A stretch of 64,000 nucleotides of DNA, taken from assembly GCA_023150555.1 (NCBI GenBank), contig JAKLKQ010000016.1, positions 1 to 64,000 on the forward strand. The letters run 5' to 3'. Positions 1-64,000 of the stretch are shown one piece after another (position 1 is the first letter of the stretch; the number at the start of each line of letters is the position of its first letter). Made by a program: the position numbers and the translations under genes. Origin of the DNA: Planctomycetota bacterium. Lineage in GTDB: Bacteria > Planctomycetota > SZUA-567 > H5-PLA8. The notes under the pieces were generated by a model. The model searched no databases, had not been told where the DNA came from, and saw nothing but the letters and a program-made list of their open reading frames with translations.

Positions 1-80
1 GGGCGTTCCCTCGACGCCCCCACAAACTAGGTTTCGGCGGGGTGCCCAAGGGACTTAAGAACTTTTCAACAGAGCAACGG

Positions 81-368
81 TTACTCGATGACCTTCGGAA
101 CGCGGAAGAACTCGTCGTCGTGGTCCGGCGCGCTCTTCAAGGCCTCGGCGCGCGGCAGGCTGGGGCGGGGCTCGTCGGCGCGAAAGACGTTCTCGCCCGC
201 CGTCGCCGAGATCATGGGCTCGACCTTGGACGTGTCGACCTGCTGCAGCTTGTCGATGTACTGCAGGATGGCGCCCAGCTGCGACGTGAAGGCGTGAACC
301 TCCTCGTCGCTCAGCGCCAGACGGCCGAGCATCGCCACGTGCCGGACTTCCTTCTCGGTGAGTGCCAT
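81..368 (-). CDS. gatC: Asp/Glu-tRNA amidotransferase subunit C
   Basis: This 95-residue protein matches GatC, the small stabilising subunit of the GatCAB amidotransferase, which converts misacylated Glu-tRNA(Gln) or Asp-tRNA(Asn) to the correct amide. The family opening MALTEKEVRHVAMLGRLAL and the later stretch VEPMISATAGENVFRADEP are visible, and the length is normal. The open frame extends to 473, but the ATG at 368 fits the family N-terminus and is preferred. gatA would be expected just downstream, beyond base 1, but only 80 bases are visible there and they hold no recognisable start. Confidence 0.92.
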   Translation of the reverse strand: MALTEKEVRHVAMLGRLALSDEEVHAFTSQLGAILQYIDKLQQVDTSKVEPMISATAGENVFRADEPRPSLPRAEALKSAPDHDDEFFRVPKVIE

Positions 369-514
369 AATGCCTCTCAAATAAAGGATGGCCGTTCCGC
401 GCGCAAGGTGCATTCCGCCTCCTTTATACGGGGCCGTCCGGCTTGACAGGCCCCGCCGACGCGGATAACACATCTCCTTGTCCGAATTAGCTTTGGCTTG
501 GGAATTCGTCCGCG

Positions 515-1360
515 ATGAAGATCTACAAGGTATTGCCCGACCTCAAGAAGAAGAAGCACCTTGCCATCTGGCACAAGGCCCTGCGCAGCCAGTGGTCCGC
601 CGAGGATCTCAACTGGAGCGCGCCGCAGCGCATCACCAAGGACAAGCTGAAGGACCAGATGGCCACGATCCTGACGCCGATCCTGATGGGCGAGCAGGCC
701 GCGCTGTACAGCGTCTCCGGACTGATCCCCAAGCTGGGCGCGACGTGCGAGGTCGAGAGCCAATTCTACCTCACGACTTGGGCCGTCGACGAGGCGCGCC
801 ACACCGAACTCTTCGCGCGGTACTACCAGCGCATCGACCGCGAGCCGATGTCCATCCGACGGTATCCGGCCGGGTATCTCTTCCAGAGCGCCATCGTCTC
901 GGAGGACGCCGCCGAGTGGCTCGCGGGCGTGCTTGTCAGCGAGGTCCTCGCGAAGTCGGTGATGGAAGAATTCCGCCGCGTGGACCTGGACCCGGTCCTG
1001 AGCGAGATCGCGCACGGCATCCTGGAGGACGAGGCGCGCCATCTGGGCTTCAACCACATCTACCTCGAGGACCGCTTCGCGACGATGTTCCGCGAGGCCG
1101 CCGCCGAAGGCCGCACCTTCAGCGAGCACCTGCACAAGCGGCTGCAGGCGGTGCTGGCGCTCGTCAATCCGATCTTCGACCGTATGGACGCGGAGATGAA
1201 GGCCATCGGCGTCGACCGCGTCGAGTTGTACGAGAAGGTCGCGAAGGAGGCGCGCCAGCGCCTCGAGAAGTCCATCGCTTGCGGCGAGAAAGTCGCGCTG
1301 GGCAAGGCCTTGGCCGGCGATCCCGCCGAGGCCGCCGCGATCGGGCGACAAACCGTCTGA
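515..1360 (+). CDS. ferritin-like di-iron protein, putative ACP-linked oxygenase/desaturase
   Basis: The 281-residue protein is predicted to be all-helical with the metal-binding pattern of ferritin-like di-iron proteins. GEQAALYS and ESQFYLTTWAVDEARHTELF (E...DEARH) lie near residues 68-110, and a second carboxylate/His motif, ILEDEARHLGF, near 170-180. Two ExxH-type half-sites are what R2-like, AurF-like and soluble desaturase-like enzymes use to bind two irons. It is the first gene of a tight cassette: the ligase starts 5 bp after its stop, and an acyl carrier protein follows. The context suggests it hydroxylates, desaturates or N-oxygenates a carrier-bound acyl group. The exact reaction cannot be read from sequence. 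A longer frame (478-3069) overlaps it in another phase and is noise over this region. Confidence 0.8.
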   Translation: MKIYKVLPDLKKKKHLAIWHKALRSQWSAEDLNWSAPQRITKDKLKDQMATILTPILMGEQAALYSVSGLIPKLGATCEVESQFYLTTWAVDEARHTELFARYYQRIDREPMSIRRYPAGYLFQSAIVSEDAAEWLAGVLVSEVLAKSVMEEFRRVDLDPVLSEIAHGILEDEARHLGFNHIYLEDRFATMFREAAAEGRTFSEHLHKRLQAVLALVNPIFDRMDAEMKAIGVDRVELYEKVAKEARQRLEKSIACGEKVALGKALAGDPAEAAAIGRQTV

Positions 1361-1365
1361 CCGCG

Positions 1366-3069
1366 ATGCCCCGCCCGAACCCCGCACAACCCGAGCGCGC
1401 GTCCGCCGAGGCCCTCCGCAACCTGCCGGCCGCGCTGGAGCGCAGCGCGCGCGAACGCCCGCGCAACGGCTTCCGCATCTACAACCGCCGCGGGAGCGCC
1501 ACCGAGGATCGCAACTACCCGGAGATGCTGCAAAGCGTACGCGCCGCCGCCGCACGCCTTAAGGCCTCCGGCGTCGGTCCCGGCGACCGCGTGCCGGTCT
1601 GCCTGCCCACCGGTTGGCCCTTCGTGGAGGCCTGGTTGGGCGCCGTCTGGCTGGGCGCGCTGCCCGTGGCCATGGCCTACCAGGGCGCGATGAGTTCCGC
1701 CGAGGCCCAGGCCGCCAAGATCGACGCGGTCTGCGAACGCCTGGGCGCCAAACGCCTGGTCTGCGACCCGGCGTTGAAGGCCGAGCTCGTGAAGCTCAAC
1801 GCCCGCCACGCCGGGCCAATCGCGCTGGCGTTCGAGGACTTCGCCGCGCTGCCCGCCGGCGATGTGCCCGCGCACGACGCCGCGACGGAGGACCTCGCGT
1901 TCCTGCAGCTCACCAGCGGCTCGACGGGGATCCCGCGCGCGGTCATGATCCCGCACCGCGCGGTGCTGCACAACCCGATCGCCATCGCCGATGCCGTCGT
2001 CGCGCCCTTCGGCTGTACGCTGCGCGAGCATGTCGACGGCGTCGTCTCCTGGCTGCCGTTGAACCACGACATGGGCCTGATCGGCTGCCTGGCCTTCTGC
2101 ATCGTGCACGGCGTTGACCTGTGGCTGATGCGCTCGGAGACCTTCCTCGCGCGGCCCAAGGTCTGGCTGCAGGCGCTGGGCGGCGGCGCGCGGGTGCTCT
2201 CGCCGTCGCCGAACTTCGCTTTCCAGACCTGCGTCGAACGCCTTAGCGCAGCGGACATCGAGGGCCTCGACCTGCGCAACTGGAAGGGCGCGATGACCGG
2301 CGCGGAGATGGTGCGCCCCGAGACCTGCGCGGCCTTCGGCGAACGCTTCTCGCCGGCGGGCTTCGACCCGCGCGTCTTCCGCCCGTGCTACGGCCTGGCC
2401 GAAGGCACGCTGGCCGTGACCTTCGACCGCACCTGCGCCGGCGTGAAGGTGGCGAAAGTGCCCGCCGGGGCACAACTGGACCTGCGCGAGTCCGTCAGCA
2501 ACGGGCCGGCGGTGCGCGACACGCAGGTCGTCATCACCGCGCCCGACGGAACGGTCCTGGGCGAGGGCTCGATCGGCGAAGTGCGCGCGAAGGGCCCCGG
2601 CATCTTCATGGGCTACTACCGCGACGAACAGGCCAGCGCCGAGTGCCTGGAGGACGGCTGGCTGCGCACCGGTGACCTGGGCTTCCTGAAGGACGGCGAG
2701 TTGTACCTCACCGGACGTACGAAGGAGATCCTCATCATCCACGGCCACAACCTCATGCCGCAGGAGATCGAATGGCACGCCGACGCAGCGGCCGGCGGTG
2801 GCGGCAAGCTGCGCAGCGGCGCGTTCAGCGTGCCGAAGGGCAGCGAGGGCGAACAGGCCGTCGTGGTGCTCGAGACCGACGAACGCGGAGGCGACGCGCT
2901 CGCGGCGCTCGCGCACGAGATCCGCTCGCGCGTGGGCCGCGCGCTCTCGCTGCCGCTCGCGGACCTTGTCTTCGTCAAGCGCGGGCAGATTCCCAAGACC
3001 ACCAGCGGCAAGGTGCAGCGCCTCGAGTTGCGCCGCCGCTACCTCGACGGCAAGCTGGAACGGCTTTGA
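1366..3069 (+). CDS. fatty acyl-AMP ligase (FAAL)-type AMP-binding enzyme
   Basis: The 567-residue ANL-superfamily adenylating enzyme has the P-loop LTSGSTGIPRAV near residue 183, the FAAL-like SWLPLNHDMGLIG, the A5-type region CYGLAEGTLAVTF, the A7 motif WLRTGDLGF, GRTKEILIIHGHNLMPQEIE, and the C-terminal lysine region IPKTTSGKVQR. FAALs activate fatty acids as acyl-AMP and pass them to an acyl carrier protein rather than CoA; an ACP gene follows 22 bp downstream. The ATG at 1366 gives the normal FAAL length. Translational linkage to the upstream di-iron gene is likely. Substrate chain length is unknown. Confidence 0.92.
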   Translation: MPRPNPAQPERASAEALRNLPAALERSARERPRNGFRIYNRRGSATEDRNYPEMLQSVRAAAARLKASGVGPGDRVPVCLPTGWPFVEAWLGAVWLGALPVAMAYQGAMSSAEAQAAKIDAVCERLGAKRLVCDPALKAELVKLNARHAGPIALAFEDFAALPAGDVPAHDAATEDLAFLQLTSGSTGIPRAVMIPHRAVLHNPIAIADAVVAPFGCTLREHVDGVVSWLPLNHDMGLIGCLAFCIVHGVDLWLMRSETFLARPKVWLQALGGGARVLSPSPNFAFQTCVERLSAADIEGLDLRNWKGAMTGAEMVRPETCAAFGERFSPAGFDPRVFRPCYGLAEGTLAVTFDRTCAGVKVAKVPAGAQLDLRESVSNGPAVRDTQVVITAPDGTVLGEGSIGEVRAKGPGIFMGYYRDEQASAECLEDGWLRTGDLGFLKDGELYLTGRTKEILIIHGHNLMPQEIEWHADAAAGGGGKLRSGAFSVPKGSEGEQAVVVLETDERGGDALAALAHEIRSRVGRALSLPLADLVFVKRGQIPKTTSGKVQRLELRRRYLDGKLERL

Positions 3070-3091
3070 GCCAAGCTGAGGAGATCCGACG

Positions 3092-3322
3092 ATGAGCAAG
3101 CAGGACGTGGCGCTGGACGTGCTGGCCAAGGTAAGCGGGCGCGCGCGCGCCGATCTGAAGCCGGAGATGGAACTGGTCGCGGACCTGGGCATCGACTCGC
3201 CCAAGGGCCTGCAGCTGCTCGCCGAACTCGAGGACACGCTCAAGATCGAGATCAGCGACGAAGACGCCGCCGCGATGAACACCGTCGCCGACATCTCCAA
3301 CTACGCAGCCAAGCTGAACTAG
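3092..3322 (+). CDS. acyl carrier protein
   Basis: The 76-residue acidic helical protein carries the phosphopantetheine site DLGIDSPKGLQL, with Ser at about residue 38 as the predicted attachment point. A GAGG-type ribosome site (gctgaggagatccgacg) precedes the ATG. It closes the di-iron/FAAL/ACP cassette and is probably the acceptor of the FAAL product rather than the housekeeping AcpP, because it is not next to fab genes and has DSPKGLQL instead of the usual DSLDTVEL. It ends in TAG, so TAG is an active stop codon here. Confidence 0.92.
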   Translation: MSKQDVALDVLAKVSGRARADLKPEMELVADLGIDSPKGLQLLAELEDTLKIEISDEDAAAMNTVADISNYAAKLN

Positions 3323-3409
3323 TTCGCTGCGTCAGGTGCCGTCGCAGCGCTGCCGTAACACCCGCGCGATTCGGCGTCGAAATCCTTTTGGGGAATTAGC
3401 GGCGAAATT

Positions 3410-3530
3410 CCGAACAAATTCGTTCTTGTAAGTCCTTACGTTTCGATATTCGCCGTTCACGTAAACCCTATTTGCACGTCGAGCAACTAGGATTTGTTTA
3501 TTGGACTTACGACAAAATTGCACCATGGGA
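3410..3530 (+). repeat. AT-rich convergent intergenic block with GTAAGTCC and TTGCAC motifs
   Basis: The 212-base gap between the converging acp and membrane-protein genes is much richer in A/T than its flanks. GTAAGTCC at 3428-3435 is matched by its inverted copy GGACTTAC at 3503-3510, and TTGCAC occurs at 3472 and 3518. The 12-mer TGTAAGTCCTTA (3427-3438) recurs exactly at 51478-51489. It may be a terminator region or binding-site cluster; no ORF is supported. Confidence 0.5.
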
Positions 3531-3534
3531 TCGA

Positions 3535-5175
3535 TTAAATCGAGACATGCCCTACGTGCACGGGCTGCGAGCCTGACTTCCGGCTTCGCGTGAGCTGCCA
3601 GCGCGTAATCGCCAAGGCGATTCCGAAGACGATGAAGGCCAGCAGGATCGTCGCCCAGCCCCACGCGCCGCGCGTCAGCGCGACAGGGCCTTCCAGGCTG
3701 TGGAACGCGCCGGCCGCGCCGTACGCCGCCAACGGCACGGCGTACGCGAGCGGGCGCTCCCGCGCCGCCTGCAGCAGCGCAAGCGCCGCCACGTAGTAGT
3801 AAATCATTCCCGCGTCTGCGGTTGTGAACAGGCAGACGCAACCCATCCCGCACACCAGGCACGCCAGCACCAGCAGACGCTGCCAGCGCTCCGGTGCCAG
3901 CGCCAGCCCCAGCACGAACGCCAGCAGTGGCAGGTAACGCCCGTACCACGCCAGGAACTCGAGGCGCTTCGTCTTCACCGACGCCACGCACAGCGCCAGG
4001 TAGATCGCAAGACCAAGCAGCGCGCGCAGATACGAGCGCTGGCGTAACGCCCACCACGATGCCACCGGAAGAAGCAGCGCGACTTTGTCCGGCTCCGGCG
4101 CTTCGACAAATCGCGCGACGCTCTGCGCATCATGCCCGGCGACCGCCAGGAAACTCAATACGGCAAACGCGTTAAGCAGCGCGGCGTGGCCTTCGCGCTG
4201 CCACGCGCGGAAGAGCAGCCACGCGCCCATCGCCAGCGCCACGCGCAGCGGCGAGAGCACCGCCCACGGCTCGCGCAAGTTGTTCAGCAGTTCCCACTTC
4301 GGCGCGTTCGGAAGCGCGAAGCCGACCGCCACAAGGCCCACCGCGCAGAACGTGCGACCTTCGAGGAGCAACGGGCCCATGTGCAGGGGCTCGGGCCGCG
4401 GCAGCAGCGCCATTGCAGCGAAGGCCAGCGGCAGCAGGAACGCCGCGTGGAACGGCGCCTCGTGCACCCAGCCCTGCCCGACCCACTGCGCCAGCAGGAC
4501 CGCACCCGCCAGCACGGCCGCGTCGCTCTTCAGCACCGGGTGCAGCACTGGCGGCGCGGGGCGCGCGGGCTTGAGGCTGAGGAAGAGCGCCAGTACCGCG
4601 AAGACGCTCCAGACGCTGAAGACGAGGAATTCTCGAGCAAGTCTAAAGTCTTCACCGGCGCCGGAATACAGCGCGAGGAACGGCTGAAACGTGTAGAGGA
4701 AGACCATCCCCGCTGCCAGGAACGCCTTGCGCGCGCCGAAGAGCCGCCCGCGCGACGCACGGTCGAGGACGAAGAGCTTGGCGAAGCCCAGCGCCAGGCT
4801 GCCGGCCGTGATCACCAGGCCCCACAGGTAATGCGCGGTGACGCAAGCGTTTACGGTGAATGTGCCGTCGAAGAGGAAGGCCACCTCGATCAGCAGAAGC
4901 AGCGGCACTTCGCGCCGGAACGGCGCACGGCGGATCAGGTAGACGCAGGTAGCGATGACGAGAGCCTCGTAGAGGTTGATCGTCCCCAACAGCGCCAGCA
5001 ACGCGCCAAGTGCCCGCGGCTTGTAGAGATACGGGATGCAGACGAGGTAGCAGCCCAGCAGCATCAGCAGCGCGCTGAGAAGGTAGAAGACGTTGAGCCG
5101 CCGGATCGCGCGGCGGCCGCGAGCTGTCCAGCGCAGCAGCAGCGGGGGAAAGGTCAGGCGCAGCGTGGAATCCAT
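3535..5175 (-). CDS. multi-pass membrane protein of unknown function
   Basis: The 546-residue protein contains about 14 hydrophobic segments spread along its length (for example LLSALLMLLGCYLVCIPYLY near 33 and ILLAFIVFGIALAI near 515) and short basic loops. I recognise no catalytic motif. A HxAQSVARFVEAPEPDKVALL loop near residue 350 and YYYVAALALLQAARERPLAY near 465 are the least hydrophobic stretches. It is alone on the minus strand, with ATG at 5175 and a 217-bp AT-rich leader upstream. The architecture resembles polytopic glycosyltransferase or O-antigen-ligase type proteins, but no acidic first-loop motif is seen, so no function is assigned. Confidence 0.75.
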   Translation of the reverse strand: MDSTLRLTFPPLLLRWTARGRRAIRRLNVFYLLSALLMLLGCYLVCIPYLYKPRALGALLALLGTINLYEALVIATCVYLIRRAPFRREVPLLLLIEVAFLFDGTFTVNACVTAHYLWGLVITAGSLALGFAKLFVLDRASRGRLFGARKAFLAAGMVFLYTFQPFLALYSGAGEDFRLAREFLVFSVWSVFAVLALFLSLKPARPAPPVLHPVLKSDAAVLAGAVLLAQWVGQGWVHEAPFHAAFLLPLAFAAMALLPRPEPLHMGPLLLEGRTFCAVGLVAVGFALPNAPKWELLNNLREPWAVLSPLRVALAMGAWLLFRAWQREGHAALLNAFAVLSFLAVAGHDAQSVARFVEAPEPDKVALLLPVASWWALRQRSYLRALLGLAIYLALCVASVKTKRLEFLAWYGRYLPLLAFVLGLALAPERWQRLLVLACLVCGMGCVCLFTTADAGMIYYYVAALALLQAARERPLAYAVPLAAYGAAGAFHSLEGPVALTRGAWGWATILLAFIVFGIALAITRWQLTRSRKSGSQPVHVGHVSI

Positions 5176-5392
5176 AGCCGAAGGCCTCCTGGTGCCCGTA
5201 GTGCGTTGAATTTCTTTTGTAAGCGGAATGTAAATGTGACAGGTTTTGCGTATTGCACTACGTGAATTGCCACTCGCATTTTCGTGTAAAAGTCATGCCC
5301 CATAATGCCTTAGGCATCCGGCGGTGACGCAAAACGTCAGCGCGGCCTGTGCATGCTTTGACGGGGCAAACGGCGGGCCAGCGGAGGTTGGC

Positions 5393-5779
5393 TTACGGTC
5401 CGGCGCCAGCATGCCGGCGCCGACGGCGAGCCTTCTGCTTGCGGATGCGCGCGTGCTCGGCGAGGCGCGCAGAGTCTTGCGGCGCATCGAGTTGCTCTAT
5501 GCGGTCGACCAGCTCCCGCAGCGCCAGGAATCGGTTGAGTGCCCGCGAGCGTTCGTGTGTCCACTTCACGGTCAGCTCGCGGCTGGAGAGCTGCAACTGC
5601 ACGCCGCTGCTGGTCTTGTTGACCTTCTGCCCGCCGGGCCCGCCGGCGCGCACGAAGTGCTCTTCGATCTCGCCGAGCGGTATGCCCAGCCGCGCGATGC
5701 GTTCCTGCAACGCTTTGTGTTTGAAAGGGGTTACGGGGGCGTCGGCGGGGTACTTCACGATTGGAATCCTCGCGGGCAT
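5393..5779 (-). CDS. stand-alone GGQ release-factor domain protein (ArfB/PrfH-like ribosome rescue)
   Basis: The 128-residue protein holds the peptidyl-tRNA hydrolysis motif GGPGGQKVNKT near residue 47, the signature of domain 3 of class I release factors. It lacks codon-recognition domains and ends in a very basic tail (RIRKQKARRRRRHAGAGP). That layout is typical of ArfB/YaeJ, which uses a basic tail in the empty mRNA channel of stalled ribosomes, or of other stand-alone RF-1-domain proteins. The distance from the GGQ to the tail fits ribosome rescue. The gene ends 217 bases before the membrane-protein start and is divergent from the glycosyltransferase at 5812. Confidence 0.85.
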   Translation of the reverse strand: MPARIPIVKYPADAPVTPFKHKALQERIARLGIPLGEIEEHFVRAGGPGGQKVNKTSSGVQLQLSSRELTVKWTHERSRALNRFLALRELVDRIEQLDAPQDSARLAEHARIRKQKARRRRRHAGAGP

Positions 5780-5811
5780 TTCGGCGCGTCCAGGCTACGA
5801 TACCATAGAGT

Positions 5812-7536
5812 ATGGCCGAATCGAATCCCCCCATCGATACACCCTCGTCTGGCTGGGTCGCCCAGGCCCAGCGTCGGCGCTGGCGGCGCATGGCATGGCT
5901 CGGCGCCGGCGGCGCAATGCTCCTGGCCCTTCTCCTGGCGCTCAACGGGTACAGCCACCACGCCAACGAGATGCCGGTCTCGGACGAGACCAACTTCCTC
6001 TTCGAAAGCATCTGGGTTGGCGACCATGGCGGCGTCTCCGGCTGGCTGGGCCACGCGCTGCGCGGCGAGTACCCCTTCGACAACCGCACGCCGGGCATGG
6101 CTTTGCTGGGTTCGCCGTTCGCCCAGCGCAGCCTGGACGCGGTGCGGCCGTTCCGCGCCCTGAGCGCCGTGCTGGCGGCGCTGGCCTTGTTGGGCATCTA
6201 CGCGGCGGCCGCGAAGGCGGTGGGCCACCGCACGGCGCTGTTTACGGCGGCGCTGCTGGCGGTCTCGAACACGTGGACCTACGGCGCGGGGAAGATCGCC
6301 GTCGAGCCGTTCGTCTACCTTCCGTTGTTCGTGGCGTGGCTGCTGATGGCGGGCTACTGGCGGCCGCGCGGGCGCTGGCTTTGGGCGGGCGTGGCGCTGG
6401 GGATCTGGTACCTGTTCAAGGCGACGGCACTGCTGCTGCTCGTGGCCATGGGAATCGCGGCGGCGGTCGAAGCCACGCAACGCGCGCGCCGAGAGCGCGT
6501 TTCCTTGCGCGCGCAGGCCGTGCCTGCGCTGCATGCGCTGGGCTGGCTGCTGCTGGGCGCCTTGTTGGTCGTGTGGCCAGTGCTGTGGAACAACACCGTC
6601 GCCCACGGCAACCCGCTGCACAACCGCAACACGTCGTTCCTGTGGCTGGACAGCTACGACCAGCGCCTGGTGAATGGCGGCGGGCCGGGGTTGGGCGGCT
6701 ATCTGCAGACGCACGATGCGCCGGAGATCGCCGGGCGCCTGCGCGACGGGATGCTGGTGCAGGGCAAGGTGCTGCTGGCGCTCTTCGCGGGGCCCTACGC
6801 GGCTTGGTGGTTCCTGGCGGCGCCGGCCCTTTTCCTGGGCATCTTTGGGACGTTCACCGATCCGGTGCGCTGGCGCAAGACCTTCACGCTGGTCTTCGTC
6901 GCGCTGGTGATCCTGCTCTTCGCGTGGTGGGCGAAGCTCACGGCAATCGAACGTTTCACCGGGATGCTGGGCCCGATCCTGGCCTTCGAGGCCGCTCGCG
7001 GCGTGCGGCGTGCGGTGCGCAATCCCTGGAGCGGCTGGATCAGGTCGCGCCGTCGCCATGCGGGCTGGGCGGCGCTCGGCACGCTGCTTCTGTTGGCGTC
7101 GCTGGGCCTGGGCCTGGGCGTGCGGCGTGACGGGCTGGCCTCTCCGGGCGAAGCCCTGCAGCCGGCGCCGAAGTACGCGTACCTGAAGGAATGGCTCTTC
7201 GTGCACGCGGTTCACCGTCAGGAAGTCTGTGCCGTGACGTCGTACTTCCGGCCGAACTACGACCTGTTCTGGCTGTTGCCGCCGGAGCACAAGGTTGTGC
7301 TGTTGCCGCCGCTGCCCAGTTTCGAAGAGTTCCGCGCGTGGGCCGCAAAGCAGCAGGCGCGGTACCTGGTGGTCGAATTGTCCACGTGGAAGTCGCGCGC
7401 GGGCGTGCTGGCTCCGCATCTGGCAGACCGAAATCCCGATCCGAGAATGGCGCGCTTCGATCTGCCAGGCTGGAAGTTGGTCGATCAGGATCCCCACCCG
7501 CCGTTCGCCGATTATCTCATTTACGAGCGGGAGTAG
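5812..7536 (+). CDS. GT-C fold (PMT/ArnT-like) membrane glycosyltransferase
   Basis: The 574-residue protein has an N-terminal membrane segment (WLGAGGAMLLALLLALNGY, near 29-48) followed by a first periplasmic loop with SDETNF, the acidic pair typical of GT39/GT83 enzymes that use lipid-phosphate sugars. About ten further hydrophobic helices and a C-terminal soluble region with the end EFRAWAAKQQARYLVVELST follow. The family moves sugars from a polyprenyl-phosphate donor to protein or lipid on the outer face of the membrane. The acceptor is unknown. It stands alone, divergent from the release-factor gene. Confidence 0.8.
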   Translation: MAESNPPIDTPSSGWVAQAQRRRWRRMAWLGAGGAMLLALLLALNGYSHHANEMPVSDETNFLFESIWVGDHGGVSGWLGHALRGEYPFDNRTPGMALLGSPFAQRSLDAVRPFRALSAVLAALALLGIYAAAAKAVGHRTALFTAALLAVSNTWTYGAGKIAVEPFVYLPLFVAWLLMAGYWRPRGRWLWAGVALGIWYLFKATALLLLVAMGIAAAVEATQRARRERVSLRAQAVPALHALGWLLLGALLVVWPVLWNNTVAHGNPLHNRNTSFLWLDSYDQRLVNGGGPGLGGYLQTHDAPEIAGRLRDGMLVQGKVLLALFAGPYAAWWFLAAPALFLGIFGTFTDPVRWRKTFTLVFVALVILLFAWWAKLTAIERFTGMLGPILAFEAARGVRRAVRNPWSGWIRSRRRHAGWAALGTLLLLASLGLGLGVRRDGLASPGEALQPAPKYAYLKEWLFVHAVHRQEVCAVTSYFRPNYDLFWLLPPEHKVVLLPPLPSFEEFRAWAAKQQARYLVVELSTWKSRAGVLAPHLADRNPDPRMARFDLPGWKLVDQDPHPPFADYLIYERE

Positions 7537-7542
7537 GCTCCG

Positions 7543-8421
7543 TCATTCTCCGGTCCTAGCCGCCACGCTGCGGACCATGCGGACGTCGAGCGGCTTCAGC
7601 GTATCCTGATGCACGTCGCGCTGCGGGAAAGAGATGACCAGGCCGGCTTCGCGGTAGAGCGCGTCGATTCTGAAGCGCAGAGCGCTGCGGATTCTGCGCA
7701 ATTCCATGGGGCGGTTGACGTGGGCCCAGATATAGAAATCGAAGATCAGCGCGTTGTCTCCGAAATCCTCGAAGCCCACCAGCGGCGGCAGCTCCTTCAG
7801 TACGCCGCTGTTTCCTTTCGCAGCGCGGTAGAGCAGTTCTTCGGCCTTGCGCACGTCGCTGCCGTAGGCATGCCCGACGCGCAGGGTGGTGCGCACCTTG
7901 TTGTCTGTCAGGGTCCAATTGATGACGGTTTGCTACAGCAGCACGCTGTTGGGCACAAGCAGGTCCACGCCGTCGGTGCGCCGCACGCGGGTGCAGCGCG
8001 CGCCGATGAACTCCATGTTGCCTCGGCTGTCCCCGATCTCGATCAGGTCGCCGATGCGAACGGGGCGTTCGGCAATCAGGACGCAGCCGCAGATGAAGTT
8101 GTTCATGATCTGCTGCGTACCGAAACCGACGCCGATAGCGATGGCCCCGCCCAGGAACGCGAAGGCAGTGATCGGAATCTTGAGCATGAACAGGGTGGTG
8201 AAGAGAACGGCGACGACGAGGACATAGTAGGCAACCTTCTGCGCGACGGCGGCGGCGGTGGGGTTCAGGTTGCGCCGGCCGGCCATGCGCGAGATCACGC
8301 TGCTGAGCAGCATGCCCAGGAGGAGGATCAGCAGGCCGAGGACGACCTGTCCGACTTTCAGCTTCTCGGTGCCGGTGATCTCGAGGAGCTCGCAGTGCCA
8401 GATTTGCCAGAAGGTTTCCAT
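7543..8421 (-). pseudogene. MscS-family mechanosensitive channel interrupted by in-frame TAG
   Basis: Residues before the stop (8421-7933) hold membrane helices and the MscS pore helix and beta-domain start, FAFLGGAIAIGVGFGTQQIM then NNFICGCVLIAERPVRIGDL, ending VPNSVLL. A TAG follows at 7933-7935, and the same frame continues as QTVINWTLTDNKVRTTLRVG with the normal MscS C-terminal domain to 7543. In MscS homologues this site is usually Glu (VPNS..LE..VINW), so GAG to TAG is the simplest explanation. No frameshift is present. It is either a recent pseudogene, an assembly error, or rarely read through. The downstream part has a plausible internal ATG at 7896 but could not form a channel alone. 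Confidence 0.85.
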
Positions 8422-8474
8422 GGCCGAGCAGTGTCGGCCATTTTACAGATGGGATAAATCCGCCTGGCAGCCTC

Positions 8475-10037
8475 TCAGTACGCCTTCGCCATCACGATGC
8501 GGTGCATTGACGGCTGGCCGGTGAGGATGCATTTGCCTTCGCCCTTGGCTTCGGCCGGGATCTGGTCCTCGAACGGAATGCAGCGCACGGAGGTCTTGAA
8601 GCGCTCGGCCAACTCGCCTTCCTGCTCGGCGTTGCCGGCCCAGTGCACCCAGGCGAAGCCGCCGCCCTCGTCGTTGAAGAATTTCTCGAAGTCGGCGATC
8701 GAGTCGATCACTCGTGTGCGTTTGGCGCGCATGGCCTTGGCGCGGTCCAGGAGCTGGCCCTGCATCTCGTCGAGGAGCTTCTTCACGGACGCAAGCGCCT
8801 CGGCGCGCGGCGGGAAGGTCTTCTTGCGTTTGCGCTGGTCCTGTTCGCTCTCGCCTTCCTGCTCGAGTACAAAGCGGCGCACCAGGCAGAGGCTGCCCTT
8901 CTCGATGTCCTTCGGCCCGATCTCGATGCGCAGGGGCACGCCCTTCATTTCCCATTCGTAGTACTTGGCGCCCGGATGCATGTCGCGGTCGTCGATCTTC
9001 ACGGTCAGGCCCTGCGCGCGCAGTTCGGCGGCTACCTTGTCGGACTCTTCCATGACCTTGGCCTTCTCGTCGTCCTTTCGGAAGATGGGCACGACGACGA
9101 CGTGGATCGGCGCGAGCTTCGGCGGACAGACGAGGCCGTTGTCGTCGCTGTGCGTCATGATCAGCCCGCCGATCAGGCGCGTGCTGACGCCCCAGCTCGT
9201 CGCGTAGACGTACTCGAGCTGGCCTTCCTTGTTGAGGAACTTCACGTCGGCGGACTTGGCGAAGTTCTGGCCCAGGTAGTGGCTGGTGCCGGCCTGCAGG
9301 GCCTTGCCGTCCTGCATCATGGCCTCGATGCAAAGGCTCTGCACGGCGCCGGGGAAGGTCTCGCCGGGCGACTTGGCGCCCTGGACGACGGGCATGGCCA
9401 TCACGTTCTCGGCGAAGTCGGCATAGACGCCCAGCATGCGGCGCGTCTCCTCGCGCGCCTCGGCTTCGCTGGCGTGCGCGGTGTGGCCTTCTTGCCACAG
9501 AAACTCGGCGGTACGCAGGAACAGCCGCGTGCGCATCTCCCAGCGGCAGACGTTGGCCCACTGGTTGATCAGCAGGGGCAGGTCGCGGTAGCTCTGGATC
9601 CAGTTCTTGTACTGGCTCCAGATGATCGTCTCGCTGGTGGGGCGGACGACCAGCGGTTCTTCGAGCTTCGATTCCGGATCGACGATGACCTCGCCGTCCT
9701 TGCTCATCAGGCGGTGGTGCGTGACGACGGCGCATTCCTTGGCGAACCCCGAGGCGTGCTTCTCCTCTTTCGTCAGGAAGCTGAGCGGAATGAAGAGCGG
9801 GAAGTAGGCGTTGACGTGGCCGGTGGCCTTGAAGCGGTCGTCGAGTTCGCGCTGCATCTTCTCCCAGATGGTGTAGCCGTGGGGGCGGATGACCATGCAG
9901 CCGCGCACGGCGCTGTTTTCGGCCAGTTCGGCGCGCTTGATGATGTCGAGGTACCACTGGCTGTAGTCCTGCGCGCGGGTGGCGATGCCTTCGTCCTTGC
10001 CGCCCTTGGCCTGCTTTTCCTGGTTCTGCTGCGCCAT
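8475..10037 (-). CDS. proS: prolyl-tRNA synthetase, archaeal/eukaryotic type
   Basis: The 520-residue class II synthetase charges tRNA(Pro). Motif 2 is visible as NVCRWEMRTRLFLRTAEFLWQEGHTAHA (split: VCRWEMRTRLFLRT, then EFLWQEGHTAH), the motif 3 region as VYATSWGVSTRLIGGLIMTH, and the anticodon domain as LAPIHVVVVPIF. There is no large editing insertion between motifs 2 and 3, and a C-terminal extension ends in MAKAY, as in archaeal-type ProRS. The ATG at 10037 (MAQQNQEKQAKG) has upstream GGAGAG and is preferred over the longer frame from 10106. It is divergent from the receiver-domain gene. Confidence 0.95.
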   Translation of the reverse strand: MAQQNQEKQAKGGKDEGIATRAQDYSQWYLDIIKRAELAENSAVRGCMVIRPHGYTIWEKMQRELDDRFKATGHVNAYFPLFIPLSFLTKEEKHASGFAKECAVVTHHRLMSKDGEVIVDPESKLEEPLVVRPTSETIIWSQYKNWIQSYRDLPLLINQWANVCRWEMRTRLFLRTAEFLWQEGHTAHASEAEAREETRRMLGVYADFAENVMAMPVVQGAKSPGETFPGAVQSLCIEAMMQDGKALQAGTSHYLGQNFAKSADVKFLNKEGQLEYVYATSWGVSTRLIGGLIMTHSDDNGLVCPPKLAPIHVVVVPIFRKDDEKAKVMEESDKVAAELRAQGLTVKIDDRDMHPGAKYYEWEMKGVPLRIEIGPKDIEKGSLCLVRRFVLEQEGESEQDQRKRKKTFPPRAEALASVKKLLDEMQGQLLDRAKAMRAKRTRVIDSIADFEKFFNDEGGGFAWVHWAGNAEQEGELAERFKTSVRCIPFEDQIPAEAKGEGKCILTGQPSMHRIVMAKAY

Positions 10038-10222
10038 CGTCCGAGCTCTCCTTTGAATGCGGTGCGGAGCCGATTGTGCGGGCACGAGGCGGGGATGCCA
10101 GCGCAAAACGACGCCGGCGGATTCACGAAAAATTTACGCGCCATAGGCGGCCGCTTCATGCCGGCGATGTAATCTGCGCGTGCCGGTGGTGGGCGGGAAG
10201 GCGTGTGGCTGCGGAGCGAACC

Positions 10223-10792
10223 ATGTCCCTGCGCGACGACCCGGACCCCGAACCTCCCGCCGCCCGCAGACGTTGCCTGCTGATCGTCGAGGACGAGCCC
10301 GACATCGCGTACTTCCTGGCGCACTGGCTGGAGCGCCGCGGGCTGCGCTCGGTCTGGGCCGGGTCGGTCCACGAGGCCCAACAGATGCTGCGCGACCTGG
10401 TCTTCATCGAGGCCCAGGTAGATGGGCTTCTGGCCGACTACCGCTTGCCCGATGCCACCGGCTGCCGCGTGGTCCAGGCGTTCATGGAGGAATTTCCTGG
10501 CCTGCCCGTCGCGCTGATGACCGCGTACCACGACATCGCGCTGAGCGTTTGGGTGCGGGCCCACGGCATCCCCCTCTTCCGCAAGCCCCTCGAACTGCCC
10601 GAACTCGAACGCTGGCTCGCCGGGCCGCCCGCAAAACCGTTGTCCCGCGAAGGGCGCGCGCGCAGCGGCGACATTCCCCGCGCCAGCCTGCGCGCACTGG
10701 TCGGCGACTATCCGCCGTCCCGCGCGCGCCGCGAACCCCCGGCCGCCGGATCGCGCGTGTCCTCCAGCGATCCCCGCGAACCCGCCCGATAG
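10223..10792 (+). CDS. single-domain response regulator (receiver) protein
   Basis: The 189-residue protein contains one receiver domain: acidic pocket IVEDEPD near residue 18, phosphoacceptor Asp in LLADYRLPD near 72, Thr in ALMTAYHD and Lys in LFRKPLELPEL. No DNA-binding or enzymatic output domain follows, only a 60-residue Pro/Arg-rich tail, so it probably acts through protein contacts. No histidine kinase lies nearby. The ATG at 10223 is chosen because the upstream 49 codons of the open frame are not receiver-like. Its 3' end overlaps the convergent AraC gene by 85 bp. Confidence 0.85.
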   Translation: MSLRDDPDPEPPAARRRCLLIVEDEPDIAYFLAHWLERRGLRSVWAGSVHEAQQMLRDLVFIEAQVDGLLADYRLPDATGCRVVQAFMEEFPGLPVALMTAYHDIALSVWVRAHGIPLFRKPLELPELERWLAGPPAKPLSREGRARSGDIPRASLRALVGDYPPSRARREPPAAGSRVSSSDPREPAR

Positions 10793-11724
10793 GCCCGTGG
10801 CGAGCGCCCCGTCACCCGCTTGAACGCCCTACTGAAGTGGTACGGATCGTCGTAGCCGTGCGCGGCGGCGATCTCGTGGATCTTGCGATCGCTCTCCGCC
10901 AGCGCCCGCGCGGCGGACTCGATGCGCCGCGCTTCCAGGTACGCACGCGGCGTCTGCCCCGTGGCGCGCTGGAAGGCCTCGCGGAAGGCCGTCAGGCCCA
11001 TCCCGGCACGCCACGCCAGCGTCTCGATGCCCGGGCGTTCGGGAACGCCCTCGGCGGTGGGCGCGTCGAGTTCGTCGAGCAGCGCGAGGATGCGAGGATC
11101 GACGGGCGAGCCTTGGTCTGCTCGTGTCGAGCCTTCGTGCTCCTCGGCCAGCGTGCGCACGGCCCAGCAGAGCGTCTCGGCGATCAGCAGCCGCGCGTGC
11201 GGCTCGGCGTGTGCGCGGCGCTGATACAAGCGCACCAGGGGCTCCAGGCGCGCGCGCCAGCGGTCGGGCTGGCGAACCTGCGTCACCAGTCCGATGGCCA
11301 GCGGCGGCTCCTCGCCCGGCTTGCCCATATGAAGGAGGAAGCGCGGGACGAACGCGAGCGGCTTGCGCGCGACGTCCTCAGTGCCGTGGCGCAGGTTGCG
11401 GAAGGCCGCCAGGCCGGGCTTGGCGTGGAAGTCGAAGTGCACAGCGATGTGCGCGCCGGGCTCGCTGGCCCATCCGTGCGTGAAGCCGGGCGGGATGAAG
11501 GCCACGCCGCCGGCCGGCACGTCCACGCTGCCGCCGTGAGGCCCCGACCAGATCCATGAATTTCCTTCGACCTGGAAGACCAGTTCGTAGTCGAGGATGT
11601 GGCGCAGGCGTGCGCGGTGCGAGGCGCTCTCCGGGCGCGCCACCGCAACGTGCGCCAGGCGCAGCCAGGGTGCCAGGGGCCGCGGGGGCAGGCGTAGGGG
11701 GGCGGTAGCCGGTGAAATATCCAT
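10708..11724 (-). CDS. AraC-family transcriptional regulator
   Basis: The 338-residue protein has an N-terminal cupin-like sensing half (VDVPAGGVAFIPPGFTHGW near residue 68, a typical beta-barrel His motif) and a C-terminal double helix-turn-helix, with WRAGMGLTAFREAFQRATGQ and then EIAAAHGYDDPYHFSRAFKR plus GRSPRAYRAG. AraC proteins usually activate an adjacent divergent gene when a small ligand binds the cupin. Here the divergent neighbour, 117 bp away, is a PhyH dioxygenase, so regulation of that gene is likely. The ATG at 11724 is preferred. The frame running on to 13698 is spurious. Confidence 0.92.
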   Translation of the reverse strand: MDISPATAPLRLPPRPLAPWLRLAHVAVARPESASHRARLRHILDYELVFQVEGNSWIWSGPHGGSVDVPAGGVAFIPPGFTHGWASEPGAHIAVHFDFHAKPGLAAFRNLRHGTEDVARKPLAFVPRFLLHMGKPGEEPPLAIGLVTQVRQPDRWRARLEPLVRLYQRRAHAEPHARLLIAETLCWAVRTLAEEHEGSTRADQGSPVDPRILALLDELDAPTAEGVPERPGIETLAWRAGMGLTAFREAFQRATGQTPRAYLEARRIESAARALAESDRKIHEIAAAHGYDDPYHFSRAFKRVTGRSPRAYRAGSRGSLEDTRDPAAGGSRRARDGG

Positions 11725-11841
11725 CTTTTTTCGCGCACCGATCCATGGTTCGGCGCACTTGTTCCTCGTATTGTCCAGGGACTGGAATCGAGCGCAAGCG
11801 AAAAGGCTCGATGGAAAATACATGAAACGGAGGCTTCGGCC

Positions 11842-12675
11842 ATGCTGCTGACCCAGGCGCAACTCGACGAATTCCACGTGCGCGGCTTCGTGAAGGGGCC
11901 CCGCATTCTCGACGACGCGGAGGTTGACAGGCTTCGCGACGAGATGCAGGCCGTGATGGAAGGCCGCACCAAGAACCAGCCCGTCCTCAACCGCAACATG
12001 CTGCAGGGCCGCACCGAGTACGGCGAGGCCAAGCCCACGGACAAGGTCGTCGTGCAGATCGTCAACATCTGGGAAGCGAGCGACGTGTTCCTGCAGCACG
12101 CCAGCCGCCCCGAACTGACCGAAGCCGTAGCGCGGCTGTGCAACAACGCCGAGATCCTGCGCATCTGGCACGACCAGATCCAGTTCAAGCCGCCCAAACA
12201 GGGCGGCCCCACCGGCTGGCACCAGGACTATCCGGCGTGGCCGGTGCTCGCGCCCGCCGACCTGGTCAGCGCCTGGGTCGCGCTCGACGACGCCGAGATC
12301 GACAACGGCGCGATGTGGATGGTGGCCGGCAGCCACCGTTGGGGCAAGGTGCCGCTGCAGAGCGGCCCGAACTTCGAGCCCGTCTACGACAAGGCGCTGC
12401 TGCCGGAAGGCGTCGAGGTCAAGGCCGAGCCGTTTACGATCAAGAAGGGGCAGGTCGGGTTCCACCATTGCATGACCTGGCACGGCTCGCCGGCCAATCT
12501 GAGCGACCGACCGCGCCGCGCCATCGCCGTGCACTACATGCCCGGCTACACGCTCTACGCGCCCGTCCGCCCGCACCCCGTGGAGAAGCACATCACGGTC
12601 AAGCCCGGCCAGCCGGTCGCCGGCGAGAAGTTCCCGGTCGTCTACGATCGCACGAAAGTCGCCGTTACGGCTTGA
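11842..12675 (+). CDS. phytanoyl-CoA dioxygenase (PhyH) family Fe(II)/2-oxoglutarate oxygenase
   Basis: The 277-residue double-stranded beta-helix protein has the HxD iron motif in GWHQDYPAW near residue 128 and the distal His/Arg region in HCMTWHGSPANLS...RRAIAVHYM near 213-233. PhyH enzymes hydroxylate small molecules using Fe(II), O2 and 2-oxoglutarate; bacterial members act on many metabolites and the substrate is not inferable. The gene has a strong ribosome site (aaacggaggc upstream of ATG) and is divergent from an AraC regulator, the usual arrangement of an inducible catabolic gene. A strong terminator follows at 12702. Confidence 0.9.
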   Translation: MLLTQAQLDEFHVRGFVKGPRILDDAEVDRLRDEMQAVMEGRTKNQPVLNRNMLQGRTEYGEAKPTDKVVVQIVNIWEASDVFLQHASRPELTEAVARLCNNAEILRIWHDQIQFKPPKQGGPTGWHQDYPAWPVLAPADLVSAWVALDDAEIDNGAMWMVAGSHRWGKVPLQSGPNFEPVYDKALLPEGVEVKAEPFTIKKGQVGFHHCMTWHGSPANLSDRPRRAIAVHYMPGYTLYAPVRPHPVEKHITVKPGQPVAGEKFPVVYDRTKVAVTA

Positions 12676-12701
12676 ACGGCGGATTCCTCTCGGGAGTACT
12701 C

Positions 12702-12731
12702 GGGGCCGGCAAAGAACGCCGGCCCCGTTTA
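12702..12731 (+). terminator. intrinsic terminator after the PhyH gene
   Basis: A perfect 9-bp stem, GGGGCCGGC (12702-12710) with GCCGGCCCC (12718-12726) around a 7-base loop, is followed by GTTTAATT. It lies 26 bp after the dioxygenase stop. The T run is short, so efficiency is uncertain. Confidence 0.75.
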
Positions 12732-12746
12732 ATTGCCGCGAGGTTG

Positions 12747-13616
12747 CTAGGTGCCTGCTTGTACCAGGGTGTCGGCGAGTTCGACCAGCCCGAAGTGCGC
12801 GGCGTCCGCATGCGGCATCGCGCGGTGTTCGGCCTTCAGCCACGCCGCCAGTTCCGGCTCGCGCGCCCATCCCATGTATTGTGCGTAGAGCGTCCGGCCG
12901 TTCGGCCCGCGCGCGCGACCTTCGCTGCCGCCCACGGCGCGGATTTCCGCGGCCTGCTCGGCCAGGTCCAACTTCAGCAGCACGGCGGGCGCGCCGTTCA
13001 CGCGCGGGCAGGGGCGTTCGGCGCCCTGCGTCTTGAAGAGCATCAACCTGCGGTAGAACGCGACGTGCCTCGGGTTGACCTCGATAATGAAGTCCGTGCC
13101 GCGCTCGATGCGCCGCGCATAGACCGAGATGAAGTTGAAGAGGTGCACGAGCAGGCGCTTGTTGTTGGCGTGCGCCTTGTCGATAGCCAGGCGTGTGACC
13201 TCGACCAGCCGGCGCCCTTCGCGGCGCAGTTCCGCCAATTCGTTCGGAAAGAGTTCGTCGCAAGGCAGGCCGCGCGGGCCGTCGAAGACAAGGGTGACCG
13301 TGCCCGCTGCCTCGCCGCGGTCGTCTTCGGCCAGCAGCGTCAGTGTCTTTGAGTCGGCGTCGTAGGGCGCGACGATCATCCTGCCGTCCTCCGCCGCATA
13401 GCCGCGTGCGAGGTATACGCGGTGCGCCAGCTCGTAGGCGCGTTCGCGCGTGGTACGATTCGCGGCGACGCGAATGACGTAGCCGGGGTTTTCGATCCCG
13501 TCCTTTGAAGCGAGCGGCCAGGCGCCCGCCGGGCGTTCGATGTCCTCGCGGATGGCGCGCAGCATCTGGCTGACGGCGGTGGGCCGGTGCAGGCGGAGCG
13601 GGCGGATCTCGGTCAT
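12747..13616 (-). CDS. FeeM-like N-acyl amino acid synthase (copy 1)
   Basis: The 289-residue protein matches the FeeM catalytic core, a GNAT-like fold related to LuxI-type autoinducer synthases. FeeM enzymes join an acyl-ACP fatty chain to an amino acid. Seen here are RERAYELAHRVYLARGYA near residue 56, LTLLAEDDRGEAAGTVTLVF, the Asp/Glu core LVEVTRLAIDKAH near 138, and FIIEVNPRHVAFYRRLMLF near 176. It resembles the protein at 63022-63906 along its whole length. It lies 95 bp downstream of, and on the same strand as, the two tandem sigma-factor genes, so it may be co-transcribed with them. A signalling role is inferred; family membership is well supported. Confidence 0.82.
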   Translation of the reverse strand: MTEIRPLRLHRPTAVSQMLRAIREDIERPAGAWPLASKDGIENPGYVIRVAANRTTRERAYELAHRVYLARGYAAEDGRMIVAPYDADSKTLTLLAEDDRGEAAGTVTLVFDGPRGLPCDELFPNELAELRREGRRLVEVTRLAIDKAHANNKRLLVHLFNFISVYARRIERGTDFIIEVNPRHVAFYRRLMLFKTQGAERPCPRVNGAPAVLLKLDLAEQAAEIRAVGGSEGRARGPNGRTLYAQYMGWAREPELAAWLKAEHRAMPHADAAHFGLVELADTLVQAGT

Positions 13617-13711
13617 GGCTGCGGCTCCTTTTCGGTCCGGCGTGGTTCTGCGTAGGGACGGAACTTCCCCCTGCGCTTCGCGTGGAGGCGCATTTCAAGC
13701 GGTGCGGTTGT

Positions 13712-15253
13712 TCACGGACTTCGTTTTTCGCCGCGAGCGACGTTTTGCCAGATAGAAGGCGGCACGGGCACGGCCGGCTTGGCGAGCGGCTTGCCCAGCG
13801 CCTTCTTGAGAGCTTCGATGTCCCTCAAGTTATCGGGCATCTCCGCTTCGCGAATCTCGCGGATGGACATTTCGAAGATGGCGACGTTCTCCAGGTTGAT
13901 GCAGATGGTCTCGCCGGGGTACGGCGCATCGTACTCGTACACCATCGTCGGCGTGTTGTGCACGGTGTGAATGATGTGCGAGCCCAAACAGTAAATGCTG
14001 GTTGCTATCGTAGCGTTGGTTCGGGTCTCGAGCGTCTTGAGCCAGCGTGCGTGAGCTACTACTTCCTTCTGCGTGAGCCAAAAGACCTCGATGCCGCCGC
14101 GGCCCATGGGCTTGCCCTTACTGTCGTATCTCGTGGTGAGCTGTCCTATCGCCGTGAGGATGAAAGGCTTCCCGTGCGGGGTCTTTGGCGGAAGGGCCAG
14201 GGCGGGTGCCTTGGTATCTGTATAGGGGGCGGTCATGCCGCCTCGGCCGTCTTGCCGGCGTTCCCAGAACCACGAGCCCTGCAGGATGCGGAAGTCTTCG
14301 CTGGGCCCGTCGGCGAAGGACCACTTCATGCTCAACGGCTCGTCCGTCTTGGCGTGGGCCGAATCTTCCGGTATCGGCGCCGGTTCTTGCTGCGCGGCCG
14401 CGGGCGCCGGCGCGTCCTCGCGGTTCAGCACGGCGACCATAGCAATGGCTCCGGCTGCCAGCGCGGCGCCCAGCATGAGGAGTCCGCCGCTGCTCTTTGC
14501 TGCGGCGCGCCGCGAGGCGTGCGAGAGCGCCTTTGCGCCGCCGGCGGCGTGCAGCGACAGGTGCGCGGCGACCTTCGCGTCCAGGCTGCCGGGCACGGGG
14601 CGGGCGGAGGTGATCACTTGGGCCAGGCCGTCGTCGCTCAGCAGCGGAGCCGCGGCGGCGAGTCCGGCCGACGCCAGGGTCGCGCGCAACCGTCCTACGG
14701 CCTCCGTGACGCGGTGGCTGACGGTGCGCTGCGGGATGTCCAGAACCTCGCCGATCTCGCGCTGGCTCATGCCGGCGCCGTAGTACAGCGCGATCAGCTG
14801 CCGGTCGGGCTCGTGCAGTTCCTCGAGCTTGCGGCCAAGCGCGCGCTGCAATTCGCCCTGCTCGACGGGATCCGGCGCGTCCAGCACGGGCGCGGAGTCG
14901 AGTTGGCGGTGGCGTTCCATCTTCGCGGTGTCCTTCTGTTTTTTGCGCATAAGCGTGATGCTCTCGCGGGCCACGATCCGCTTGAGCCAGCCCTGAGGGT
15001 TCCCGTCGCTGCGGACGTTGCGCGCCGAGAGCCACACGCGCAGCAGGGCCTCCTGCACGGCTTCTTCGGCCATCTCCGTGCGGCCGGTGATGTGCAGGGC
15101 CAGGTTGTAGACGGACCGCTGGTGGCGCTGGAAATAGATCTCGAAGGCCGCCCGGTCCTCACGGGCGATCGCGGCGAGCAGAACCATGTCGCTGCGCGGA
15201 TCCATTCCGGTGAGGCGCTCCTTCGTTCGGGCCTGGGCCGCCGAGACCGCCAT
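13712..15253 (-). CDS. membrane-tethered ECF sigma factor with C-terminal sensor domain (A)
   Basis: The 513-residue protein begins with a complete ECF sigma factor: sigma-2 near residues 25-105 (AEEAVQEALLRVWLSARNVR, GWLKRIVARES) and sigma-4 near 140-193 (LIALYYGAGMSQREIGEVLD, IPQRTVSHRV). It continues through a linker to one membrane helix near 257-276 (LLMLGAALAAGAIAMVAVL) and a roughly 230-residue outer domain with WSFADGPSEDFRILQGSWFW, probably a LamG/DUF1080-like beta sandwich. Topology predicts sigma inside and sensor outside, so release by proteolysis would be needed. The ATG at 15253 has AAGGAG six bases upstream. It is 43% or so like the next gene by eye, the result of tandem duplication. 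Confidence 0.9.
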   Translation of the reverse strand: MAVSAAQARTKERLTGMDPRSDMVLLAAIAREDRAAFEIYFQRHQRSVYNLALHITGRTEMAEEAVQEALLRVWLSARNVRSDGNPQGWLKRIVARESITLMRKKQKDTAKMERHRQLDSAPVLDAPDPVEQGELQRALGRKLEELHEPDRQLIALYYGAGMSQREIGEVLDIPQRTVSHRVTEAVGRLRATLASAGLAAAAPLLSDDGLAQVITSARPVPGSLDAKVAAHLSLHAAGGAKALSHASRRAAAKSSGGLLMLGAALAAGAIAMVAVLNREDAPAPAAAQQEPAPIPEDSAHAKTDEPLSMKWSFADGPSEDFRILQGSWFWERRQDGRGGMTAPYTDTKAPALALPPKTPHGKPFILTAIGQLTTRYDSKGKPMGRGGIEVFWLTQKEVVAHARWLKTLETRTNATIATSIYCLGSHIIHTVHNTPTMVYEYDAPYPGETICINLENVAIFEMSIREIREAEMPDNLRDIEALKKALGKPLAKPAVPVPPSIWQNVARGEKRSP

Positions 15254-15394
15254 CTTGGCTCCTTAAGAGGCTACGCACACCAGCTTCTCGTCAGAAAGTA
15301 TGGAAGCTGGGCGGCCTTGAGCCAAGGATTTCAGGATAAAATGGAGTTAACGCAATACCTTGTCAGTGATGAACTTATGACTTTTCGCTGGCCG

Positions 15395-16918
15395 CTAAGG
15401 TCGGCAAGCCTTCTCGGCTTGGGCCCAGAATTCGGGTACCGGCGGGAAGTGATTCGCCACCTTGAACCGCTCGTTGCCGAGTTGAGCCTTCAGAGCCTCG
15501 ATGTCGCGAAGCTTCTCGGGGACTTCGCTGAGTTCGATCTCGCGGAGCTGAATGTCCAGCAGGCCGAGGTTCTCGAGGTTCAAGCACAGGTATGCGCCAG
15601 GATAGTCCTTGTCGTATTCGTAGAGCAGCGTTGGCTTCCCGTCGAGATTGTGGATCACATGGCGCCCGACAAAGTAAGTTGTGGCTGTGTCCTCATTCAA
15701 CCGAAGCGGGAGCACGCCGCCCCAGATCCTGCGGGCGAGGTACTCGTCCTTGTCGAGCCAGGCGCACTCGATTCCGCTGCGTCCTTCGCGGCCGCGGTAG
15801 TTGACCTTGATCTTGAGCATGAACGGCCGGCGGGGTGGCGGCACGGGCAAGATCGCCAGAAGGGGATTCAGGAGCTGTGAGGACGGAACGGCCATCTCCC
15901 CGCGCTTGAGGGCCGGGACAAGTTTCCACGCCCAGTCACCTTGAAGACGAAGGATGTCGCTGGGGGGGCCTTCGGCGAAGGACCAGGACCTGTTCAGCGG
16001 CGCGGGCGCCGCGGTGGCGGGCAGCGGCATTGCGGTCTGATTGCTCGGCGGCTTTGCGGGTGGCGGCGAGAGCACCAGCATCGAGCCCAGGACCAACGCG
16101 GCAGCGCCGGCAAGGCCGAGGGCCAGCCACGCGCCGGTGCCCAACTTCGCGGCGGCCGTGCGCGTCGAATGCTCGGCTGCGCGCTGCGACAGCGATTTCG
16201 CGGCTTCCACGGCGTGCCGGCCCACGTGTTCTGCGACGCTTTCGCGCAAGCCGGGCGGGGCGGCGGGGCCCAAGGCGAGGGCTGCACGCAGGCCTTCGCC
16301 GCTTACCAGCGGCGCGGCGGCAGCCAGGCCGGCTTGCGCCAGGCTCGAGCGCAGCCGGCCGAGCGCCTCGTCGATTCGGTTGCTGACGGTGCGCTGCGGA
16401 ATGTCCAGGGCCTCGCCGATCTCGCGCTGGCTCATCCCGGCGGCGAAGTAGAGTGTCACCAGCTGGCGGTCGGCGTCGCGCAGTTCGCCGAGCTTCCTGA
16501 GCAGGGCGTGCCGCAGTTCGTCCTTTTCGGCCACATCTTCCATGTGGGGCGCGCGCGGGGGGTCGAGGTGCCGTTTGCGTTCCATCTTCTGCCGGTCCTT
16601 TTGCTTGCCGCGTGCGAGCGCAACGCTTTCACGCGCGACGATGCGCTTCAACCAGCCCTCGGCGTTGCCGTCCGCGCGGACGTTCTTCGCCGCCAGCCAC
16701 ACGCGCAGCAGGGCTTCCTGCACGGCTTCCTCCGCCATGTCCGCGCGTCCGGTCAGGTGGTAGGCGAGGCTGTAGGCGGTGTGCTGGTGGCGCTCGAAGT
16801 AGAGGTCGAAGGCGGCGCGATCGCCCCCGGCGATCGCTTCCAGCAGGTCGAAGTCGGTGCGGGCATCCATCCCGGCGGTGCACTCCTGGGCGGAAATCTC
16901 AATTCGTAATTCTAGCAT
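15395..16918 (-). CDS. membrane-tethered ECF sigma factor with C-terminal sensor domain (B)
   Basis: This 507-residue paralogue of the downstream gene has the same order: sigma-2 (FERHQHTAYSLAYHLTGRAD, EEAVQEALLRVWLAAKNVR), sigma-4 (LVTLYFAAGMSQREIGEALD), a membrane helix near 265-285 (GAWLALGLAGAAALVLGSML) and an outer domain beginning SWSFAEGPPSDILRLQGDWA and ending LREIELSEVPEKLRDIEALK, alignable with SIREIREAEMPDNLRDIEAL of copy A. The ATG at 16918 has GGAG seven bases upstream and places exactly 16 residues before MDA, as in copy A before MDP; a GTG at 16942 is the alternative. The two genes are 141 bp apart, same strand. Confidence 0.9.
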   Translation of the reverse strand: MLELRIEISAQECTAGMDARTDFDLLEAIAGGDRAAFDLYFERHQHTAYSLAYHLTGRADMAEEAVQEALLRVWLAAKNVRADGNAEGWLKRIVARESVALARGKQKDRQKMERKRHLDPPRAPHMEDVAEKDELRHALLRKLGELRDADRQLVTLYFAAGMSQREIGEALDIPQRTVSNRIDEALGRLRSSLAQAGLAAAAPLVSGEGLRAALALGPAAPPGLRESVAEHVGRHAVEAAKSLSQRAAEHSTRTAAAKLGTGAWLALGLAGAAALVLGSMLVLSPPPAKPPSNQTAMPLPATAAPAPLNRSWSFAEGPPSDILRLQGDWAWKLVPALKRGEMAVPSSQLLNPLLAILPVPPPRRPFMLKIKVNYRGREGRSGIECAWLDKDEYLARRIWGGVLPLRLNEDTATTYFVGRHVIHNLDGKPTLLYEYDKDYPGAYLCLNLENLGLLDIQLREIELSEVPEKLRDIEALKAQLGNERFKVANHFPPVPEFWAQAEKACRP

Positions 16919-17032
16919 CCTGGCGCTCCGGCTGCTCTCCACCGCTCATAGGAGCGCAGGAGGCGCCTGAGCCACCCAATCTCAAAGAAAAAAGAAACAT
17001 ATAACGTATTTTGCCGAAAGGGTTTGCGCGGT

Positions 17033-18073
17033 TCAGGACCCGGCTGTGCTGGCGCGCACGATCAGATCGCCCGTGACCTTCAGGGTCTGCGGCTCCAACG
17101 ACGGGTCGGCGATGCGCTCGGCCAGCCGGGCGACGGCGGCCTTGCCCAGTTCGGACATCGGCTTTCCGTAGGTGGTGATCGGAACCGCCGCTTGGGCACT
17201 GAGTCCAAAGTTGGAGTCGCTGGCGATCGCCACGTCGCCCGGCACCTTCAAGCCCAGGCCCAGCGCCGTCTGCAGCGCGGCGGCGGCCAGGTCGTCGCCC
17301 TCGCACACCAGCGCGCGCGGGCGGTCTGCGGCGGGCCGGCGCAGCAGGTCCAGCGCCGCGCGGGCCGCGCTGCCGTCGTAGGCTTCGCCTCCGCGCATGC
17401 CTTCCGGAACCAAGTCCAGGCCAAGCGCGGCCAGTTCCTTTCGCGCAGCCGGTTCCTCCTTGGCGGGGTCGTAGCCCCCGCGCCAGGAACTGCGCACCCG
17501 GCCGACTCGCGTGAAGCCCAGCGATTTGAAATGCACCGCCAGCGCCTCCAGCACCACCGGTCCGCCGCGCAGGACGCGGTCCACGGGTTCGTTGCCGTCG
17601 TAATGGTTGAGCCACACCACCGGGCAGCCAAGCTGCTTCAGTGCGCGCACGTCGGCACTCAGGTCGCGGCCCATGGTCTCGCGTGTGCCCACGACGATCA
17701 CGCCGTCGACGGCGCGGTCTTCGTACAGGTCGGCGCCGTAGGCCTCGCCTGGGCCTTCGTACCGCCGCGTGGCCAGCACAAGGTTCAGCCCCGCGTCCTG
17801 GAGCCCGGCCTGGATACCGGCCAGTACGTCCACCAGCACGCCGCTGGTGAACAGCGGGCGGCGGAAGGGCACGATCAGGCCCACGGCCTCGGCCCGGGCA
17901 GTGCGCAGGCGGCGCGCGAGAGCGTTGGGGCGGTAGCCCAGGGCCTCGGCGGCGCGGCGGACGCGTTCGGCGGTCTCGGCGGTGGCCTTGAGCTTTCCGT
18001 TCAGGATGTCGCTGGCAGTGGACGGTGCTACGCCCGCGCGGCGGGCGACGTCGGCGATGGTCGGCTGGGCCAT
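17033..18073 (-). CDS. LacI-family transcriptional regulator
   Basis: The 346-residue protein opens with the classic LacI helix-turn-helix and hinge (TIADVARRAGVAPSTASDIL, then YRPNALARRLRTARAE) and continues as a type I periplasmic-binding-protein-like effector domain (VGLIVPFRRP near 64; VDGVIVVGTRE near 122; ALVCEGDDLAAAALQTALGL near 255; IASDSNFGLSAQA). These repressors normally sense sugars. No sugar-catabolic operon is adjacent; its neighbours are the sigma pair and a kinase, all on the same strand. Its target is unknown. Confidence 0.93.
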   Translation of the reverse strand: MAQPTIADVARRAGVAPSTASDILNGKLKATAETAERVRRAAEALGYRPNALARRLRTARAEAVGLIVPFRRPLFTSGVLVDVLAGIQAGLQDAGLNLVLATRRYEGPGEAYGADLYEDRAVDGVIVVGTRETMGRDLSADVRALKQLGCPVVWLNHYDGNEPVDRVLRGGPVVLEALAVHFKSLGFTRVGRVRSSWRGGYDPAKEEPAARKELAALGLDLVPEGMRGGEAYDGSAARAALDLLRRPAADRPRALVCEGDDLAAAALQTALGLGLKVPGDVAIASDSNFGLSAQAAVPITTYGKPMSELGKAAVARLAERIADPSLEPQTLKVTGDLIVRASTAGS

Positions 18074-18137
18074 GAACTTATCTTTATCCGCCGGCGGCTG
18101 AGAGGCCAGCCGGATTTCTACCGCGCGGAGGCAGGGC

Positions 18138-19958
18138 TTACTTGAGCAGGTCCGCGGCGGGGATCTTGTTGATGGTCTTGAGGTTCTTCATGCCCTTCAG
18201 CACCGGCGAAAGGGTTTTTAAGTCGAAGGGATCTATGATCAGTTCTTGGAGAGAGGTCTTCTTCAGCGGCTCGTAGCTCTTAACCGGCACCGACGAGAGC
18301 GACAGAACTTTCAGGTTCATGCCTTCCAGGAACGAGAGGTCAATCTTGGGTGCGCCTTCCTTGGCCCCCAGGGCCATGGCTTCGAGCTTCTTCAGCCTGT
18401 GGAAGGCGGTCAGGTCAGTGAGTCCGGAGATGTCGGCGCGCAGCAGAACGGGGTTGCCCTCCTGGTCGGCCTCGAGGCTGATCTGCCGGCCAGAAATGTC
18501 CCTCACTTTGGGATTCTTCTGCATCAACTCCTTGAGCATCGGCTCGAAGATATCCTTGCGAATGTGATCCGCGTTCGCCTGCTGCGCGGGATCGTTGCTG
18601 TTGAGAATGGTCTGGACCCTTGGCTCAGGATCGTCCTCCGGCGCTGGTGTGGGACTCTTCTGCGTGGCCTCGGCGGTCCCGGGCATCCTGGGCGCAGCCA
18701 TGTCGGGCAGCGGCGGCGCTTCGATGACTTTCGCCGGCCCCGGTGCCGCGGCAGGCGCGGTCTTGGCGGGCGCCGGCTTGGCCGGAGCGGCCGTCGAGGT
18801 CCCCGCCGCTTTGGCAGCTACAGGCGCCTGGGGGATGTCGGCGGCCGCGGCCTTACGCGGGTTTTCCTGCGACAAGCCGGAAGGTCCGGACCCAATCAGG
18901 AAGACCAGCAGTGCCAGGAGCCCCGCGCCCACCACGGCGCCAGCGATCCAGAGCGCACCCGACGAGCGGCGCCGGTCGCGGTGGTCGTGGAGCCGCACGG
19001 GGCGCAGGCGCTGCGAGGAAGCGTGGTGCCCTTCGGGCTTGGCACGCGCCGGCGCGGGCTTCGCGCGGCGGTTCGACGCGATGAAGTTCGATTGAGAAGC
19101 GGCCAACGGACGCAGGTCCGGCACCTGGCCTTCGGAGAGCATTTCCAGTAGTTCGGAGGCCTCGTTGAGGTCGTCGAAGCGGTCGTCGCGGTCGCGCGCG
19201 ACCATGCGCTCCAGCACTGCGCAGAATTCGTCCGTAAGGTCCGGGACGTGTTGCTGCGGATGCGGCATCTTGTCCTTCAGGTGCTTTAGCATCACCACGG
19301 CTGAACTGGGGCCGTCGAAGGGCGTGTAACCGGTGGCCGCGTGGTAGAGCGTGCAGCCCAGGGCATACATGTCGGCGCGTCCGTCCAGCTTCACGTCGCC
19401 TGCGGCCTGCTCGGGGGCGATGTAATGCGGCGTGCCCACGGTGTTGCCGGCCTTGGTGAGCGTGCTGTCGTCGCGGTAGCCCATGACCAGGCCTAGGTCG
19501 GCAAGCTTGGGCGTGCCTTCCTGGTCCAGCAGCACATTGTCAGGCTTGACGTCGCGGTGGATCAGGCCCGCCGCGTGGGCGTGCGCCAGCGCCGACGCGA
19601 TGCCGGCGCCGATGTGTGCAACTTCACGCTCATGCAGGGGTCCTTCGCGATCTATGCGGCAGCGCAGCGTCTCGCCGTGGACGTATTCCATCGCGAAGTA
19701 GTAATAGCCGTCGGCTTGGCCGACGTCGATCCCGGCGATGATGTTCGGGTGGTTTAGCTTGGCGGTGGCCCGGGCTTCGCGCAGGAAGCGTTCGATGAAC
19801 TCACGATCGCGGGCCAACTCGGGCGGCAGGAGCTTCAGGGCAACCTCGCGGTCGATGGGCAGCTGGCGCGCGCGGTACACGGCGCCCATCCCGCCCTCGC
19901 CGATCTTGGCCAGGAGCTCGTAATTGCCGACACGATACCCTTTGACTGGTGCAGACAT
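18138..19958 (-). CDS. transmembrane Ser/Thr protein kinase with C-terminal leucine-rich repeats
   Basis: The 606-residue protein has a Hanks-type kinase domain at about 13-285: glycine loop GEGGMGAVY (20-28), catalytic Lys in VALKLL (Lys42), HRDVKPDN (134-141), ADLG in place of DFG (153-156) and GTPHYIAPEQ. After a basic juxtamembrane region, one membrane helix lies near 335-357 (IAGAVVGAGLLALLVFLIGS), then an Ala/Pro-rich linker, then a folded C-terminal part with leucine-rich repeats (LTDLTAFHRLKKLEAMALG, LEGMNLKVLSLSSVPVKSYE, LKGMKNLKTINK). This is a PknB-like receptor kinase whose outer domain likely binds a ligand or protein. Substrates are unknown. Confidence 0.92.
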   Translation of the reverse strand: MSAPVKGYRVGNYELLAKIGEGGMGAVYRARQLPIDREVALKLLPPELARDREFIERFLREARATAKLNHPNIIAGIDVGQADGYYYFAMEYVHGETLRCRIDREGPLHEREVAHIGAGIASALAHAHAAGLIHRDVKPDNVLLDQEGTPKLADLGLVMGYRDDSTLTKAGNTVGTPHYIAPEQAAGDVKLDGRADMYALGCTLYHAATGYTPFDGPSSAVVMLKHLKDKMPHPQQHVPDLTDEFCAVLERMVARDRDDRFDDLNEASELLEMLSEGQVPDLRPLAASQSNFIASNRRAKPAPARAKPEGHHASSQRLRPVRLHDHRDRRRSSGALWIAGAVVGAGLLALLVFLIGSGPSGLSQENPRKAAAADIPQAPVAAKAAGTSTAAPAKPAPAKTAPAAAPGPAKVIEAPPLPDMAAPRMPGTAEATQKSPTPAPEDDPEPRVQTILNSNDPAQQANADHIRKDIFEPMLKELMQKNPKVRDISGRQISLEADQEGNPVLLRADISGLTDLTAFHRLKKLEAMALGAKEGAPKIDLSFLEGMNLKVLSLSSVPVKSYEPLKKTSLQELIIDPFDLKTLSPVLKGMKNLKTINKIPAADLLK

Positions 19959-20069
19959 AAGGGAAGACTCGATTCCGTGGCGCTTACCTGCTTTGACGAG
20001 TCGTCGTCAGCGTACCGCCGCCAGATTTCAAAGTCAAAATGGTGCACGGGTGCAATTTTCCCTGAATTT

Positions 20070-21038
20070 TCAGGATAATTTCCCCGCCAGTGCAAAGGCC
20101 TGTCGCCGGTAGGGCTCGGCATCTCTGGCACCTCCGCCGCGCATACGCCGAATAAAGATATACTTCTGAAGTTCATAAAGGAGGTAAAAGGCGCCTCGCA
20201 CGCGTGCACCGGGCGAGGTATCCCGCGCCCCGCCGTAGCCATCCCAGAACGCCGGTACCGAGACGCCGCAGTAATCGAGTACCGCGAACTCGATCTCGGG
20301 ATCGCCGAACAGCCCGCGGTCCCAGTCCAGCAGACCAGTCATGCGGCCGTCGCCGACCGCTAGGATGTTCTGCGCCCAGACGTCCATGTGCAGCAGTGCC
20401 GGGGCCACGTCGCGGTCGAAGGCGGCGCGGTGGCGTTCATAAAGCGCGAGCATCGCGGCGGCCTCGTTCTTCGCGTAACCCCCGCAGCGTTCGATGTCTT
20501 CGAGCAGGCGGCCCCACATCATCGCGAAGGCGGAGGGCCAGTCCTTCTGCATCGCCATCGGCGCGTCCGGTCCCGGGTACCCGTAACCGTCGCCGGTGAT
20601 CGCGTGCACCTGCCGCAGGCAGCGTCCGACTTCGCGGTAGATTCCCGCGGTCGCGCGCGCGTCCAGGCCCGCCTGGTCGGACAGCGCCGTGCCGGGCAGG
20701 CGTTCCATCAACAGGCAATCGCGGCCGAGCGCGGGATGCAGAGCCGCGTGGGCGAGGACCTCCGGTACCGGCACGTCCGTGCGCGCGCGCAGCAAGGCGT
20801 GCAGCGCGGGCTCGCGGCGCATCATGCGGTACTCGGAGAAGAGGTGCAGCGCCGGATCGTCGGGCGGCGCGACGCGCAGCACCAGCGGCCGGGCGGCGCC
20901 GTCGACGAACCATGTGCTGTTGTACCTGCCGGTCGCGCAGCGGCGGATCGCCTGCGCAGCGGATTCCGTCCCCGCCAGTTCGGCCGCGGCCGTATGGACG
21001 GCGCACTCGGTGGGCTCGGGCGGGACGGGCACGCTCAT
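20070..21038 (-). CDS. aminoglycoside phosphotransferase-family kinase
   Basis: The 322-residue protein has the APH/choline-kinase fold signatures: the Brenner-type loop LLHMDVWAQNIL near residue 215 and the metal-binding LLDWDRGLFGD near 235. Family members phosphorylate small hydroxylated molecules (aminoglycosides, homoserine, choline, fructosamine); there is no reason to call it a resistance gene. The ATG at 21038 (MSVPVPPEPTE) is preferred over the longer frame from 21104, which would overlap the divergent SDR promoter. The stop codon lies in a CCTGAA/TTCAGG palindrome that might serve as a weak terminator. Confidence 0.82.
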   Translation of the reverse strand: MSVPVPPEPTECAVHTAAAELAGTESAAQAIRRCATGRYNSTWFVDGAARPLVLRVAPPDDPALHLFSEYRMMRREPALHALLRARTDVPVPEVLAHAALHPALGRDCLLMERLPGTALSDQAGLDARATAGIYREVGRCLRQVHAITGDGYGYPGPDAPMAMQKDWPSAFAMMWGRLLEDIERCGGYAKNEAAAMLALYERHRAAFDRDVAPALLHMDVWAQNILAVGDGRMTGLLDWDRGLFGDPEIEFAVLDYCGVSVPAFWDGYGGARDTSPGARVRGAFYLLYELQKYIFIRRMRGGGARDAEPYRRQAFALAGKLS

Positions 21039-21112
21039 AAAGTTGATTGTAGAGCAGCGCGGTTGCAATAAAAGGACGGCGAGGCGGCAAACCGCGGGAG
21101 GCATAAAGCGTC

Positions 21113-21847
21113 ATGGCTGCGAAGAAGAAGATTCTCATCACCGGGCCGGGCGGGCGCGTCGGCAAATGGACGCTGAAGCCGCTTATGGAGCGCTTCGACG
21201 TGCGGGTTTACGACCTGCGCAAACTGCCCGAAGACCCCGACGGCGTGGTCGGCGATCTGCAGGACCTGAACGTGCTCAGGCAGGCGATGGCCGGGCGCGA
21301 GGCCGTGCTGCACTTGGCCGCCACCAGCGACGAGGCGCCCTTCGTCGAGCAGTTGGTGCCGAACAACGTCGTGGGGGTCTACAACGTCTTCGAGGCCGCC
21401 GTGCAGGCCGGCGTCAAGCGTGTCGTCTTTGCCAGCACGGTGCAGACGATGCAGGCCGCGTCGACCCAGGAATTCGTAAAGGTCAGCGATCCCGTGCGCC
21501 CGTGCACGCGCTACGGCGCGACGAAAGTCTTCGGCGAGGCGCTGGGGCGCTACTATTTCGAGAAGCACAAGCTGGAGGTGGTGGCGATTCGCATCGGCTG
21601 GTTCGCGGGCTATGACGACCCGGCGCTGAAGAAAGACCGTGTTTGCCGCAAGTGCTGGCTCAGCCCGCGCGACGCTGTGGGTCTGTTCAGCGCGGCGATG
21701 GAGAAGCCTAGCGTCGGCTTCGGCGTCGTAATCGGTACCTCGGTTTGCGACGATCCGTGGTTCAGCCGCACGGAGATGAAGGACGTGTTGGGCTTCGAGC
21801 CGCAGGACGACGTGGTGAAACTTTACGGCAAGCTTCCTTCGTCGTAG
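21113..21847 (+). CDS. NAD-dependent epimerase/dehydratase (extended SDR), uronate-dehydrogenase-like
   Basis: The 244-residue Rossmann protein has the nucleotide loop ITGPGGRVG at residue 9, LHLAATSDE, the catalytic Ser region VFASTVQT and YGATKVFGE (YxxxK). Length and the pattern VGVYNVFEAAVQAGVKRVVF fit uronate dehydrogenases and related sugar-oxidising SDRs, but substrate residues cannot be judged here. It is divergent from the kinase (74 bp apart), and its last 25 bp overlap the end of the convergent membrane gene. Confidence 0.85.
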   Translation: MAAKKKILITGPGGRVGKWTLKPLMERFDVRVYDLRKLPEDPDGVVGDLQDLNVLRQAMAGREAVLHLAATSDEAPFVEQLVPNNVVGVYNVFEAAVQAGVKRVVFASTVQTMQAASTQEFVKVSDPVRPCTRYGATKVFGEALGRYYFEKHKLEVVAIRIGWFAGYDDPALKKDRVCRKCWLSPRDAVGLFSAAMEKPSVGFGVVIGTSVCDDPWFSRTEMKDVLGFEPQDDVVKLYGKLPSS

Positions 21848-24177
21848 CGCCAGTGCCCACCCGTTAACGCCGCCAGCGCGTAACAGCCCGTGGCCAGCAC
21901 CAGGCACGCCTGCGAGCTGAAGAAGACCATCAGAATCATCACCAGGCACGAACCGATCACCGAGGCGGCGCCGTTGACGGCCCAGGCCCACGCGACACTG
22001 TCGGTATCGCCCCGTCCCAGGCTCCTGACCCCCAGCGCGAGCGGGAAGCCCATCGGCAGGCCGCAGGCCACCACCAGCACCACGGCCGCCGCGAAGCGCA
22101 AGGCGTCGGGCCAGTGGATCGTGCCGTGAACAAGCGGAAAGAGCGCCGCCGCCAGCGCGGCGATCAGCGCCGCGATCAGCAGGCAGACCTTGGGGCGCGT
22201 GACCGGGAAGCGCTGCACCAACTGGCTGCCCGCGCCGCTGGCCACCAGCAGGGAGACCAGCACCACCGAGAATCCGTATACCGGGTGGCCCAGGTACAGT
22301 GCCAGCACCTGCGCCAGCGGCACCTCCAGCGCCATGAAGCCCACGCCTAGGCAGGCAAAGTAGATTGCCTGCGGCAGTCCGATCGCCAGCGGCGTGCCGC
22401 TTCGCGAACGGCGCTTCTTGATCCACAGCGGGGCGAGGATGAAAGCGACGCTGAGGCCCACTGCCATCGCCAGCGCCAGCAGCAGCGAACTGGCCGAGGA
22501 CTGGTAGAGCGCCGCGGCCATTGGATCTACTTCCTGGCGGTACGTCGATTTGTGCAGCGGATTGTAGAACTGGAAGAGGTACGGGCTGGCGTCGGTGACC
22601 GGCGAGATCAGGTACGAATAGGCCGCCCGGAAGGCGGAGCGGTCGCCGGAGTCGACGTACGCGTCGAAGGGCGTTCCGCACTTCATGCCGGGCGCGTAGA
22701 GAATGCTCCAATTGTGCCTCTGCACGTGCGCCTGCAGCGTCGCCAACTCCGGGGGGCCGATCGGACCCCGCGTCATCAGCAGGTAGCCCCAAACGCGCTG
22801 CTCGCCCAGGGCCCGGTAGTCGGGAATGGGTGCGAGCATCGCCAGGTGCTTCGCGGGTTCCTCGACGCCCAGCTCTTCCAGCGCCTGCAGGGCCGTGACG
22901 AACAGGCGCATGTCCTCGCGCGGCGGGTTGAACAGCCAGCGCGAGATCGTCATCACGCCATCGTCGCTGAGGCTGTTGTAGTAGTCGAAGCAGGCTTCCT
23001 TCGTGTACAGGAAGTTCTCGGTCAGCGCGTAGGCGCCGCTGGCCGTCGCCGTGTAGGTGTCGATGGCGTGCATCACCAGCACGTCGAAGCGTTCGTCCGA
23101 CGAGCGGATCGTGTGCCGACCCTCGCCGACGACCACCTGAATGTTGGGCGCATCGAACAAGTGGCCGTTGAGCTCCCGGTCGGTGTTCAGGACCCAGTTC
23201 GCGATGGTGGGGTTGATGTCGACGGCCAGGATCTTCGAGGCCTGCGCGCGCCGCGCCTCGGCCAACTGCAGCCCGCCGCCGAAGCCGATGATCCCGACGG
23301 TGGGCTCGGGCTTCGCGATCGTGTAGGCCGGTTCGCTCATCGGCCGGTTCCGCTCATTCTCGTCCCAGACGATGATGTCGGTGCTGGCCTCGCCGTCGAG
23401 CACGAAGCGGAAGCCGGTGTTGTCGGTCCGGATGAGGTGGTTCCACTCGTATCGCAGCAGGGGCAGAGGAATCCCCGCGCTGCGGAAGTTCTCGAAATTG
23501 CGCAGGTCGTCGCGGCCAAAGAGGACCACCAACAGCATGCCCAGCGCCGCGATTGCCAACGCGTGCGCCGTGTACGGACGGCGGCCGTTCGCGTACGCGG
23601 GACGCACATACGCCCAGGCGGCGGCCAGTGTGAGCACCGTGGGCGCGGCGAAGGCCCGCGGGGGCGTGGCGTACTTCATTAGACCCAGGCACAGCAGGCA
23701 GCCTACCCCAGCGCCGACCAGGTCGCGCGCGTAGAGCCGGCCCATCTGCGCGTGGTAGATGCTGAAGATCCGCGCCAGCACTACGCCGCCTGCGAAGTTC
23801 AGCCAGACCATCATCAGCGAGCAATACGACAAGTACATCTGCGCGTTCCCGCCGATCAGCTTCACGCGGTCGGGCGCATGGCTGAGCAGGAACGGCGGGC
23901 TCGCCATCAGCAGCAACACCGCCGGAATCGAACACGAGAGCGCCAGCAGCCAGCGGAAGAGGCTGCGGTCCAGGTTGATCGGCCGGGCGCGGACCGCTAC
24001 GTAGGTGCCCGCCGCGCCCAGGCCCAGGAGCGACAGGGAGATCGAGAGAAAGACGTAGTGATAGTAGAGTTTGTAGCTGAGCAGGCGTGTGAAGGAAACC
24101 TGGAAGACCAGCAAGGCGGCGGAGACGAGGAACACCGCCAGGAAGGCGCGCCGCGGCGCCTGGGTCGTATCGGTCAT
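21823..24177 (-). CDS. membrane-embedded spermidine-synthase-like protein
   Basis: The 784-residue protein is a three-part fusion. An N-terminal bundle of about seven helices (VFLVSAALLVFQVSFTRLLS onward) is followed by a spermidine-synthase/methyltransferase Rossmann domain near 285-440 (GIIGFGGGLQLAEARRAQAS, ILAVDINPTIANW, VVVGEGRHTIRSSDERFDVL), then a second membrane bundle of about seven helices (LALAMAVGLSVAFILAPLWI and on). Such fused proteins are common in Planctomycetota and Deltaproteobacteria but largely uncharacterised. The aminopropyl-transfer Asp pair is not clear, so polyamine synthesis should not be assumed. Confidence 0.85.
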   Translation of the reverse strand: MTDTTQAPRRAFLAVFLVSAALLVFQVSFTRLLSYKLYYHYVFLSISLSLLGLGAAGTYVAVRARPINLDRSLFRWLLALSCSIPAVLLLMASPPFLLSHAPDRVKLIGGNAQMYLSYCSLMMVWLNFAGGVVLARIFSIYHAQMGRLYARDLVGAGVGCLLCLGLMKYATPPRAFAAPTVLTLAAAWAYVRPAYANGRRPYTAHALAIAALGMLLVVLFGRDDLRNFENFRSAGIPLPLLRYEWNHLIRTDNTGFRFVLDGEASTDIIVWDENERNRPMSEPAYTIAKPEPTVGIIGFGGGLQLAEARRAQASKILAVDINPTIANWVLNTDRELNGHLFDAPNIQVVVGEGRHTIRSSDERFDVLVMHAIDTYTATASGAYALTENFLYTKEACFDYYNSLSDDGVMTISRWLFNPPREDMRLFVTALQALEELGVEEPAKHLAMLAPIPDYRALGEQRVWGYLLMTRGPIGPPELATLQAHVQRHNWSILYAPGMKCGTPFDAYVDSGDRSAFRAAYSYLISPVTDASPYLFQFYNPLHKSTYRQEVDPMAAALYQSSASSLLLALAMAVGLSVAFILAPLWIKKRRSRSGTPLAIGLPQAIYFACLGVGFMALEVPLAQVLALYLGHPVYGFSVVLVSLLVASGAGSQLVQRFPVTRPKVCLLIAALIAALAAALFPLVHGTIHWPDALRFAAAVVLVVACGLPMGFPLALGVRSLGRGDTDSVAWAWAVNGAASVIGSCLVMILMVFFSSQACLVLATGCYALAALTGGHWRYDEGSLP

Positions 24178-24198
24178 GAAGGCGGCATTCTACAGGGC

Positions 24199-24220
24199 AA
24201 AAAACGGCCCGCAATGCGGG
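24199..24220 (-). terminator. intrinsic terminator after the M24-like gene
   Basis: On the minus strand a CCCGC-ATT-GCGGG hairpin is followed by CCGTTTTTTG. It lies just after the M24-like stop codon at 24226, between that gene and the next minus-strand start. Confidence 0.75.
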
Positions 24221-24225
24221 AGAGG

Positions 24226-25611
24226 CTAAGCGGCGGTCCAGGCCTTGCTCAGGTCAAGCGCGTAGGGCGGCAGCCACCCTGGCATGTTGCCCAGCGGCAG
24301 CACCGACGGGTCCAACTTCAGGCCCAGCGCGTTGGTCATGAACGCGCGGCGCTTCTCGATGCGCGCCCAGCATTCGGGGAAGGATTTTGCTAATTCCTTG
24401 CGCAGGGTCTCGTCGGCGAGCGCGATGCCGTCCTCGGCGTTGGTGTAGCAGAAGGGCCCCTTCGATACGGGGATGATATCCATCTGCAGCGCCATGCCGC
24501 TGCGCAGTTCGATGGTGCTGCCCTTCGCGAATGGTGCGTGGACCCACTCGTCGAGGTGGATGTAGTGACCGGGGTTGACCAGGAAATCGTACAGGTCCTT
24601 GGCACGCACGCGGTCGACGGTCGCGAAGATTTCGCCCGCCGAAGCGCCCACGTGCACCGCCGCGTACCACGCGGCGACAACGTCGAAGTAGTTCGACGCG
24701 TACTTCGGGTAAAACGAGGCCAGATCGGCAGAGAGATCCTCGGGCCTCTTCGCGATCATTCCCGCGCGGCAATTGAGCGCGCCCCACAGACCCAGCGCAG
24801 CCGCAAACGGATCGCCGCGCTTCGCCTTGCCGTTGCCGGGGCTCGAGAGTCCGCGCTTGACCTTCTCGCCGAAACTGACCATCGCATGACACGACAGCGG
24901 CAGTCCGCCGGTGCGGAAGCACGCTTCGAGTTCGATCTCCGTCACGCCTTCGCGCAGCGCCGTCAGCGCGCGCAGGACGCTCTCCGATGCCTGCACCGCG
25001 GCGTACTCGAAGCAGGCGATCTGCGCGGCGCTGTTGTCCAGACGCAGGCCCTCCTGCGGGTGCATGAAGATTGCGTTGGCGTTCTCGACCAGCTCGGCGT
25101 CGCCCGCCAGCTCGCGCAGCGTGTCGGCGAGATACGAGGGGATCTCCAGCGCCGTCTTCGGCTCGCCGACGCGGTCCGAGTCGAAGAATTTCCAGCCCGC
25201 GCAGCCGATTCTCTGCCCGCGCGCGATGCCGGCGCCGGCAAGCAGCGCCTTGACGGGGCGGCTCTTGTCGCGCGGCTGGCCCATCAGGCTGAAGTCCTGG
25301 TACAGGACGGGCTCGATCTTCAGCGCCTCGGACGGCAGGTAGCCCAGGCACTCGTTGCCGACCAGCAGCGTGCGGCGCTTGCCCGGCATGAGCACCAGCA
25401 GCGCTTCCTCGAAGCGCGGCTCGACGCCGGTCAGGTAGGCCATGTTGGCGGAGTGTTCGCGGTCGGCGTACACCACCAGCGCCGCGTAGCCGGCTTCGGA
25501 CGCTTTGCGTTCGGCCATTGCCAGCCGCGCGAGGTACTCGCTGTCGGAAAGTTCCGGCTTCTCCGCCGGTCCGCCGAAGTCGGGAAGCGTGACGGCTGTG
25601 AGTTTGGCCAT
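24226..25611 (-). CDS. M24 (creatinase/aminopeptidase P)-like protein, metal site probably degenerate
   Basis: The 461-residue protein has the two-domain M24 layout: a creatinase-like N-terminal part (MAYLTGVEPRFEEALLVLM near 57) and a pita-bread C-terminal part. Where active enzymes have two Asp ligands 11 residues apart, this protein has GDPFAAALGLWGALNCRAG with only the first Asp evident; later GHYIHLDEWVHAPF and GMALQMDIIP align with the His and Glu regions only partly. It is therefore likely an M24-fold protein without standard peptidase activity. It precedes the PP-loop gene on the same strand order, 42 bp apart. Confidence 0.75.
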   Translation of the reverse strand: MAKLTAVTLPDFGGPAEKPELSDSEYLARLAMAERKASEAGYAALVVYADREHSANMAYLTGVEPRFEEALLVLMPGKRRTLLVGNECLGYLPSEALKIEPVLYQDFSLMGQPRDKSRPVKALLAGAGIARGQRIGCAGWKFFDSDRVGEPKTALEIPSYLADTLRELAGDAELVENANAIFMHPQEGLRLDNSAAQIACFEYAAVQASESVLRALTALREGVTEIELEACFRTGGLPLSCHAMVSFGEKVKRGLSSPGNGKAKRGDPFAAALGLWGALNCRAGMIAKRPEDLSADLASFYPKYASNYFDVVAAWYAAVHVGASAGEIFATVDRVRAKDLYDFLVNPGHYIHLDEWVHAPFAKGSTIELRSGMALQMDIIPVSKGPFCYTNAEDGIALADETLRKELAKSFPECWARIEKRRAFMTNALGLKLDPSVLPLGNMPGWLPPYALDLSKAWTAA

Positions 25612-25653
25612 TACGGGTCCTTTCTATAGTTACGCGCCTTCCCGTTCATTCTT

Positions 25654-26325
25654 CTACGCGGGCAGCACGTCGGCGAAGCGGAAGCCGTCGCGTTCGACGA
25701 TCTCGCCGACCTTGATGGGAATGCGCGCGCGGTACATCGGCCCGGCGTGGCAGAAGCTGTGGAACTCGCCTTTCTCGCCGCACGGATCGGCGCTGGGCGG
25801 CAGCTCGGCCAGCAGTTTCTCGTCGAAGGCGCGGCCGGCGAACTTGGGATCGAGCTGCTTCGGATCGACGCAGGTGATGACGGTCTCGACGCCAGCTGCG
25901 ATCATCTCGCGCGCCAGCTTGTCCGTCGGCAAACCCCAGACGGGGAAGATCGGTTCGACGCCGGTGCCGGTCAGCTTGTTGACGCGGTACTGGCGCACGT
26001 CCTCGAGAAAGAGGTCGCCGAAGGCGATCTGCGCGATGCCTTCGCTGCGCGCCTTCGCTACGGCCTCGGCCATGCGCTGCTCGTAGACTTCGTTCGGGCA
26101 GGGCCAGGGGATCGGCACCTTCCACAGCGGCAGCCCGGCGGCGGCCGCCTGGGCCTCGACGAGTTCCCTCCTCACAGCGTGCATGGCGACGCGGTCGAAA
26201 GTCTCGTTGATCGTGGTCAGCAGGCCAACGACCTCGACCTCGCCTTTCTGCCGCAGCACGTGCAGGGACCAGGCGCTGTCCTTGCCGGAACTCCAAGCGA
26301 GCAGGGCTTTGGGCTTTGCAGGCAT
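25654..26325 (-). CDS. diphthine-ammonia-ligase-like PP-loop ATPase (DUF71 family)
   Basis: The 223-residue protein has the PP-loop LLAWSSGKDSAWSLHVLRQ at the N-terminus and the family motif CGEKGEFHSF near residue 187. Family members adenylate a carboxylate and transfer ammonia; the eukaryotic and archaeal member makes diphthamide on EF-2. Bacteria lack diphthamide, so bacterial members have other, mostly unknown substrates (some act in B12-related or amide chemistry). It is the upstream gene of a likely two-gene unit with the M24-like gene, and its promoter region faces the cobalamin riboswitch. Confidence 0.88.
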   Translation of the reverse strand: MPAKPKALLAWSSGKDSAWSLHVLRQKGEVEVVGLLTTINETFDRVAMHAVRRELVEAQAAAAGLPLWKVPIPWPCPNEVYEQRMAEAVAKARSEGIAQIAFGDLFLEDVRQYRVNKLTGTGVEPIFPVWGLPTDKLAREMIAAGVETVITCVDPKQLDPKFAGRAFDEKLLAELPPSADPCGEKGEFHSFCHAGPMYRARIPIKVGEIVERDGFRFADVLPA

Positions 26326-26407
26326 GGCGGCACTCTAAAGGATGACCGGCGCCAAGGCGAGGGCAGGGGGCCAAAGGAGGCCTCGGGAAAGGCGATTGTA
26401 ATTCGAC

Positions 26408-26677
26408 GCGGTCCGTTTCTAATGATGGAGACAACTGAAGAAGGAGGCTCTATTCGGTTTCCTGCGCCGGCATCTGCCTGTGTGGGGAGAATAGGGAAGG
26501 CGGTGAAAATCCGCCGCGGTGGTCGCCGCTGTAACCGGGGACAAACCGCTGAACTCCAAGGGCGCCAGCCCAAGGAGGCCACTGCCGAGGCCGCACGACG
26601 CACGCGGTTCCGGCGGGAAGGCCAGCGGGGCGTACGAACCGGAAGCCAGAAGACCTGCCGAATGCGGTCCGTTTCTA
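26408..26677. repeat. 14-bp direct repeat flanking the riboswitch
   Basis: GCGGTCCGTTTCTA occurs at 26408-26421 and again, identically, at 26664-26677, bracketing the cobalamin aptamer. The downstream copy is half of a perfect 6-bp hairpin (GCGGTC/GACCGC, 26664-26683). This could be chance, a duplication scar, or two alternative partners in the expression platform. Confidence 0.6.
26455..26662 (+). promoter_or_regulatory. cobalamin (B12) riboswitch
   Basis: The conserved aptamer core is readable in order: AGGGAAGGCGGTGAAAATCC (26493-26512), GCTGTAACC, GCCACTGCCGAGG near 26578, GGCGGGAAGGCC near 26612, and the B12-box variant AGCCAGAAGACCTGCC (26644-26659). CGGCA at 26468 can close the P1 helix with TGCCG at 26656. 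It is followed by two hairpins (26664-26683 and the perfect palindrome 26693-26706, CCCGCAC/GTGCGGG) and lies 235 bases before the BtuB-like receptor start. Binding adenosylcobalamin should repress the receptor. Confidence 0.93.
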
Positions 26678-26897
26678 GACCGCGGCCAAGAGCCCGCACG
26701 TGCGGGTTCGAAGCAAGAGCCTTCACGGGTGCCCTCGACTCAAGGGAACCGTGGAGCGGCCGTCCCATTCGTGCGGACGGCGTTCGAGTCCCAGCCGCGC
26801 AAGTTCCATCGCACGCGCTCGGGGTTCCTCCACGGAGAGGCGCCCGAGGTTTCCTTTACCGTCCCGCCGAACCAGCGGGAAGAAAGGTAGGCGTGCC

Positions 26898-28955
26898 ATG
26901 CGGCACGGTGCTCGTTGGATCACCCTGCTTTTATTGACGGTCCTTTTCGGATTCGCTGCCAGCGCGGAAGAAACGCCGCCTCCCGCAGGCGATGCGGCCG
27001 AGAAACCGGCCGTAGCGAATGAGAAGGATAAGGAAAAGAAGGACACAGAGGGCAAGAACAAGGACGAGAAGGAAAAGAAGAGCGCCGAGCGCAAGAAGGA
27101 AGTCGTCGTTACCGCCGCGCGCATGCCTACCGCGCGCGAGGAGACCGGCGTCTCCATCGACGTCATCACCGGCAACGACGTCGAAACCAACCAGGACCAT
27201 CTCGCCAGCGAGACCCTGCGCATGGTCCCTGGCCTGGTCGTCAACCAGGCGGGGCGCAAGGGCGCGTTCACCTCGCTGATCACGCGCGGCGGCGAGTCCG
27301 ACCAGACGCTGATCCTCTTCGACGGCTGGAAGGTCAACCGCCAGGGCGGCTTCTTCAGCTGGGAGTCGCTCGATCCGATCGCGCTGGACCGCATCGAGGT
27401 CGCGCGCGGCCCGTCGAGCAGCCTGTACGGCACCGACGCGGTGACCGGCACGGTGAACGTGATTACCGCGGCGGGCGAAGGCCGGCCCTCGCTCACCGCC
27501 AGCGGCGCCGGCGGCACCTACGGCACCGACCGCGAGACGCTCAACACGCAAGGCCAGGAAAAGAAGTTCCGCTGGAACGTCTCGGCCGCGCGGCTGCACC
27601 AGCAGGAAGCGAACATCAACAACTCGGAGCTGGAAACTTTCAACGGCGCGGCGCGCTTCGATTACGAGTTCAACGCGCAGCACGAGGCCAAGCTGATCCT
27701 GCGCGGCGCGGACATGAAGAAGGGCTTCTACGAAAGCAACGCGTCGGGTTACGGCGACCTCGTCGAACTCCCCGACCCCAACGACACCATCAGCAACCAG
27801 GACTGGCTGGCGGGTTTCGAGTACCGCGGCCGGCCGGTGCCGATCTGGGAGACCGTCGTGCGGCTGGGCCACTACGGCACCGACTTCCGCAGCACGTCGA
27901 TCCTGCCCAACGTCGATTCCACGGTCATCGCGCCGCCGTTCAATGGGAACTTCCCGGGACGCACGTTCGCGCAGGAACGACGCGACACGTTCGAGTGGCA
28001 GAACCACGTGACGGCCTTCGAAAACGACGACATTCGCGACATCGTCACCGCCGGCGCGTACGTCGAGAGCGAACACTTCAACCAGGACGACACGAAATTC
28101 TTCAACAACGTGCGCTTCCACCACGTCAACTACGCGGGCTTCCTGCAGAACCGCCTGGAGCTCTTTGACCGCGCATTCCTGACCTGCGGCGTGCGGCGCG
28201 AGGAAAACGAGGAGTTCGGCAGCTTCACCACCGCGCGCGGCGACGCGTCGATTCTGATCCCCGAGTCCGACACGCGCATCTACGGTTCGGCGGGCACGGG
28301 CTTCCGGTCGCCGGGCTTCCAGGAGCTTTTCGCGCCGTTCTTCGGCAACCCGGACCTGCAGCCGGAGGAGAACTTCGCCTACGATGTCGGCATCGAGCAG
28401 CACTTCTGGGACCGCCGCATCCGCCTAAACGCCACCTGGTTCAACAACGACTTTGAGTCGCTGATCGGCTTCGATTTCGTCACCAGCACGCTGAACAACA
28501 TCGGCACGGCAAACACGCGCGGCTTCGAGTTCCAGGCGCATATCCGCCCGATCAAGCAGGTCACGATCGAAGGCACCGCGACGCTGATGAGCACCCGGAA
28601 CGACAACGGCACGCGCCTGCTGCGCCGGCCGCCACGCACCTACACCGGCCGGCTGGTCGTGCACCCGCTGGTGGACTTGGTGCCGCAGCGCTACGACGGA
28701 CTGGACATCTCGCTGGAGTTCCTGCACGTCGGCACCCGCAGCGACCTGGGCCCCACGGCCGACAACTCATTTGCTACTGTGCGCGCCGACGGCTACACGC
28801 GCGGCGACATCGCCGTCAGCTACCGCTTCCTCGAACACTTCCGCGCATTCGTGCGCATCGAGAACTTCACCGACGAGAAGTACGAGGAGGTCAAGACCTT
28901 TTCGGCAAACGGCTCGAACACGCTGGGCGGACTGGAGTTCAATTGGCGATTCTGA
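26898..28955 (+). CDS. btuB: TonB-dependent outer-membrane receptor, BtuB-like (cobalamin uptake)
   Basis: The 685-residue protein has a signal peptide (WITLLLLTVLFGFAASAEE), a 50-residue Lys/Glu-rich spacer (residues ~38-72), a TonB box region EVVVTAARMPTAREETGVSI, a plug domain (SETLRMVPGLVVNQAGRKGA; IEVARGPSSSLYGTDAVTGT) and a 22-strand-type barrel ending in aromatic FNWRF. The cobalamin riboswitch upstream makes corrinoid the likely cargo. The charged spacer between signal peptide and TonB box is unusual. ATG at 26898 is in frame; a longer frame from 26700 runs through the riboswitch leader. Confidence 0.92.
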   Translation: MRHGARWITLLLLTVLFGFAASAEETPPPAGDAAEKPAVANEKDKEKKDTEGKNKDEKEKKSAERKKEVVVTAARMPTAREETGVSIDVITGNDVETNQDHLASETLRMVPGLVVNQAGRKGAFTSLITRGGESDQTLILFDGWKVNRQGGFFSWESLDPIALDRIEVARGPSSSLYGTDAVTGTVNVITAAGEGRPSLTASGAGGTYGTDRETLNTQGQEKKFRWNVSAARLHQQEANINNSELETFNGAARFDYEFNAQHEAKLILRGADMKKGFYESNASGYGDLVELPDPNDTISNQDWLAGFEYRGRPVPIWETVVRLGHYGTDFRSTSILPNVDSTVIAPPFNGNFPGRTFAQERRDTFEWQNHVTAFENDDIRDIVTAGAYVESEHFNQDDTKFFNNVRFHHVNYAGFLQNRLELFDRAFLTCGVRREENEEFGSFTTARGDASILIPESDTRIYGSAGTGFRSPGFQELFAPFFGNPDLQPEENFAYDVGIEQHFWDRRIRLNATWFNNDFESLIGFDFVTSTLNNIGTANTRGFEFQAHIRPIKQVTIEGTATLMSTRNDNGTRLLRRPPRTYTGRLVVHPLVDLVPQRYDGLDISLEFLHVGTRSDLGPTADNSFATVRADGYTRGDIAVSYRFLEHFRAFVRIENFTDEKYEEVKTFSANGSNTLGGLEFNWRF

Positions 28956-29758
28956 GGCCCGCGAGCGGCTACAGCTCGAAGGCCGTCTGGTACGGCGTCT
29001 TCGCGGCGGCGGCAGGCGTCAACGCCGTGCTGCTGGGGCTCAGCGTCGGCGGCCTGGGCGGCGCGCCTCGGGCCGAGGCGCGCGATCCCCTGCGCCTTCA
29101 TTTCGAGGCCGTCGCGGAGATGACGGCGCCGGAGAGCGCTGCGTTCCGCGGATCGCTGGACGAACAGCGCCGCCGCAGCGAGCCCGGCATTCCGCCGCCG
29201 GGAACGGAGGCCGCGCCTGCTCCGCCGCAACAGGCGCCGCAGGTGCTATCGCCGAGAAACGCTCCGCCGCAGCACGAGACGCGCGCGCAGGCCGAGGCGC
29301 AAACGTTCCGCGTTTCCGTCGAGGACGATTCGCAGTTCCAGGCGGCGGAGCCCGCGCGCACGGGCTCGCAACGTGCCACGGGTCCGTCCACACTCGACGC
29401 AGCCGACCGGCCGCTGGAGCCCGTCACCGTTGTCGGCGAGCGAACCTCTGCAAATGCGGACGCGGAATCCTCGTCGCTGCCGCAGATCGCCGACCTGCGC
29501 GAGTACCTCAGCGGCAAGCCCGACTATCCGCGCTCTTGCCGCCGGGGCGAATGCCGGCATGGTGACCCCTGCGAGGGACGGTGCCGCTTCCGCGTCACGG
29601 TACGCGAGGCCGGCGGGCTACCCCAAAAGGTGGACCTGCTCCAATCGGCGGGCTGCCGCCGCCTGGACGATCGCGCGCTGCGCTGGCTGGAAAAGTCGAA
29701 CATCGGCGTAAGCGGCGTGGGCGAGGTGGACGTGCTGTTCGTGATCGAAGACCGCTAG
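28943..29758 (+). CDS. TonB-like energy transducer with Cys-rich insertion
   Basis: The 271-residue protein begins with TTG (GGAG just upstream) overlapping the receptor gene by 13 bp. One membrane helix lies at about 15-35 (AVWYGVFAAAAGVNAVLLGL), then a long Pro/Gln/Glu periplasmic spacer, then a TonB-C-like domain (DYPRSCRRGECRHGDPCEGR, then CRFRVTVREAGGLPQKVDLL and DDRALRWLEKSNI). TonB couples proton motive force to outer-membrane receptors, and the overlap implies a dedicated partner of BtuB. The SCRRGECRHGDPCEGRC insertion, with four cysteines (five with GCRR later), is not usual in TonB-C and could bind metal or form disulfides. Confidence 0.8.
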   Translation: MAILRPASGYSSKAVWYGVFAAAAGVNAVLLGLSVGGLGGAPRAEARDPLRLHFEAVAEMTAPESAAFRGSLDEQRRRSEPGIPPPGTEAAPAPPQQAPQVLSPRNAPPQHETRAQAEAQTFRVSVEDDSQFQAAEPARTGSQRATGPSTLDAADRPLEPVTVVGERTSANADAESSSLPQIADLREYLSGKPDYPRSCRRGECRHGDPCEGRCRFRVTVREAGGLPQKVDLLQSAGCRRLDDRALRWLEKSNIGVSGVGEVDVLFVIEDR

Positions 29759-29783
29759 CAGTCCTCTTGCACCGGGCTGCTAC

Positions 29784-30458
29784 CTAGTCGCTGTTCGATA
29801 ACCCGCAGAACGGATTCAGGCGCTTCTCGTCGCCGATCGTCGTCTCTTCGTTGTGTCCGGGATGCACAATCGTTTCGTCGGGCAGCGTGAATAGGCGCTC
29901 GCGGATGCCCGCCACCAGCGCTTCGTGGCTGCTGCAGCCGGGCAGATCGGTGCGTCCGATGCCTTGTGCGAACAGAATATCTCCATCGAAAAGGTGCGGA
30001 GCGCGGCCATCGCCGTCTTCTACGAAGTACGCCGTGCCGCCGGGCGAATGCCCCGGAACAAGGATCGCCTTCAACACCAGTCCGGCGAGTTTCAGTTCGT
30101 CGCCGTCGTCGACGAGTTCCTCGGGCGGTGGCGCGGTCACCGATTGCCCCATGAAGTAGCTGAGGTTCAGGGTGGGCTTCGCCAGCCAGGCTTCTTCTTC
30201 GCGCGGGCAGTACACGGGCACGTCCGGAAAAGCGGCCTTCAGGTCCCTGATCGCGCCAATGTGGTCGCCGTGGCAGTGCGTCAGCACGAAAGCCGTCGGC
30301 GCGAGCTTGCGGTCGCTCATCGCGGCCTGGATGCGCTCGGCCTCGTCGCCCGGGTCGATGACAAGGCATTCGCCCGCGCCCTCACGCCAGAGCAGGTAGC
30401 AGTTCTCCTGCACCATGCCAGTGACGAGTTGCAGCGAACGGAGCGGCGCGTTGGGCAC
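29784..30458 (-). CDS. MBL-fold metallo-hydrolase, glyoxalase II-like
   Basis: The 224-residue protein has the metallo-beta-lactamase signature THCHGDHIGAI near residue 60, PGHSPGGTAYFV near 135 carrying the next His, FDGDILFAQGIG with the bridging Asp, and PGHNEETTIGDEK near the end. This is the short glyoxalase-II-like subgroup, which hydrolyses thioesters or related substrates with two metal ions. It stands alone, divergent from the phosphomannomutase gene; its 3' end converges on the TonB-like gene 25 bp away. Confidence 0.88.
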   Translation of the reverse strand: MPNAPLRSLQLVTGMVQENCYLLWREGAGECLVIDPGDEAERIQAAMSDRKLAPTAFVLTHCHGDHIGAIRDLKAAFPDVPVYCPREEEAWLAKPTLNLSYFMGQSVTAPPPEELVDDGDELKLAGLVLKAILVPGHSPGGTAYFVEDGDGRAPHLFDGDILFAQGIGRTDLPGCSSHEALVAGIRERLFTLPDETIVHPGHNEETTIGDEKRLNPFCGLSNSD

Positions 30459-30578
30459 GGCTCGGATTCCTTTACGGTGTGCGGCGGACTGGGAAAATCC
30501 TTCTCTTGACCCTGCGTGCGGCGCCTCTAGCTTTCAAAAAAGAACGGATTTCATTTGCACAATCTAAGGGGAGCGCCC

Positions 30579-31940
30579 ATGGCCGGCATCTTCAAATCCT
30601 ACGACGTCCGCGGCATCGTGCCCACGCAGTTGACCACCGGCGACGCCTACAAGATCGGCAAAGCCACCGCCGCATACTTGAAGGCGAAGGTCCTGGCCGT
30701 TGGCCGCGACGCGCGCATCAGTTCGCCGGACCTGCACGCCGCGCTGATGGCCGGCATCGCCTCGGCGGGCTGTGACGTGCTGGATATCGGCATGGGCCCG
30801 ACGCCGATCAGCTACTACGCCGCCGGCACCCTGGGCAAAGCCAAGTGCAGCGGCGCCATCCAGGTGACGGCTTCGCACAACCCTTCCGAGTACGGCGGCT
30901 TCAAGTTCACCAAGGCCGGCGCTCTGCCGATGAGCTACGACCAGGGCCTGGACGAGGTCGAAAAACTTTTCCGCGAAGACAAACCCGCGCTGGCGAAGCG
31001 GCCCGGCCGCATCAAGGTGCTGAACGTCCGCGCCGGCTACGTGAAGCACTGCCGCCGCTTCGCGGAACTGGACCGCAAGCGCCCGCTGCGCATCGCCATC
31101 GACACCGGCAACGGCGTGATGGGCGCGTGGCTGCCCGATCTGCTCAAGGGCCTGCCGCTGAAGGTCGAGAAACTCTTCTGGACGCCCGACGGGCGCTTCC
31201 CGAATCACGAAGCGAATCCGCTTAAGCTCGAGAACCTCGCCGACCTGCGCAAACGAGTCGTCGAGAAGAAGTGCGACCTCGGCATCGCCTTCGACGGCGA
31301 CGGCGACCGCGCGGCGTTCGTCGACGAGGCCGGCGCGCCCATCCCCGGCGACATCGCCGGCGCGCTGATGGCGCAGGTGCTGCTCGAGAAGGAAGGGCGC
31401 AAGGGCGGCACCGTCCTGTACGACGTGCGCGCGACGCGCGCGCTGCCCGAGGCCGTCGAAGCCGCTGGCGGGCGCGCGGTGCAGACGCGCGTGGGCCACA
31501 GCCACATCAAGGCCGCGCTGCGAAGCGAGAAGGCCGTGATGGCAGCCGAACTGAGCGGCCACTACTACTTCCGCGACTTCTTCTGTTCGGACTCCGGCGA
31601 GACCGCCATGTTCCTGATCCTCACGCTGCTCAGCCGCAGCGAAAGGAAGGCGAGCGAATTGGTCAAGCCGATGCAGCGCTACCACCACACCGGCGAGGTG
31701 AACTTCGAAGTCCACCGCGACGTAAAGGACGTGCTGGCGGGCGTCGAGGCGAAGTACGCGGGCACGGCGAAGAACATCTTCAAGACCGACGGCGTGAGCA
31801 TCGACATGGGGTCGTGGTGGTTCAACCTGCGCCCCTCGAACACCGAGCCCGTCGTGCGCCTGAATCTCGAGAGCGTGCAGTCGAAGGGCGAGATGGAGCA
31901 GCGCCTGACCGAAGTCACCTCGGCAATCACCGGCGGGTAA
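30579..31940 (+). CDS. manB: phosphomannomutase/phosphoglucomutase
   Basis: The 453-residue alpha-D-phosphohexomutase interconverts sugar 6- and 1-phosphates, feeding GDP-mannose or polysaccharide synthesis. The start FKSYDVRGIVP, the phosphoserine loop VTASHNPSEYGGFKF near residue 95, metal loop FDGDGDRAAFVDE near 238, sugar loop ELSGHYYFRD near 325 and phosphate loop RPSNTEPVVRLNLES near the end are all intact. ATG at 30579 follows AAGGGGAG. An ATTTGCACAAT sequence lies 20 bases upstream of the ATG. Confidence 0.95.
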   Translation: MAGIFKSYDVRGIVPTQLTTGDAYKIGKATAAYLKAKVLAVGRDARISSPDLHAALMAGIASAGCDVLDIGMGPTPISYYAAGTLGKAKCSGAIQVTASHNPSEYGGFKFTKAGALPMSYDQGLDEVEKLFREDKPALAKRPGRIKVLNVRAGYVKHCRRFAELDRKRPLRIAIDTGNGVMGAWLPDLLKGLPLKVEKLFWTPDGRFPNHEANPLKLENLADLRKRVVEKKCDLGIAFDGDGDRAAFVDEAGAPIPGDIAGALMAQVLLEKEGRKGGTVLYDVRATRALPEAVEAAGGRAVQTRVGHSHIKAALRSEKAVMAAELSGHYYFRDFFCSDSGETAMFLILTLLSRSERKASELVKPMQRYHHTGEVNFEVHRDVKDVLAGVEAKYAGTAKNIFKTDGVSIDMGSWWFNLRPSNTEPVVRLNLESVQSKGEMEQRLTEVTSAITGG

Positions 31941-31965
31941 GAATCGTCACCCCGCCGCTTCGCCG

Positions 31966-32130
31966 AGGCTATGTCCGGTAAATGCTTTCGAGGCGGCTGC
32001 GCCGCGCCGGCCGAGCGGGGCAAGAAAGCCGAGCGAGCCATATCCAGAGGGCATCTGGTGCGCGAGGCCGACGAAGCCATGCGAAGGCCGCCGCCAGCAG
32101 ACGCCCGAAATGAATTACCGGACAGAGCCT
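31966..32130. mobile_element. MITE-like element with 25-bp terminal inverted repeats
   Basis: The left end AGGCTATGTCCGGTAAATGC (31966-31985) continues into TTTCG; the right end read on the other strand is AGGCTCTGTCCGGTAATTCA followed by TTTCG (32130 to 32106). The two match at 21 of 25 positions, including an uninterrupted TGTCCGGTAA. The element is about 165 bp and has no transposase. Its interior is GC-rich. The right end supplies the last five codons and stop of the symporter gene (GGC TCT GTC CGG TAA). No clear target-site duplication was found. Confidence 0.55.
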
Positions 32131-33563
32131 AGTTTTCCGCGCTCCATCTGATTGACCACGACCGCGCCGACGGCGTCGCCCATGACGTTGGTCGAGGTGC
32201 GGAACTGGTCGAGGAGGTGGTCCACCGAGAAGATGAAGAAGATGTAGTACAGCGGCAGGCCCACGGCTTCGGCGACCAGGGCCATCGTAATGAGCCCCGC
32301 GCTGGGCACCGCGGCCGCGCCCACCGACGCCAGCACCGCGGTGATGAAGATCACGAAGGTCATCGCCGGTGTCAGGTCGGCCGGCACGTCCACCAGCCCG
32401 CCGTACATCTGGAGCAGGAAAATCACCGCGACGCCTTCGTACAGCGCCGTGCCGTCCATGTTCACGGTCGCGCCGATCGGCAGCGCAAAGTTGGCGATCT
32501 TCGGCGAGACCTTCAGGTTGTCGGTGACGCATTCCATCGTGACCGGCAGGGTCGCGGCGCTGGAGGTCGTCGAGAAAGCGACCAGCCAGGCGCTCCAGAT
32601 GCCGCGCATGAACTCGATGGGACTCATCTTGCCCAGTACCGCCACGATGGTGAGCAGTGCCGCCACGTGTATCGCGATCCCCACGACCACCGTCGCGCAG
32701 TACCACGCCAGCGACTGCAGGGCCGCGACGCCCAACTTCGCGACCAGCGAGGCGATGATGCAGCCGATCGCCAACGGTGCCAGCTTCATTACCCACAGCG
32801 TGATCTTCATCATCACTTCGTTCATACCCTGGAAGAATTCGGCAACCGGCCGCGCGCGGTCGCCGACGGCCAGGCAAGCAAGGCCCATCACGATTGAGAA
32901 AAAAATGATGCCTAGGCTGTTCATATCGACCAGGGATTGAAAGGGATTTGCCAGAACCGGCTCGACGACCTGACTTTTGATCGTTTCCAGCGGGCCCATC
33001 TGCTGTGCGCTTTGGATGCGAGACCATTTGTCCGCGAAGTCTTTGTCTTTGGCTGCTGTGTCGCCGCTGCGCTGCGCGACGTAGGCGACCAGCTGTGCTT
33101 GGCCCTCCTCGCTGTTCGCGTCGACGCCCGGGTTGGCCTGAAAGAAATCCGCCTGCAACCGTTCCAGATCGGCTTCGCGCTCGGCCCGTACGGCCAGCGA
33201 TCCGCCCTTCGTGCCCGGTTGAATGATCAGTACCGCGGCCAGGCCGATGCCCACTGCGAGGGAGGTCGTCAGAAAGTAGTAGACGAAGGTCTTCCAGCCG
33301 ATCGCGCCTAGCTCCTTTATGCTCGGCATGCTGGTGATGCCGGCGATGATTGAAGCGAGGATCAGAGGCGCAATGATCATCTTCAGCGAGCCGATGAAGA
33401 GCGTCTTGCCGAAGACGTCCAGCCACCACAGCGCGTGAACCACTCCGCCTTTGGGATCGTGCTTGAGTGCCTCGGGTGCACCCGCGCGATTCAGCAGCAG
33501 GCCGGCCACCAGGCCCACGCCCATGCCGATGAAGATCCAGTGATGGAGTTTCAGCTTTCGCAT
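32115..33563 (-). CDS. dicarboxylate/amino acid:cation symporter (DAACS, GltP/DctA-like)
   Basis: The 482-residue protein has the family hallmarks: helices from residue 8 (HHWIFIGMGVGLVAGLLL), the Ser-rich re-entrant loop FSTTSSAATLPVTME near 325, and the substrate/Na+ site NMDGTALYEGVAVIFLLQ near 366, followed by the second re-entrant loop region AAAVPSAGLITMALV. These carriers import glutamate, aspartate or C4-dicarboxylates with Na+ or H+. There is an extra charged loop of about 60 residues (READLERLQADFFQANPG...AKDKDFADKWSRIQSAQQ), larger than usual. ATG at 33563 is preferred. The C-terminus runs into the MITE-like repeat and may have been altered by it. Confidence 0.92.
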   Translation of the reverse strand: MRKLKLHHWIFIGMGVGLVAGLLLNRAGAPEALKHDPKGGVVHALWWLDVFGKTLFIGSLKMIIAPLILASIIAGITSMPSIKELGAIGWKTFVYYFLTTSLAVGIGLAAVLIIQPGTKGGSLAVRAEREADLERLQADFFQANPGVDANSEEGQAQLVAYVAQRSGDTAAKDKDFADKWSRIQSAQQMGPLETIKSQVVEPVLANPFQSLVDMNSLGIIFFSIVMGLACLAVGDRARPVAEFFQGMNEVMMKITLWVMKLAPLAIGCIIASLVAKLGVAALQSLAWYCATVVVGIAIHVAALLTIVAVLGKMSPIEFMRGIWSAWLVAFSTTSSAATLPVTMECVTDNLKVSPKIANFALPIGATVNMDGTALYEGVAVIFLLQMYGGLVDVPADLTPAMTFVIFITAVLASVGAAAVPSAGLITMALVAEAVGLPLYYIFFIFSVDHLLDQFRTSTNVMGDAVGAVVVNQMERGKLGSVR

Positions 33564-33669
33564 AGCCGTATCTGCCTCGTGGCGCGAATTCGATGGGTTG
33601 GAATTTCGAGATAGCGTATCATATTTGTGCAGACCGAAAACCCCCAAAGCGGCGGAGGCGGGCCACGCG

Positions 33670-36600
33670 GTGAGCGGGCGGACCACGGATTCTCCCTTTG
33701 AACGCCGGCGCGTACTCGACGCGGAAGTCGACTGCGCACCCGCGGAAGCCATCGTCGCGCATCTAATCGATTGCGCCTCGAATCGCCGCGGCTGCTTCGT
33801 CGCCGGCATTAGCGCGCCGTACGCGGCGGCGATGCGCGAAGACGACGCGTTGCGCGCGGGCTTTGGCGCGGCGGACGTGCTGGTGCCCGACGGGCAGGGC
33901 TTCGCATGGGCCGCGCGTATGCTGGGCGCTCCCGTGGGCGAACGCCTCGCCGTACCGGACCTCTGCGAACGGCTGCTTTCCGAAGGCGCCGCGCGCGGCT
34001 GGAAGGTTTTTATTTACGGTGCCACCGAGGCCGCCAACGCCGCCGCGTGTGCGAACGTGAAGCGCCGCTTTCCCGGTCTGGCGGAGGTCGAAGGCAAGCA
34101 CGGCTACGGCGACGCTAACGCAAGCGACGCCGAAGTGATCACGCGGCTAAACGACGGCGGCTTTCATCTGCTGCTGGTGGCGAAACCTTCTCCTGAAAAG
34201 GAGCGCTTCCTCGCGCGGGCGTGCTGCGAGGCGCCGGTGGTGGGCATCGCCGCAGGTGGCTACGTGGACGTGCTCGCCGGGCTGCGCTCGCGCGCGCCGG
34301 CGTTCGTGCAGCGCGCGGGCTTCGAGTGGTGCTGGCGCATGGTCCAGGATCCGCGGCGGCTCTGGAAGCGCATTGGCGTCGCCAACGTGACATTCGCCGC
34401 GCGGGTGCTGTGGGCGCACCTTCGCCAGCCGGCGGCGCTGCCGTGGTGGCACTGCCCGGCCGTGCATCTCGCCGCGCTGGCGCTGGCGGTTACGGCGGTC
34501 TACGCCGGCGCGTTGAATGCCGCGTGGCAACTCGACGACGAACGCTACATCCAGGACAACCCGGCGATCGGTTCGTTCCGTACGCTCGGCGAGATCCAGG
34601 TCACGGCGCGGCGCAAGCTGCTCTGGCTCAGCCACGCGGTCTGCTACCAGCTGAGCGAACGCTTCGGCATGCATCGCGCCGATGGGCCCGACGTCCGCGT
34701 CTTCCGCGCGTGGAACATCGCCTGTCATTTGCTGGCGGCGCTGGCGCTCTATGGGTTGCTGCGCCGGATGCTGCGCGCGCGCTGGGGCTCTGGAATCTCC
34801 GGCGCGGCCACGTTGTTCCCGGCGCTGGCAGCGGCGCTCTTCGTTGCGCATCCGCTAGCCACCGAGGCCGTGACGTACATCTCGGGACGTGGCAACAGCC
34901 AGGGCGGGATGTGTTACTTGTTGGGCCTGTACTTCGCGGCGCTCGCGTTCGAGCGTCTCGGCTTGGGCGCAGTCGGGGCAGAAGCATCGCGCGCGCGCGG
35001 GTGGTTCTGGCCGGCCGTTCTCGCCGTCGGGTTCGGCGCAGCGGCGGTGCTGACCAAGGAAAGCCATGTCACATTTCCTGCGGCGGTGGCGCTCGTCTAC
35101 GCGGTGAGCTACCGGCAATTCAAAGACGCGGCGAAGGTCACGCTCTCGGCGGGCGCGCTGCTTGGCGTCGTCTGCGCGGCGGCGTTTCTGGCGCTGGGCT
35201 TGCTTGCCCGGAGCGAAGGCTGGCTGGGACTGGCGCTGGCGAGCGCCGGTGGGTGCATGGCCGGCGGATGGCTGGCGGGCGAACGCGGCCCGGGCTTCGC
35301 GTCGCGCCGCGTGACGCTTGGCTGGGCGCTGGTCTGCTTCCTGGCAACGGGGCTGTTGGTGGCGCCGGTGGCGCTGCCGTACGCCTACGAGCGCCTCGCG
35401 GCGGCGTTCTCGGGCGCGCGCGGCGAGGAACCGCTGCGCGCGCTGGCGACTCAGGCCAACGCGCTGCCGGAGATGCTCTTGAAAACGCTCTGGCCCACGG
35501 GGCTGAACATCGACCACGATTTCCCGACGCTCGAATCCTTCGGCGAACGTGGCGCTTTTCGTGGCGTACTTGTTCTGCTCGCGGTGCTGGTCGCCGGCGT
35601 GCAGGCGGCGCGGGCGCGCGCGCTGCCGGGCCTGGGCGTGCTGCTGGCGTTGCTTACCGTGCTGCCGACGAACACGGTGATCGAGCGAGGCGACGTCGCC
35701 AGTGAACGCAACTTCTATCTGGCTTCGGCCGGCGGCGCGATTATCTGGGCGGCGGCGGCGGCCTGGCTTGCGGGAGTGCTCGCGCGCGCGGCGGGACGCG
35801 GTGGCGCGGAAGCCGCGCTGTGGGCCGGCGTACTGGGCGTGATGGCGCTCGGGCCGTTCGTCTCGCTGGCGCGCTTACGCAATGCGCAATACGAGACGCC
35901 GCTGGACCTGTGGAGCGCCGCGGTGGACGAAGCGCCGGGCAAGATCCGTGCGCTGTACAACCTGGGCCAACTGGCCGCTCGGGAGCGCTACAGGCGCTAC
36001 GACCTCGCCGAGGACTGCTTTAGGAAGATCATCGAGATCGGGCAGGCGCGCGAGAAGGCCGGCGGCTTCCGGCCGGACGAGACCGTCGACGTGCATCTGT
36101 ACTACCTCAGTTATGCGAACCGTGCCGAGGCGCAGATGATCCGCCTACGCCTCGATCCGCTGAGCGCGGCGCAGCCGCCGACGGATCCGGAGCTCTCGTA
36201 CCGCGAAGGCCTGGAGAAGTCCGGAAGCCATCCGGACCTCGCGATGCTGTACGGGATGCTGCTGCTGAACCGCGGGCAGGGCCTGCACGCGGCGCAGGTG
36301 CTGTCCGGATCGCTGGCCGAGCATCCGTGGGCCGAGAATCTGCACGGACCGCTGGGCCTGGCGTTCCTGGGTTCGCGGCAGTTCCGCCGCGCGAAGGACG
36401 CACTGGAGCGCGCGCTGCAGGTCCCGAAGCGCCATGTGCTGGGCATGCGTTACCCGATGCCGCCGGCGCAACGCGCGGACCTGCTGGCGGCGCTGGGGCA
36501 GGCGGAGTGGGGCCTGGACCGCAAGCCCGAGGCCTTGGCGCGGATGAAGGATGCGCTCTTTGCCGATCCGGCCGTGGCGTACCGCGTGCTGCGCAGCTGG

Positions 36601-36774
36601 CGGTCGCCGGGCGGCGATGCGTGGCGGCTGCTCGAGGAGACGATCGATCCGGACACCGCGCCGCTGTACCTGCGCTTGGCGCGCGAAGAGGCCGCGGAGC
36701 TGCGGCTGCAGAAGGCGAAGAAGGAGGAGGCTGACCGCGCCAAGCCTCCGCTCGAAGGCGCGGCCAAACCTTGA
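33670..36774 (+). CDS. WecG/TagA/CpsF glycosyltransferase fused to GT-C membrane and TPR-like domains
   Basis: The protein is about 1034 residues from the GTG at 33670 (VSGRTTDSPFERRRV, GGAGG upstream); a TTG at 33598 is in frame. Residues ~10-230 are a WecG/TagA-type enzyme (VPDGQGFAWAARMLG, then YGATEAANAAACANVKRRFP and VGIAAGGYVDVLAG), which adds ManNAc-type sugars to lipid-linked intermediates. A GT-C/TMTC-like membrane region follows (WQLDDERYIQDNPAIGSFRT in the first outer loop; ISGRGNSQGG; LTKESHVTFP) with about 12 helices, and then a C-terminal TPR-like region. Both parts are known separately; the fusion suggests one protein building and transferring a glycan. Confidence 0.85.
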   Translation: MSGRTTDSPFERRRVLDAEVDCAPAEAIVAHLIDCASNRRGCFVAGISAPYAAAMREDDALRAGFGAADVLVPDGQGFAWAARMLGAPVGERLAVPDLCERLLSEGAARGWKVFIYGATEAANAAACANVKRRFPGLAEVEGKHGYGDANASDAEVITRLNDGGFHLLLVAKPSPEKERFLARACCEAPVVGIAAGGYVDVLAGLRSRAPAFVQRAGFEWCWRMVQDPRRLWKRIGVANVTFAARVLWAHLRQPAALPWWHCPAVHLAALALAVTAVYAGALNAAWQLDDERYIQDNPAIGSFRTLGEIQVTARRKLLWLSHAVCYQLSERFGMHRADGPDVRVFRAWNIACHLLAALALYGLLRRMLRARWGSGISGAATLFPALAAALFVAHPLATEAVTYISGRGNSQGGMCYLLGLYFAALAFERLGLGAVGAEASRARGWFWPAVLAVGFGAAAVLTKESHVTFPAAVALVYAVSYRQFKDAAKVTLSAGALLGVVCAAAFLALGLLARSEGWLGLALASAGGCMAGGWLAGERGPGFASRRVTLGWALVCFLATGLLVAPVALPYAYERLAAAFSGARGEEPLRALATQANALPEMLLKTLWPTGLNIDHDFPTLESFGERGAFRGVLVLLAVLVAGVQAARARALPGLGVLLALLTVLPTNTVIERGDVASERNFYLASAGGAIIWAAAAAWLAGVLARAAGRGGAEAALWAGVLGVMALGPFVSLARLRNAQYETPLDLWSAAVDEAPGKIRALYNLGQLAARERYRRYDLAEDCFRKIIEIGQAREKAGGFRPDETVDVHLYYLSYANRAEAQMIRLRLDPLSAAQPPTDPELSYREGLEKSGSHPDLAMLYGMLLLNRGQGLHAAQVLSGSLAEHPWAENLHGPLGLAFLGSRQFRRAKDALERALQVPKRHVLGMRYPMPPAQRADLLAALGQAEWGLDRKPEALARMKDALFADPAVAYRVLRSWRSPGGDAWRLLEETIDPDTAPLYLRLAREEAAELRLQKAKKEEADRAKPPLEGAAKP

Positions 36775-36787
36775 CCCAAGGATGCTC

Positions 36788-36987
36788 GTAAGTCTCCTGC
36801 ACACTGCACTCGCAGAATCGCAATTATGCGAAAATGTTCGTCGACGAACATTTTCGCGATTATCTTTGCAACCCATTGACTCTAAAGGAGTGCCCTTCGT
36901 GCAAAATGTTACATTGCACGAAGTAGGTTAAATGTCCGTTTGGTGAGCACGTCGTGCTGCACGATTTGAACGAATTTCGAGACTTAC
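36788..36987. repeat. AT-rich intergenic block with perfect palindromes
   Basis: Between two convergent genes lies a cluster of inverted repeats: a perfect 30-bp palindrome centred at 36842/36843 (half-site GCGAAAATGTTCGTC), then a 10-bp stem CTTCGTGCAA (36895-36904) with TTGCACGAAG (36914-36923), and AGCACGTCGTGCT at 36946. GTAAGTC at 36788 and GACTTAC at 36981 bracket the block. TTGCAC/GTGCAA motifs are shared with the blocks near 3.4 and 51.5 kb. Confidence 0.65.
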
Positions 36988-37006
36988 AAGATCGGGACGC
37001 CAGGCG

Positions 37007-38782
37007 TTAGAGCCAATAGCGCATCTGGTAGGCGAGCGACTCCTTCAGCATGCGCGTCCACGAGCGCCGTTCGTGCTTGTGCAAAGTCAGTTCCTCGCAC
37101 AGCGCCAGGTCCAGCATCGTCTGTTCGCGCAGGGCCTTGGCGAAACCCGCGTCGGCGACGACGGCGACGGCTTCCAGATCGTGGATCAGGCTGCGCATGT
37201 TGAGGTTGTAGCTGCCGGCGATGGCCCAGGCGTCGTCGACGACGGCGGTCTTAGCGTGGAGCATCCCGCGCGGCCATTCGAACAGGCGCACGCCGTGGTC
37301 GAGGTGCTCGCTGTAGAGCGCGCGGCCGGCCATCGCGGAAAGTTCCACGTCGCTTTCACGCGCGACGGCCACGGCGACGACGACGCCGCGCTTTGTGGCC
37401 TTGTACAGCGCGCGGCGGATGCCGCGGTCGGGGACGAAATAGGCGTTCTCGATCAGGATGTAACGCTTTGCGTTCCGGATCGCGTGCAGATAGGCGCGGC
37501 GAATCAGGCGGCGGTTGGCGAACTCCTTGTTGCCTACGATCTGCACGGCCGCGTCCGCGAAGGTACGTTCGAGCCGCACCTCCGCCGACGGAATCGGCCC
37601 GGGCGAAAGCGACTGCCTCCATCGCAAGCCGTTCGGCGACTGCGTAAGGGTGTCGCAGGGCTTGGCCTTTTTCCAGGCTTGGTTGAAGAGTGCGAGCAGC
37701 TCGCGCGCGGCGTGGTCGCCTTCGATGCAGACGTGCGTATCGCGCCATCCGCGTCCGCCCGCCTCCTTGGACGCGTAGTCATCGGAGATGTTCAGCCCGC
37801 CCGTGAACGAGACGCGCCCGTCGGCGACCAGGATCTTGCGGTGGTCTCGGCGGTTGATGGCCCACGTAGGCCGAGCCAGGCGCAGGGGGTGGTAGATGCG
37901 GACCTCCACGCCCGTGGAAGCAAGTCCGCGCGTGAAGTCCGCGGGCAGTTCCAGTGAACCCACCGCGTCGATGAGCAGCCGGGTCTTCACGCCGCGCCGC
38001 GCCGCTCGCGCGAGGGCGAAGGCGAAGCGTTGGCCCGTGGCATCGTCGGCAAGGATGTAGGTCTCCAGGTCGACGGTGCGCTCCGCGGCATCGATCGCGG
38101 CGAGCATCTCGGGGTAGGCCTCGCACCCATCGACCAGTAACTGCACGGAATCGGCCTGCGCGAAGCGTTCGCGCTTGATCGCGTATTTGCCGATCGCCTG
38201 CTCGTCGCTGAGTTCGGGGCCCTCAGAGGCGGGCAGGGTCAGCGGAGGCGGCGGGGGCGGCTCGGGCCATGGTGGACGCCGCGCACGCCATGCGCAGACG
38301 CCGGCGACGGTGAGCGGGTACGCCACGGCGGCCAGCGCGGTTCCGAAGACCAGCACGCCGATCAGCAGGGGCAGGAAGGCGCCCGCGCCCAGCGCGCCGA
38401 GTTCCGAGACGAAGGCCCAGGCGGACGTGAGCGGAAGGCTCCAGCGCCATGCGTCCGCCGCGCGGCTGACGCCGGCCAGAGTTCGCTCGGCGTCCTCAGC
38501 GCTCGCCGGCCACAGCCACGCGCCAATGCGGTACTCCAGGTAGATCATGGGAATGAAGGTGCCTGCGTTGGCCAGGAACTGCGGCAGCACGGCCACTATG
38601 CGATTGCCGCGCACCAGGAACGCGGCGATCAGGCTCAGAGGAATCTGGAGTCCGGGCAGGGGAAACGCAGCAGCGAAGAAGCCCGCCGCCATGCCTCGGG
38701 CGATGCGCGGCGCGCCGTCGGCCTCGCGCAGCGTCTTGCGCAGGGGGCGCCAGATCTTCACCGAAAGAAACCGACGAGGCAT
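37007..38782 (-). CDS. DUF2062 domain fused to phospholipase D/cardiolipin synthase
   Basis: The 591-residue protein starts with a DUF2062-like membrane domain (residues ~15-170: RIARGMAAGFFAAAFPLPGL, PMIYLEYRIGAW, GAFLPLLIGVLVFGTALAAV), then a proline linker, then two PLD HKD catalytic motifs: RRDHRKILVADGRVSFTGGL near 310 and MLHAKTAVVDDAWAIAGSYN near 508. Two HKD motifs with flanking GGxN/GSxN are typical of bacterial cardiolipin synthases, which join two phosphatidylglycerols. The membrane part replaces the usual two N-terminal helices of ClsA. Confidence 0.9.
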   Translation of the reverse strand: MPRRFLSVKIWRPLRKTLREADGAPRIARGMAAGFFAAAFPLPGLQIPLSLIAAFLVRGNRIVAVLPQFLANAGTFIPMIYLEYRIGAWLWPASAEDAERTLAGVSRAADAWRWSLPLTSAWAFVSELGALGAGAFLPLLIGVLVFGTALAAVAYPLTVAGVCAWRARRPPWPEPPPPPPLTLPASEGPELSDEQAIGKYAIKRERFAQADSVQLLVDGCEAYPEMLAAIDAAERTVDLETYILADDATGQRFAFALARAARRGVKTRLLIDAVGSLELPADFTRGLASTGVEVRIYHPLRLARPTWAINRRDHRKILVADGRVSFTGGLNISDDYASKEAGGRGWRDTHVCIEGDHAARELLALFNQAWKKAKPCDTLTQSPNGLRWRQSLSPGPIPSAEVRLERTFADAAVQIVGNKEFANRRLIRRAYLHAIRNAKRYILIENAYFVPDRGIRRALYKATKRGVVVAVAVARESDVELSAMAGRALYSEHLDHGVRLFEWPRGMLHAKTAVVDDAWAIAGSYNLNMRSLIHDLEAVAVVADAGFAKALREQTMLDLALCEELTLHKHERRSWTRMLKESLAYQMRYWL

Positions 38783-38917
38783 ACGCGGCCGGCCCCTTTT
38801 TCAATGGACTTCAAGAGTTATCGTAATGCATTCCCGAGGCGCGGTAAGCGCAGGTTGCGGCTTGCCAGCGGGCGCGTTTCAACCGAAGATGCACGCTCCG
38901 GCCGGGGAGGAAACGCC

Positions 38918-39616
38918 TTGAGCAACGCGAAGGAACGCGCGCTTCGCGCGCTGGTGGTGAAGGCCTGCCACGCCCTGTCCGCGCAGGGCCTGGTGGCGGC
39001 GACCGACGGCAACGTCAGCGCGCGCCTGGACGCCCAAACGTTTCTGGTCACACCCAGCGGGGTCTCGAAGGGCGAGGTCACTGCGCGTTCGCTGCTGCGC
39101 TGCGACTCGACCGGCCGCGGGATCGGCCTGCCGGCCGGGGCGAAGATCAGCAGCGAGATATTGATGCACTTGGCCGTCTACGCGAAGCGCCCCGACGTGA
39201 AAGCGGTGGTGCACGCGCACCCGCCCACGGCCTGCGCGTTCACGCTCGCCGGGATGGAACGGCTCTTCCGCGAACCGGTCCTGAGCGAAGTCGCTGCGCT
39301 GCTGGGGCCGGTGCCGTGTGCGCCCTACCGCACGCCGGGCACCGCGGCGCTGGCGCAGGCGGCCGCGCGGGCGTGCCGAAACGCCGACGCGGTGCTGCTG
39401 GCGCGGCACGGCGCGATCGCGCTGGGCGCCGACCCCTGGCAGGCCTTTCTGCGCATGGAAAAACTCGAGCACGCCGCCCGGACGTTCCGCGACGCGATCG
39501 CGCTCGCCGGATCGCCGGGACGCATCAAGCGCCTGACCGCGCGGGAACTGGCCGCGGTGCTGGAGCGCCACGGAACGCCCGAAGTCAAGGCGCGGTGGCG
39601 CGGGCGATTGCCCTGA
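38918..39616 (+). CDS. class II aldolase/adducin family protein (fuculose-phosphate-aldolase-like)
   Basis: The 232-residue protein (from TTG 38918, with GGGAGG eight bases upstream) has the family N-terminus LVAATDGNVSARLD, the zinc-binding HAHPPTACAF near 95 and the third His region LLARHGAIALG near 165. Class II aldolases cleave sugar phosphates such as fuculose-1-P with zinc. A longer in-frame ATG start at 38804 exists but adds a basic, non-homologous segment. It begins a run of three plus-strand genes with a Memo-family protein and an alcohol dehydrogenase. Confidence 0.87.
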   Translation: MSNAKERALRALVVKACHALSAQGLVAATDGNVSARLDAQTFLVTPSGVSKGEVTARSLLRCDSTGRGIGLPAGAKISSEILMHLAVYAKRPDVKAVVHAHPPTACAFTLAGMERLFREPVLSEVAALLGPVPCAPYRTPGTAALAQAAARACRNADAVLLARHGAIALGADPWQAFLRMEKLEHAARTFRDAIALAGSPGRIKRLTARELAAVLERHGTPEVKARWRGRLP

Positions 39617-39665
39617 ACCTTCCCCGGAGTAGGATGAGAGGGGGATCGCAGGCGAGGATCACGCC

Positions 39666-40562
39666 ATGAGCTCTGGACACGTACGCGCCCCGTATCGCGC
39701 AGGCAGTTTTTACCCCGCGACGGCCGAGGCCTGCCGGCGCGCCATTTCGGACTGCCGCGAGGAGGAACCGCCCGTGCCGGCGGACCTGCGCGGCGCGAAG
39801 CTTTTCGGCGGCATCGTGCCGCACGCCGGATGGGTGTACAGCGGCGCGACCGCGCTGGGCGTCTTCGACGCGATGAAGAACGCTTCGCCGAAGCCCGAGA
39901 CAATCGTGATCTTCGCGACCGCGCACCGGCCCGACGTGATCGCGCCGTCGCTGCAGGCCGAAGGCGCCTGGTCGGTGCCCGGCGGTGCGGTGGAGATCGA
40001 CAACGAGCTGGCACGCGCGATGCTGCAGGAAGCAGCGACGGACGGCGCACTCGTCGAAAGAAGTCGCGCGCACGAAGGCGACCACGCGATCGAGGTGCAG
40101 CTGCCGTTCGTGCTGGACGCGCTGCCGGGCGCGCGGATCGTGCCGGTGGCCGTGCCGCCGGTGCCGTGCGGGCCCGAACTGGGCGCGGCCACGGCGCGCG
40201 CGTTGAAGCGCATTGGACGAAACGGCGTCGCGTTGGCTTCGACGGACCTTACGCACTACGGGCCGAACTATTACGGCTTCGCGCCGCAGGGCGTGGGCCC
40301 AGAGGCGCACCGCTGGTCGAAGGACGTCAACGACCGCGCGTTTCTCGAGAAGGTGCTGGCGCTCGACGCGCGCGGCGCCTTCGAGGCCGGCGTGCGCGAC
40401 CACAGCGCCTGCGGGCCGGCTGCCGCCGCCGCTGCGATCGCTTGCGCCGCCGGATCGGGCGCGCGCCGCGCGGTGCTATTGGAGCACGTCACGAGTTGGG
40501 AGCGCCGCAAGAGCGGGCTTCCCGAGGACTTCGTCGGGTACGCCAGCGTCGTCTTCGCGTAA
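39666..40562 (+). CDS. Memo family protein (AmmeMemoRadiSam system B)
   Basis: The 298-residue protein has family signatures: RAPYRAGSFYPA at the start, GGIVPHAGWVYSGATALGVF near 48, DHAIEVQLPFVLDALPGAR near 140 and STDLTHYGPNY near 192. Memo proteins resemble LigB-type dioxygenases and bind metal through conserved His residues; their chemistry is unresolved. In many genomes the gene accompanies AMMECR1 and a radical-SAM gene. Here neither partner is present; instead it sits 49 bp after an aldolase and 30 bp before an alcohol dehydrogenase. Confidence 0.9.
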   Translation: MSSGHVRAPYRAGSFYPATAEACRRAISDCREEEPPVPADLRGAKLFGGIVPHAGWVYSGATALGVFDAMKNASPKPETIVIFATAHRPDVIAPSLQAEGAWSVPGGAVEIDNELARAMLQEAATDGALVERSRAHEGDHAIEVQLPFVLDALPGARIVPVAVPPVPCGPELGAATARALKRIGRNGVALASTDLTHYGPNYYGFAPQGVGPEAHRWSKDVNDRAFLEKVLALDARGAFEAGVRDHSACGPAAAAAAIACAAGSGARRAVLLEHVTSWERRKSGLPEDFVGYASVVFA

Positions 40563-40592
40563 CGGAAAAGCAAAAGGAGCACGTTCACGGCC

Positions 40593-41609
40593 ATGCGCGC
40601 CTTCTGCATCGACGCTCCGGAGAAGACCTCGATCAGGGACATCGCCGAGCCGCAACTCGCCGGCGGCCAGGTGTTGCTGCGCGTGCGGCGCGTGGGCTTC
40701 TGCGGGACGGACCTGAGCATCTACAAGGGCAAGATGCCGCTGGCGGGCTATCCGCGGATTCCGGGCCACGAGATCGGCGCGACGATCGAAGCCCTTGGCG
40801 CGGGCGTGCCTTCGAAGTGGACGCGCGGGCAGGAAGTGACCGTGCAGCCGACGACGGCGTGCGGGCAGTGCTCGTCGTGCCGCGCGAAGCGCTTCAACGC
40901 CTGCCGCCGCAATGCGACGCTGGGCGTGCAGCGGGACGGCGCGATGACGTCGCTGATCGCGGTGCCGCACGAGAAACTCTTCGCCTCGCCGAAGCTGGGG
41001 CTCGAGGACCTCGCGCTGGTGGAGCCGTTCTCGATCGGATTCCACGCGGCCAACCGCGGGCGCGTGCAGGCCGGCGAGAGCGTCGCGGTGCTGGGCTGCG
41101 GGACGATCGGGCTGGGCGCGGTGGCCGGCGCGGCACACCGCGGCGCGCGCGTGATCGGCGTGGACATCGATCCGGCCAAGCTGGAGCTGGCGAGGCGCTT
41201 CGGCGCGCAGGTGACGGTGAACTCGAAGAGCGGCGATCCCGCCAAGGCCCTGCACGAGTTGACCGGCGGGGAAGGCCCCGACGCGGTGATCGAGGCCATC
41301 GGCATCCCGCAGACCTACCGGCTGGCCGTGGAGGCCGTGGCGTACTGCGGGCGCGTGGTCTACGTCGGCTACGCAAAAGAGGAGATCGCCTTCGACACAA
41401 AGGACTTCGTGCTGAAGGAACTCGACCTGCTGGGCTCGCGCAACGCGCTGGCGGAGTTCCCCGAGGTGATCGCGTACTTCGAGAGCGGCAAGGCCGACCC
41501 GAAGTGGCTGATCAACCGCCGCGTGACGCTGGACGAGGCCGGCGCGGCGCTGGCCGCCTGGAACGCGCGGCCCGCCGACGTGACGAAGATCATGCTGGCC
41601 CTGGACTGA
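40593..41609 (+). CDS. zinc-dependent medium-chain alcohol/polyol dehydrogenase
   Basis: The 338-residue MDR enzyme has the catalytic zinc motif GFCGTDLSIYKGKMP near residue 35 and PGHEIGATIE near 58, the four-cysteine structural zinc site CGQCSSCRAKRFNAC at about 90-104, and the NAD-binding VLGCGTIGLGAVAGAAHRGA followed by VIGVDID near 168-190. An Asp after the second strand suggests NAD(H). It oxidises a sugar alcohol, threonine or similar; the neighbouring aldolase suggests sugar metabolism. The last gene of the run, it is followed by an inverted-repeat element. Confidence 0.92.
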   Translation: MRAFCIDAPEKTSIRDIAEPQLAGGQVLLRVRRVGFCGTDLSIYKGKMPLAGYPRIPGHEIGATIEALGAGVPSKWTRGQEVTVQPTTACGQCSSCRAKRFNACRRNATLGVQRDGAMTSLIAVPHEKLFASPKLGLEDLALVEPFSIGFHAANRGRVQAGESVAVLGCGTIGLGAVAGAAHRGARVIGVDIDPAKLELARRFGAQVTVNSKSGDPAKALHELTGGEGPDAVIEAIGIPQTYRLAVEAVAYCGRVVYVGYAKEEIAFDTKDFVLKELDLLGSRNALAEFPEVIAYFESGKADPKWLINRRVTLDEAGAALAAWNARPADVTKIMLALD

Positions 41610-41614
41610 TGTGG

Positions 41615-41682
41615 CTCACGCAAAGGCGCTGAAAGAAGGGATTCGAAAAGAAACTCTTTGCGCCTTGGCGTTTTTGGGTGAG
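41615..41682. repeat. dispersed 'CTCACGCAAAGGCGC' inverted repeat
   Basis: CTCACGCAAAGGCGC (41615-41629) is matched by CTTTGCGCCTTGGCG (41656-41670), then TTTTTGGGTGAG. The arms lie between the converging dehydrogenase and aldo-keto reductase genes. Similar strings (CTTTGCG-CTTTGCG-CTCA arms) recur in many environmental bacterial genomes as short dispersed palindromes. It could act as a bidirectional terminator because TTTTT follows the stem. Confidence 0.6.
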
Positions 41683-41683
41683 A

Positions 41684-42634
41684 TTATTTCAGGCCTTCCA
41701 CGACAATCGATTCGCACTCGTCCATCTCGTCCTTGCTGAGGCGGAAGCCGCTGGCCTGCAGGTTGTGCTCGGCCTGCGCGGGGTTGCTGAAGCCCAGCAG
41801 GGCGAAAGTGATGGCGGGGTGGCTCAGCACCCAGGCGATGGCCAGGTGCGTTACGCTCTTGCCGTGCCGCGCGGCGACCTTGCTCAGTTCGGCGTTGATG
41901 CGCTTCTTCTTCTCGAACTCGGGGCCGGCGAACTTGCGGCTGCGGTGGTCCCAGTTGGGAAACTCGTGCGCCTCCTTGATGCGCTGCGCGAACAGGCCCT
42001 TGCCGATGACGCCGAAGCAGCCGATCGAGATGCCGTTCTCGCGGCAGAAGTCCAGGCGCCCGTCGTCGCGGGCACCACGCGAGAGCAGGCTGAAGTGCGG
42101 CTGGTAGTTCTGCAGCGGCGCGACCTTCTGCGCGCGCTGGAGTTGTTCGAGCGTGTAGTTGCTGACGCCGATGTGTTCGATGTGGCCTTCGGCCTGCATC
42201 TTGGCGAGTTCCTCGACGGCGGTTTCGATGGGCGTCTTCAGGTCGTCGGCGTGCAGGAGCACGATGTCGAGTTTCTCGACGCCCAGGCGCTTCTTGCTGC
42301 CGGTCAGGAACTTGCGCTGCATGGCGGGCGAGACGTCGCGGATGGCCTCGTCGTCGGCGTCCTCCCACAGGTAGAACTTGGTCATGATGCGCGTCTTTCC
42401 GCGGCGGGGGTGTTCGCCCTCGTCGAGCGCGTAGCGGATCAGGCGCTCGGCTCGGCCCATGCCGTAGCCGGTGGCGGTGTCGATGAGGTTCATGCCGTGG
42501 TCGACGCAGTACTGGATCGTGGCGAGGCTGTCGAGGTCGTTGACGGCGCCCCAGTCGCGCGCGCCGAACTTGTAGGTGCCCAGGACGATGTCGCTGACCT
42601 TGAAATCGGTCCTGCCCATCTGCTGATAATGCAT
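41684..42634 (-). CDS. aldo/keto reductase
   Basis: The 316-residue TIM barrel starts MHYQQMGRTDFKVSDIVLGT. The catalytic tetrad is visible as Asp and Tyr in LIDTATGYGMGRAE (about 49-62), Lys in IMTKFYLW and His in IVLLHADDL near 128. The NADPH-binding end includes LLGFSNPAQAEHNL. Family members reduce aldehydes and ketones with NADPH. It stands alone, convergent with the alcohol dehydrogenase gene; no substrate is implied. Confidence 0.92.
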   Translation of the reverse strand: MHYQQMGRTDFKVSDIVLGTYKFGARDWGAVNDLDSLATIQYCVDHGMNLIDTATGYGMGRAERLIRYALDEGEHPRRGKTRIMTKFYLWEDADDEAIRDVSPAMQRKFLTGSKKRLGVEKLDIVLLHADDLKTPIETAVEELAKMQAEGHIEHIGVSNYTLEQLQRAQKVAPLQNYQPHFSLLSRGARDDGRLDFCRENGISIGCFGVIGKGLFAQRIKEAHEFPNWDHRSRKFAGPEFEKKKRINAELSKVAARHGKSVTHLAIAWVLSHPAITFALLGFSNPAQAEHNLQASGFRLSKDEMDECESIVVEGLK

Positions 42635-42711
42635 CGCGAGAATTCTCCGCGCTGGGGTGAAGAAAGCATTATGCCGGGAATCGAGGCGAGGTCAAAAGCC
42701 GTCGGGGGACA

Positions 42712-43116
42712 TCAGTCGCTGGGCGGCTTGTAGCGTATACGGAGCAGGAAGATACGCTTGGCGTCGAGGCGGAACATAGCGTACCAGATCAGGAGGGAAA
42801 CGCCGAATGAAGCGCAGGAAAGAAGCAGGTTAAACACCTGCGCGTGGGCAAGTCTGGTCAGGACCAGCAACCCGCCGGGAATTACCCAGGCCGCGCTCAC
42901 GAAGCCCAGAAACGAGCCGATCTGGATCAGCGTGCGTTTCCAGGCGCTCTTGATCTCGAAGGCGTCGGCGATCGACGCGACCCAAATCAAACCGGGCGCC
43001 GTGAAGATTACCGCGGCGACGGCAATCCCGGCTGCCGCGCCGACATTATCGGTCAGCGACATGGTGACCGACGTGGGCGTGGCAACTAGGAATACCGACG
43101 TCAGGAAGTCCATCAT
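42712..43116 (-). CDS. small membrane protein, unknown
   Basis: The 134-residue protein has four hydrophobic stretches: VGAAAGIAVAAVIFTAPGLI, IQIGSFLGFVSAAWVIPGGL, FNLLLSCASFGVSLLIWYAM, plus a weak N-terminal one. It ends in a basic RLDAKRIFLLRIRYKPPSD tail. No motif is recognised. It lies between the aldo-keto reductase and coaB on the same strand. Confidence 0.6.
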   Translation of the reverse strand: MMDFLTSVFLVATPTSVTMSLTDNVGAAAGIAVAAVIFTAPGLIWVASIADAFEIKSAWKRTLIQIGSFLGFVSAAWVIPGGLLVLTRLAHAQVFNLLLSCASFGVSLLIWYAMFRLDAKRIFLLRIRYKPPSD

Positions 43117-43186
43117 CCCGAAGCGGTAGGGATCTTGTGTGGGTCGAAGTCGGCCATGGGCGGGCTCGCGGGTAGATACGGCCCTA

Positions 43187-43894
43187 TTACCGTTTTCTGG
43201 CGGCGCCTTTCAGGGCTTCGCCTAGCCTGACCAGCCGCTTCGCGAAGGCCTTCTTGCTGGCGCGCACGACGTCCACGCGCCCGCCGCGAGCGTGAAGCAC
43301 GCGGAAGACGGCGCGGTCGGCGCCCATGGCAGCGGGCGTATCGAGGACGATGGCGTCGAGGTGCTTCGAGGTGAGCTTGCGCCGCGCTTCGCTCAGGCGG
43401 GTGCGCATGCGTTGCGCGCCCTTGCCGCTGCCGCTTTCCAGCGCGAAGCCGATCAGCGCCGCACGCAGGCGCCCGGCGCGTTTGGCCTTGCCCAGCGCGG
43501 CGAGGATATCGACCGTGGGCTTGAGCTTGAGCGTCAGGCCCGACTTGGCTTTCTTGAGCTTGGTAGTGCTGGTCTTCGCCGACGTGAAGTCGGCGACGGC
43601 GGCGGTCATCACGACGACGGCGGCGCGGCGCGCGGCGGCCTGCACGGCGGCGTGCATCTGCGCTGCGCTGCGCACCGGCACGCGTTTGAGGCGACTATTG
43701 CGTGGCAGCGCGTCGATCAGGGCCTGCTCGATGGGCCCGTGGACGAGCACGGCGCGGTGGCCGGCGAAGAGCGCCGCGCGGGCGGTCTCGAAGCCCAGCC
43801 GGCCCGTCGCACGGTTGGTGAGGAAGCGGACCGGGTCCAGGTCCTCGGCGGTGGGGCCTGCGGTGATCAGGAAGGTCAGCGCGCGTCGGGGCAT
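43187..43894 (-). CDS. coaB: phosphopantothenate-cysteine ligase (stand-alone CoaB)
   Basis: The 235-residue protein corresponds to the CoaB half of the usual CoaBC fusion: LITAGPTAEDLDPVRFLTNR with ATGRLGFETARAAL near residue 9-40, TAAVADFTSAK near 95, and LKPTVDILAALGKAKRAGRL then IGFALESG. It joins cysteine to 4'-phosphopantothenate in coenzyme A synthesis. It is the last gene of the gmk-rpoZ-coaC-HD-M48-coaB run, 9 bp after the M48 stop. The decarboxylase half is a separate gene at 46763-47488, with two unrelated genes in between. Confidence 0.88.
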   Translation of the reverse strand: MPRRALTFLITAGPTAEDLDPVRFLTNRATGRLGFETARAALFAGHRAVLVHGPIEQALIDALPRNSRLKRVPVRSAAQMHAAVQAAARRAAVVVMTAAVADFTSAKTSTTKLKKAKSGLTLKLKPTVDILAALGKAKRAGRLRAALIGFALESGSGKGAQRMRTRLSEARRKLTSKHLDAIVLDTPAAMGADRAVFRVLHARGGRVDVVRASKKAFAKRLVRLGEALKGAARKR

Positions 43895-43903
43895 GGGTAG
43901 AGT

Positions 43904-46117
43904 CTACGCTGCACCGTCGCATTTTTCCTCGTCTTCGTCCGGTTTCGGCGGAGGGTCGGGCAGGGGTTCGAGCCCGGCCAGGCGTTCGGCGGCTTCGGCG
44001 GCGAGGGCCAGTTGCCCCAACAGGCGGAAGTGCACGGTGTAGACGCGGTCGAGCAGGCGGTGGCCCGCGTCGAGCACCTCGCCCAGGTTCTCGGTGTCGG
44101 GGAGTTTCTCCAGCGCGTGCACGCGCAGCGTGACGGGGCCCTTGGCGTGTTCGAAAGGGTAGGCCATCTCGCCGAGGCGGTTGAAGACGTCGGTCACCGC
44201 GCGGTTCGCGTTGCCCATCTCCAGGCGCAGCGTGCGGATGAGGTCCTGGTTCTGCTCCTGGCCTTCCAGGTGCTGGACCAGCGCCACCAGTGCGGCGTTG
44301 GTATCGCGCAGCTTGAGCAGTTCCGGCAGCAATGGGCAGAGCGCCACGAAAGGCGGCAGGGCACGCGCGGCGTCGGCGGCCAGGCGCGCGCGCTCCGGAT
44401 CGTCCGGCGGCGCGGCGGCCAGCAGGGCCAACGCAGCGGCCATGCGTTGCGCGGTGAGGGTGTAGAAGGCGCGCAGTTCGGGCTCGAGGCGTTCGCGGTC
44501 CTCGCGCTCCAGCCGGCGCTTCTCGTTGACGTTGCCCAGGTCGGCAAAGGGCAGCTTGAAGCTCTTCGGGTCGAAACTGATCTTCGCGGCCAAAAGGGCT
44601 CTGGCCTGCAGCAGGTGCACGGTGCGCGTATCGCTGCGGTCGTAGCGGCGGAAGCTCTCGCGCATCTTTGGCAGGTGCTCCATCCAGCGCGCGCGCAGGT
44701 CGGCCAGTTGCTGCGCGGCGTCGGGGCCGGCCGGCGGCAGCGGGTTGGACAGCGGCAGCGCGAACAGCGGCGAGGCCGTGCCCTGCATGAAGCGCTGCGC
44801 GGCCTTTTGGCCCTGCTCCTGGATGTTGTGGCGGCCCATCATCTCTTCGGTAGGGAACAGGCTCTCCTTCTGGACCTTCTCGCCCAGGTTGGCCTTGTAG
44901 AAACGCAGCGTGGCGAGTTTGGCGAGTTCCGCGAAGTTGCTGAAGAGCATCGCGGCGCTGCCTTCGGCGCCGTTCCCGCCCAGGGGGCCGGGCTGGAAGA
45001 GCCCCGGCTGGCCCAGCCGCCGCGCGTTGGCAATGCGGTCCTTGTCGGCGGGGTGCGTCTGCATCAGGCCGGTCTCGGTCTCGGCGATATGCTTGTCGAT
45101 TTTCTTCAGGACGTCGGGCGAGAGCCCCTGAAAGGTTGCGTTGACCATCGCGGGCAGGTTGTCGGCCAGGCGGCCTTCGGCCCAGGCGTCGCTGAGGCGG
45201 CCGAGCGCGATCTGGTGGGAGGCCCCGAGCGCGGTGATGCGGCGCATGGTGGCCTCGAAGCAGTCGCTGCCGGCGAGCCAGGCTTCGTAGCGGTCGGCGT
45301 CGAATTCCATCTGCCGCAGCAGGAAGCAGCTGATCGCGTGGCCGGCGATCATCAGGCACCAGAGGATCCGGCGCGTGACCCAGAGGAAGAGGTGGGCCAA
45401 CAGCACCAGAACGCCCAGTTCGCCCGTCCATGCCGCCAGGTGAGCGTCCCAGGCGTCGCGCTCGTAGACCACGCGCGCAAACCAGTGGTTGATCGAGCGC
45501 ACGACGAAGCTGAGGCGCATGCCGGCGCCCTGCGCGAAGTGCCCGAACTCGTGGGCCAGCACGCCCGCGAACTGCTGCGGCGTCAGGCCGGCGGCCAGCG
45601 GCAGCCCGATGGTCAGGACCAGGTCGCTGCCGGCCATGCTCCAGATACCGTGCCGGAAGCCGGCCGAGGCGTTGACGTCGCTGTCGACGTGGATCTCGCG
45701 CGGGACCGGCGCGCCGACGGCCAGGCAGATGCGGCGCACGAAGTCGAAGAGCAGCGGCTCGTTCTCGGGCTTGAGCTTCAGCGGGCGTTCGCGCTTGGGC
45801 CGGCCGGCGAAGATCGGCTTGATCATGAACAGCACCATGATGCCGCCGCCGATCAGCGGCGCGATGTATACGAAGAAGCCGACGCGTCCGGCCTTGAGGA
45901 GCCCGGTGTGCTCGACAGCGTGCCAGCGCACCGCCCAGGCCGCCAATCCGATCAGCCCCACGTAGATCACCGGCAGCAGGATCATCGCAAAGGCCACGAC
46001 CGCAAGGCCCACGTGGTACAGCGGACCGACGGGGATGGGCGGCACGTTGCCCTGGAATCCGCCCAATACGCGGGTGCGGATGTCCTGGGTCGAAGGCGGG
46101 GCAGGTGCTTTATCCAT
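43904..46117 (-). CDS. M48 family metallopeptidase, large membrane form
   Basis: The 737-residue protein has two N-terminal membrane helices (VGLAVVAFAMILLPVIYVGL; VGFFVYIAPLIGGGIMVLFM), the zinc motif AGVLAHEFGHFAQGAGMRL near residue 190 and the third-ligand region RQMEFDADRYEAWL near 270. Further helices lie between them, and a long C-terminal helical domain (roughly 350-730) follows. M48 proteases such as HtpX degrade misfolded membrane proteins; this C-terminal extension is common in Planctomycetota relatives. It sits between coaB (9 bp) and the HD gene. Confidence 0.9.
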   Translation of the reverse strand: MDKAPAPPSTQDIRTRVLGGFQGNVPPIPVGPLYHVGLAVVAFAMILLPVIYVGLIGLAAWAVRWHAVEHTGLLKAGRVGFFVYIAPLIGGGIMVLFMIKPIFAGRPKRERPLKLKPENEPLLFDFVRRICLAVGAPVPREIHVDSDVNASAGFRHGIWSMAGSDLVLTIGLPLAAGLTPQQFAGVLAHEFGHFAQGAGMRLSFVVRSINHWFARVVYERDAWDAHLAAWTGELGVLVLLAHLFLWVTRRILWCLMIAGHAISCFLLRQMEFDADRYEAWLAGSDCFEATMRRITALGASHQIALGRLSDAWAEGRLADNLPAMVNATFQGLSPDVLKKIDKHIAETETGLMQTHPADKDRIANARRLGQPGLFQPGPLGGNGAEGSAAMLFSNFAELAKLATLRFYKANLGEKVQKESLFPTEEMMGRHNIQEQGQKAAQRFMQGTASPLFALPLSNPLPPAGPDAAQQLADLRARWMEHLPKMRESFRRYDRSDTRTVHLLQARALLAAKISFDPKSFKLPFADLGNVNEKRRLEREDRERLEPELRAFYTLTAQRMAAALALLAAAPPDDPERARLAADAARALPPFVALCPLLPELLKLRDTNAALVALVQHLEGQEQNQDLIRTLRLEMGNANRAVTDVFNRLGEMAYPFEHAKGPVTLRVHALEKLPDTENLGEVLDAGHRLLDRVYTVHFRLLGQLALAAEAAERLAGLEPLPDPPPKPDEDEEKCDGAA

Positions 46118-46184
46118 TCGCGGCGGGGTCCGGTCCGGCCAACCTGAAAGAACCGGAAAGGATATTAGCAGTGCGAGGAAAAAA

Positions 46185-46766
46185 TTACAGATCCAGCGAC
46201 GACTCCCAGCGCGGGGCGGAGTCCTGAAGCGCCTTCAGGACGAAGGCGAAGTGCGCCTTGGGCTCGGCGCCCAGGTCGGCGATGCCTAGCGCGATGTCCT
46301 CGCGCGAACAGCCCTGCGCGAAGCCCTTGCTCTTGAGTTTTTTCTCAACGGACTTCACTTCCACGTCGGCGATCAACTTCGACGGGCGCACCAGCGCGAC
46401 GGCGGTCATAAAGCCGCAGAGTTCGTCGACGGCGAAGAGCGTTTTCGCCAGGGCTGACTCGCGCGGGACGCCCGAGTACGTCGCGTGGCCCAGGATCGCG
46501 TCGGTCCAGGCGGCGGGCACGCCCTTCGCCTTGAGCAACTCGACGCACTTGAAGGGATGTTCTTCGCGCGTGGGGTGGCGTTCGTAGTCGAGATCGTGCA
46601 GCAGGCCCACGCAGCGCCAGGCCTCGACGCTGTCCGGGCCGGTCTCGGGCAGACTCGCCTGACGGGCGGCGGCTTCCATCACGCATTCGACGGTGAGCAG
46701 GTGACGGCGCAGCGATTCGGCCTGGACCCATTCCTTGACCAGCACGGCGGCCTCGGCGCGGGTCAT
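46185..46766 (-). CDS. HD-domain protein
   Basis: The 193-residue protein has the HD pattern: His in LRRHLLTVECVMEA near residue 20, the HD doublet in LLHDLDYERHP near 53, and the downstream Asp in FAVDELCGFMTAVALV near 108. HD domains are metal-dependent phosphohydrolases acting on nucleotides or on unknown phosphoesters. Its ATG overlaps the coaC stop (ATGA), implying coupled translation with CoA synthesis. Confidence 0.88.
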   Translation of the reverse strand: MTRAEAAVLVKEWVQAESLRRHLLTVECVMEAAARQASLPETGPDSVEAWRCVGLLHDLDYERHPTREEHPFKCVELLKAKGVPAAWTDAILGHATYSGVPRESALAKTLFAVDELCGFMTAVALVRPSKLIADVEVKSVEKKLKSKGFAQGCSREDIALGIADLGAEPKAHFAFVLKALQDSAPRWESSLDL

Positions 46767-47488
46767 CGCTTGCCCTTCGACTTGCCGCCTTCGGCGCTCT
46801 CGCCGGCGGAGCCGGGCTTGCGCTTCTTGGGGCGCGGCGCACGGCGCATGCGGCCCTTCTTGCTGCCGCTGCCGGGGAAGGGAATGGTCTGCGTCTTGGG
46901 CAGCAGCGCGACGATCTGCTCGACGATCTCCGCGGGCTCGATCATGCGCCCTTCGCCGGTCATGCCGCAGGCGAGGTCCCCGCTGCCCGGGCCGCAGAGG
47001 CGGTGTCCGAAGCCTTCCAGCGTCTTCACGTTGCGCTGCGTGGCCGGGTGCTGCCACATCTGCACGTTCATCGCCGGGCAGACCAGCACCGGGCAGCGCA
47101 CCGAGAGCATCAGCGTGGGGAGCAGCTCGTCGGCCATGCCGGCGGCCAAGCGCGCGATCAGGTTGGCCGTCGCGGGCGCGAGGACTACCAGATCGGCGTC
47201 GGTGGCCGGATCGATGTGCGGGTAGGGCGTGCGCTGGCCGTCCAGGCGCTGGAAGTTGCGCGTCAGGCAGGCGTTGCCGGTCAAGGCCTCGAAGGCGAAG
47301 GGTGTTACGAAGCGCCGCGCGCCTTTGGTGAGCACCGCGGTGACGTGGGCCTGTTCCTTGACCAGGCGCGAGGACAAGTCGCAGCTCTTGTAGGCGGCGA
47401 TGCCACCGCCAACGCCCAGCAGGATGCGGCGTCCGGCCAGTCGCGGCGCGGGCTTGGTGCTTGGGTTCGGCGTCTCGGTGGGATCCAC
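46763..47488 (-). CDS. coaC: phosphopantothenoylcysteine decarboxylase (stand-alone CoaC)
   Basis: The 241-residue flavoprotein has GRRILLGVGGGIAAYKSCDL near residue 19, PHIDPATDADLVVLAPATAN near 92, the active-site PAMNVQMWQHPATQRN near 138 and GDLACGMTGEGRM. It converts phosphopantothenoylcysteine to phosphopantetheine. The C-terminus has a basic, low-complexity tail of about 45 residues (SKKGRMRRAPRPKKRKPGS) that replaces the CoaB half. It follows rpoZ, the standard gmk-rpoZ-coaBC order. Confidence 0.92.
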   Translation of the reverse strand: MDPTETPNPSTKPAPRLAGRRILLGVGGGIAAYKSCDLSSRLVKEQAHVTAVLTKGARRFVTPFAFEALTGNACLTRNFQRLDGQRTPYPHIDPATDADLVVLAPATANLIARLAAGMADELLPTLMLSVRCPVLVCPAMNVQMWQHPATQRNVKTLEGFGHRLCGPGSGDLACGMTGEGRMIEPAEIVEQIVALLPKTQTIPFPGSGSKKGRMRRAPRPKKRKPGSAGESAEGGKSKGKR

Positions 47489-47530
47489 GGACGCGGCCTC
47501 CGGCGGCGGGCGCGGGCCCGCACAGGCTGG

Positions 47531-47851
47531 CTAGTCGGCCTTCTTGGCTTCGGCGGGAGCGGCCGGGGCGGCGGCACCCTTTCCGGTGAGCTTCTTGGCG
47601 GCCTCGGCCTCGTCGGCCTCGCGCGCGGCGATCTCCTTGCGGAGCTTCTCGGCGGCTTCGCCCATCAGCAGGTCGACCTTGCCGTCCAGGATCTCGCGGC
47701 AGACCAAGCTCTCCAGGGTCTCCTCGTCTTCGGCCTGGACGAGGGCAGGCAGGCCGCGCTGGAGTTCGCGCAGGCGCTTCTGGTACAGGCTAACGAGGCG
47801 GTACTTGCCGCCGACCTTGGTGAGCATCTTGTCGAGCGTGATCGGGTTCAT
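47531..47851 (-). CDS. rpoZ: RNA polymerase omega subunit
   Basis: The 106-residue protein has the RpoZ-like start MNPITLDKMLTKVGGKYRLV, then SLYQKRLRELQRGLPALVQ, and a helical, Ala/Lys-rich C-terminus. Omega aids assembly of RNA polymerase. Divergence from E. coli RpoZ is substantial, so the position directly after gmk and before coaC, as in many bacteria, is important support. Confidence 0.88.
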   Translation of the reverse strand: MNPITLDKMLTKVGGKYRLVSLYQKRLRELQRGLPALVQAEDEETLESLVCREILDGKVDLLMGEAAEKLRKEIAAREADEAEAAKKLTGKGAAAPAAPAEAKKAD

Positions 47852-47875
47852 GGACCTGCTACCTCCCCTTAATCC

Positions 47876-48556
47876 TCAGTCGTCCACATGCCAGGCCTTG
47901 CGGAAGGCCGCTTCGCGCCGTTCGCGCCGGGCCGCATCGGCGGTCCGGGCGGCGTCCGCCGCGTCCTGCGTTCGGCCCTCGCTGCGAGCGCGCTCAGCGC
48001 GCCGGATGGCCTCGATCTCTTCGACGGCGCTTTCGATGACCTCGTTCCAGACGAGGTAGTCGTATTCGCCGATGCGCCGCACTTCCTTCGTCGCAGAGGC
48101 CAGGCGGCGCTGCAGGGCCTCTTCGGTCTCGCCGCCGCGCGAGCGGAAGCGGTCCAGCAGTTCCAGCGGTCCCGGCGGAGCGAGGAAGATCGCCACGCTG
48201 CGCGGGTAGGGCATCTTGGCGCGCACCTGCTCGACGCCCTGCACATCGATGTCCTTAATGATGTCGACGCCTTGGTCCAGGCGGGCTTCGATGGGCCCGC
48301 GCAGGGTCCCGTAGAAGTCCATTCCGTGGACGACGGCGTGTTCGAGAAAGTCCCCCTGTTTCAGGCGCTGCTCGAAGCGTTCGCGCGTCCAGAAGCGGTA
48401 GTCCCGGCCGTCGGCTTCGCCCGGACGGGGCGCGCGCGTGGTGACCGAGATGTCCTTCTCCAGGCCCTTCGCGCGCTCCAACAGGGTCTTCAGGACACTG
48501 GTCTTGCCCGCTGCCGTCGGACCGGCGACGAGGAAGAAGATGCCCTTGGCACTCAT
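47876..48556 (-). CDS. gmk: guanylate kinase
   Basis: The 226-residue protein has the P-loop FFLVAGPTAAGKTSVLKTLL, the GMP-binding ISVTTRAPRPGEADGRDYRF and FLEHAVVHGMDFYGTLRGPI, and IIKDIDVQGVEQVRAKMP. It converts GMP plus ATP to GDP. A 35-residue Arg/Ala-rich C-terminal extension (RRAERARSEGRTQDAADAA...) is longer than usual. It starts the gmk-rpoZ-coaC run. Confidence 0.95.
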   Translation of the reverse strand: MSAKGIFFLVAGPTAAGKTSVLKTLLERAKGLEKDISVTTRAPRPGEADGRDYRFWTRERFEQRLKQGDFLEHAVVHGMDFYGTLRGPIEARLDQGVDIIKDIDVQGVEQVRAKMPYPRSVAIFLAPPGPLELLDRFRSRGGETEEALQRRLASATKEVRRIGEYDYLVWNEVIESAVEEIEAIRRAERARSEGRTQDAADAARTADAARRERREAAFRKAWHVDD

Positions 48557-48625
48557 AAAGCGAAGAATCCTACCCCTTTACGAGGACAATTTCCAGTGGA
48601 GCTCCGGGGTTTACGGGCGGCCCCA

Positions 48626-48662
48626 AAAACCGCACCGCCCTGGCTAAGCAACGGGCGGTGCG
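48626..48662 (-). terminator. intrinsic terminator after the DnaJ/TPR gene
   Basis: Read on the minus strand, CGCACCGCCC pairs perfectly with GGGCGGTGCG across a 12-base loop and is followed by GTTTTTGG. It ends the DnaJ-like transcript and separates it from gmk. Confidence 0.85.
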
Positions 48663-48690
48663 ATGCGGAGAGGAAACCGGTTTAAGGGCG

Positions 48691-49485
48691 TCAGTTGCGC
48701 AGCGAGAGCTTCTCGCAGATCTTCTGGGCGCCCTTCAGCTTGGGCTCAAGCTCAAAGGCCTTCTGCAGGTGCCAGCGGGCCTTCTTCTCGAGGTTCGCCT
48801 TGAAGTAGCTCTCGGCGATCTTCTTGTGCAGGTAGGCCTCGGTCTTCTTGCTGACCCCCATGGCCATGACCTTCTCGTAGACCTTGACCGACTCCTGGGG
48901 CTTGCAGCGCCGAGCGACCTTCTTGCAGTAGATGTCGCGGATGCGGTCCTTGACCTCTTCGAGGAAGAAGCGCATCGGGCTGTTGCGTTCTTCGTTGTAG
49001 ACGTTCTCGTAGAAGCGCAGCGCGGCCTTCCAGTTGCCCTGGCGCTCGTACTCCTCGCCGAGCAGGAACTCGCAGTCCAGGTAGTCCTTCTGGTCGAGGT
49101 GGTGCCAGACCTCGAAGGCCTTGTCCTTGGCGCGCATGCGCTCGTAGATCTCGACGGCCTGCTTGGGCTGCTCGTTGAGCAGGCTGTAGAGGATCAGGCG
49201 GGCCTGCGCGGCCGGATCGTCGGCGCGCTTGGCGAGGTTGTCACGATACGGGTCGCGGTACGCCTTCAGGTGCGGGCGCAGGCGGCGGTCGTACTCCGCG
49301 CGCTCCGACTCATTCATCAGCGTGTCGTAGGCCTTGAGGATCACGCGCATCTTCGCTTCGGCCCACTTGGTGCGCGAAGAGTTGTGGTCGGGGTGATACT
49401 TCTTGGCGAGGCGGCGGAAAGAGCGCTTGATCTCGTCCGCGTTGGCCTCGGGCTGCACCTCGAGCACTTCGTAGTAGTTGATCAT
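48691..49485 (-). CDS. J-domain protein with TPR-like C-terminus
   Basis: The 264-residue protein opens with a J domain (MINYYEVLEVQPEANADEIK, the HPD motif in KKYHPDHNSS near residue 30, YDTLMNESERAEYDRRLRP). The remainder is helical and TPR-like (YRDNLAKRADDPAAQARLIL, FLLGEEYERQGNWKAALRFY, KIAESYFKANLEKKARWHLQ). J proteins stimulate Hsp70 ATPase; the C-terminal repeats would choose clients. ATG at 49485 begins the J domain exactly; longer frames from 49830 cover the leader. Confidence 0.9.
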   Translation of the reverse strand: MINYYEVLEVQPEANADEIKRSFRRLAKKYHPDHNSSRTKWAEAKMRVILKAYDTLMNESERAEYDRRLRPHLKAYRDPYRDNLAKRADDPAAQARLILYSLLNEQPKQAVEIYERMRAKDKAFEVWHHLDQKDYLDCEFLLGEEYERQGNWKAALRFYENVYNEERNSPMRFFLEEVKDRIRDIYCKKVARRCKPQESVKVYEKVMAMGVSKKTEAYLHKKIAESYFKANLEKKARWHLQKAFELEPKLKGAQKICEKLSLRN

Positions 49486-49846
49486 TCCCGAAATCACGAC
49501 CACTCTCCTAGACTGCGGTTCCCCGTTTTCCCCCCGAGCGTTCGTGTCCTGAAGCCGTTTCCCCGGCCCGAACGCCGCCCGATTTCTCCCCAACTTCTGC
49601 CCGGGAATGCCTTGCTGAGGCCGCACAAGACGCCATGGCAACCCTTGCGGGATGCCCGGTCGCGGTACTCGATCTCGCGGCCTTTGGCGAAGGAGCCTTG
49701 GCTCCACCCCCGAGTCCGGATGAGGCCCAGACTCAGCATTTACAGGCACGTTTGATTGTAGAAATTTCAGCACGGAAGGCAAGATTATTATCTTCAATTT
49801 GCTGCGATAATTTATATGCACAAGCGGCATTAAGGTGCGGCGGGCT
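49486..49846. other. 361-base gap: possible structured leader plus AT-rich promoter region
   Basis: On the minus strand this is the leader of the J-domain gene. It holds potential hairpins, GGAGCCAAGGCTCC (49690-49703) and GGGCATCCCGCAAGGGTTGCC split as GGGCA...TGCC (around 49635-49655). The distal part (49745-49830) is A/T-rich with ATTATTATCTTCAATT and ATAATTTATATGCAC. No ORF with family resemblance is seen. A known RNA family was not recognised. Confidence 0.35.
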
Positions 49847-51247
49847 TCAGGGCTTGCCCCGCTGCACCTGATGCGAATCGCTGCTTAATGCACCGAGCGG
49901 CGTATTCCCATAAACTATTGTCACGTCTAAGGTTGCTTCGCGTCCGGGATCGAACGTAACGGGTCCCCAGGTGCCGTCGGGCTGCCACGGGGCGGGCTCC
50001 TGTTTCAGGACCGCGCCGCGTTCGGAAAAGACTACAACGGGTGTATTTTGGGATTGCGGCCAGTAGGTTTCTCCGCCTTTTCCTGTGATGCAGATACCCT
50101 TCACTTCGACGCCCAATAACCCGCCGCTGACCTGCGCGCTGAGCTTCAACGGAGCGCCCCATTCGCCGAATCCGGCGCCCTGCGCAGCATCGCCCGCGGG
50201 GACCTCGACGGGCGCCAGCGAACCGGCCTGCACCCGCACCGTGCCCCCCGCGCCGGCCAGCTGGCCTTCGTGAAACGCGTAGCGTCCCGGAGGTACCGGG
50301 GCGCGCTCCGAGCCGAACGCCGAGAGCTCCAGGACCCCGGCCTCGCTGGCCACCAGCAGGTATGCGAAGCGCAGCCCAGCCGGCGCGCTAAAGCCTTTTT
50401 GGGCCGCCAGTTGGCCCACCGGCCCGGCATAAGGCCCCAGCAGCAGCACGGCCCCGCTGAGCGCCGCCTTGACGTAGTGCAGGCCGCCCTTGCGCAGGCA
50501 GGCCAGTGGGCTGAGCGGCTGCGGGCGTCCGTCGATCACCAGCGCGTCCAGGCCCCAGTCGTCGTAACGTCCGTTGGTATTGTCGTCGATCAGGGCCACG
50601 GTCGAGACCCCGTCGTTCAAGCGCCCCTGCATCGCGCCGCCGCGCGCGAACGCGAAATGCGTATGCGTCGCGTTCGCTTCGGGCTTGAAATTCGAGTCCA
50701 ATGCGACGGCGCCGTCGCTGAATTGTTTCCACATGAAGAGCGCGTATTTGCCCTCGCTGCCATCGGGCGCCGGCCATTGCGCGTTCACCACGATGGGCCC
50801 ATACGACGCCTCGCCGGCGTTCTCGGAAAAGACTTCGCCGCGTCCGACGTACTTACCGTCCCCGTTGATGTCGCAGCGCACCGTCTTGCCGGGAAAGCTG
50901 AGCTTCACCGCCGTGTCGCGCGTGGGCACGATCCCCAGCGTGGCCTCGGCGTCGGCGCGCCCGCTGACGTAGGGCTTCTTCAAGCTGCGGAAGCGCTGCT
51001 TGCCGCGCCACGTAGGCGTGCAGAACTGCAGGCCGCTGCGGAAGGGCTGGAAGGCCAGGCGCACCACGCTGTCGTAGGCCGCATCGCGCGCGAAGTCCGG
51101 CGGCGGCTTCAGCGGCGCGGGCTCGGGGCCGATCGCCAACGGGTCTGCGGGCGGCTTGGCCTCGTCGCCGGCGCGCAGGCCGGCGGTGCAGAGCAGCAGA
51201 AGGCAGGCGGCCGCGCGCGCGGCCCTGGAAAGTCCGGGAATGCGCAT
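49847..51247 (-). CDS. secreted protein with EF-hand-like loops, unknown
   Basis: The 466-residue protein has a signal peptide (AARAAACLLLLCTAGLRAGD). Calcium-loop-like sequences are seen as RCDINGDGKYVGRGEVF near residue 123 and IDDNTNGRYDDWGLDALVID near 215, as in dockerin/EF-hand-like loops of Planctomycetota secreted proteins. The second half is beta-rich with repeated Gly-rich turns (LAGAGGTVRVQAGSLAPVEV). No enzyme motif is recognised. Upstream (51248-51725) is the AT-rich motif array. Confidence 0.75.
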   Translation of the reverse strand: MRIPGLSRAARAAACLLLLCTAGLRAGDEAKPPADPLAIGPEPAPLKPPPDFARDAAYDSVVRLAFQPFRSGLQFCTPTWRGKQRFRSLKKPYVSGRADAEATLGIVPTRDTAVKLSFPGKTVRCDINGDGKYVGRGEVFSENAGEASYGPIVVNAQWPAPDGSEGKYALFMWKQFSDGAVALDSNFKPEANATHTHFAFARGGAMQGRLNDGVSTVALIDDNTNGRYDDWGLDALVIDGRPQPLSPLACLRKGGLHYVKAALSGAVLLLGPYAGPVGQLAAQKGFSAPAGLRFAYLLVASEAGVLELSAFGSERAPVPPGRYAFHEGQLAGAGGTVRVQAGSLAPVEVPAGDAAQGAGFGEWGAPLKLSAQVSGGLLGVEVKGICITGKGGETYWPQSQNTPVVVFSERGAVLKQEPAPWQPDGTWGPVTFDPGREATLDVTIVYGNTPLGALSSDSHQVQRGKP

Positions 51248-51725
51248 GGCGGCATTCTAACCGAGGCGGCGGCGATAGACACCGCTTGGCCCCGAAAATG
51301 GGCGTCCACGCGAAACGACGCGAACGGCCGTCAGGTGCACCTCGCGACTAAAATCAACACATTGTGCAGGGAATTCGGGTTAGAAATTGCGCATCGTGCA
51401 ATTCCATTTTGCGTAACCGTTCCGTAGCAAATCAGCGATTGTACTTATCCAATCTTGAATCCAACAAGGTGCAATCCTGTAAGTCCTTATTGCACGTAGG
51501 TGCTGCGCGACGTGCAATAAGCGATTTGCACAATGTGCAGATGGCCCCTTTTTGCGGCCCTTCATACACAATGCGTATCGCCGGGGCGCGGCCCGAATGG
51601 CCCGCCGGCCGCCGCCTAAGAACCGGAGAAAAATACCGCGAGGCTTCGGTTGTAACACGCCCGGGGCCGGGTAATTTCCTTCCATTGTCCGCGGCCCGAC
51701 CAGCCGCCGGACGCGCGGGGGGCGC
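51248..51725. repeat. 478-base gap with TTGCAC/GTGCAA motif array and 12-bp stem-loop
   Basis: The divergent gap holds, at 51360-51540, seven GTGCA/TGCAC-containing motifs, among them GTGCAA at 51393 and 51470 and TTGCAC at 51490 and 51526. CTTATTGCACGT (51486-51497) forms a perfect 12-bp stem with ACGTGCAATAAG (51510-51521) around a 12-base loop. The 12-mer TGTAAGTCCTTA at 51478-51489 repeats 3427-3438. From 51541 to 51725 the sequence is GC-rich and featureless. No ORF there is supported. Confidence 0.6.
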
Positions 51726-52082
51726 ATGGAAATCCTGGAAGAACATAAAAGCCCGGACGGACTGCTGACGCTGCAGGTCGTCGCCGGCGACGACGGCCTG
51801 ACGACGATCGGGTTCGCGGGCCTGCCGTGGCACACGCACGCCGAGATCCTGGCTTCGGTGAACTGGACCGACAACGCGACGGCGGTGAAGCGCTTCGTCG
51901 AGGAGATGACTGGCGACCGCGAGACCATCGTCGTCGCGTGGCTGAACGGCAAGATCCAGGACGCCTGGCCCACCGACGATCCGGAGAAGGAACTCGACTT
52001 TCAGCAGCCGGGCGAGACGCTGGAGTTCCGGCTCTGGAGCGGCGCGAAGGTGCTGATCGACGAGGAACGCGAGGACGCCTGA
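51726..52082 (+). CDS. small acidic protein, unknown
   Basis: The 118-residue acidic protein begins MEILEEHKSPDGLLTLQVVA and ends GAKVLIDEEREDA. It has no signal peptide or membrane segment. Mixed beta/alpha character (TIGFAGLPWHTHAEILASVN) suggests a compact cytoplasmic domain. No family recognised. Codon use is like its neighbours, so it is likely real. The secreted repeat protein follows 35 bp downstream. Confidence 0.65.
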   Translation: MEILEEHKSPDGLLTLQVVAGDDGLTTIGFAGLPWHTHAEILASVNWTDNATAVKRFVEEMTGDRETIVVAWLNGKIQDAWPTDDPEKELDFQQPGETLEFRLWSGAKVLIDEEREDA

Positions 52083-52117
52083 AGGACGCGTAGCGCCGCC
52101 GGAAGGAGGATACGCCG

Positions 52118-52963
52118 ATGAAGTCCGCCGCCCGATTCGTTTCGACGATCCTGCTCGCCGCCATGGTGGCTACCGCCACGCGCGCCGAAGAACCCGCGCC
52201 GGATAAGCCGCCCGCTCCCGCTGCGCCCTCCGCGCCCAAGTACCACGCGCTGACGCTGAAGGACGGCCGCGAACTGAAGGGCACCTACGCCGCCGGAACG
52301 CTTACGCTCTACAACGACGCCGGCAAGGCGATGGGCTCGGTCGCGGTCAAGGAAGACGAGATCGCGAAAAAGGAGGAGTTGCCCTGGCCCTTCGCCGCGG
52401 CGACGGAGAAGCCCGGGGACGCCGCCGCCGGCAAGCGCATGCTGCACGTGCTGACGATGAAGGACGGCCGCGAGCTGAAGGGCGTCTACGACAAGGCGCA
52501 GGGTTCGATCCAGATGTTCGCCTCCAACGGCAAGCCCATGGGCACGCTGGAAGTAAAGGAGGAGAACGTCGCGAAGGTCGAGGAAGCGCCGTGGCCGTAC
52601 CCCGACACGCAGGACGAAACGCAGAAGAAGGAGGCGAACGCGCCGCCGAAGTCTGCTGAACCCGGCGTTACGCCAGAGGTGCTGCGCGGAGTCGAGGACG
52701 CCGCGCAGGCCCTGAACACGGCGATCGCCACTTTCGAAAAGGCAAAGGCGGAGTGGACGGACTTTGGCCGCAAGTACCACGGCAAGAAGGTGCCGCAGGA
52801 AGATGTGCCGCGCCTAGCACAACTGAAACATTCTCTGAAGAGCGCGTTCGATTCCGCGACCAAAAGGCGAGACGCATGCCGCGCAACGTTTGACTCGGCC
52901 TTCGAGAAATACAAGAGGCAGGGCGGAAAGAAGGCCAAGACCGCCTTCGTGCCCAAGTACTGA
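52118..52963 (+). CDS. secreted protein with two tandem KDGRELKG repeats
   Basis: The 281-residue protein has a signal peptide (FVSTILLAAMVATATRAEE) and GGAAGGAGGA before the ATG. Two tandem units of about 55 residues follow: HALTLKDGRELKGTYAAGTL...AVKEDEIAKKEELPWPF and HVLTMKDGRELKGVYDKAQG...EVKEENVAKVEEAPWPY. The spacing and wording suggest an SH3-like or LSM-like beta fold. A helical, Lys-rich C-terminus (AALKHSLK-type, then FEKYKRQGGKKAKTAF) follows. No function is known. Confidence 0.72.
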   Translation: MKSAARFVSTILLAAMVATATRAEEPAPDKPPAPAAPSAPKYHALTLKDGRELKGTYAAGTLTLYNDAGKAMGSVAVKEDEIAKKEELPWPFAAATEKPGDAAAGKRMLHVLTMKDGRELKGVYDKAQGSIQMFASNGKPMGTLEVKEENVAKVEEAPWPYPDTQDETQKKEANAPPKSAEPGVTPEVLRGVEDAAQALNTAIATFEKAKAEWTDFGRKYHGKKVPQEDVPRLAQLKHSLKSAFDSATKRRDACRATFDSAFEKYKRQGGKKAKTAFVPKY

Positions 52964-52998
52964 GCGCACCCGAACTTCTTGATATACTGCCTGCCCGC

Positions 52999-53520
52999 AT
53001 GAGTCTGCCCGCCGAACCCGCTGCGCCGAAGCCCTACGCGGTTGAACGGTCCGCCGAAGACCACCGCGCGTGGTTCCAGCTGCACCTCAGCACCTGCCTG
53101 GTGCTGATGCTGGCGGCCGGCGCGCTGATCGGCGCGAACGTCGAGACGCGCACCGAGATCCGCGCCTCGCGGACCTCCACCGAACCCGTCGACGCGATCT
53201 TCTTCGACCGCAAGCTGGAAGTGGAATGCCGCGGCTGGCCCTGGCGTTACCAGGATGCCGAGTTGCAGTATGAGAACTGGAGCCTTCGGCCCGGCGACGA
53301 CTTCGCGCTCGATCGCTCCACCCGCGGGGGGTCGAACCCGCGCCTGCTAACGATCCCGCTCGAAGAGAACATCTGGCGCCACCCCGAGTCCTGGTCGAAG
53401 CCGCGCCTCTTCGGCAACGTCGTCGTGGCCCTGATCCTCCTTATTGCACTGGGCTCGTACTGGGAGAAGAACCTGCGCAAGCGCCTCGATGCCGCCGCCG
53501 CGGCGAAGCGGCAGTCATGA
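52999..53520 (+). CDS. small membrane protein, RAWFQLHL family (member 1)
   Basis: The 173-residue protein has a short cytoplasmic N-terminus, the signature HRAWFQLHLSTCLVLMLAAG leading into one membrane helix (to about residue 55), an outer loop with CRGWPWRYQDAEL and ENIWRHPESWSKPRLF, and a second helix (VVVALILLIALGSYW) before a basic end. Similar proteins occur in repeated sets in Planctomycetota. Function unknown. It is the first of a three-gene set and ends TGA overlapping ATGA of the next frame. Confidence 0.8.
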   Translation: MSLPAEPAAPKPYAVERSAEDHRAWFQLHLSTCLVLMLAAGALIGANVETRTEIRASRTSTEPVDAIFFDRKLEVECRGWPWRYQDAELQYENWSLRPGDDFALDRSTRGGSNPRLLTIPLEENIWRHPESWSKPRLFGNVVVALILLIALGSYWEKNLRKRLDAAAAAKRQS

Positions 53521-54302
53521 ACGCGCCCGATGCGTAGCCTTTGCCCGCGAAGAAACGCGCATGGTTCCAGCTGCACCTCGGCACCTGCGTGGTGCTGATG
53601 TGCGCCGTTGGCGGGTTCCTCTGCGGGAATTTCGATGCGCTGCGCATGCTCTTTGAAGACCCGCACATTTCCGAATACGGCAATGCGTATGGGTTTCCCT
53701 TCACGGTATGCCGGGTTGGCGCGTTCAAGGAGCGTTGGGATCGTCTGGCCGTAGTTGGAAACCTTTTCTGCTTCGCTGTAGTGTTGGTTGTGGTCCTGCG
53801 TGTTTTGGAAGGGCCCGTTCGGCAGGTGATTGCAGGCCAGGAGCAGGGAGGGGCAGATGTTAGTGCGCCGAAAAAACGCGCGTGGTTCCAGCTGCATCTC
53901 GGCACGTGCGTGGTGCTGATGCTCGCGGCAAGCACGCTGGTGTGGGCGAACGTGCGGATACAAATCGAGGTTTATGCCAATTCCTGGCAGAAGGTGAATT
54001 ACGAAACGCGCGGTTGTCCATGGCCATACCAACATTCGGTGACCCAGTACCGCGAATGGCAACTACAGGTGGATGAGAAGTTTGAACAGGAATACAAGAT
54101 TTCTCAGGTCGGTCTCGATCCGGGCCCATTTGAATTGACTATTTCCCTGGAAAGGAACATCTGGCGCCATCCGGAATCGTGGGACAAGACGCATCTCGCG
54201 TACAACAGCCTCCTCGCTCTGGTCCTTCTGGCCGTATTGGCCTGCGGCTGCGAAGCCCTGATTTGCAGCCGCGAACGCAAGCGCGCGAGCCGTTCCGCCT
54301 GA
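53517..54302 (+). CDS. RAWFQLHL family protein, duplicated (members 2 and 3), in-frame TAG near the start
   Basis: The frame from ATG 53517 (overlapping the upstream TGA) reads MNAPDA, then TAG at 53535-53537, and continues as PLPAKKRAWFQLHLGTCVVL. From TTG 53541 it is a 253-residue protein with two whole copies of the unit: KKRAWFQLHLGTCVVLMCAV at residue 4 and KKRAWFQLHLGTCVVLMLAA near 111, each followed by a helix and a loop ending ERNIWRHPESWDKTHLAY. TTG start or readthrough are both possible; there is no clear ribosome site for TTG. Otherwise it is intact. Confidence 0.7.
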
Positions 54303-54310
54303 AGGGCGGA

Positions 54311-54359
54311 ATTAGTGTAGCCAGGGGCAGAGCCCGCCATCGGCGGGCGGCGCCCCTGG
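54311..54359. repeat. REP-like palindrome, left of the RAYT gene
   Basis: ATTAGTGTAGCCAGGGGC (54311-54328) begins a hairpin: CCAGGGGC pairs with GCCCCTGG, with an inner GCCCGCC/GGCGGGC stem. A shorter hairpin GCCCTGAAAGGGC follows at 54381. The same end sequence recurs inverted at 54977. Confidence 0.75.
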
Positions 54360-54414
54360 AAAAGTGCGAAGAGGGGACGAGCCCTGAAAGGGCGAGTTAA
54401 CGGAGAGGAACGAC

Positions 54415-54867
54415 ATGCCGCAATCCCTCGCCACCATCCGCATTCACCTGATCTTCTCGACCAAGGGCCGCGTCTGTGCGATCAAGCCTGAGATCGAACC
54501 CGAGCTTCACGCCTACATGGCAGAGACGTTGAAATCGTTGGATTCGCCCGCGGTCTGCATCGGCGGCACCGAGGACCACGTGCATGTACTCTTTTCGCTC
54601 TCGAAATCCCGGGCACTGATCGATGTAATCGAAAAGGTGAAGAAGGGCACCTCCAAGTGGATCAAGACGAAGGGTCCGGCGTTCCGAACGTTCTATTGGC
54701 AGGTCGGTTACGCGGCGTTCTCGATCGGCAAGTCGAACGAAGCGGCGCTGGTGCGTTACATCCACAACCAGAAGAAACATCATCGGAAGACGGATTTCAA
54801 GGTGGAGTTGAAAGCGTTTCTGGATAGATATGGCGTCGATTACGACGAGACGTATTTGTGGGATTGA
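54415..54867 (+). mobile_element. REP-associated tyrosine transposase (RAYT, Y1/IS200-like)
   Basis: The 150-residue protein has the HUH motif GTEDHVHVLFSL near residue 45, and a candidate catalytic tyrosine with helper Gln in LVRYIHNQKKHHRK near 120 (YxxxQ). The domain order LATIRIHLIFSTKGRVC ... FYWQVGYAAFSIGKSNEAAL is the standard Y1 transposase fold. RAYTs cut and join single-stranded REP hairpins. It is flanked by two inverted REP-like palindromes and is a complete REPtron. It sits between two members of the RAWFQLHL family. A terminator follows. Confidence 0.9.
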
Positions 54868-54868
54868 T

Positions 54869-54902
54869 ACCCGCGCGGGTTTTTAGCTCGCCCCTTTGGG
54901 GC
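54869..54902 (+). terminator. tandem terminator hairpins after the RAYT gene
   Basis: ACCCGCGCGGGT followed by TTTTAG (54869-54886) lies directly after the stop codon. A second hairpin GCCCCTTTGGGGC (54890-54902) is followed by TTTTG. Both fit intrinsic terminators. Confidence 0.7.
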
Positions 54903-54926
54903 TTTTGCGGATTTGAATGCCCTGTT

Positions 54927-54977
54927 CCAGGGGCGGCGCGCGGCTTACCGGCCGCGCTTGCCCCTGGCTACAGTAAT
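54927..54977. repeat. REP-like palindrome, right of the RAYT gene (inverted copy)
   Basis: CCAGGGGC at 54927 pairs with GCCCCTGG at 54960, with inner GCGCGGC/GCCGCGC. Read on the other strand, the outer end is ATTACTGTAGCCAGGGGC, matching the left REP at 17 of 18 bases. Confidence 0.75.
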
Positions 54978-55045
54978 CACGCCTTTCAGGCGTGGAGGAC
55001 CTTCAGATTTGCAGTTCGAAAGTGCAAAGCAGGGGAGCCCGCGCC

Positions 55046-55567
55046 ATGACGGATGCCCATCCCAAGAAGCGCGCTTGGCTCCAATTGCACCTTGCTACCG
55101 GCTTGCTCATCATGGTTGCTATCGGCGCATTTCTATATCCCAATTTCAAACCTCAAGAGCTGGTCGATATTAATGTGAACTATGGCGTAGCGAGAGCCTT
55201 TTATTACGTGAAGTTTGGATGGCCTTTTACCGCGTTAGATACGGAGTGGGACGATAGGCACGAACTGATTTACAAGGCGCCCCTGGCCGAAAAGCCTTCA
55301 GAGGAAGGCGTCAGAAACAGTCTCATCATAAACTACATCTTTGATCCAGATCTTGGTCCTCCCAAGTATCCCCAAAATCTCACTTCGATCCTGGCTGACT
55401 TGCCTTCGCCCTGCGAGATCCCTGCCAACCGTTGGGATTCCAGCGGCATCGTGCTTAATCTCGCCGTGCTCGCATCTGGCCTAGCTGTGCTTGTAATCGG
55501 AATGGAGTGGGTCTTGCGCCGTCGGGATCGGCGGGCTAATAATCTTGGGAATTCAAAATCCCGATAG
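55046..55567 (+). CDS. small membrane protein, RAWLQLHL family (member 4)
   Basis: The 173-residue protein (ATG at 55046 after AGGGGAG) opens KKRAWLQLHLATGLLIMVAI, one membrane helix, an outer domain with FGWPFTALDTEWDDRHELIY and a second helix near 140-160 (VLNLAVLASGLAVLVIGMEW) before an Arg-rich end. It is more A/T-rich than its neighbours, indicating divergence or different age. It sits beyond the REPtron, so the mobile unit has split an array of related genes. Confidence 0.78.
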   Translation: MTDAHPKKRAWLQLHLATGLLIMVAIGAFLYPNFKPQELVDINVNYGVARAFYYVKFGWPFTALDTEWDDRHELIYKAPLAEKPSEEGVRNSLIINYIFDPDLGPPKYPQNLTSILADLPSPCEIPANRWDSSGIVLNLAVLASGLAVLVIGMEWVLRRRDRRANNLGNSKSR

Positions 55568-55570
55568 AAT

Positions 55571-55602
55571 TTCTCTGTGTGCTCTGTGTACTCTGTGGTG
55601 AA
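55571..55602. repeat. short CTCTGTG tandem repeat (TTEYTEHTE-type element)
   Basis: Three successive 9-base units, CTCTGTGTG, CTCTGTGTA, CTCTGTGGTG, lie in the gap between the membrane-protein gene and mnmE. In reverse they encode the chance peptide FTTEYTEHTEK. This string is seen dispersed in many environmental genomes and is often mis-annotated as ORFs. Confidence 0.7.
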
Positions 55603-55607
55603 CACGA

Positions 55608-57155
55608 TCACTTCCCGATGCAGAAGTCGTGGAAGATGCGGTCCAGGAGCGCCTCGGTCAGCGCGTCGTGGCGCAGCAGCACACCGCCGGCTTCGCTGAG
55701 CGCGTGCACGGCCTCGCGCAACTCCACCACCGCCGCGTCTTCGCCCAGGCCGCCTTCGACCGCCGCCGCCGCGCGCGCCAGGGCTTCCGCCGCCGCGCGC
55801 GAAGCCTCCCGCGCCGACGCCCGCGCCGCCGCCCGCGCCGCAGAAAGGCGCGCGCGCAGCGCCTTCGCCTGCGCCGCAAGGAAGGCGCGCAGTTCATTCA
55901 GCCCTGCGCCGCTCTTCGCCGAGACCTCCAGAACGCAAAGCGTATTCGCGTCGGTTTGCAGCGCTTCGGCCAGCTTCGCGCGGACAGCGGCGGCCTGCGC
56001 CGCCCAACCTTCAGGGCGCGGCAGGTCGCGCTTGGTGAAGAGCAGCGCCGCCGCGGCGGGGCGCGTCTCCTTCGCCAGCGCGCACAGCGCGTGCAGTTCC
56101 GCCTCGAAACCTGCGTGAGACTCGACCGCAACCAGCAGCACGTCGGCGGCGCGCGCGGCCTTTGCCGTGGCGTCCTGCGCCAGCGCCAGCAGGCGCGCGC
56201 CGGGCGAGAGCGCCCCCGCTTCGGAGCCTTCAAGAGCTCCAATGGCACCCAGGCCGGCGGTGTCGAGCAGCCGCACGCTTAACGCATCCTCCAGCGCACA
56301 GCTGGCTTCGACGACGTCGCGCGTGGTGTGGCGCGAATCCGCGACCAGGGCCTCGTCACGGCCCAGAAGCGCATTGAAGAGGCTGCTCTTGCCCGCGTGC
56401 GTCGCGCCCAGCAACACCGCGCGAACTTCGCCCAGCGAAAGGAGCGCCTCGCCGCCGCCCTCCCCGGCCTCGGCGCGGGCTTCTTCCGCAAGGGTCTTTA
56501 GGCGTGCGAGCAACTCGGCGCGCGGCAGCGTCTCGACGTCCTCGTGACTGAAGTCGAGATTGAGTTCGACGAGCGCAAGCAGCTGTTCGATTTCGGCGCG
56601 CAGCTTGGCGCGCTGCGAAGCGGTGCGGCCGGCCGCCTGCGCGGCCTGCGCGCGGGCGGCGTCGGCGTCCCCGGCGCGGACCAGCGCGCCGATGGCCTCG
56701 GCCTGCGCCAGCGTCACGCGGCCGTTGCGCAGCGCGCGGCGGGTGAACTCGCCCGGCAGCGCGGCGCGCGCGCCGGCGCGCAGGAGCGTATCGAGGCAGC
56801 CTGCGAGGCACGGCGCCACCGCGGGCAGGTGGACTTCGGCGACGTCCTGCCGCGTGTAGCTGCGCGGCGCAGGCATGCGGTAGGCGACGGCCGGCAGGCC
56901 GGCCGCCGTGCCCGTGGCGCGGTGCCAGCGCTCTGGCGCATCGAGTTCGTCGGGGGTGGGGAAGGGCGCGAAGAGCAACGCCGCGAGTTCGAAGGCGCGC
57001 GGCCCGCTGAGGCGCAGGATCGCACGCGGAAGGGCGGGCAGGCCGGCAACGCCGGAAGGCGCAGACGCGGCTCCGGCGCTGCTGAGCGCCACGATGGTGT
57101 CGTCGTTGCGGGCCGGATGCGTCAGCGGTGCGGGATCGGCGGCGGGTGAAGTCAT
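55608..57155 (-). CDS. mnmE: tRNA modification GTPase MnmE
   Basis: The 515-residue protein has the folate-binding N-terminal domain (DDTIVALSSAG; YTRQDVAEVHLP), a helical domain, the G domain with P-loop LLGATHAGKSSLFNALLG near residue 248, RHTTRDVVE, and LLDTAGLGAIG, and the C-terminal CIGK catalytic Cys. With MnmG it makes the cmnm5 group on wobble uridine. The P-loop has H-A instead of the usual N-V before GKSS. mnmG is not visible nearby. Unusually Ala-rich throughout. Confidence 0.93.
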   Translation of the reverse strand: MTSPAADPAPLTHPARNDDTIVALSSAGAASAPSGVAGLPALPRAILRLSGPRAFELAALLFAPFPTPDELDAPERWHRATGTAAGLPAVAYRMPAPRSYTRQDVAEVHLPAVAPCLAGCLDTLLRAGARAALPGEFTRRALRNGRVTLAQAEAIGALVRAGDADAARAQAAQAAGRTASQRAKLRAEIEQLLALVELNLDFSHEDVETLPRAELLARLKTLAEEARAEAGEGGGEALLSLGEVRAVLLGATHAGKSSLFNALLGRDEALVADSRHTTRDVVEASCALEDALSVRLLDTAGLGAIGALEGSEAGALSPGARLLALAQDATAKAARAADVLLVAVESHAGFEAELHALCALAKETRPAAAALLFTKRDLPRPEGWAAQAAAVRAKLAEALQTDANTLCVLEVSAKSGAGLNELRAFLAAQAKALRARLSAARAAARASAREASRAAAEALARAAAAVEGGLGEDAAVVELREAVHALSEAGGVLLRHDALTEALLDRIFHDFCIGK

Positions 57156-57183
57156 GCGGAACCGGCGCGCGGCCGCCGTGCGG

Positions 57184-57672
57184 CTACTTGCCGTCCTTCT
57201 TCTTCTCGCCTTCCTTCTTGTCGCCGGAACTGCCGCCAGCCTTGGCGGCTTCCTTCTCGAGGTGGTCGATGATCTTGTTGCAGGTCTCCTCGTCGAGTGC
57301 CGAGCGGATGTGGCCGGGCATGAGGTAGTTGCGGTCGACGAAGATCACGAAGTAGAAGCAGGCCTGCGCGACGGCTTTGGGGTCCTTTTTCTCCAGCTTG
57401 CCGCGGTTGTCGGCGGCCCAGTCGAGCATGATCTCGCGCGCAGCGCGCTCGCGGTCGACGCCCTGGTCCTGGACGCGCGTGTCGACGCGGTCCTTGAGCT
57501 TCTTCTCCATCTTCGCGACGTCCTTCGGCGAGACGCACGCGTCGAGGTACTTCTGCGCGGCGTCGCGGAGGCGCTGGTATGGGATCTGGTATTCGCTTTC
57601 GGCGCGGGCCGTAGGCTGGGCGATGAACGACGCGAGCAGCACGAGAGCGGCGGCATTGACTACCTTAGGCAT
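57184..57672 (-). CDS. secreted helical protein, unknown
   Basis: The 162-residue protein (ATG at 57672) has a signal peptide (VVNAAALVLLASFIAQPTARA) and a mature helical part (DVAKMEKKLKDRVDTRVQDQ; EEIMLDW-like; DEETCNKIIDHLEKEAAKAG) ending in a Lys/Glu/Gly tail. Three cysteines occur. No family recognised. It lies 28 bp upstream of mnmE on the same strand, so could be co-transcribed, though functions do not obviously match. Confidence 0.65.
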   Translation of the reverse strand: MPKVVNAAALVLLASFIAQPTARAESEYQIPYQRLRDAAQKYLDACVSPKDVAKMEKKLKDRVDTRVQDQGVDRERAAREIMLDWAADNRGKLEKKDPKAVAQACFYFVIFVDRNYLMPGHIRSALDEETCNKIIDHLEKEAAKAGGSSGDKKEGEKKKDGK

Positions 57673-57878
57673 GGGGCGGCTCCTGGTTCGGGTGGCTCGG
57701 CGCGGAGGCGGCAAATCGCGGCGCCGGCAGCCGGCATCATCCGTGAAATCGGCGGCACTTCAAGCCCCCAGGCGCTGAGGGGCAGGAGTGGGACGCGCGG
57801 CAAGGTTCGTCGATTCAATGCGTTTCCCGGCCAACCCTGCATCGCCGGCATCGAACGCTATATAAGGAGGGTGAGAGT

Positions 57879-57954
57879 TGGAGGCCGCGGCCGGACTCGA
57901 ACCGGCGAATAACGGTTTTGCAAACCGTCCCCTTAGCCACTTGGGTACGCGGCC
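57879..57954 (-). tRNA. tRNA-Cys (GCA), CCA encoded
   Basis: On the minus strand GGCCGCG pairs with CGCGGCC to form the acceptor stem. The anticodon arm is ACGGT-TTGCAAA-ACCGT with anticodon GCA. The T-arm is GCCGG-TTCGAGT-CCGGC, and the discriminator base is U, as expected for tRNA-Cys. CCA is encoded (TGG on the plus strand at 57879-57881). Confidence 0.95.
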
Positions 57955-58218
57955 TTACTCGGAGGAGCTTCCGGACCCGGGGGCGAGGGGCTGACTTTGC
58001 TCGTCCGCCGGACCCGCGCGAGTGTATTTGCAGGCTCCGTGCAACTCAAGCGCAAGCGCGGCGCACCCCGAGCGATTCCGTAACCGCTCACGGTGAAAAG
58101 GATTGCGGAATCCGACCCAAGGGCCAGAATATATTTTGTGTGCCCCCCGCGGACCGGGTTGGATGGGGCGAACGGGACGGACAGGCTGCCGTCCGAATCG
58201 CGGGATGGGTTAGCAGCT

Positions 58219-59820
58219 ATGGCCAGACGGAGCACGGGAGCAGCGGTGGCCGAACGGCACGACACGCAACCTCCGGCCGGTGACGCTCGGGACGACCGGG
58301 CGCTGCTGGAGGCCATCGCGGGGCAGAAGGACCGCGATGCCTTCGCCGCGCTGGCCGAACGCCACGAACGCGCCGCGTACAATCTGGCCCTGCACCTTAC
58401 CCACAATCCCGGGATCGCCGAGGAGGCGCTGCAGGAGGCCCTGCTGCGCGCGTGGCGCTTTGCGCACACTTTCGGCGAGGACGGCAGCGTCCGCAGCTGG
58501 CTGCTGCGCATCGTTGCGCACGAGAGCCTGCGCCTGATGCGCGGAAGACTACGGGACCGCAAAGAGATGAACGCTGACGAAACGATTGAGACCGTCGCGG
58601 AGCGCGCTGCTCCCGACGAGAAGGCCGCGCAGGACGAGCAACTCGCCGCGCTGCGCCGCTGCGTCGACGCGCTGCCGTCGATGGAGCGGCAGGTGGTGGC
58701 GCTGTACTACCTGGCCGGCATGGAGCAGCGCGAGATCGGCGACGAGCTGGCGCTCAGCCAGCAGGTCGTCAGCTACCGCATCAAGGAAGCGCTCAAGCGC
58801 CTGCGCGCAGGGCTGACGGCAGCGGGCTTTGCCGCAGCGATGCCGCTGCTGGACGGGCCGGGCCTGGGCGCGGTGCTGGAGTCGGGCGCACCGGCGCCGG
58901 CCCACGCCGTCGCGGGAGCGCTCGCGAAAATCGGAGGCCTCTCCGCCGGGCGTCTGGCCGGAGCCAGCGCGCGCGCGACGCGCCGCGCGGCCGCCGCGAA
59001 GTGGGGCGCCGCGCCGGTGATCGCCGGCTTGCTGGCGGTGGTCGCTGTGGGCGCCGCGGTCTGGGTCTCGCAGGAGGAACCGCCGGGCGCGAAGGCCGAA
59101 GCGTCGCCCGCCGTTGCGCCCACTGCCGCTGCCGCCGCCGAGGCCAAGGCCGAGATCCTGGTGGATGAGGACTTCAGCGGGACACAGGTAAGTCCGTTCG
59201 TCACCCACCAGATGCGCAAAGTCGGGGCTGGGCGCATCTTCGCGGTGCAAAAACAGGGCGCCTTGTGCCTGATCGCGGGCGGATCCGACGTCACCATCGA
59301 TGAGCGGAAGCCGTACCCCGTATGCGACCTGGAGTCCATAGCGGTTCCGGCGAAGGGCCAGCCGCTGCTGGTGTGGATACCCAACCGCAGCCTGTTGCGG
59401 GACGGGCCGTACAAGGTGGCGTTTACTTTCGAAAGCCAGGACGGCACGATCCTGCACGAATCCGAGCAGGCCAGTACGGCGCAGGACGCCGATGTCACGA
59501 TGGCGCTAAAGGACGCGGCAGGCCCCATGGAAGCCGACGAAGGATCCCTGCGCTACATCGGAGTCCTCTTCAGCCCGGTGGGCCGCGTGGCGGTGCTGAA
59601 GGACGACGGCTCGCTGCAGGACATCACCCGCAAGGGCGGCGTTCCGGTCGAGAGCGTGCGGATGCGATTGCGCGCGAGCGCAGGGCCGGGCAAGGGCTTC
59701 ATTATCTGGTTTATCGACCGGATACGCGTGCAGCGGTTGGCGCGGTGGCCGGAGAACGGACGCATCGAGATCCCGGAAGGATTCCACTACAATCCGGACT
59801 GGGCGCCGGAGAAGCCCTGA
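58219..59820 (+). CDS. membrane-tethered ECF sigma factor with C-terminal sensor domain (C)
   Basis: The 533-residue protein has sigma-2 near 25-110 (AEEALQEALLRAWRFAHTFG), sigma-4 near 150-205 (VVALYYLAGMEQREIGDELA, LSQQVVSYRIKEALKRLR), a membrane helix near 270-292 (APVIAGLLAVVAVGAAVWVS) and an outer beta-rich domain beginning ILVDEDFSGTQVSPFVTHQM and ending FIDRIRVQRLARWPENGR. The order is the same as at 13.7-16.9 kb but the outer domain is clearly different. ATG at 58219 is preferred. It is convergent with the fourth sigma gene (13 bp apart). The 264-base upstream gap holds TTGCAGGCTCCGTGCAA. Confidence 0.88.
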   Translation: MARRSTGAAVAERHDTQPPAGDARDDRALLEAIAGQKDRDAFAALAERHERAAYNLALHLTHNPGIAEEALQEALLRAWRFAHTFGEDGSVRSWLLRIVAHESLRLMRGRLRDRKEMNADETIETVAERAAPDEKAAQDEQLAALRRCVDALPSMERQVVALYYLAGMEQREIGDELALSQQVVSYRIKEALKRLRAGLTAAGFAAAMPLLDGPGLGAVLESGAPAPAHAVAGALAKIGGLSAGRLAGASARATRRAAAAKWGAAPVIAGLLAVVAVGAAVWVSQEEPPGAKAEASPAVAPTAAAAAEAKAEILVDEDFSGTQVSPFVTHQMRKVGAGRIFAVQKQGALCLIAGGSDVTIDERKPYPVCDLESIAVPAKGQPLLVWIPNRSLLRDGPYKVAFTFESQDGTILHESEQASTAQDADVTMALKDAAGPMEADEGSLRYIGVLFSPVGRVAVLKDDGSLQDITRKGGVPVESVRMRLRASAGPGKGFIIWFIDRIRVQRLARWPENGRIEIPEGFHYNPDWAPEKP

Positions 59821-59833
59821 CGCGGCGCCGTTC

Positions 59834-62017
59834 CTATTCGTCCACCGGGAAGAGCAGATCCTCCTTCAACAGCGGGCGCACCTCGACGTTGCGCACGCGC
59901 AGGAAGTCGTGCGCGGCGACGCCAAAGCCGGCGTTCTTCATCGCGCGGAATTTGCACCAGCCGGGCCGGCCGGTCGTCGTTCCGTTCTTCCAGGGCTCAT
60001 CTATCCAGTTATCGTCCGCTGGGACATTGCCGAGCATCTCTTCCATGTTCCAGACGCGCGAGGTGGCGCGCACGCCCTTTTCGTCGATCCAGACCTGGAT
60101 GTGGAAAAGCACCGGCAGCGGGCGCACGGTCAGGTTCCAGTAGGTGCCCAGGAAATTGAAGCGGTTGGGCTGCACCACGCCGACGTGGAAGGGCAGGCGG
60201 TCGCCGGTGCCCGTGTACTCCACCACGCCGCGTGCCTCGAAGGACTCTGTGCGGTTCTTTCCGAAGTACAGGTAGGTCGCCAGTTCCTGCAGCTTGCCGC
60301 CGTTGGGCTGGAAGGTGAATACCGCGCCGGCCGCCGTCTGCTCGGCCTTCCACGTTCCCGAGGGCACGCCGGGCACGAGGTAATCGCTGGCGGCGATGGG
60401 CTGCCAGGGTGGCGCGAGGCTGGCGCCTTCGCGTTCGGATTTGCGCGCCAGCGCGGCCTCGGCGTCGGCGCGGGCCTTGGCCACATCGGCCTCCTCGGCC
60501 GGGCGCACACGCAGGTCGTCGAGCGCCAGGCTAATGCCGGCGAGGTACAGGCGCAGTTCCTTCCCTTCGTGCGGACCGTGGACGCTTACGCCGTTGAGCT
60601 CCTTGTCGACGTAGTAGACGATCAGGCGTTTGCCGTTCTCGGCCCAGGTGAAGATGCGTGACCGGAGCCAGTCTTCGGGGCGCTTGGGCGGCTCCGTGCG
60701 GCTGGTGACGTTGAATTGGCGGTTCTGCAGCGGCGCGCGGGTCTGCTTGGAAGGCCACTCGACCAGGCCGCCGGCGAATTGACGGAAGAAGCCGCGCTCG
60801 AAGGCAATCTCCAGCGGCGCGTCGTCCAGTGCCACGGGCAGCACGACGCCGCGGCACTTGTCGAGCACCAGCGCGCCGGCGGATTTGCCGTCCGGCGTCC
60901 AGCGCACGCCGTCCGTCGCGGCATCCCACGAAACGCGGGCTTCGCGGCGCGAGTACGTGTCGTATTGGTCGTAGAAGAGTTCGTACGAGGTGAGAGTCGC
61001 CAATTCGGCGGGCAGTCTCTTGTCGAAGCGCCACCAGAGCTTATAGCCGTCCGGCGTTGACTCGCCGGCGGACGCTGCGGTGGCCGCTTGCGCCGGGGCA
61101 TCCGTTGGCACGTTGCCGGGCCAGAAGAGTGCCGCGCCGGTCGCCGCAGCGCCCGCGGCCAGCAGTCCTGCGACGGCGAACACGGACTTGGCCGAGCCCG
61201 CGCCGGCCGTGGCCAGGCGGCGGGAAAGGCGTTCGCCGAGCTGCGCGAGTTTCACCACGCCGGTCTGTGGCAGCAGGCTGGCCGGCGGCGCGGCGAAGGT
61301 ATCCTGCAGCAGCAGCGGCAGCGCGGCGGGCATGCTTCCGTAGCCGACGCGGCCCAGGTTCGAACGGAGTTTCTCGAGCGCGCGCTTCAGGCGCTCGCTG
61401 ACGGTGGTCTGGCGGCAGCCGATCATCTCGGCGATCTCGACCTGCGTGAATCCCGAACCGTAATGCAGCAGCACCGGCAGGCGCAGCGCATCGGGCAGGC
61501 CGTTGACCATGTTGTATAGGGCTTCCTTGATCTCGCGGCGCTCGACGTCGGCCTCGCGGGCTTGCGGCGCGGGCGCCTCGAGCGCCTCCAGGCTGTCGCC
61601 CAACATATCGGGTTTGCTCCTTCGCGAACGGATCGCGTTCATGGCCTTGCGGCTGGCGACCTTAAAGAGCCAGCTCTTGAGGTTCGTGATCTCGCGGTGC
61701 TTGCGGGCCACGCTGGTCCACAACACCACGAAGGTGTCCTGCACCACGTCCTCACTGCCGGGGGCGTCCTGCAGGATGCTGCGCACGAAGGCGTAGAGTT
61801 TCCCTTCCCAGCGTTCGACGAGTTCCTCCAGCGCGGCGTGGCGGTCGGCTCCGCTGGCCGACTCGTCGGCCAGCCGCGCCAGCAGCCGCGCGTCGGCCGG
61901 GTCGGAAGCGTGGGCCTCCGCCGGTGCACCGGCGATGGAATCGCTGGATTCGGGAACGGGTGCGCTCATGCCGTACGCCAATCCCCCGGTTCTGCGTGCA
62001 TTCAGGGCCTTGCCCAT
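59834..62017 (-). CDS. membrane-tethered ECF sigma factor with a large C-terminal region (D)
   Basis: The 727-residue protein has sigma-2 (VERWEGKLYAFVRSILQDAP, EDVVQDTFVVLWTSVARKHR), sigma-4 (LPVLLHYGSGFTQVEIAEMI, GCRQTTVSERLKRALEKL), a membrane helix near 285-305 (SVFAVAGLLAAGAAATGAAL) and two beta-sandwich-like outer segments. The first ends LYLAGISLALDDLRVRP and the second HDFLRVRNVEVRPL, a typical LamG/DUF1080 closing strand. ATG at 62017 follows AGGAGG; ATG 61969 is an alternative. It is divergent from the membrane protein/FeeM pair (210 bp apart). Confidence 0.88.
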   Translation of the reverse strand: MGKALNARRTGGLAYGMSAPVPESSDSIAGAPAEAHASDPADARLLARLADESASGADRHAALEELVERWEGKLYAFVRSILQDAPGSEDVVQDTFVVLWTSVARKHREITNLKSWLFKVASRKAMNAIRSRRSKPDMLGDSLEALEAPAPQAREADVERREIKEALYNMVNGLPDALRLPVLLHYGSGFTQVEIAEMIGCRQTTVSERLKRALEKLRSNLGRVGYGSMPAALPLLLQDTFAAPPASLLPQTGVVKLAQLGERLSRRLATAGAGSAKSVFAVAGLLAAGAAATGAALFWPGNVPTDAPAQAATAASAGESTPDGYKLWWRFDKRLPAELATLTSYELFYDQYDTYSRREARVSWDAATDGVRWTPDGKSAGALVLDKCRGVVLPVALDDAPLEIAFERGFFRQFAGGLVEWPSKQTRAPLQNRQFNVTSRTEPPKRPEDWLRSRIFTWAENGKRLIVYYVDKELNGVSVHGPHEGKELRLYLAGISLALDDLRVRPAEEADVAKARADAEAALARKSEREGASLAPPWQPIAASDYLVPGVPSGTWKAEQTAAGAVFTFQPNGGKLQELATYLYFGKNRTESFEARGVVEYTGTGDRLPFHVGVVQPNRFNFLGTYWNLTVRPLPVLFHIQVWIDEKGVRATSRVWNMEEMLGNVPADDNWIDEPWKNGTTTGRPGWCKFRAMKNAGFGVAAHDFLRVRNVEVRPLLKEDLLFPVDE

Positions 62018-62227
62018 GCGTCCCCCTTCCTCCTTTAAGTGGGGCCATGGGCGCGAAGTATCGGAGGAAAGTATACCCTTTTTAAGAATCGGTTGTCGAG
62101 AGCTAACTTCATGCAAGCATTGATGTTATGAGATTTCCTGAGCCCCCGTCCCGAAACTTTCGAGATCCGGTGGGATTTGCCCGATAGTCCGCGCGCACCC
62201 CCCCACTGGCTGGTTGGGAGGTGCGCG

Positions 62228-63025
62228 ATGGAGCATGCGGCGGTTGTCGAAACGATGCAGGCCCGGCCGATGGGACGCTTCGGAACGTGGGCCCTGCAGT
62301 TGGGCGGCACGTTGCTGATCCTGCTCAGCGTCCCGAACACGGTCTGCGCGGCGGTGCTGCTGCTGGGCTGGTGGGGCCTGACCTTTGAACGCCTGCGCCG
62401 CGCCGAGTTGGTCTTCTTCGCCTGCACGAACCTCTTCTTCTTCTGCATGAACGCGGCGGCGCTGAAGAACGGCGTCTTTGCTTTCGCGCAGGGCGATGTG
62501 CTGGGGATTCCCTGCTGGGAACTGTTCATGTGGGGCTTCTACGTCGTGCATGCGCTGCGCACCGTCGGCGGGCCGGTGCCGCGGCGCTTCGACGCGCGCG
62601 CGTGGGCCGTGGCGGCGGGCTTCGTCGCGGCTTTCGCCGTAGTGCGCGACCAGCAGGTGCTCTTTGCGGTCACCACCGCGCTGCTGACTGCCGGGCTGCT
62701 GCTCTTCCACCAGAAGCACGACCTGCTCTTCGTCGCGTACCTGGTCGGGCTGGGCGCGCTGATCGAGTACGGCGGCGTGATCCGCGGGCTGTGGCACTAC
62801 CCCGACGCGCCGGCTGGCGGCGTGCCGCCGTGGTTCGTGGGCATGTGGGGCGGGGTGGGGCTGCTCCTGCGAAGGCTCTGCCTGCCGCTGCTGAATGCAC
62901 CTGCGCAATGCATGCAACCTCATATGGATAAAGGAGATGTAATTCCATCTATTTCCTTTGTGCGGGCCGCGAGCTCCGGGTCGGAAGCATGGAGACAGAA
63001 GGGCAATCTGGAGACCCACCCATGA
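62228..63025 (+). CDS. multi-pass membrane protein coupled to FeeM copy 2
   Basis: The 265-residue protein has about seven hydrophobic helices (TWALQLGGTLLILLSVPNTV; LVFFACTNLFFFCMNAAALK; FVAYLVGLGALIEYGGVIRG) and a conserved-looking loop YGGVIRGLWHYPDAPAGGVP with PWFVGMWGGVG. Start ATG 62228 follows GGGAGG. E-x-x-G, W-x-Y and P-x-W patterns recall families such as lycopene-cyclase-like membrane proteins, but this is not proof. Its stop overlaps the FeeM start (ATGA), so they are translated together. Confidence 0.75.
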   Translation: MEHAAVVETMQARPMGRFGTWALQLGGTLLILLSVPNTVCAAVLLLGWWGLTFERLRRAELVFFACTNLFFFCMNAAALKNGVFAFAQGDVLGIPCWELFMWGFYVVHALRTVGGPVPRRFDARAWAVAAGFVAAFAVVRDQQVLFAVTTALLTAGLLLFHQKHDLLFVAYLVGLGALIEYGGVIRGLWHYPDAPAGGVPPWFVGMWGGVGLLLRRLCLPLLNAPAQCMQPHMDKGDVIPSISFVRAASSGSEAWRQKGNLETHP

Positions 63026-63906
63026 CGCGCCACCCCGTAACCGAGTCCTGCTCCTCGCCAAGCATCAGCGCCCTCAGCCAGGCCCTGCGCGCAATCCGCG
63101 AGGAAGAGATTCCGGCGCAGGCGGCCGACGAGTTCGGCATGCACGTCGGCGCGCGCGCGGTGCGCTTCGGTTCGGGCCTGGAGTACAGCGTGCGCGTTGC
63201 CGATACGCTCGAACTGCGCCGACGCGCGTGGCGGCTGACCTACGAGTGCTACCGCAAGAAGGGCTACGCGGGCGAGCGAGACGGCGGCCTGTGGTTCGGC
63301 CCCCACGATGCGCGCGAAGAGACCCTGACGCTGCTGTGCGAGCGAAAAGGCCGCGCCGTCGCGACGCTGACGCTGGTCTTCGATTCGTCCTGGCGCCTGC
63401 CCGCCGACGACCTATATGCGCCGGAACTCGAAGCGCTGCGCGCCCGCGGCCGCCGCGTCTGCGAACTGGTCAGCTTGGTCAGCGTCGAGGAAGGCCTGCG
63501 CGGTGCCGAAGTGGTGATGTACCTCTTCAAGCTGGCCTACCTGGCCGCGCGCAGACTCGAGAACGCCACCGACTTCGTGATCACCGTCAATCCGCGCCAC
63601 GCGCCCTACTACGCCAACGCGCTGTTGTTCGCGCAGGTCGGCGGCGAGGTGCCCTGCCCGAAGGTCGGCGGCGCGCCGGCGGTGCTGCTGGGCCTGGACC
63701 TGGTCAACGCCGAAGACGCCTACCGCGCGCGCTACGACGCGCTGCACGGCCGCCGCAACCGCTTCCGCTTCTTCCTGCACGAGGCCGAGACACTGACGGC
63801 GTGGATCGGCGAACGCCGCCGCCCGCTGACGGCCGGCGAGATCGCCCGCTGCTTCCCCGGCGGCGTGCCCGTGCCCGAGTTCGACGCGCTCTCCGCGAGG
63901 GCCTGA
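63022..63906 (+). CDS. FeeM-like N-acyl amino acid synthase (copy 2)
   Basis: The 294-residue protein matches copy 1 throughout: LRRRAWRLTYECYRKKGYAG near 65, LTLLCERKGRAVATLTLVF, RRVCELVSLVSVEEGL near 140 and FVITVNPRHAPYYANALLF near 180, with CPKVGGAPAVLLGLDLV against CPRVNGAPAVLLKLDL in copy 1. ATG at 63022 overlaps the membrane-protein stop; a start at 62989 is possible. An acyl-ACP donor would be needed; no ACP is adjacent here. Confidence 0.82.
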   Translation: MTRHPVTESCSSPSISALSQALRAIREEEIPAQAADEFGMHVGARAVRFGSGLEYSVRVADTLELRRRAWRLTYECYRKKGYAGERDGGLWFGPHDAREETLTLLCERKGRAVATLTLVFDSSWRLPADDLYAPELEALRARGRRVCELVSLVSVEEGLRGAEVVMYLFKLAYLAARRLENATDFVITVNPRHAPYYANALLFAQVGGEVPCPKVGGAPAVLLGLDLVNAEDAYRARYDALHGRRNRFRFFLHEAETLTAWIGERRRPLTAGEIARCFPGGVPVPEFDALSARA

Positions 63907-63908
63907 CC

Positions 63909-64000
63909 ATGATGCACGCGACCGAAGGCACCGCCGTCCTGAACGCCCCGCGCGCCGCCATCGCGCCGCCATCCGTTGAAGCCCGAACGGCCGCGCCGCG
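63909..64000 (+). CDS. partial open frame at window end
   Basis: A frame opens with ATGATG three bases after the FeeM stop and stays open to the edge (MMHATEGTAVLNAPRAAIAP...). Close spacing suggests a third gene of the operon, but only 30 codons are visible and nothing is recognised. Confidence 0.35.
   Translation, partial: MMHATEGTAVLNAPRAAIAPPSVEARTAAP

Follow-up and report, generated by a model that had tools for sequence, protein, structure and literature searches.

What does a planctomycete do with a set of genes that would look at home in a natural-product pathway? Fatty acyl-AMP ligases (FAALs) are known mainly from such pathways, and in JamABC a FAAL occurs together with an acyl carrier protein (ACP) and an oxidising enzyme, the membrane desaturase JamB. 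A comparable trio is encoded at 515-3322 of the window, by which we mean the whole 64,000-nucleotide stretch of the Planctomycetota contig analysed here. The initial annotation read it as a functional unit that copies the logic of JamABC with a soluble oxidising enzyme, and offered the FeeM-like synthases elsewhere in the window as possible users of its acyl-ACPs.

The three families and their tight spacing were correctly recognised. The genes lie head to tail on the plus strand, a di-iron protein of 281 aa (515..1360) followed after 5 bp by a FAAL of 567 aa (1366..3069) and after a further 22 bp by an ACP of 76 aa (3092..3322). Mechanical ORF lists contain an 863-aa ORF with a TTG start (478-3069) because the FAAL frame stays open through the di-iron gene; the pattern of conservation shows the predicted FAAL start to be at or near 1366. 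The immediate neighbours are housekeeping GatC and a protein that matches no Pfam family, and no electron-transfer partner was recognised near the cassette. The ligase matches the AMP-binding family PF00501 (1.4e-45), its best NCBIfam model is a fatty acyl-AMP ligase subfamily (2.7e-113; 379 bits, short of the model cut-off of 600) against 144 bits for the general CoA-ligase model PRK06187, and its top PDB match is the fatty acyl-adenylate ligase 3pbk (9e-74). Judged by these best matches it stands nearer to the acyl-AMP than to the acyl-CoA ligases. The ACP matches PF00550 (1.4e-10), and Ser36 in its GIDSP motif is predicted to carry the phosphopantetheine; the G-x-D-S-P signature recurs in 15/15 cassette ACPs, against G-A-D-S-L in the ACP of fatty acid synthesis encoded by the same genome, and marks out a dedicated carrier.

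A genome scan recovered 19 further cassette loci in Planctomycetota, Acidobacteriota and Verrucomicrobiota. The full order di-iron-FAAL-ACP on one strand is found in ten of them as well as in the window, and the neighbourhood is thus conserved in related genomes; conservation across the 19 loci also bears out the view of FAAL, ACP and oxidising enzyme as a functional unit. A FAAL of the same clade is present in 17 of the 19 genomes; in five of these 17 it lies at a separate place in the genome or on a different contig, and there the best FAAL shares 47-59% identity with P0002, the next best at most 38%. In a tree from which six rows identical to another row had been removed, the 18 cassette FAALs, that of the window included, form one clade (support 95/94). 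The distances between di-iron proteins and those between FAALs are correlated across 16 genomes (r = 0.82; 0/5000 permutations as high), a figure that is confounded by shared species history. On comparison of the sequences, the arrangement is conserved and not a product of chance.

The oxidising enzyme had been called a soluble ferritin-like protein, and the structural model upholds this. It passes the Pfam threshold for AurF (PF11583; 1.3e-9, 38.1 bits, cut-off 29.6), a model matched by all 16 di-iron homologues at E 0.01. These 16 make up an alignment without L079, L080, L065 and L082, whose di-iron genes are short, broken or cut, and without more distant matches in the phylum (24-31% identity). 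The predicted metal ligands E60, E93, H96, E143, E173 and H176, a 2-His/4-Glu site, are invariant in 16/16, as are the second-shell residues D92 and D172. An AlphaFold model built on this alignment (mean pLDDT 84.1) superseded a weak one from six sequences (pLDDT 62.4), among them that of L065, entered as L034. The best VIA-align match of the new model is R2lox 7qbp (Z 24.5, rmsd 2.6, 252 aligned), which has the same ligand set. RNR R2 and aldehyde deformylating oxygenase match the model as well as R2lox does not stand alone, and as far as the modelling goes the fold does not fix the reaction. At about 14-21% identity to R2lox, the protein carries an invariant Ala63 where Val72 of GkR2lox forms its Tyr-Val ether cross-link (the position of the Tyr partner is unalignable), and it reaches 48 bits at best with NCBIfam R2lox models (cut-off 194). 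It likewise stays below the cut-off of the aldehyde deformylating oxygenase family PF11266 (16.3 bits against 28). The 3-His/4-carboxylate site of AurF was not found either: the position of the extra histidine is an invariant Ile169, and the site has two ligand histidines. With its R2lox-type fold, the oxidase constitutes a family of its own, set apart from R2lox, AurF and CylC by the residues that were compared.

The recurrent neighbours of the cassette in relatives are late acyltransferases of lipid A rather than FeeM. A gene of the DUF374 or PF03279 family adjoins the cassette, or its FAAL(-ACP) portion, in 10 of 17 readable loci. The order is di-iron-FAAL-ACP-DUF374 in five (L072, L075, L077, L080, L081), FAAL-ACP-DUF374 in two (L099, L101), FAAL-ACP-PF03279 in L100 and MsbA-FAAL-DUF374 in L102; in G064 a PF03279 gene is divergent from the di-iron gene. 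Two different acyltransferase families thus occupy the same place. The 17-locus count omits L070, whose contig stops soon past the FAAL, and L078, whose contig stops within the ACP (it does have a PF03279 gene some 1.8 kb upstream). It also omits L065, which shares its genome with L103, and L079 and L082, where the contig breaks off within or shortly after the di-iron gene; L068, L073, L074 and L076 are counted via the FAAL loci L099, L100, L101 and L102. At L069 and L071 the acyltransferase is not immediately adjacent, the latter carrying waaA-lpxK-PF03279 about 6-9 kb from the cassette. As a control, such an acyltransferase lies within 1.5 kb of 0/10 other FAALs of these genomes, compared with 4/6 FAALs of the cassette clade (same flank). 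All eight DUF374 proteins scanned in relatives score above the cut-off and are predicted to be LpxJ, DUF374 having been identified with LpxJ, the 3'-secondary acyltransferase of lipid A (excerpts of PMC6148475). LpxC is present in 13/15 genomes; it was not found in the cassette-bearing G004 (79% complete), and G002, alone in the window's family in having no cassette, is also without LpxC. Within that family an acyltransferase adjoins the cassette in 0/5 loci (the window, L064, L066, L067, L103), and a DUF374 gene was found in none of its seven genomes searched; the window's genome has three PF03279 genes, located elsewhere than at the cassette.

We favour, with a probability of roughly 0.42, an acyl-tailoring cassette whose oxidised acyl-ACP feeds a late acyltransferase acting on lipid A or on a comparable glycolipid of the outer membrane. 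The FAAL would adenylate a free fatty acid and load the cassette's own ACP, and that the carrier is loaded is very probable. The R2lox-like di-metal enzyme would then use O2 to oxidise the ACP-bound chain; such action on acyl-ACP is probable, if less so than the loading. Hydroxylation of an unactivated carbon would be the likeliest reaction, an assignment that we hold with considerable doubt, desaturation or C-C cleavage being less likely. R2lox proteins are described as binding long-chain fatty acids (PMC6060897) and one R2lox as hydroxylating alkanes (PMC10867098), the excerpts of both papers mentioning no ACP or FAAL partner. The modified acyl-ACP would be the donor for an LpxJ (DUF374) or LpxL (PF03279) family acyltransferase, which would place the chain on lipid A or a related glycolipid; for lipid A itself as acceptor the odds are about even. 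A precedent in part is rhizobial AcpXL-LpxXL, in which a dedicated ACP and a late acyltransferase equip lipid A with an unusual, hydroxylated chain (excerpts of PMC5613085). The pairing of carrier and acyltransferase is alike, the lipid A step of the cassette being a proposal; in rhizobia the chain is elongated with the help of fabF1XL, fabF2XL and fabZXL from the same cluster, whereas the cassette would take up a free fatty acid through its FAAL and oxidise it with the di-iron enzyme.

Together, the cassette and its acyltransferase neighbours suggest a means, so far undescribed, of tailoring the cell surface. It is possible, and marginally more tentative than the reading above, that three phyla share a lipid A tailoring route in which a FAAL captures free fatty acids on a private ACP, a new R2lox-like family oxidises them and LpxJ or LpxL installs the product. 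To our knowledge, lipid A has yet to be described from these uncultivated Planctomycetota, Acidobacteriota and Verrucomicrobiota, and we know of no lipid structure from any carrier of the cassette. In the library searched, 'fatty acyl-AMP ligase' and 'lipid A biosynthesis' occurred together in a single paper, an aminolipid review whose matched passages make no connection between the two. If linked to lipid A acyltransferases, a FAAL-ACP pair would bring FAALs to the cell envelope, in the service of the outer membrane, and the R2lox-like fold would gain a defined protein-bound substrate. The di-iron family has an obvious candidate substrate in acyl-ACP, and its chemistry is therefore directly assayable.

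The gene set could instead supply a modified acyl-ACP starter to a secondary metabolite, possibly via FeeM-like N-acyl amino acid synthases, of which the window encodes two (12750-13616, minus strand, PF21926 1.2e-50; 63067-63729, plus strand). The resemblance to JamABC holds for the joint occurrence of FAAL, ACP and oxidising enzyme, and fails for the oxidase, which has a soluble R2lox-type fold and is no membrane desaturase. In favour of this reading, the gene set follows CylABC, the nearest known plan, rather than JamABC: in the excerpts of PMC12101540 and PMC8406957, cyanobacterial CylABC/NocLMO combine a FAAL and a free-standing ACP with a soluble ferritin-like di-iron halogenase acting on the ACP-bound chain, and the same three kinds of gene are encoded together in the window and 10/19 related loci. 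The link to FeeM nevertheless fails, with a homologue near the cassette in 0/32 related loci. In the loci inspected by eye no PKS/NRPS gene was recognised alongside the cassette, the setting in the window is one of housekeeping genes, and the recurring neighbours are those of lipid A. A natural-product role is accordingly improbable.

It is similarly unlikely that the partner acyltransferase acylates another outer-membrane lipid (a phospholipid, aminolipid or glycolipid), the acyl-ACP tailoring upstream being unchanged. PF03279 also covers enzymes outside lipid A synthesis, and it and DUF374 fall within broader acyltransferase families; a mycobacterial PIM acyltransferase model scores 93.6 bits on the PF03279 gene of L100, under its cut-off of 209, and mla lipid-transport genes lie upstream in L077. 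Against this stand the lipid A genes nearby, waaA and lpxK in L071 and MsbA in L102, and the prevalence of LpxC noted above.

Compared with tailoring for the outer membrane, two further proposals fare far worse. A CylC-type halogenase acting on acyl-ACP would share the three gene kinds and the ferritin-like enzyme, but was rejected on the metal-site motifs given in the excerpts of PMC12101540, QExxH and HxxDExxH being absent and Asp92 and Ile169 invariant in 16/16 homologues. Cleavage of a long acyl-ACP to pimeloyl-ACP for biotin supply recalls BioE, a soluble ferritin-like di-iron oxygenase with that very activity (excerpts of PMC12915131), and the BioC cut-off is unreached in 8/8 genomes, a strict cut-off that 1/14 control genomes reached; this too was rejected as highly improbable after searches for BioC, BioB and BioF. 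The cassette shows no linkage to biotin genes, and G064 carries it but has no BioB that passes the cut-off. BioB is present in the member of the window's family that is without the cassette, and in the genome of the window bioB sits apart from the cassette, within a run of fab genes. The ligand spacing, compared in place of the sequences themselves, is 27-3-69-30-3 in BioE and 33-3-47-30-3 in the cassette protein.

The window carries, at 515-3322 on the plus strand, the three gene families that the initial annotation had recognised, and as tightly spaced as it described: a ferritin-like di-metal protein of 281 amino acids (515-1360; AurF, 1.3e-9), a fatty acyl-AMP ligase (FAAL) of 567 amino acids (1366-3069; AMP-binding, 1.4e-45) and an acyl carrier protein (ACP) of 76 amino acids (3092-3322; PP-binding, 1.4e-10), with gaps of 5 and 22 bp, respectively. 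In family-model and PDB comparisons, FAALs resemble the ligase more closely than CoA ligases do. Base 1 of the window is the first base of a 114.5-kb contig; the cassette lies between a divergent GatC gene upstream and a convergent gene for a membrane-like protein without a Pfam match. The FAAL frame is open across the entire di-iron gene, and an automatic annotator could miscall the resulting 863-aa TTG ORF (478-3069, plus strand) as a single protein.

The di-iron family is rare: at E 1e-30 it occurs in 7/392 sampled genomes of the window's phylum (its own included) and in 3/396 of the phylum to which the Thermoanaerobaculia MAG G101 belongs. Matches at E 1e-3 or better were found in 13 of 99 genomes, the window's own among them; close ones (63-78% identity in A1, an alignment of homologues) come from five of the six other genomes of the same family and from G064, a carrier in another family (65%). 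An alignment-based scan of 84,980 species genomes returned 19 loci in Planctomycetota, Acidobacteriota (Thermoanaerobaculia) and Verrucomicrobiota (Opitutaceae), a lower bound because the scan relied on two short peptide patterns; Planctomycetota MAGs are the nearest relatives with a name. The three-gene order, which the initial annotation had proposed to search for across genomes, is kept on one strand (di-iron-FAAL-ACP) in 10 of these 19 loci (L064, L066, L067, L071, L072, L075, L077, L078, L080, L081). L069 and L070 hold di-iron-FAAL with no ACP match (the L070 contig ends), L076 di-iron-ACP, and L068, L073 and L074 the di-iron gene alone, while contigs end in or beside it in L065, L079 and L082.

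A FAAL search in the eight genomes with an incomplete trio recovered, in six, an enzyme 47-59% identical to the window FAAL, the next best there reaching 38% or less, and thus 17/19 genomes carry both genes; the same search found no FAAL at E 1e-60 in the L079 and L082 genomes. In L069 this FAAL is the one adjacent to the di-iron gene, and in the L065 genome it starts another contig, followed by an ACP (L103). In a tree of 34 sequences, one clade (support 95/94) unites 18 FAALs, from cassettes and from unlinked loci; the G064 FAAL joins it next (100/99), and ten other FAALs from the same genomes lie outside. Judging from their motif, the cassette ACPs are a recognisable type, with G-x-D-S-P in 15/15 versus G-A-D-S-L in the fatty-acid-synthesis ACP of the window's genome.

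E60, E93, H96, E143, E173 and H176, as well as D92 and D172, do not vary across the 16 aligned di-iron homologues. The structure model (pLDDT 84.1, pTM 0.82) best matches R2lox 7qbp (Z 24.5, rmsd 2.6, 252 aligned), followed by aldehyde deformylating oxygenases (Z up to 21.9) and RNR R2-type proteins (21.6), and the top PDB matches of the sequence profile are R2lox-type chains too (4.8e-10 and weaker). The protein is not filed as R2lox because its invariant Ala63 aligns with the cross-linking Val72 and because it scores 48 on the NCBIfam model, whose cut-off is 194. Nor is it filed as CylC or AurF, because Ile169 replaces the extra histidine described for both and Asp92 the glutamine described for CylC. 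Long-chain fatty acids are reported to co-purify with R2lox proteins (PMC6060897), and alkane oxidation has been reported for GkR2loxI with crude recombinant extract (PMC10867098), which makes acyl-chain hydroxylation a first guess for the reaction.

In relatives, a late acyltransferase recurs as the next gene. DUF374, described as the lipid A secondary acyltransferase LpxJ (PMC6148475), directly follows the ACP in L072, L075, L077, L080 and L081; unlinked FAAL-ACP pairs precede DUF374 in L099 and L101 and the LpxL-type family PF03279 in L100, L102 reads MsbA-FAAL-DUF374, and in G064 a PF03279 gene diverges from the di-iron gene. Altogether 10 of the 17 loci with a readable flank have such a neighbour. 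Further PF03279 genes are found upstream in L078 and L080; L071 has one 6-9 kb upstream along with waaA and lpxK, and L077 has mlaC, mlaD, an ABC ATPase and mlaE upstream. In a control count, either family occurs within 1.5 kb of 4/6 cassette-clade FAALs with an equal flank, versus 0/10 for the remaining FAALs of these genomes and 0/8 for AMP-binding loci in the window's genome. LpxC is present in 13 of the 15 genomes searched; it was not found in G002, the one family member without the cassette, or in G004, a carrier whose genome is 79% complete.

The cassette resembles, without belonging to either, two described systems. As in CylABC (FAAL, ACP and soluble di-iron enzyme), the FAAL would load a fatty acid onto the cassette ACP and the di-iron enzyme would act on the bound chain; if the acyltransferase neighbours mean what they suggest, a late acyltransferase would then place the unusual chain on lipid A, akin to AcpXL-LpxXL, in which a dedicated ACP and a late acyltransferase handle such a lipid A chain (PMC5613085). 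Several observations weigh against this route. PF03279 also covers enzymes with other acceptors. The window's own family has an adjacent acyltransferase in 0/5 loci (window, L064, L066, L067, L103) and DUF374 in 0/7 genomes; there, the role of partner would fall to one of three PF03279 genes elsewhere in the window's genome. L069 and L071 also have no immediately adjacent gene of either kind, and no redox partner was recognised near the cassette.

The cassette may instead serve a natural product, as in the FeeM link that the initial annotation had entertained. The window does hold two FeeM-like genes, an N-acyl amino acid synthase (12750-13616, minus strand) and a second stretch of 43% identity (63067-63729, plus strand), but FeeM is carried by none of the 32 related loci, and the link did not hold. 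The synthase gene at 12750-13616 lies tail to tail with a PhyH-family dioxygenase (11842-12675, plus strand; together 11842-13616). A rival role is biotin supply, with the di-iron enzyme cutting acyl-ACP as does BioE, by its published account a true ferritin-like precedent (PMC12915131); however, no BioB match in the cassette carrier G064 exceeds the cut-off, BioB does occur in G002, which has no cassette, and the metal-ligand spacing differs from that described for BioE. A BioC search of eight genomes gave no match at the model's strict cut-off. Elsewhere in the window's genome (L057 1698-10096, G000:C113), fabH-, fabG-, acpP- and fabF-like genes precede bioB, and an SDR gene and a gene resembling bioF come after it. 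Halogenation by the di-iron enzyme finds no support in its sequence, from which the halogenase motifs are absent.

Two related loci hold irregular copies. In L080, both the di-iron gene and the FAAL gene (together 10001-12564) match in two pieces, which suggests frameshifts or sequencing errors in the assembly. At a contig edge in G064 (L031 1-309), the start and the C-terminal end of the di-iron protein are fused in a short ORF that lacks the middle, either an assembly error or a decayed copy. The same locus holds a second FAAL-ACP pair (12082-13952), sister to the cassette clade in the FAAL tree (96/96); downstream of it, in the same orientation, is a 990-aa ORF that is aminotransferase-like by eye.

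Follow-up and report, generated by a model that had tools for sequence, protein, structure and literature searches.

Tethered ECF sigma factors as probable local regulators of N-acyl amino acid synthase loci in a planctomycete genome

The window analysed here, a stretch of 64,000 nucleotides from a Planctomycetota bacterium (GenBank assembly GCA_023150555.1, contig JAKLKQ010000016.1), carries two membrane-tethered ECF sigma factor genes, here called sigA and sigB, upstream of a gene for a predicted FeeM-family N-acyl amino acid synthase. The association of FeeM-family genes with tethered ECF genes in this genome is real and strong, and it is most likely regulatory. The explanation that we favor, and as a whole consider probable, is that the tethered ECFs act as local regulators dedicated to N-acyl-amino-acid loci, of which the window locus would be one among about 20 in the genome. 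This explanation builds on the architecture of the proteins, the non-random adjacency of the genes, the recurrence of the pairing without co-descent of the pairs and the presence, in a sigma-54 version found in other lineages, of promoters that face FeeM. In the open literature searched, no description was found of FeeM genes tied to ECF or sigma-54 regulators, and the role of N-acyl amino acids in planctomycetes and the control of their synthases are regarded as an open question (PMC7293339, extract). The genome-wide, lineage-swapped pairing of synthase and switch supplies concrete candidate regulators and testable promoters, and for part of a family of tethered sigma factors that is large but little studied, it points to a likely physiological output.

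The sigA-sigB-FeeM locus

All three genes lie on the minus strand in the order sigA (15395..16918, 507 aa), sigB (13712..15253, 513 aa) and the FeeM-family gene (12747..13616, 289 aa), with gaps of 141 bp between sigA and sigB and 95 bp between sigB and FeeM, and the open reading frames are thus exactly as the first-pass annotation had claimed. Its description of sigA and sigB as paralogous one-piece sigma/transmembrane/sensor proteins was likewise borne out, as the two are 51% identical and share the same architecture. In each, sigma-70 regions r2 and r4 score above the Pfam cut-offs and are followed by one transmembrane (TM) segment, at about residues 255-280, and then by some 200 aa of outer domain. 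With its start at the ATG at 16918, sigA has an N-terminus equal in length to that of sigB. The TM segment of sigB spans approximately residues 254-275 (14429..14494, minus strand) and is basic on the sigma side; the outer, C-terminal domains lie at 13715..14341 in sigB and at 15398..16003 in sigA (both minus strand). No anti-sigma domain (ZAS or FecR-like) was matched in either protein by Pfam at E 0.01 or among the best 25 NCBIfam matches.

The product of the third gene is a predicted N-acyl amino acid synthase, judging from its similarity to Pfam FeeM (PF21926; E 1e-50, 171.8 bits against a curated cut-off of 27) and to the solved FeeM structure 2G0B (E 4e-13). Residues D86, R135, E139, P182, H184 and Y188 are invariant among 14 paralogues. 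The whole synthase domain is alike in FeeM and in the window protein, which differs in having a conserved N-terminal segment, [TS]A[VL]SQxLxAIRE, common to its paralogues, in being one of 23 paralogues in its genome and in having ECF neighbors. A strong GC hairpin (12701..12727) between the FeeM gene and a convergent PhyH gene is the probable end of the sigA-sigB-FeeM unit. No ECF-specific promoter was identified in the window upstream of feeM or sigB, and separate promoters for these two genes could lie inside the 141- and 95-bp gaps.

FeeM-ECF adjacency within the genome

The genome (6.62 Mb, 93.5% complete) holds 23 FeeM-like places in total, and about 75 long ECFs with the sigma/TM/outer-domain layout were counted in the fetched loci among its sigma hits. 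With genes called by a purpose-built codon-based caller rather than a standard program, 14 of the 23 FeeM places have a same-strand long ECF gene as one of the two genes preceding them, against 0.41 expected (binomial P ~2e-19), and at seven it is immediately upstream; some sigma hit lies within 5 kb of 20. Tandem ECFs precede FeeM at further loci besides that of the window. Nearly all FeeM genes here adjoin a tethered switch, and since a different switch adjoins them in other planctomycetes, synthesis appears to be switched locus by locus by local regulators that are swappable. The association had initially been thought to occur twice, but it is found some 17-20 times in the genome.

The second FeeM locus of the window, which the first-pass annotation had placed next to another such sigma gene, fits that description in part. 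Its FeeM-family gene (63022..63906, plus strand) is 38-39% identical to the first, and two long ECFs are indeed near, one of 524 aa (58246..59820, plus strand) located 3.2 kb upstream and one of 727 aa (59834..62017, minus strand) beside the unit. The layout differs, however, in that the latter ECF is divergent and a membrane-protein gene with no family assigned (62228..63025, plus strand), which overlaps the start of FeeM, lies between this ECF and FeeM. Directly after this FeeM, from window position 63909 onward (L019:9910-11610), is a FAD-binding (PF01565) oxidase gene, and an oxidase of similar look lies near the FeeM of another locus (L012:13718-15397); tailoring of N-acyl amino acids is a possible role for both.

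We compared distance matrices over 17 FeeM-ECF pairs, 14 from this genome and three from family relatives. FeeM distances were related neither to those of the ECF sigma domains (Mantel r 0.17, p 0.11) nor to those of the sensor domains (r 0.08, p 0.27), and synthase-sensor co-diversification thus gave no significant correlation over these pairs. The pairs are therefore not copies of one ancestral unit, and block duplication can be rejected as the origin of the pairing. A decayed unit was also seen at L026 (G000:C95:22450-23417), where a broken FeeM of about 90 aa precedes a short sigma fragment.

For 22 of the 75 long ECFs a FeeM is no more than two genes away; for the other 53 this is not so. 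The other genes found behind long ECFs encode methyltransferases, glycosyltransferases, a desaturase-like protein, CAT-like acyltransferases, small YgaP-like membrane proteins and ThiF-like proteins. At one locus (L220:7192-8322), a fatty-acid-desaturase-like protein, read as such from its sequence, is encoded between tandem long ECFs and represents a lipid partner other than FeeM.

It could be argued that an expanded ECF family and natural-product genes simply pile up in the same accessory regions without being linked. The variety of biosynthetic genes that long ECFs precede would be expected in that case, as would the finding that FeeM-ECF pairs are not conserved as pairs. Nonetheless, the same-strand upstream bias (14/23), the short gaps and the FeeM-facing sigma-54-like promoters of other lineages, described below, argue for regulation beyond mere clustering, and we consider a shared neighborhood on its own to be rather unlikely.

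Relatives and the sigma-54 version

Relatives were counted by six-frame searches and retrained gene calls. FeeM is present in 52 of 392 sampled genomes of the phylum and, in the genomes fetched from those 52, is mostly without ECF partners. In genomes of the same family, long ECFs lie near six of seven FeeM genes (3/4 in G001, 1/1 in G003 and 2/2 in G005), and in the distant planctomycete G044 near 5-6 of approximately 33-34, with only 14 ECF profile hits in that genome. No ECF partner of FeeM was found in the order- and class-level relatives G007, G008 and G011. The adjacency of FeeM-like genes and extended ECFs that had been proposed as a check across Planctomycetota is therefore strong within the GTDB family and weaker in G044, but it does not extend to those three relatives.

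A different regulator accompanies FeeM in some of these genomes. A TPR-AAA+ sigma-54 activator adjoins 8 of 13 FeeM genes in G011, usually in divergent orientation, and about 21 of 34 in G044; the TPR content of these activators was read from sequence, and Pfam gave no TPR match. The activators have no outer domain. Loci with the divergent arrangement include L111, L116, L129, L134 and others from G011 and G044. Sites resembling the sigma-54 -24/-12 promoter face FeeM in 21 of 27 activator pairs (shuffle p<0.05) and face the opposite direction in 0 of 27, as scored with weights set by hand from the textbook consensus, and most are no farther than about 50 bp from the FeeM start as called. Control genes reached the same score in 2/43, 0/23 and 19/323 cases (~5%), and rpoN is present in each genome checked. 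For the ECF-less FeeM genes of the window's genome, no sigma-54 promoters were found.

On the FeeM tree, partner type (ECF or NtrC) requires nine changes, compared with 17.5 when shuffled. Several FeeM clades span lineages, while regulator type tracks the host lineage; in an independent-pairs test of partner type 3/3 pairs agree, which is too few for significance. Since FeeM clades are shared and regulator type goes with the host, it would follow that a local regulator is required at FeeM loci and that the lineage decides which one, and the parallel sigma-54 arrangement supports control running from regulator to synthase. An extension of this idea, in which the swappable regulators (tethered ECF or TPR sigma-54) run more than 20 private N-acyl-amino-acid channels per genome for chemical communication or for recognition, and in which every ECF signals a glycan or lipid cue from outside, seems to us unlikely.

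The outer domain, the upstream palindrome and the proposed mechanism

The outer domain is common to 65 of the 75 long ECFs in an iterative profile search, and a positive-inside TM topology is consistent in 56 of the 75. The structure model of the sigA outer domain, built on six sequences (pLDDT 76, pTM 0.77), is a lectin/CBM-type beta-sandwich, whose nearest structures are the lectin-like domains of sialidase and galactocerebrosidase and CBM22/CBM66 (TM ~0.5); no solved structure was matched when the outer domain was searched by sequence. The model suggests that the ligand may be a carbohydrate.

This bears on a circuit resembling LuxI/LuxR, in which the exported FeeM product would bind the outer domains of sigA and sigB and the freed sigma would drive both the sig genes and feeM. 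In its favor, the synthase adjoins a regulator in two regulator versions, the folds of FeeM and AHL synthases are related (PMC10404671), and quorum sensing by N-acyl tyrosines has been raised as a speculation for planctomycetes (PMC7293339, extract). As in LuxI/LuxR, an acyltransferase of signal-type fold lies beside a regulator, but the regulator's place is taken here by a tethered ECF or a TPR-sigma-54 activator, and binding of the product by the regulator is not supported. The lectin-like fold of the modelled outer domain argues against a receptor for the FeeM product. In addition, the 53 tethered ECFs away from FeeM include many that head other biosynthetic enzymes, similarity among the sensors does not track similarity among the FeeM proteins, and the sigma-54 partners of other lineages lack an outer domain altogether. 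The effects of stieleriacines on Phaeobacter were, moreover, largely LuxR-independent (PMC7293339, extract). The suggestion in the first-pass annotation that the sensors detect the N-acyl signal is thus not upheld by the fold, the neighborhoods or the covariation. Nothing found favors an autoinducer over an outside cue, and we regard such a loop as distinctly unlikely.

That annotation had further supposed that the freed sigma drives its own operon. Upstream of sigA is a 27-bp palindrome-like element (GCAAACCCTTTCGGCAAAATACGTTAT; 17001..17027, minus strand), but it belongs to a palindrome shared genome-wide, which we read as an operator and not as proof of autoregulation. The motif, a near-palindrome of 27 bp (RYAACYYNTTT-N11-STTRY), precedes 39 of the 75 long ECF genes, where 3% would be expected, and approximately 43% of long ECFs in held-out sets. 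There are 222 matches genome-wide compared with 18 for the reversed control, and the net number of sites in the window's genome is about 100 or higher; column-permuted motifs gave 1.4 hits against 102 for the real one, and shifting the spacing by one, as a negative control, gave the genome-wide background only. The fetched loci contain 71 unique sites, of which 45 head an ECF gene, four head FeeM, three are inside genes and none lies between convergent genes. The motif is also present in family and order relatives, in some of which (G007) it is paired 57 or 91-93 bp apart, and it is absent upstream of sigB and the window FeeM at the score used. We rejected it as an ECF promoter given its palindromic form, its rigid spacing, its excess over the reversed control and its occurrence near non-ECF genes, including a likely rpsL. 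An operator bound by a common regulator would account for the rigid spacing and symmetry better than a sigma promoter would, and since the motif is shared upstream of ECF genes, the long ECF genes seem to be partly under one shared regulator acting from outside the individual loci.

Tethered ECFs with a TM segment and an outer domain are known in IutY (ECF243) and SCO4117 (ECF52), the latter with a carbohydrate-binding outer domain; proteolytic activation has been shown for IutY and proposed for SCO4117 (PMC8999054). Like these, sigA and sigB combine a sigma domain, a TM segment and an extracytoplasmic domain in one chain, but no anti-sigma domain or zinc finger was found in them between sigma and TM, and they have FeeM as a partner and belong to a planctomycete family of about 75 paralogues in one genome. 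The dedicated local regulator that we favor would then be a one-protein signalling device, with a cytoplasmic sigma, one TM helix and, on the outside, a lectin-like domain. It would be triggered by an extracytoplasmic ligand, which is most likely a glycan or cell-surface or biofilm material, and, by analogy with IutY, the ECF would be cleaved and its sigma released. We infer that the freed sigma would transcribe the local operon including feeM, and that FeeM, with acyl-ACP or acyl-CoA as the donor, would N-acylate an amino acid.

More tentatively, the product could be a cell-surface or membrane lipid or an acyl-oxazolone precursor, made under envelope or biofilm conditions, with the ECFs acting as envelope sensors and FeeM being output only. 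This is a narrower form of the same explanation and not an alternative to it. It is favored by a FeeM-ThiF-nitroreductase unit behind an ECF at L024 and by the linkage of N-acyl amino acids to exopolysaccharide and PEP-CTERM loci (PMC7293339, extract), whereas the absence of ThiF and nitroreductase from the window's own FeeM unit counts against it. The L024 locus (G000:C114, 8169-14245) has the order ECF, YgaP-like TM protein, FeeM, ThiF, small protein and nitroreductase, and resembles an operon of acyl-oxazolone type headed by a tethered ECF, since the OxzAB/TyzABC pathway likewise combines a FeeM-type acyltransferase with ThiF and nitroreductase (PMC10404671). Unlike that pathway, the window unit has neither of the two partners and has ECFs upstream. 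The stieleriacine NAS cluster of Stieleria maiorica resembles the present case in that several planctomycete N-acyl amino acid synthases occur in one genome, but the extract of that report consulted describes no ECF or sigma-54 partner (PMC7293339), while the window FeeM has an ECF.

Finally, genes read from sequence as a DevABC-type ABC exporter (ATPase, permease and fusion protein) recur near FeeM in the same-family and G011 genomes, for example at L112 and L116, and at loci of the window's own genome such as L015, and they are a possible export route.
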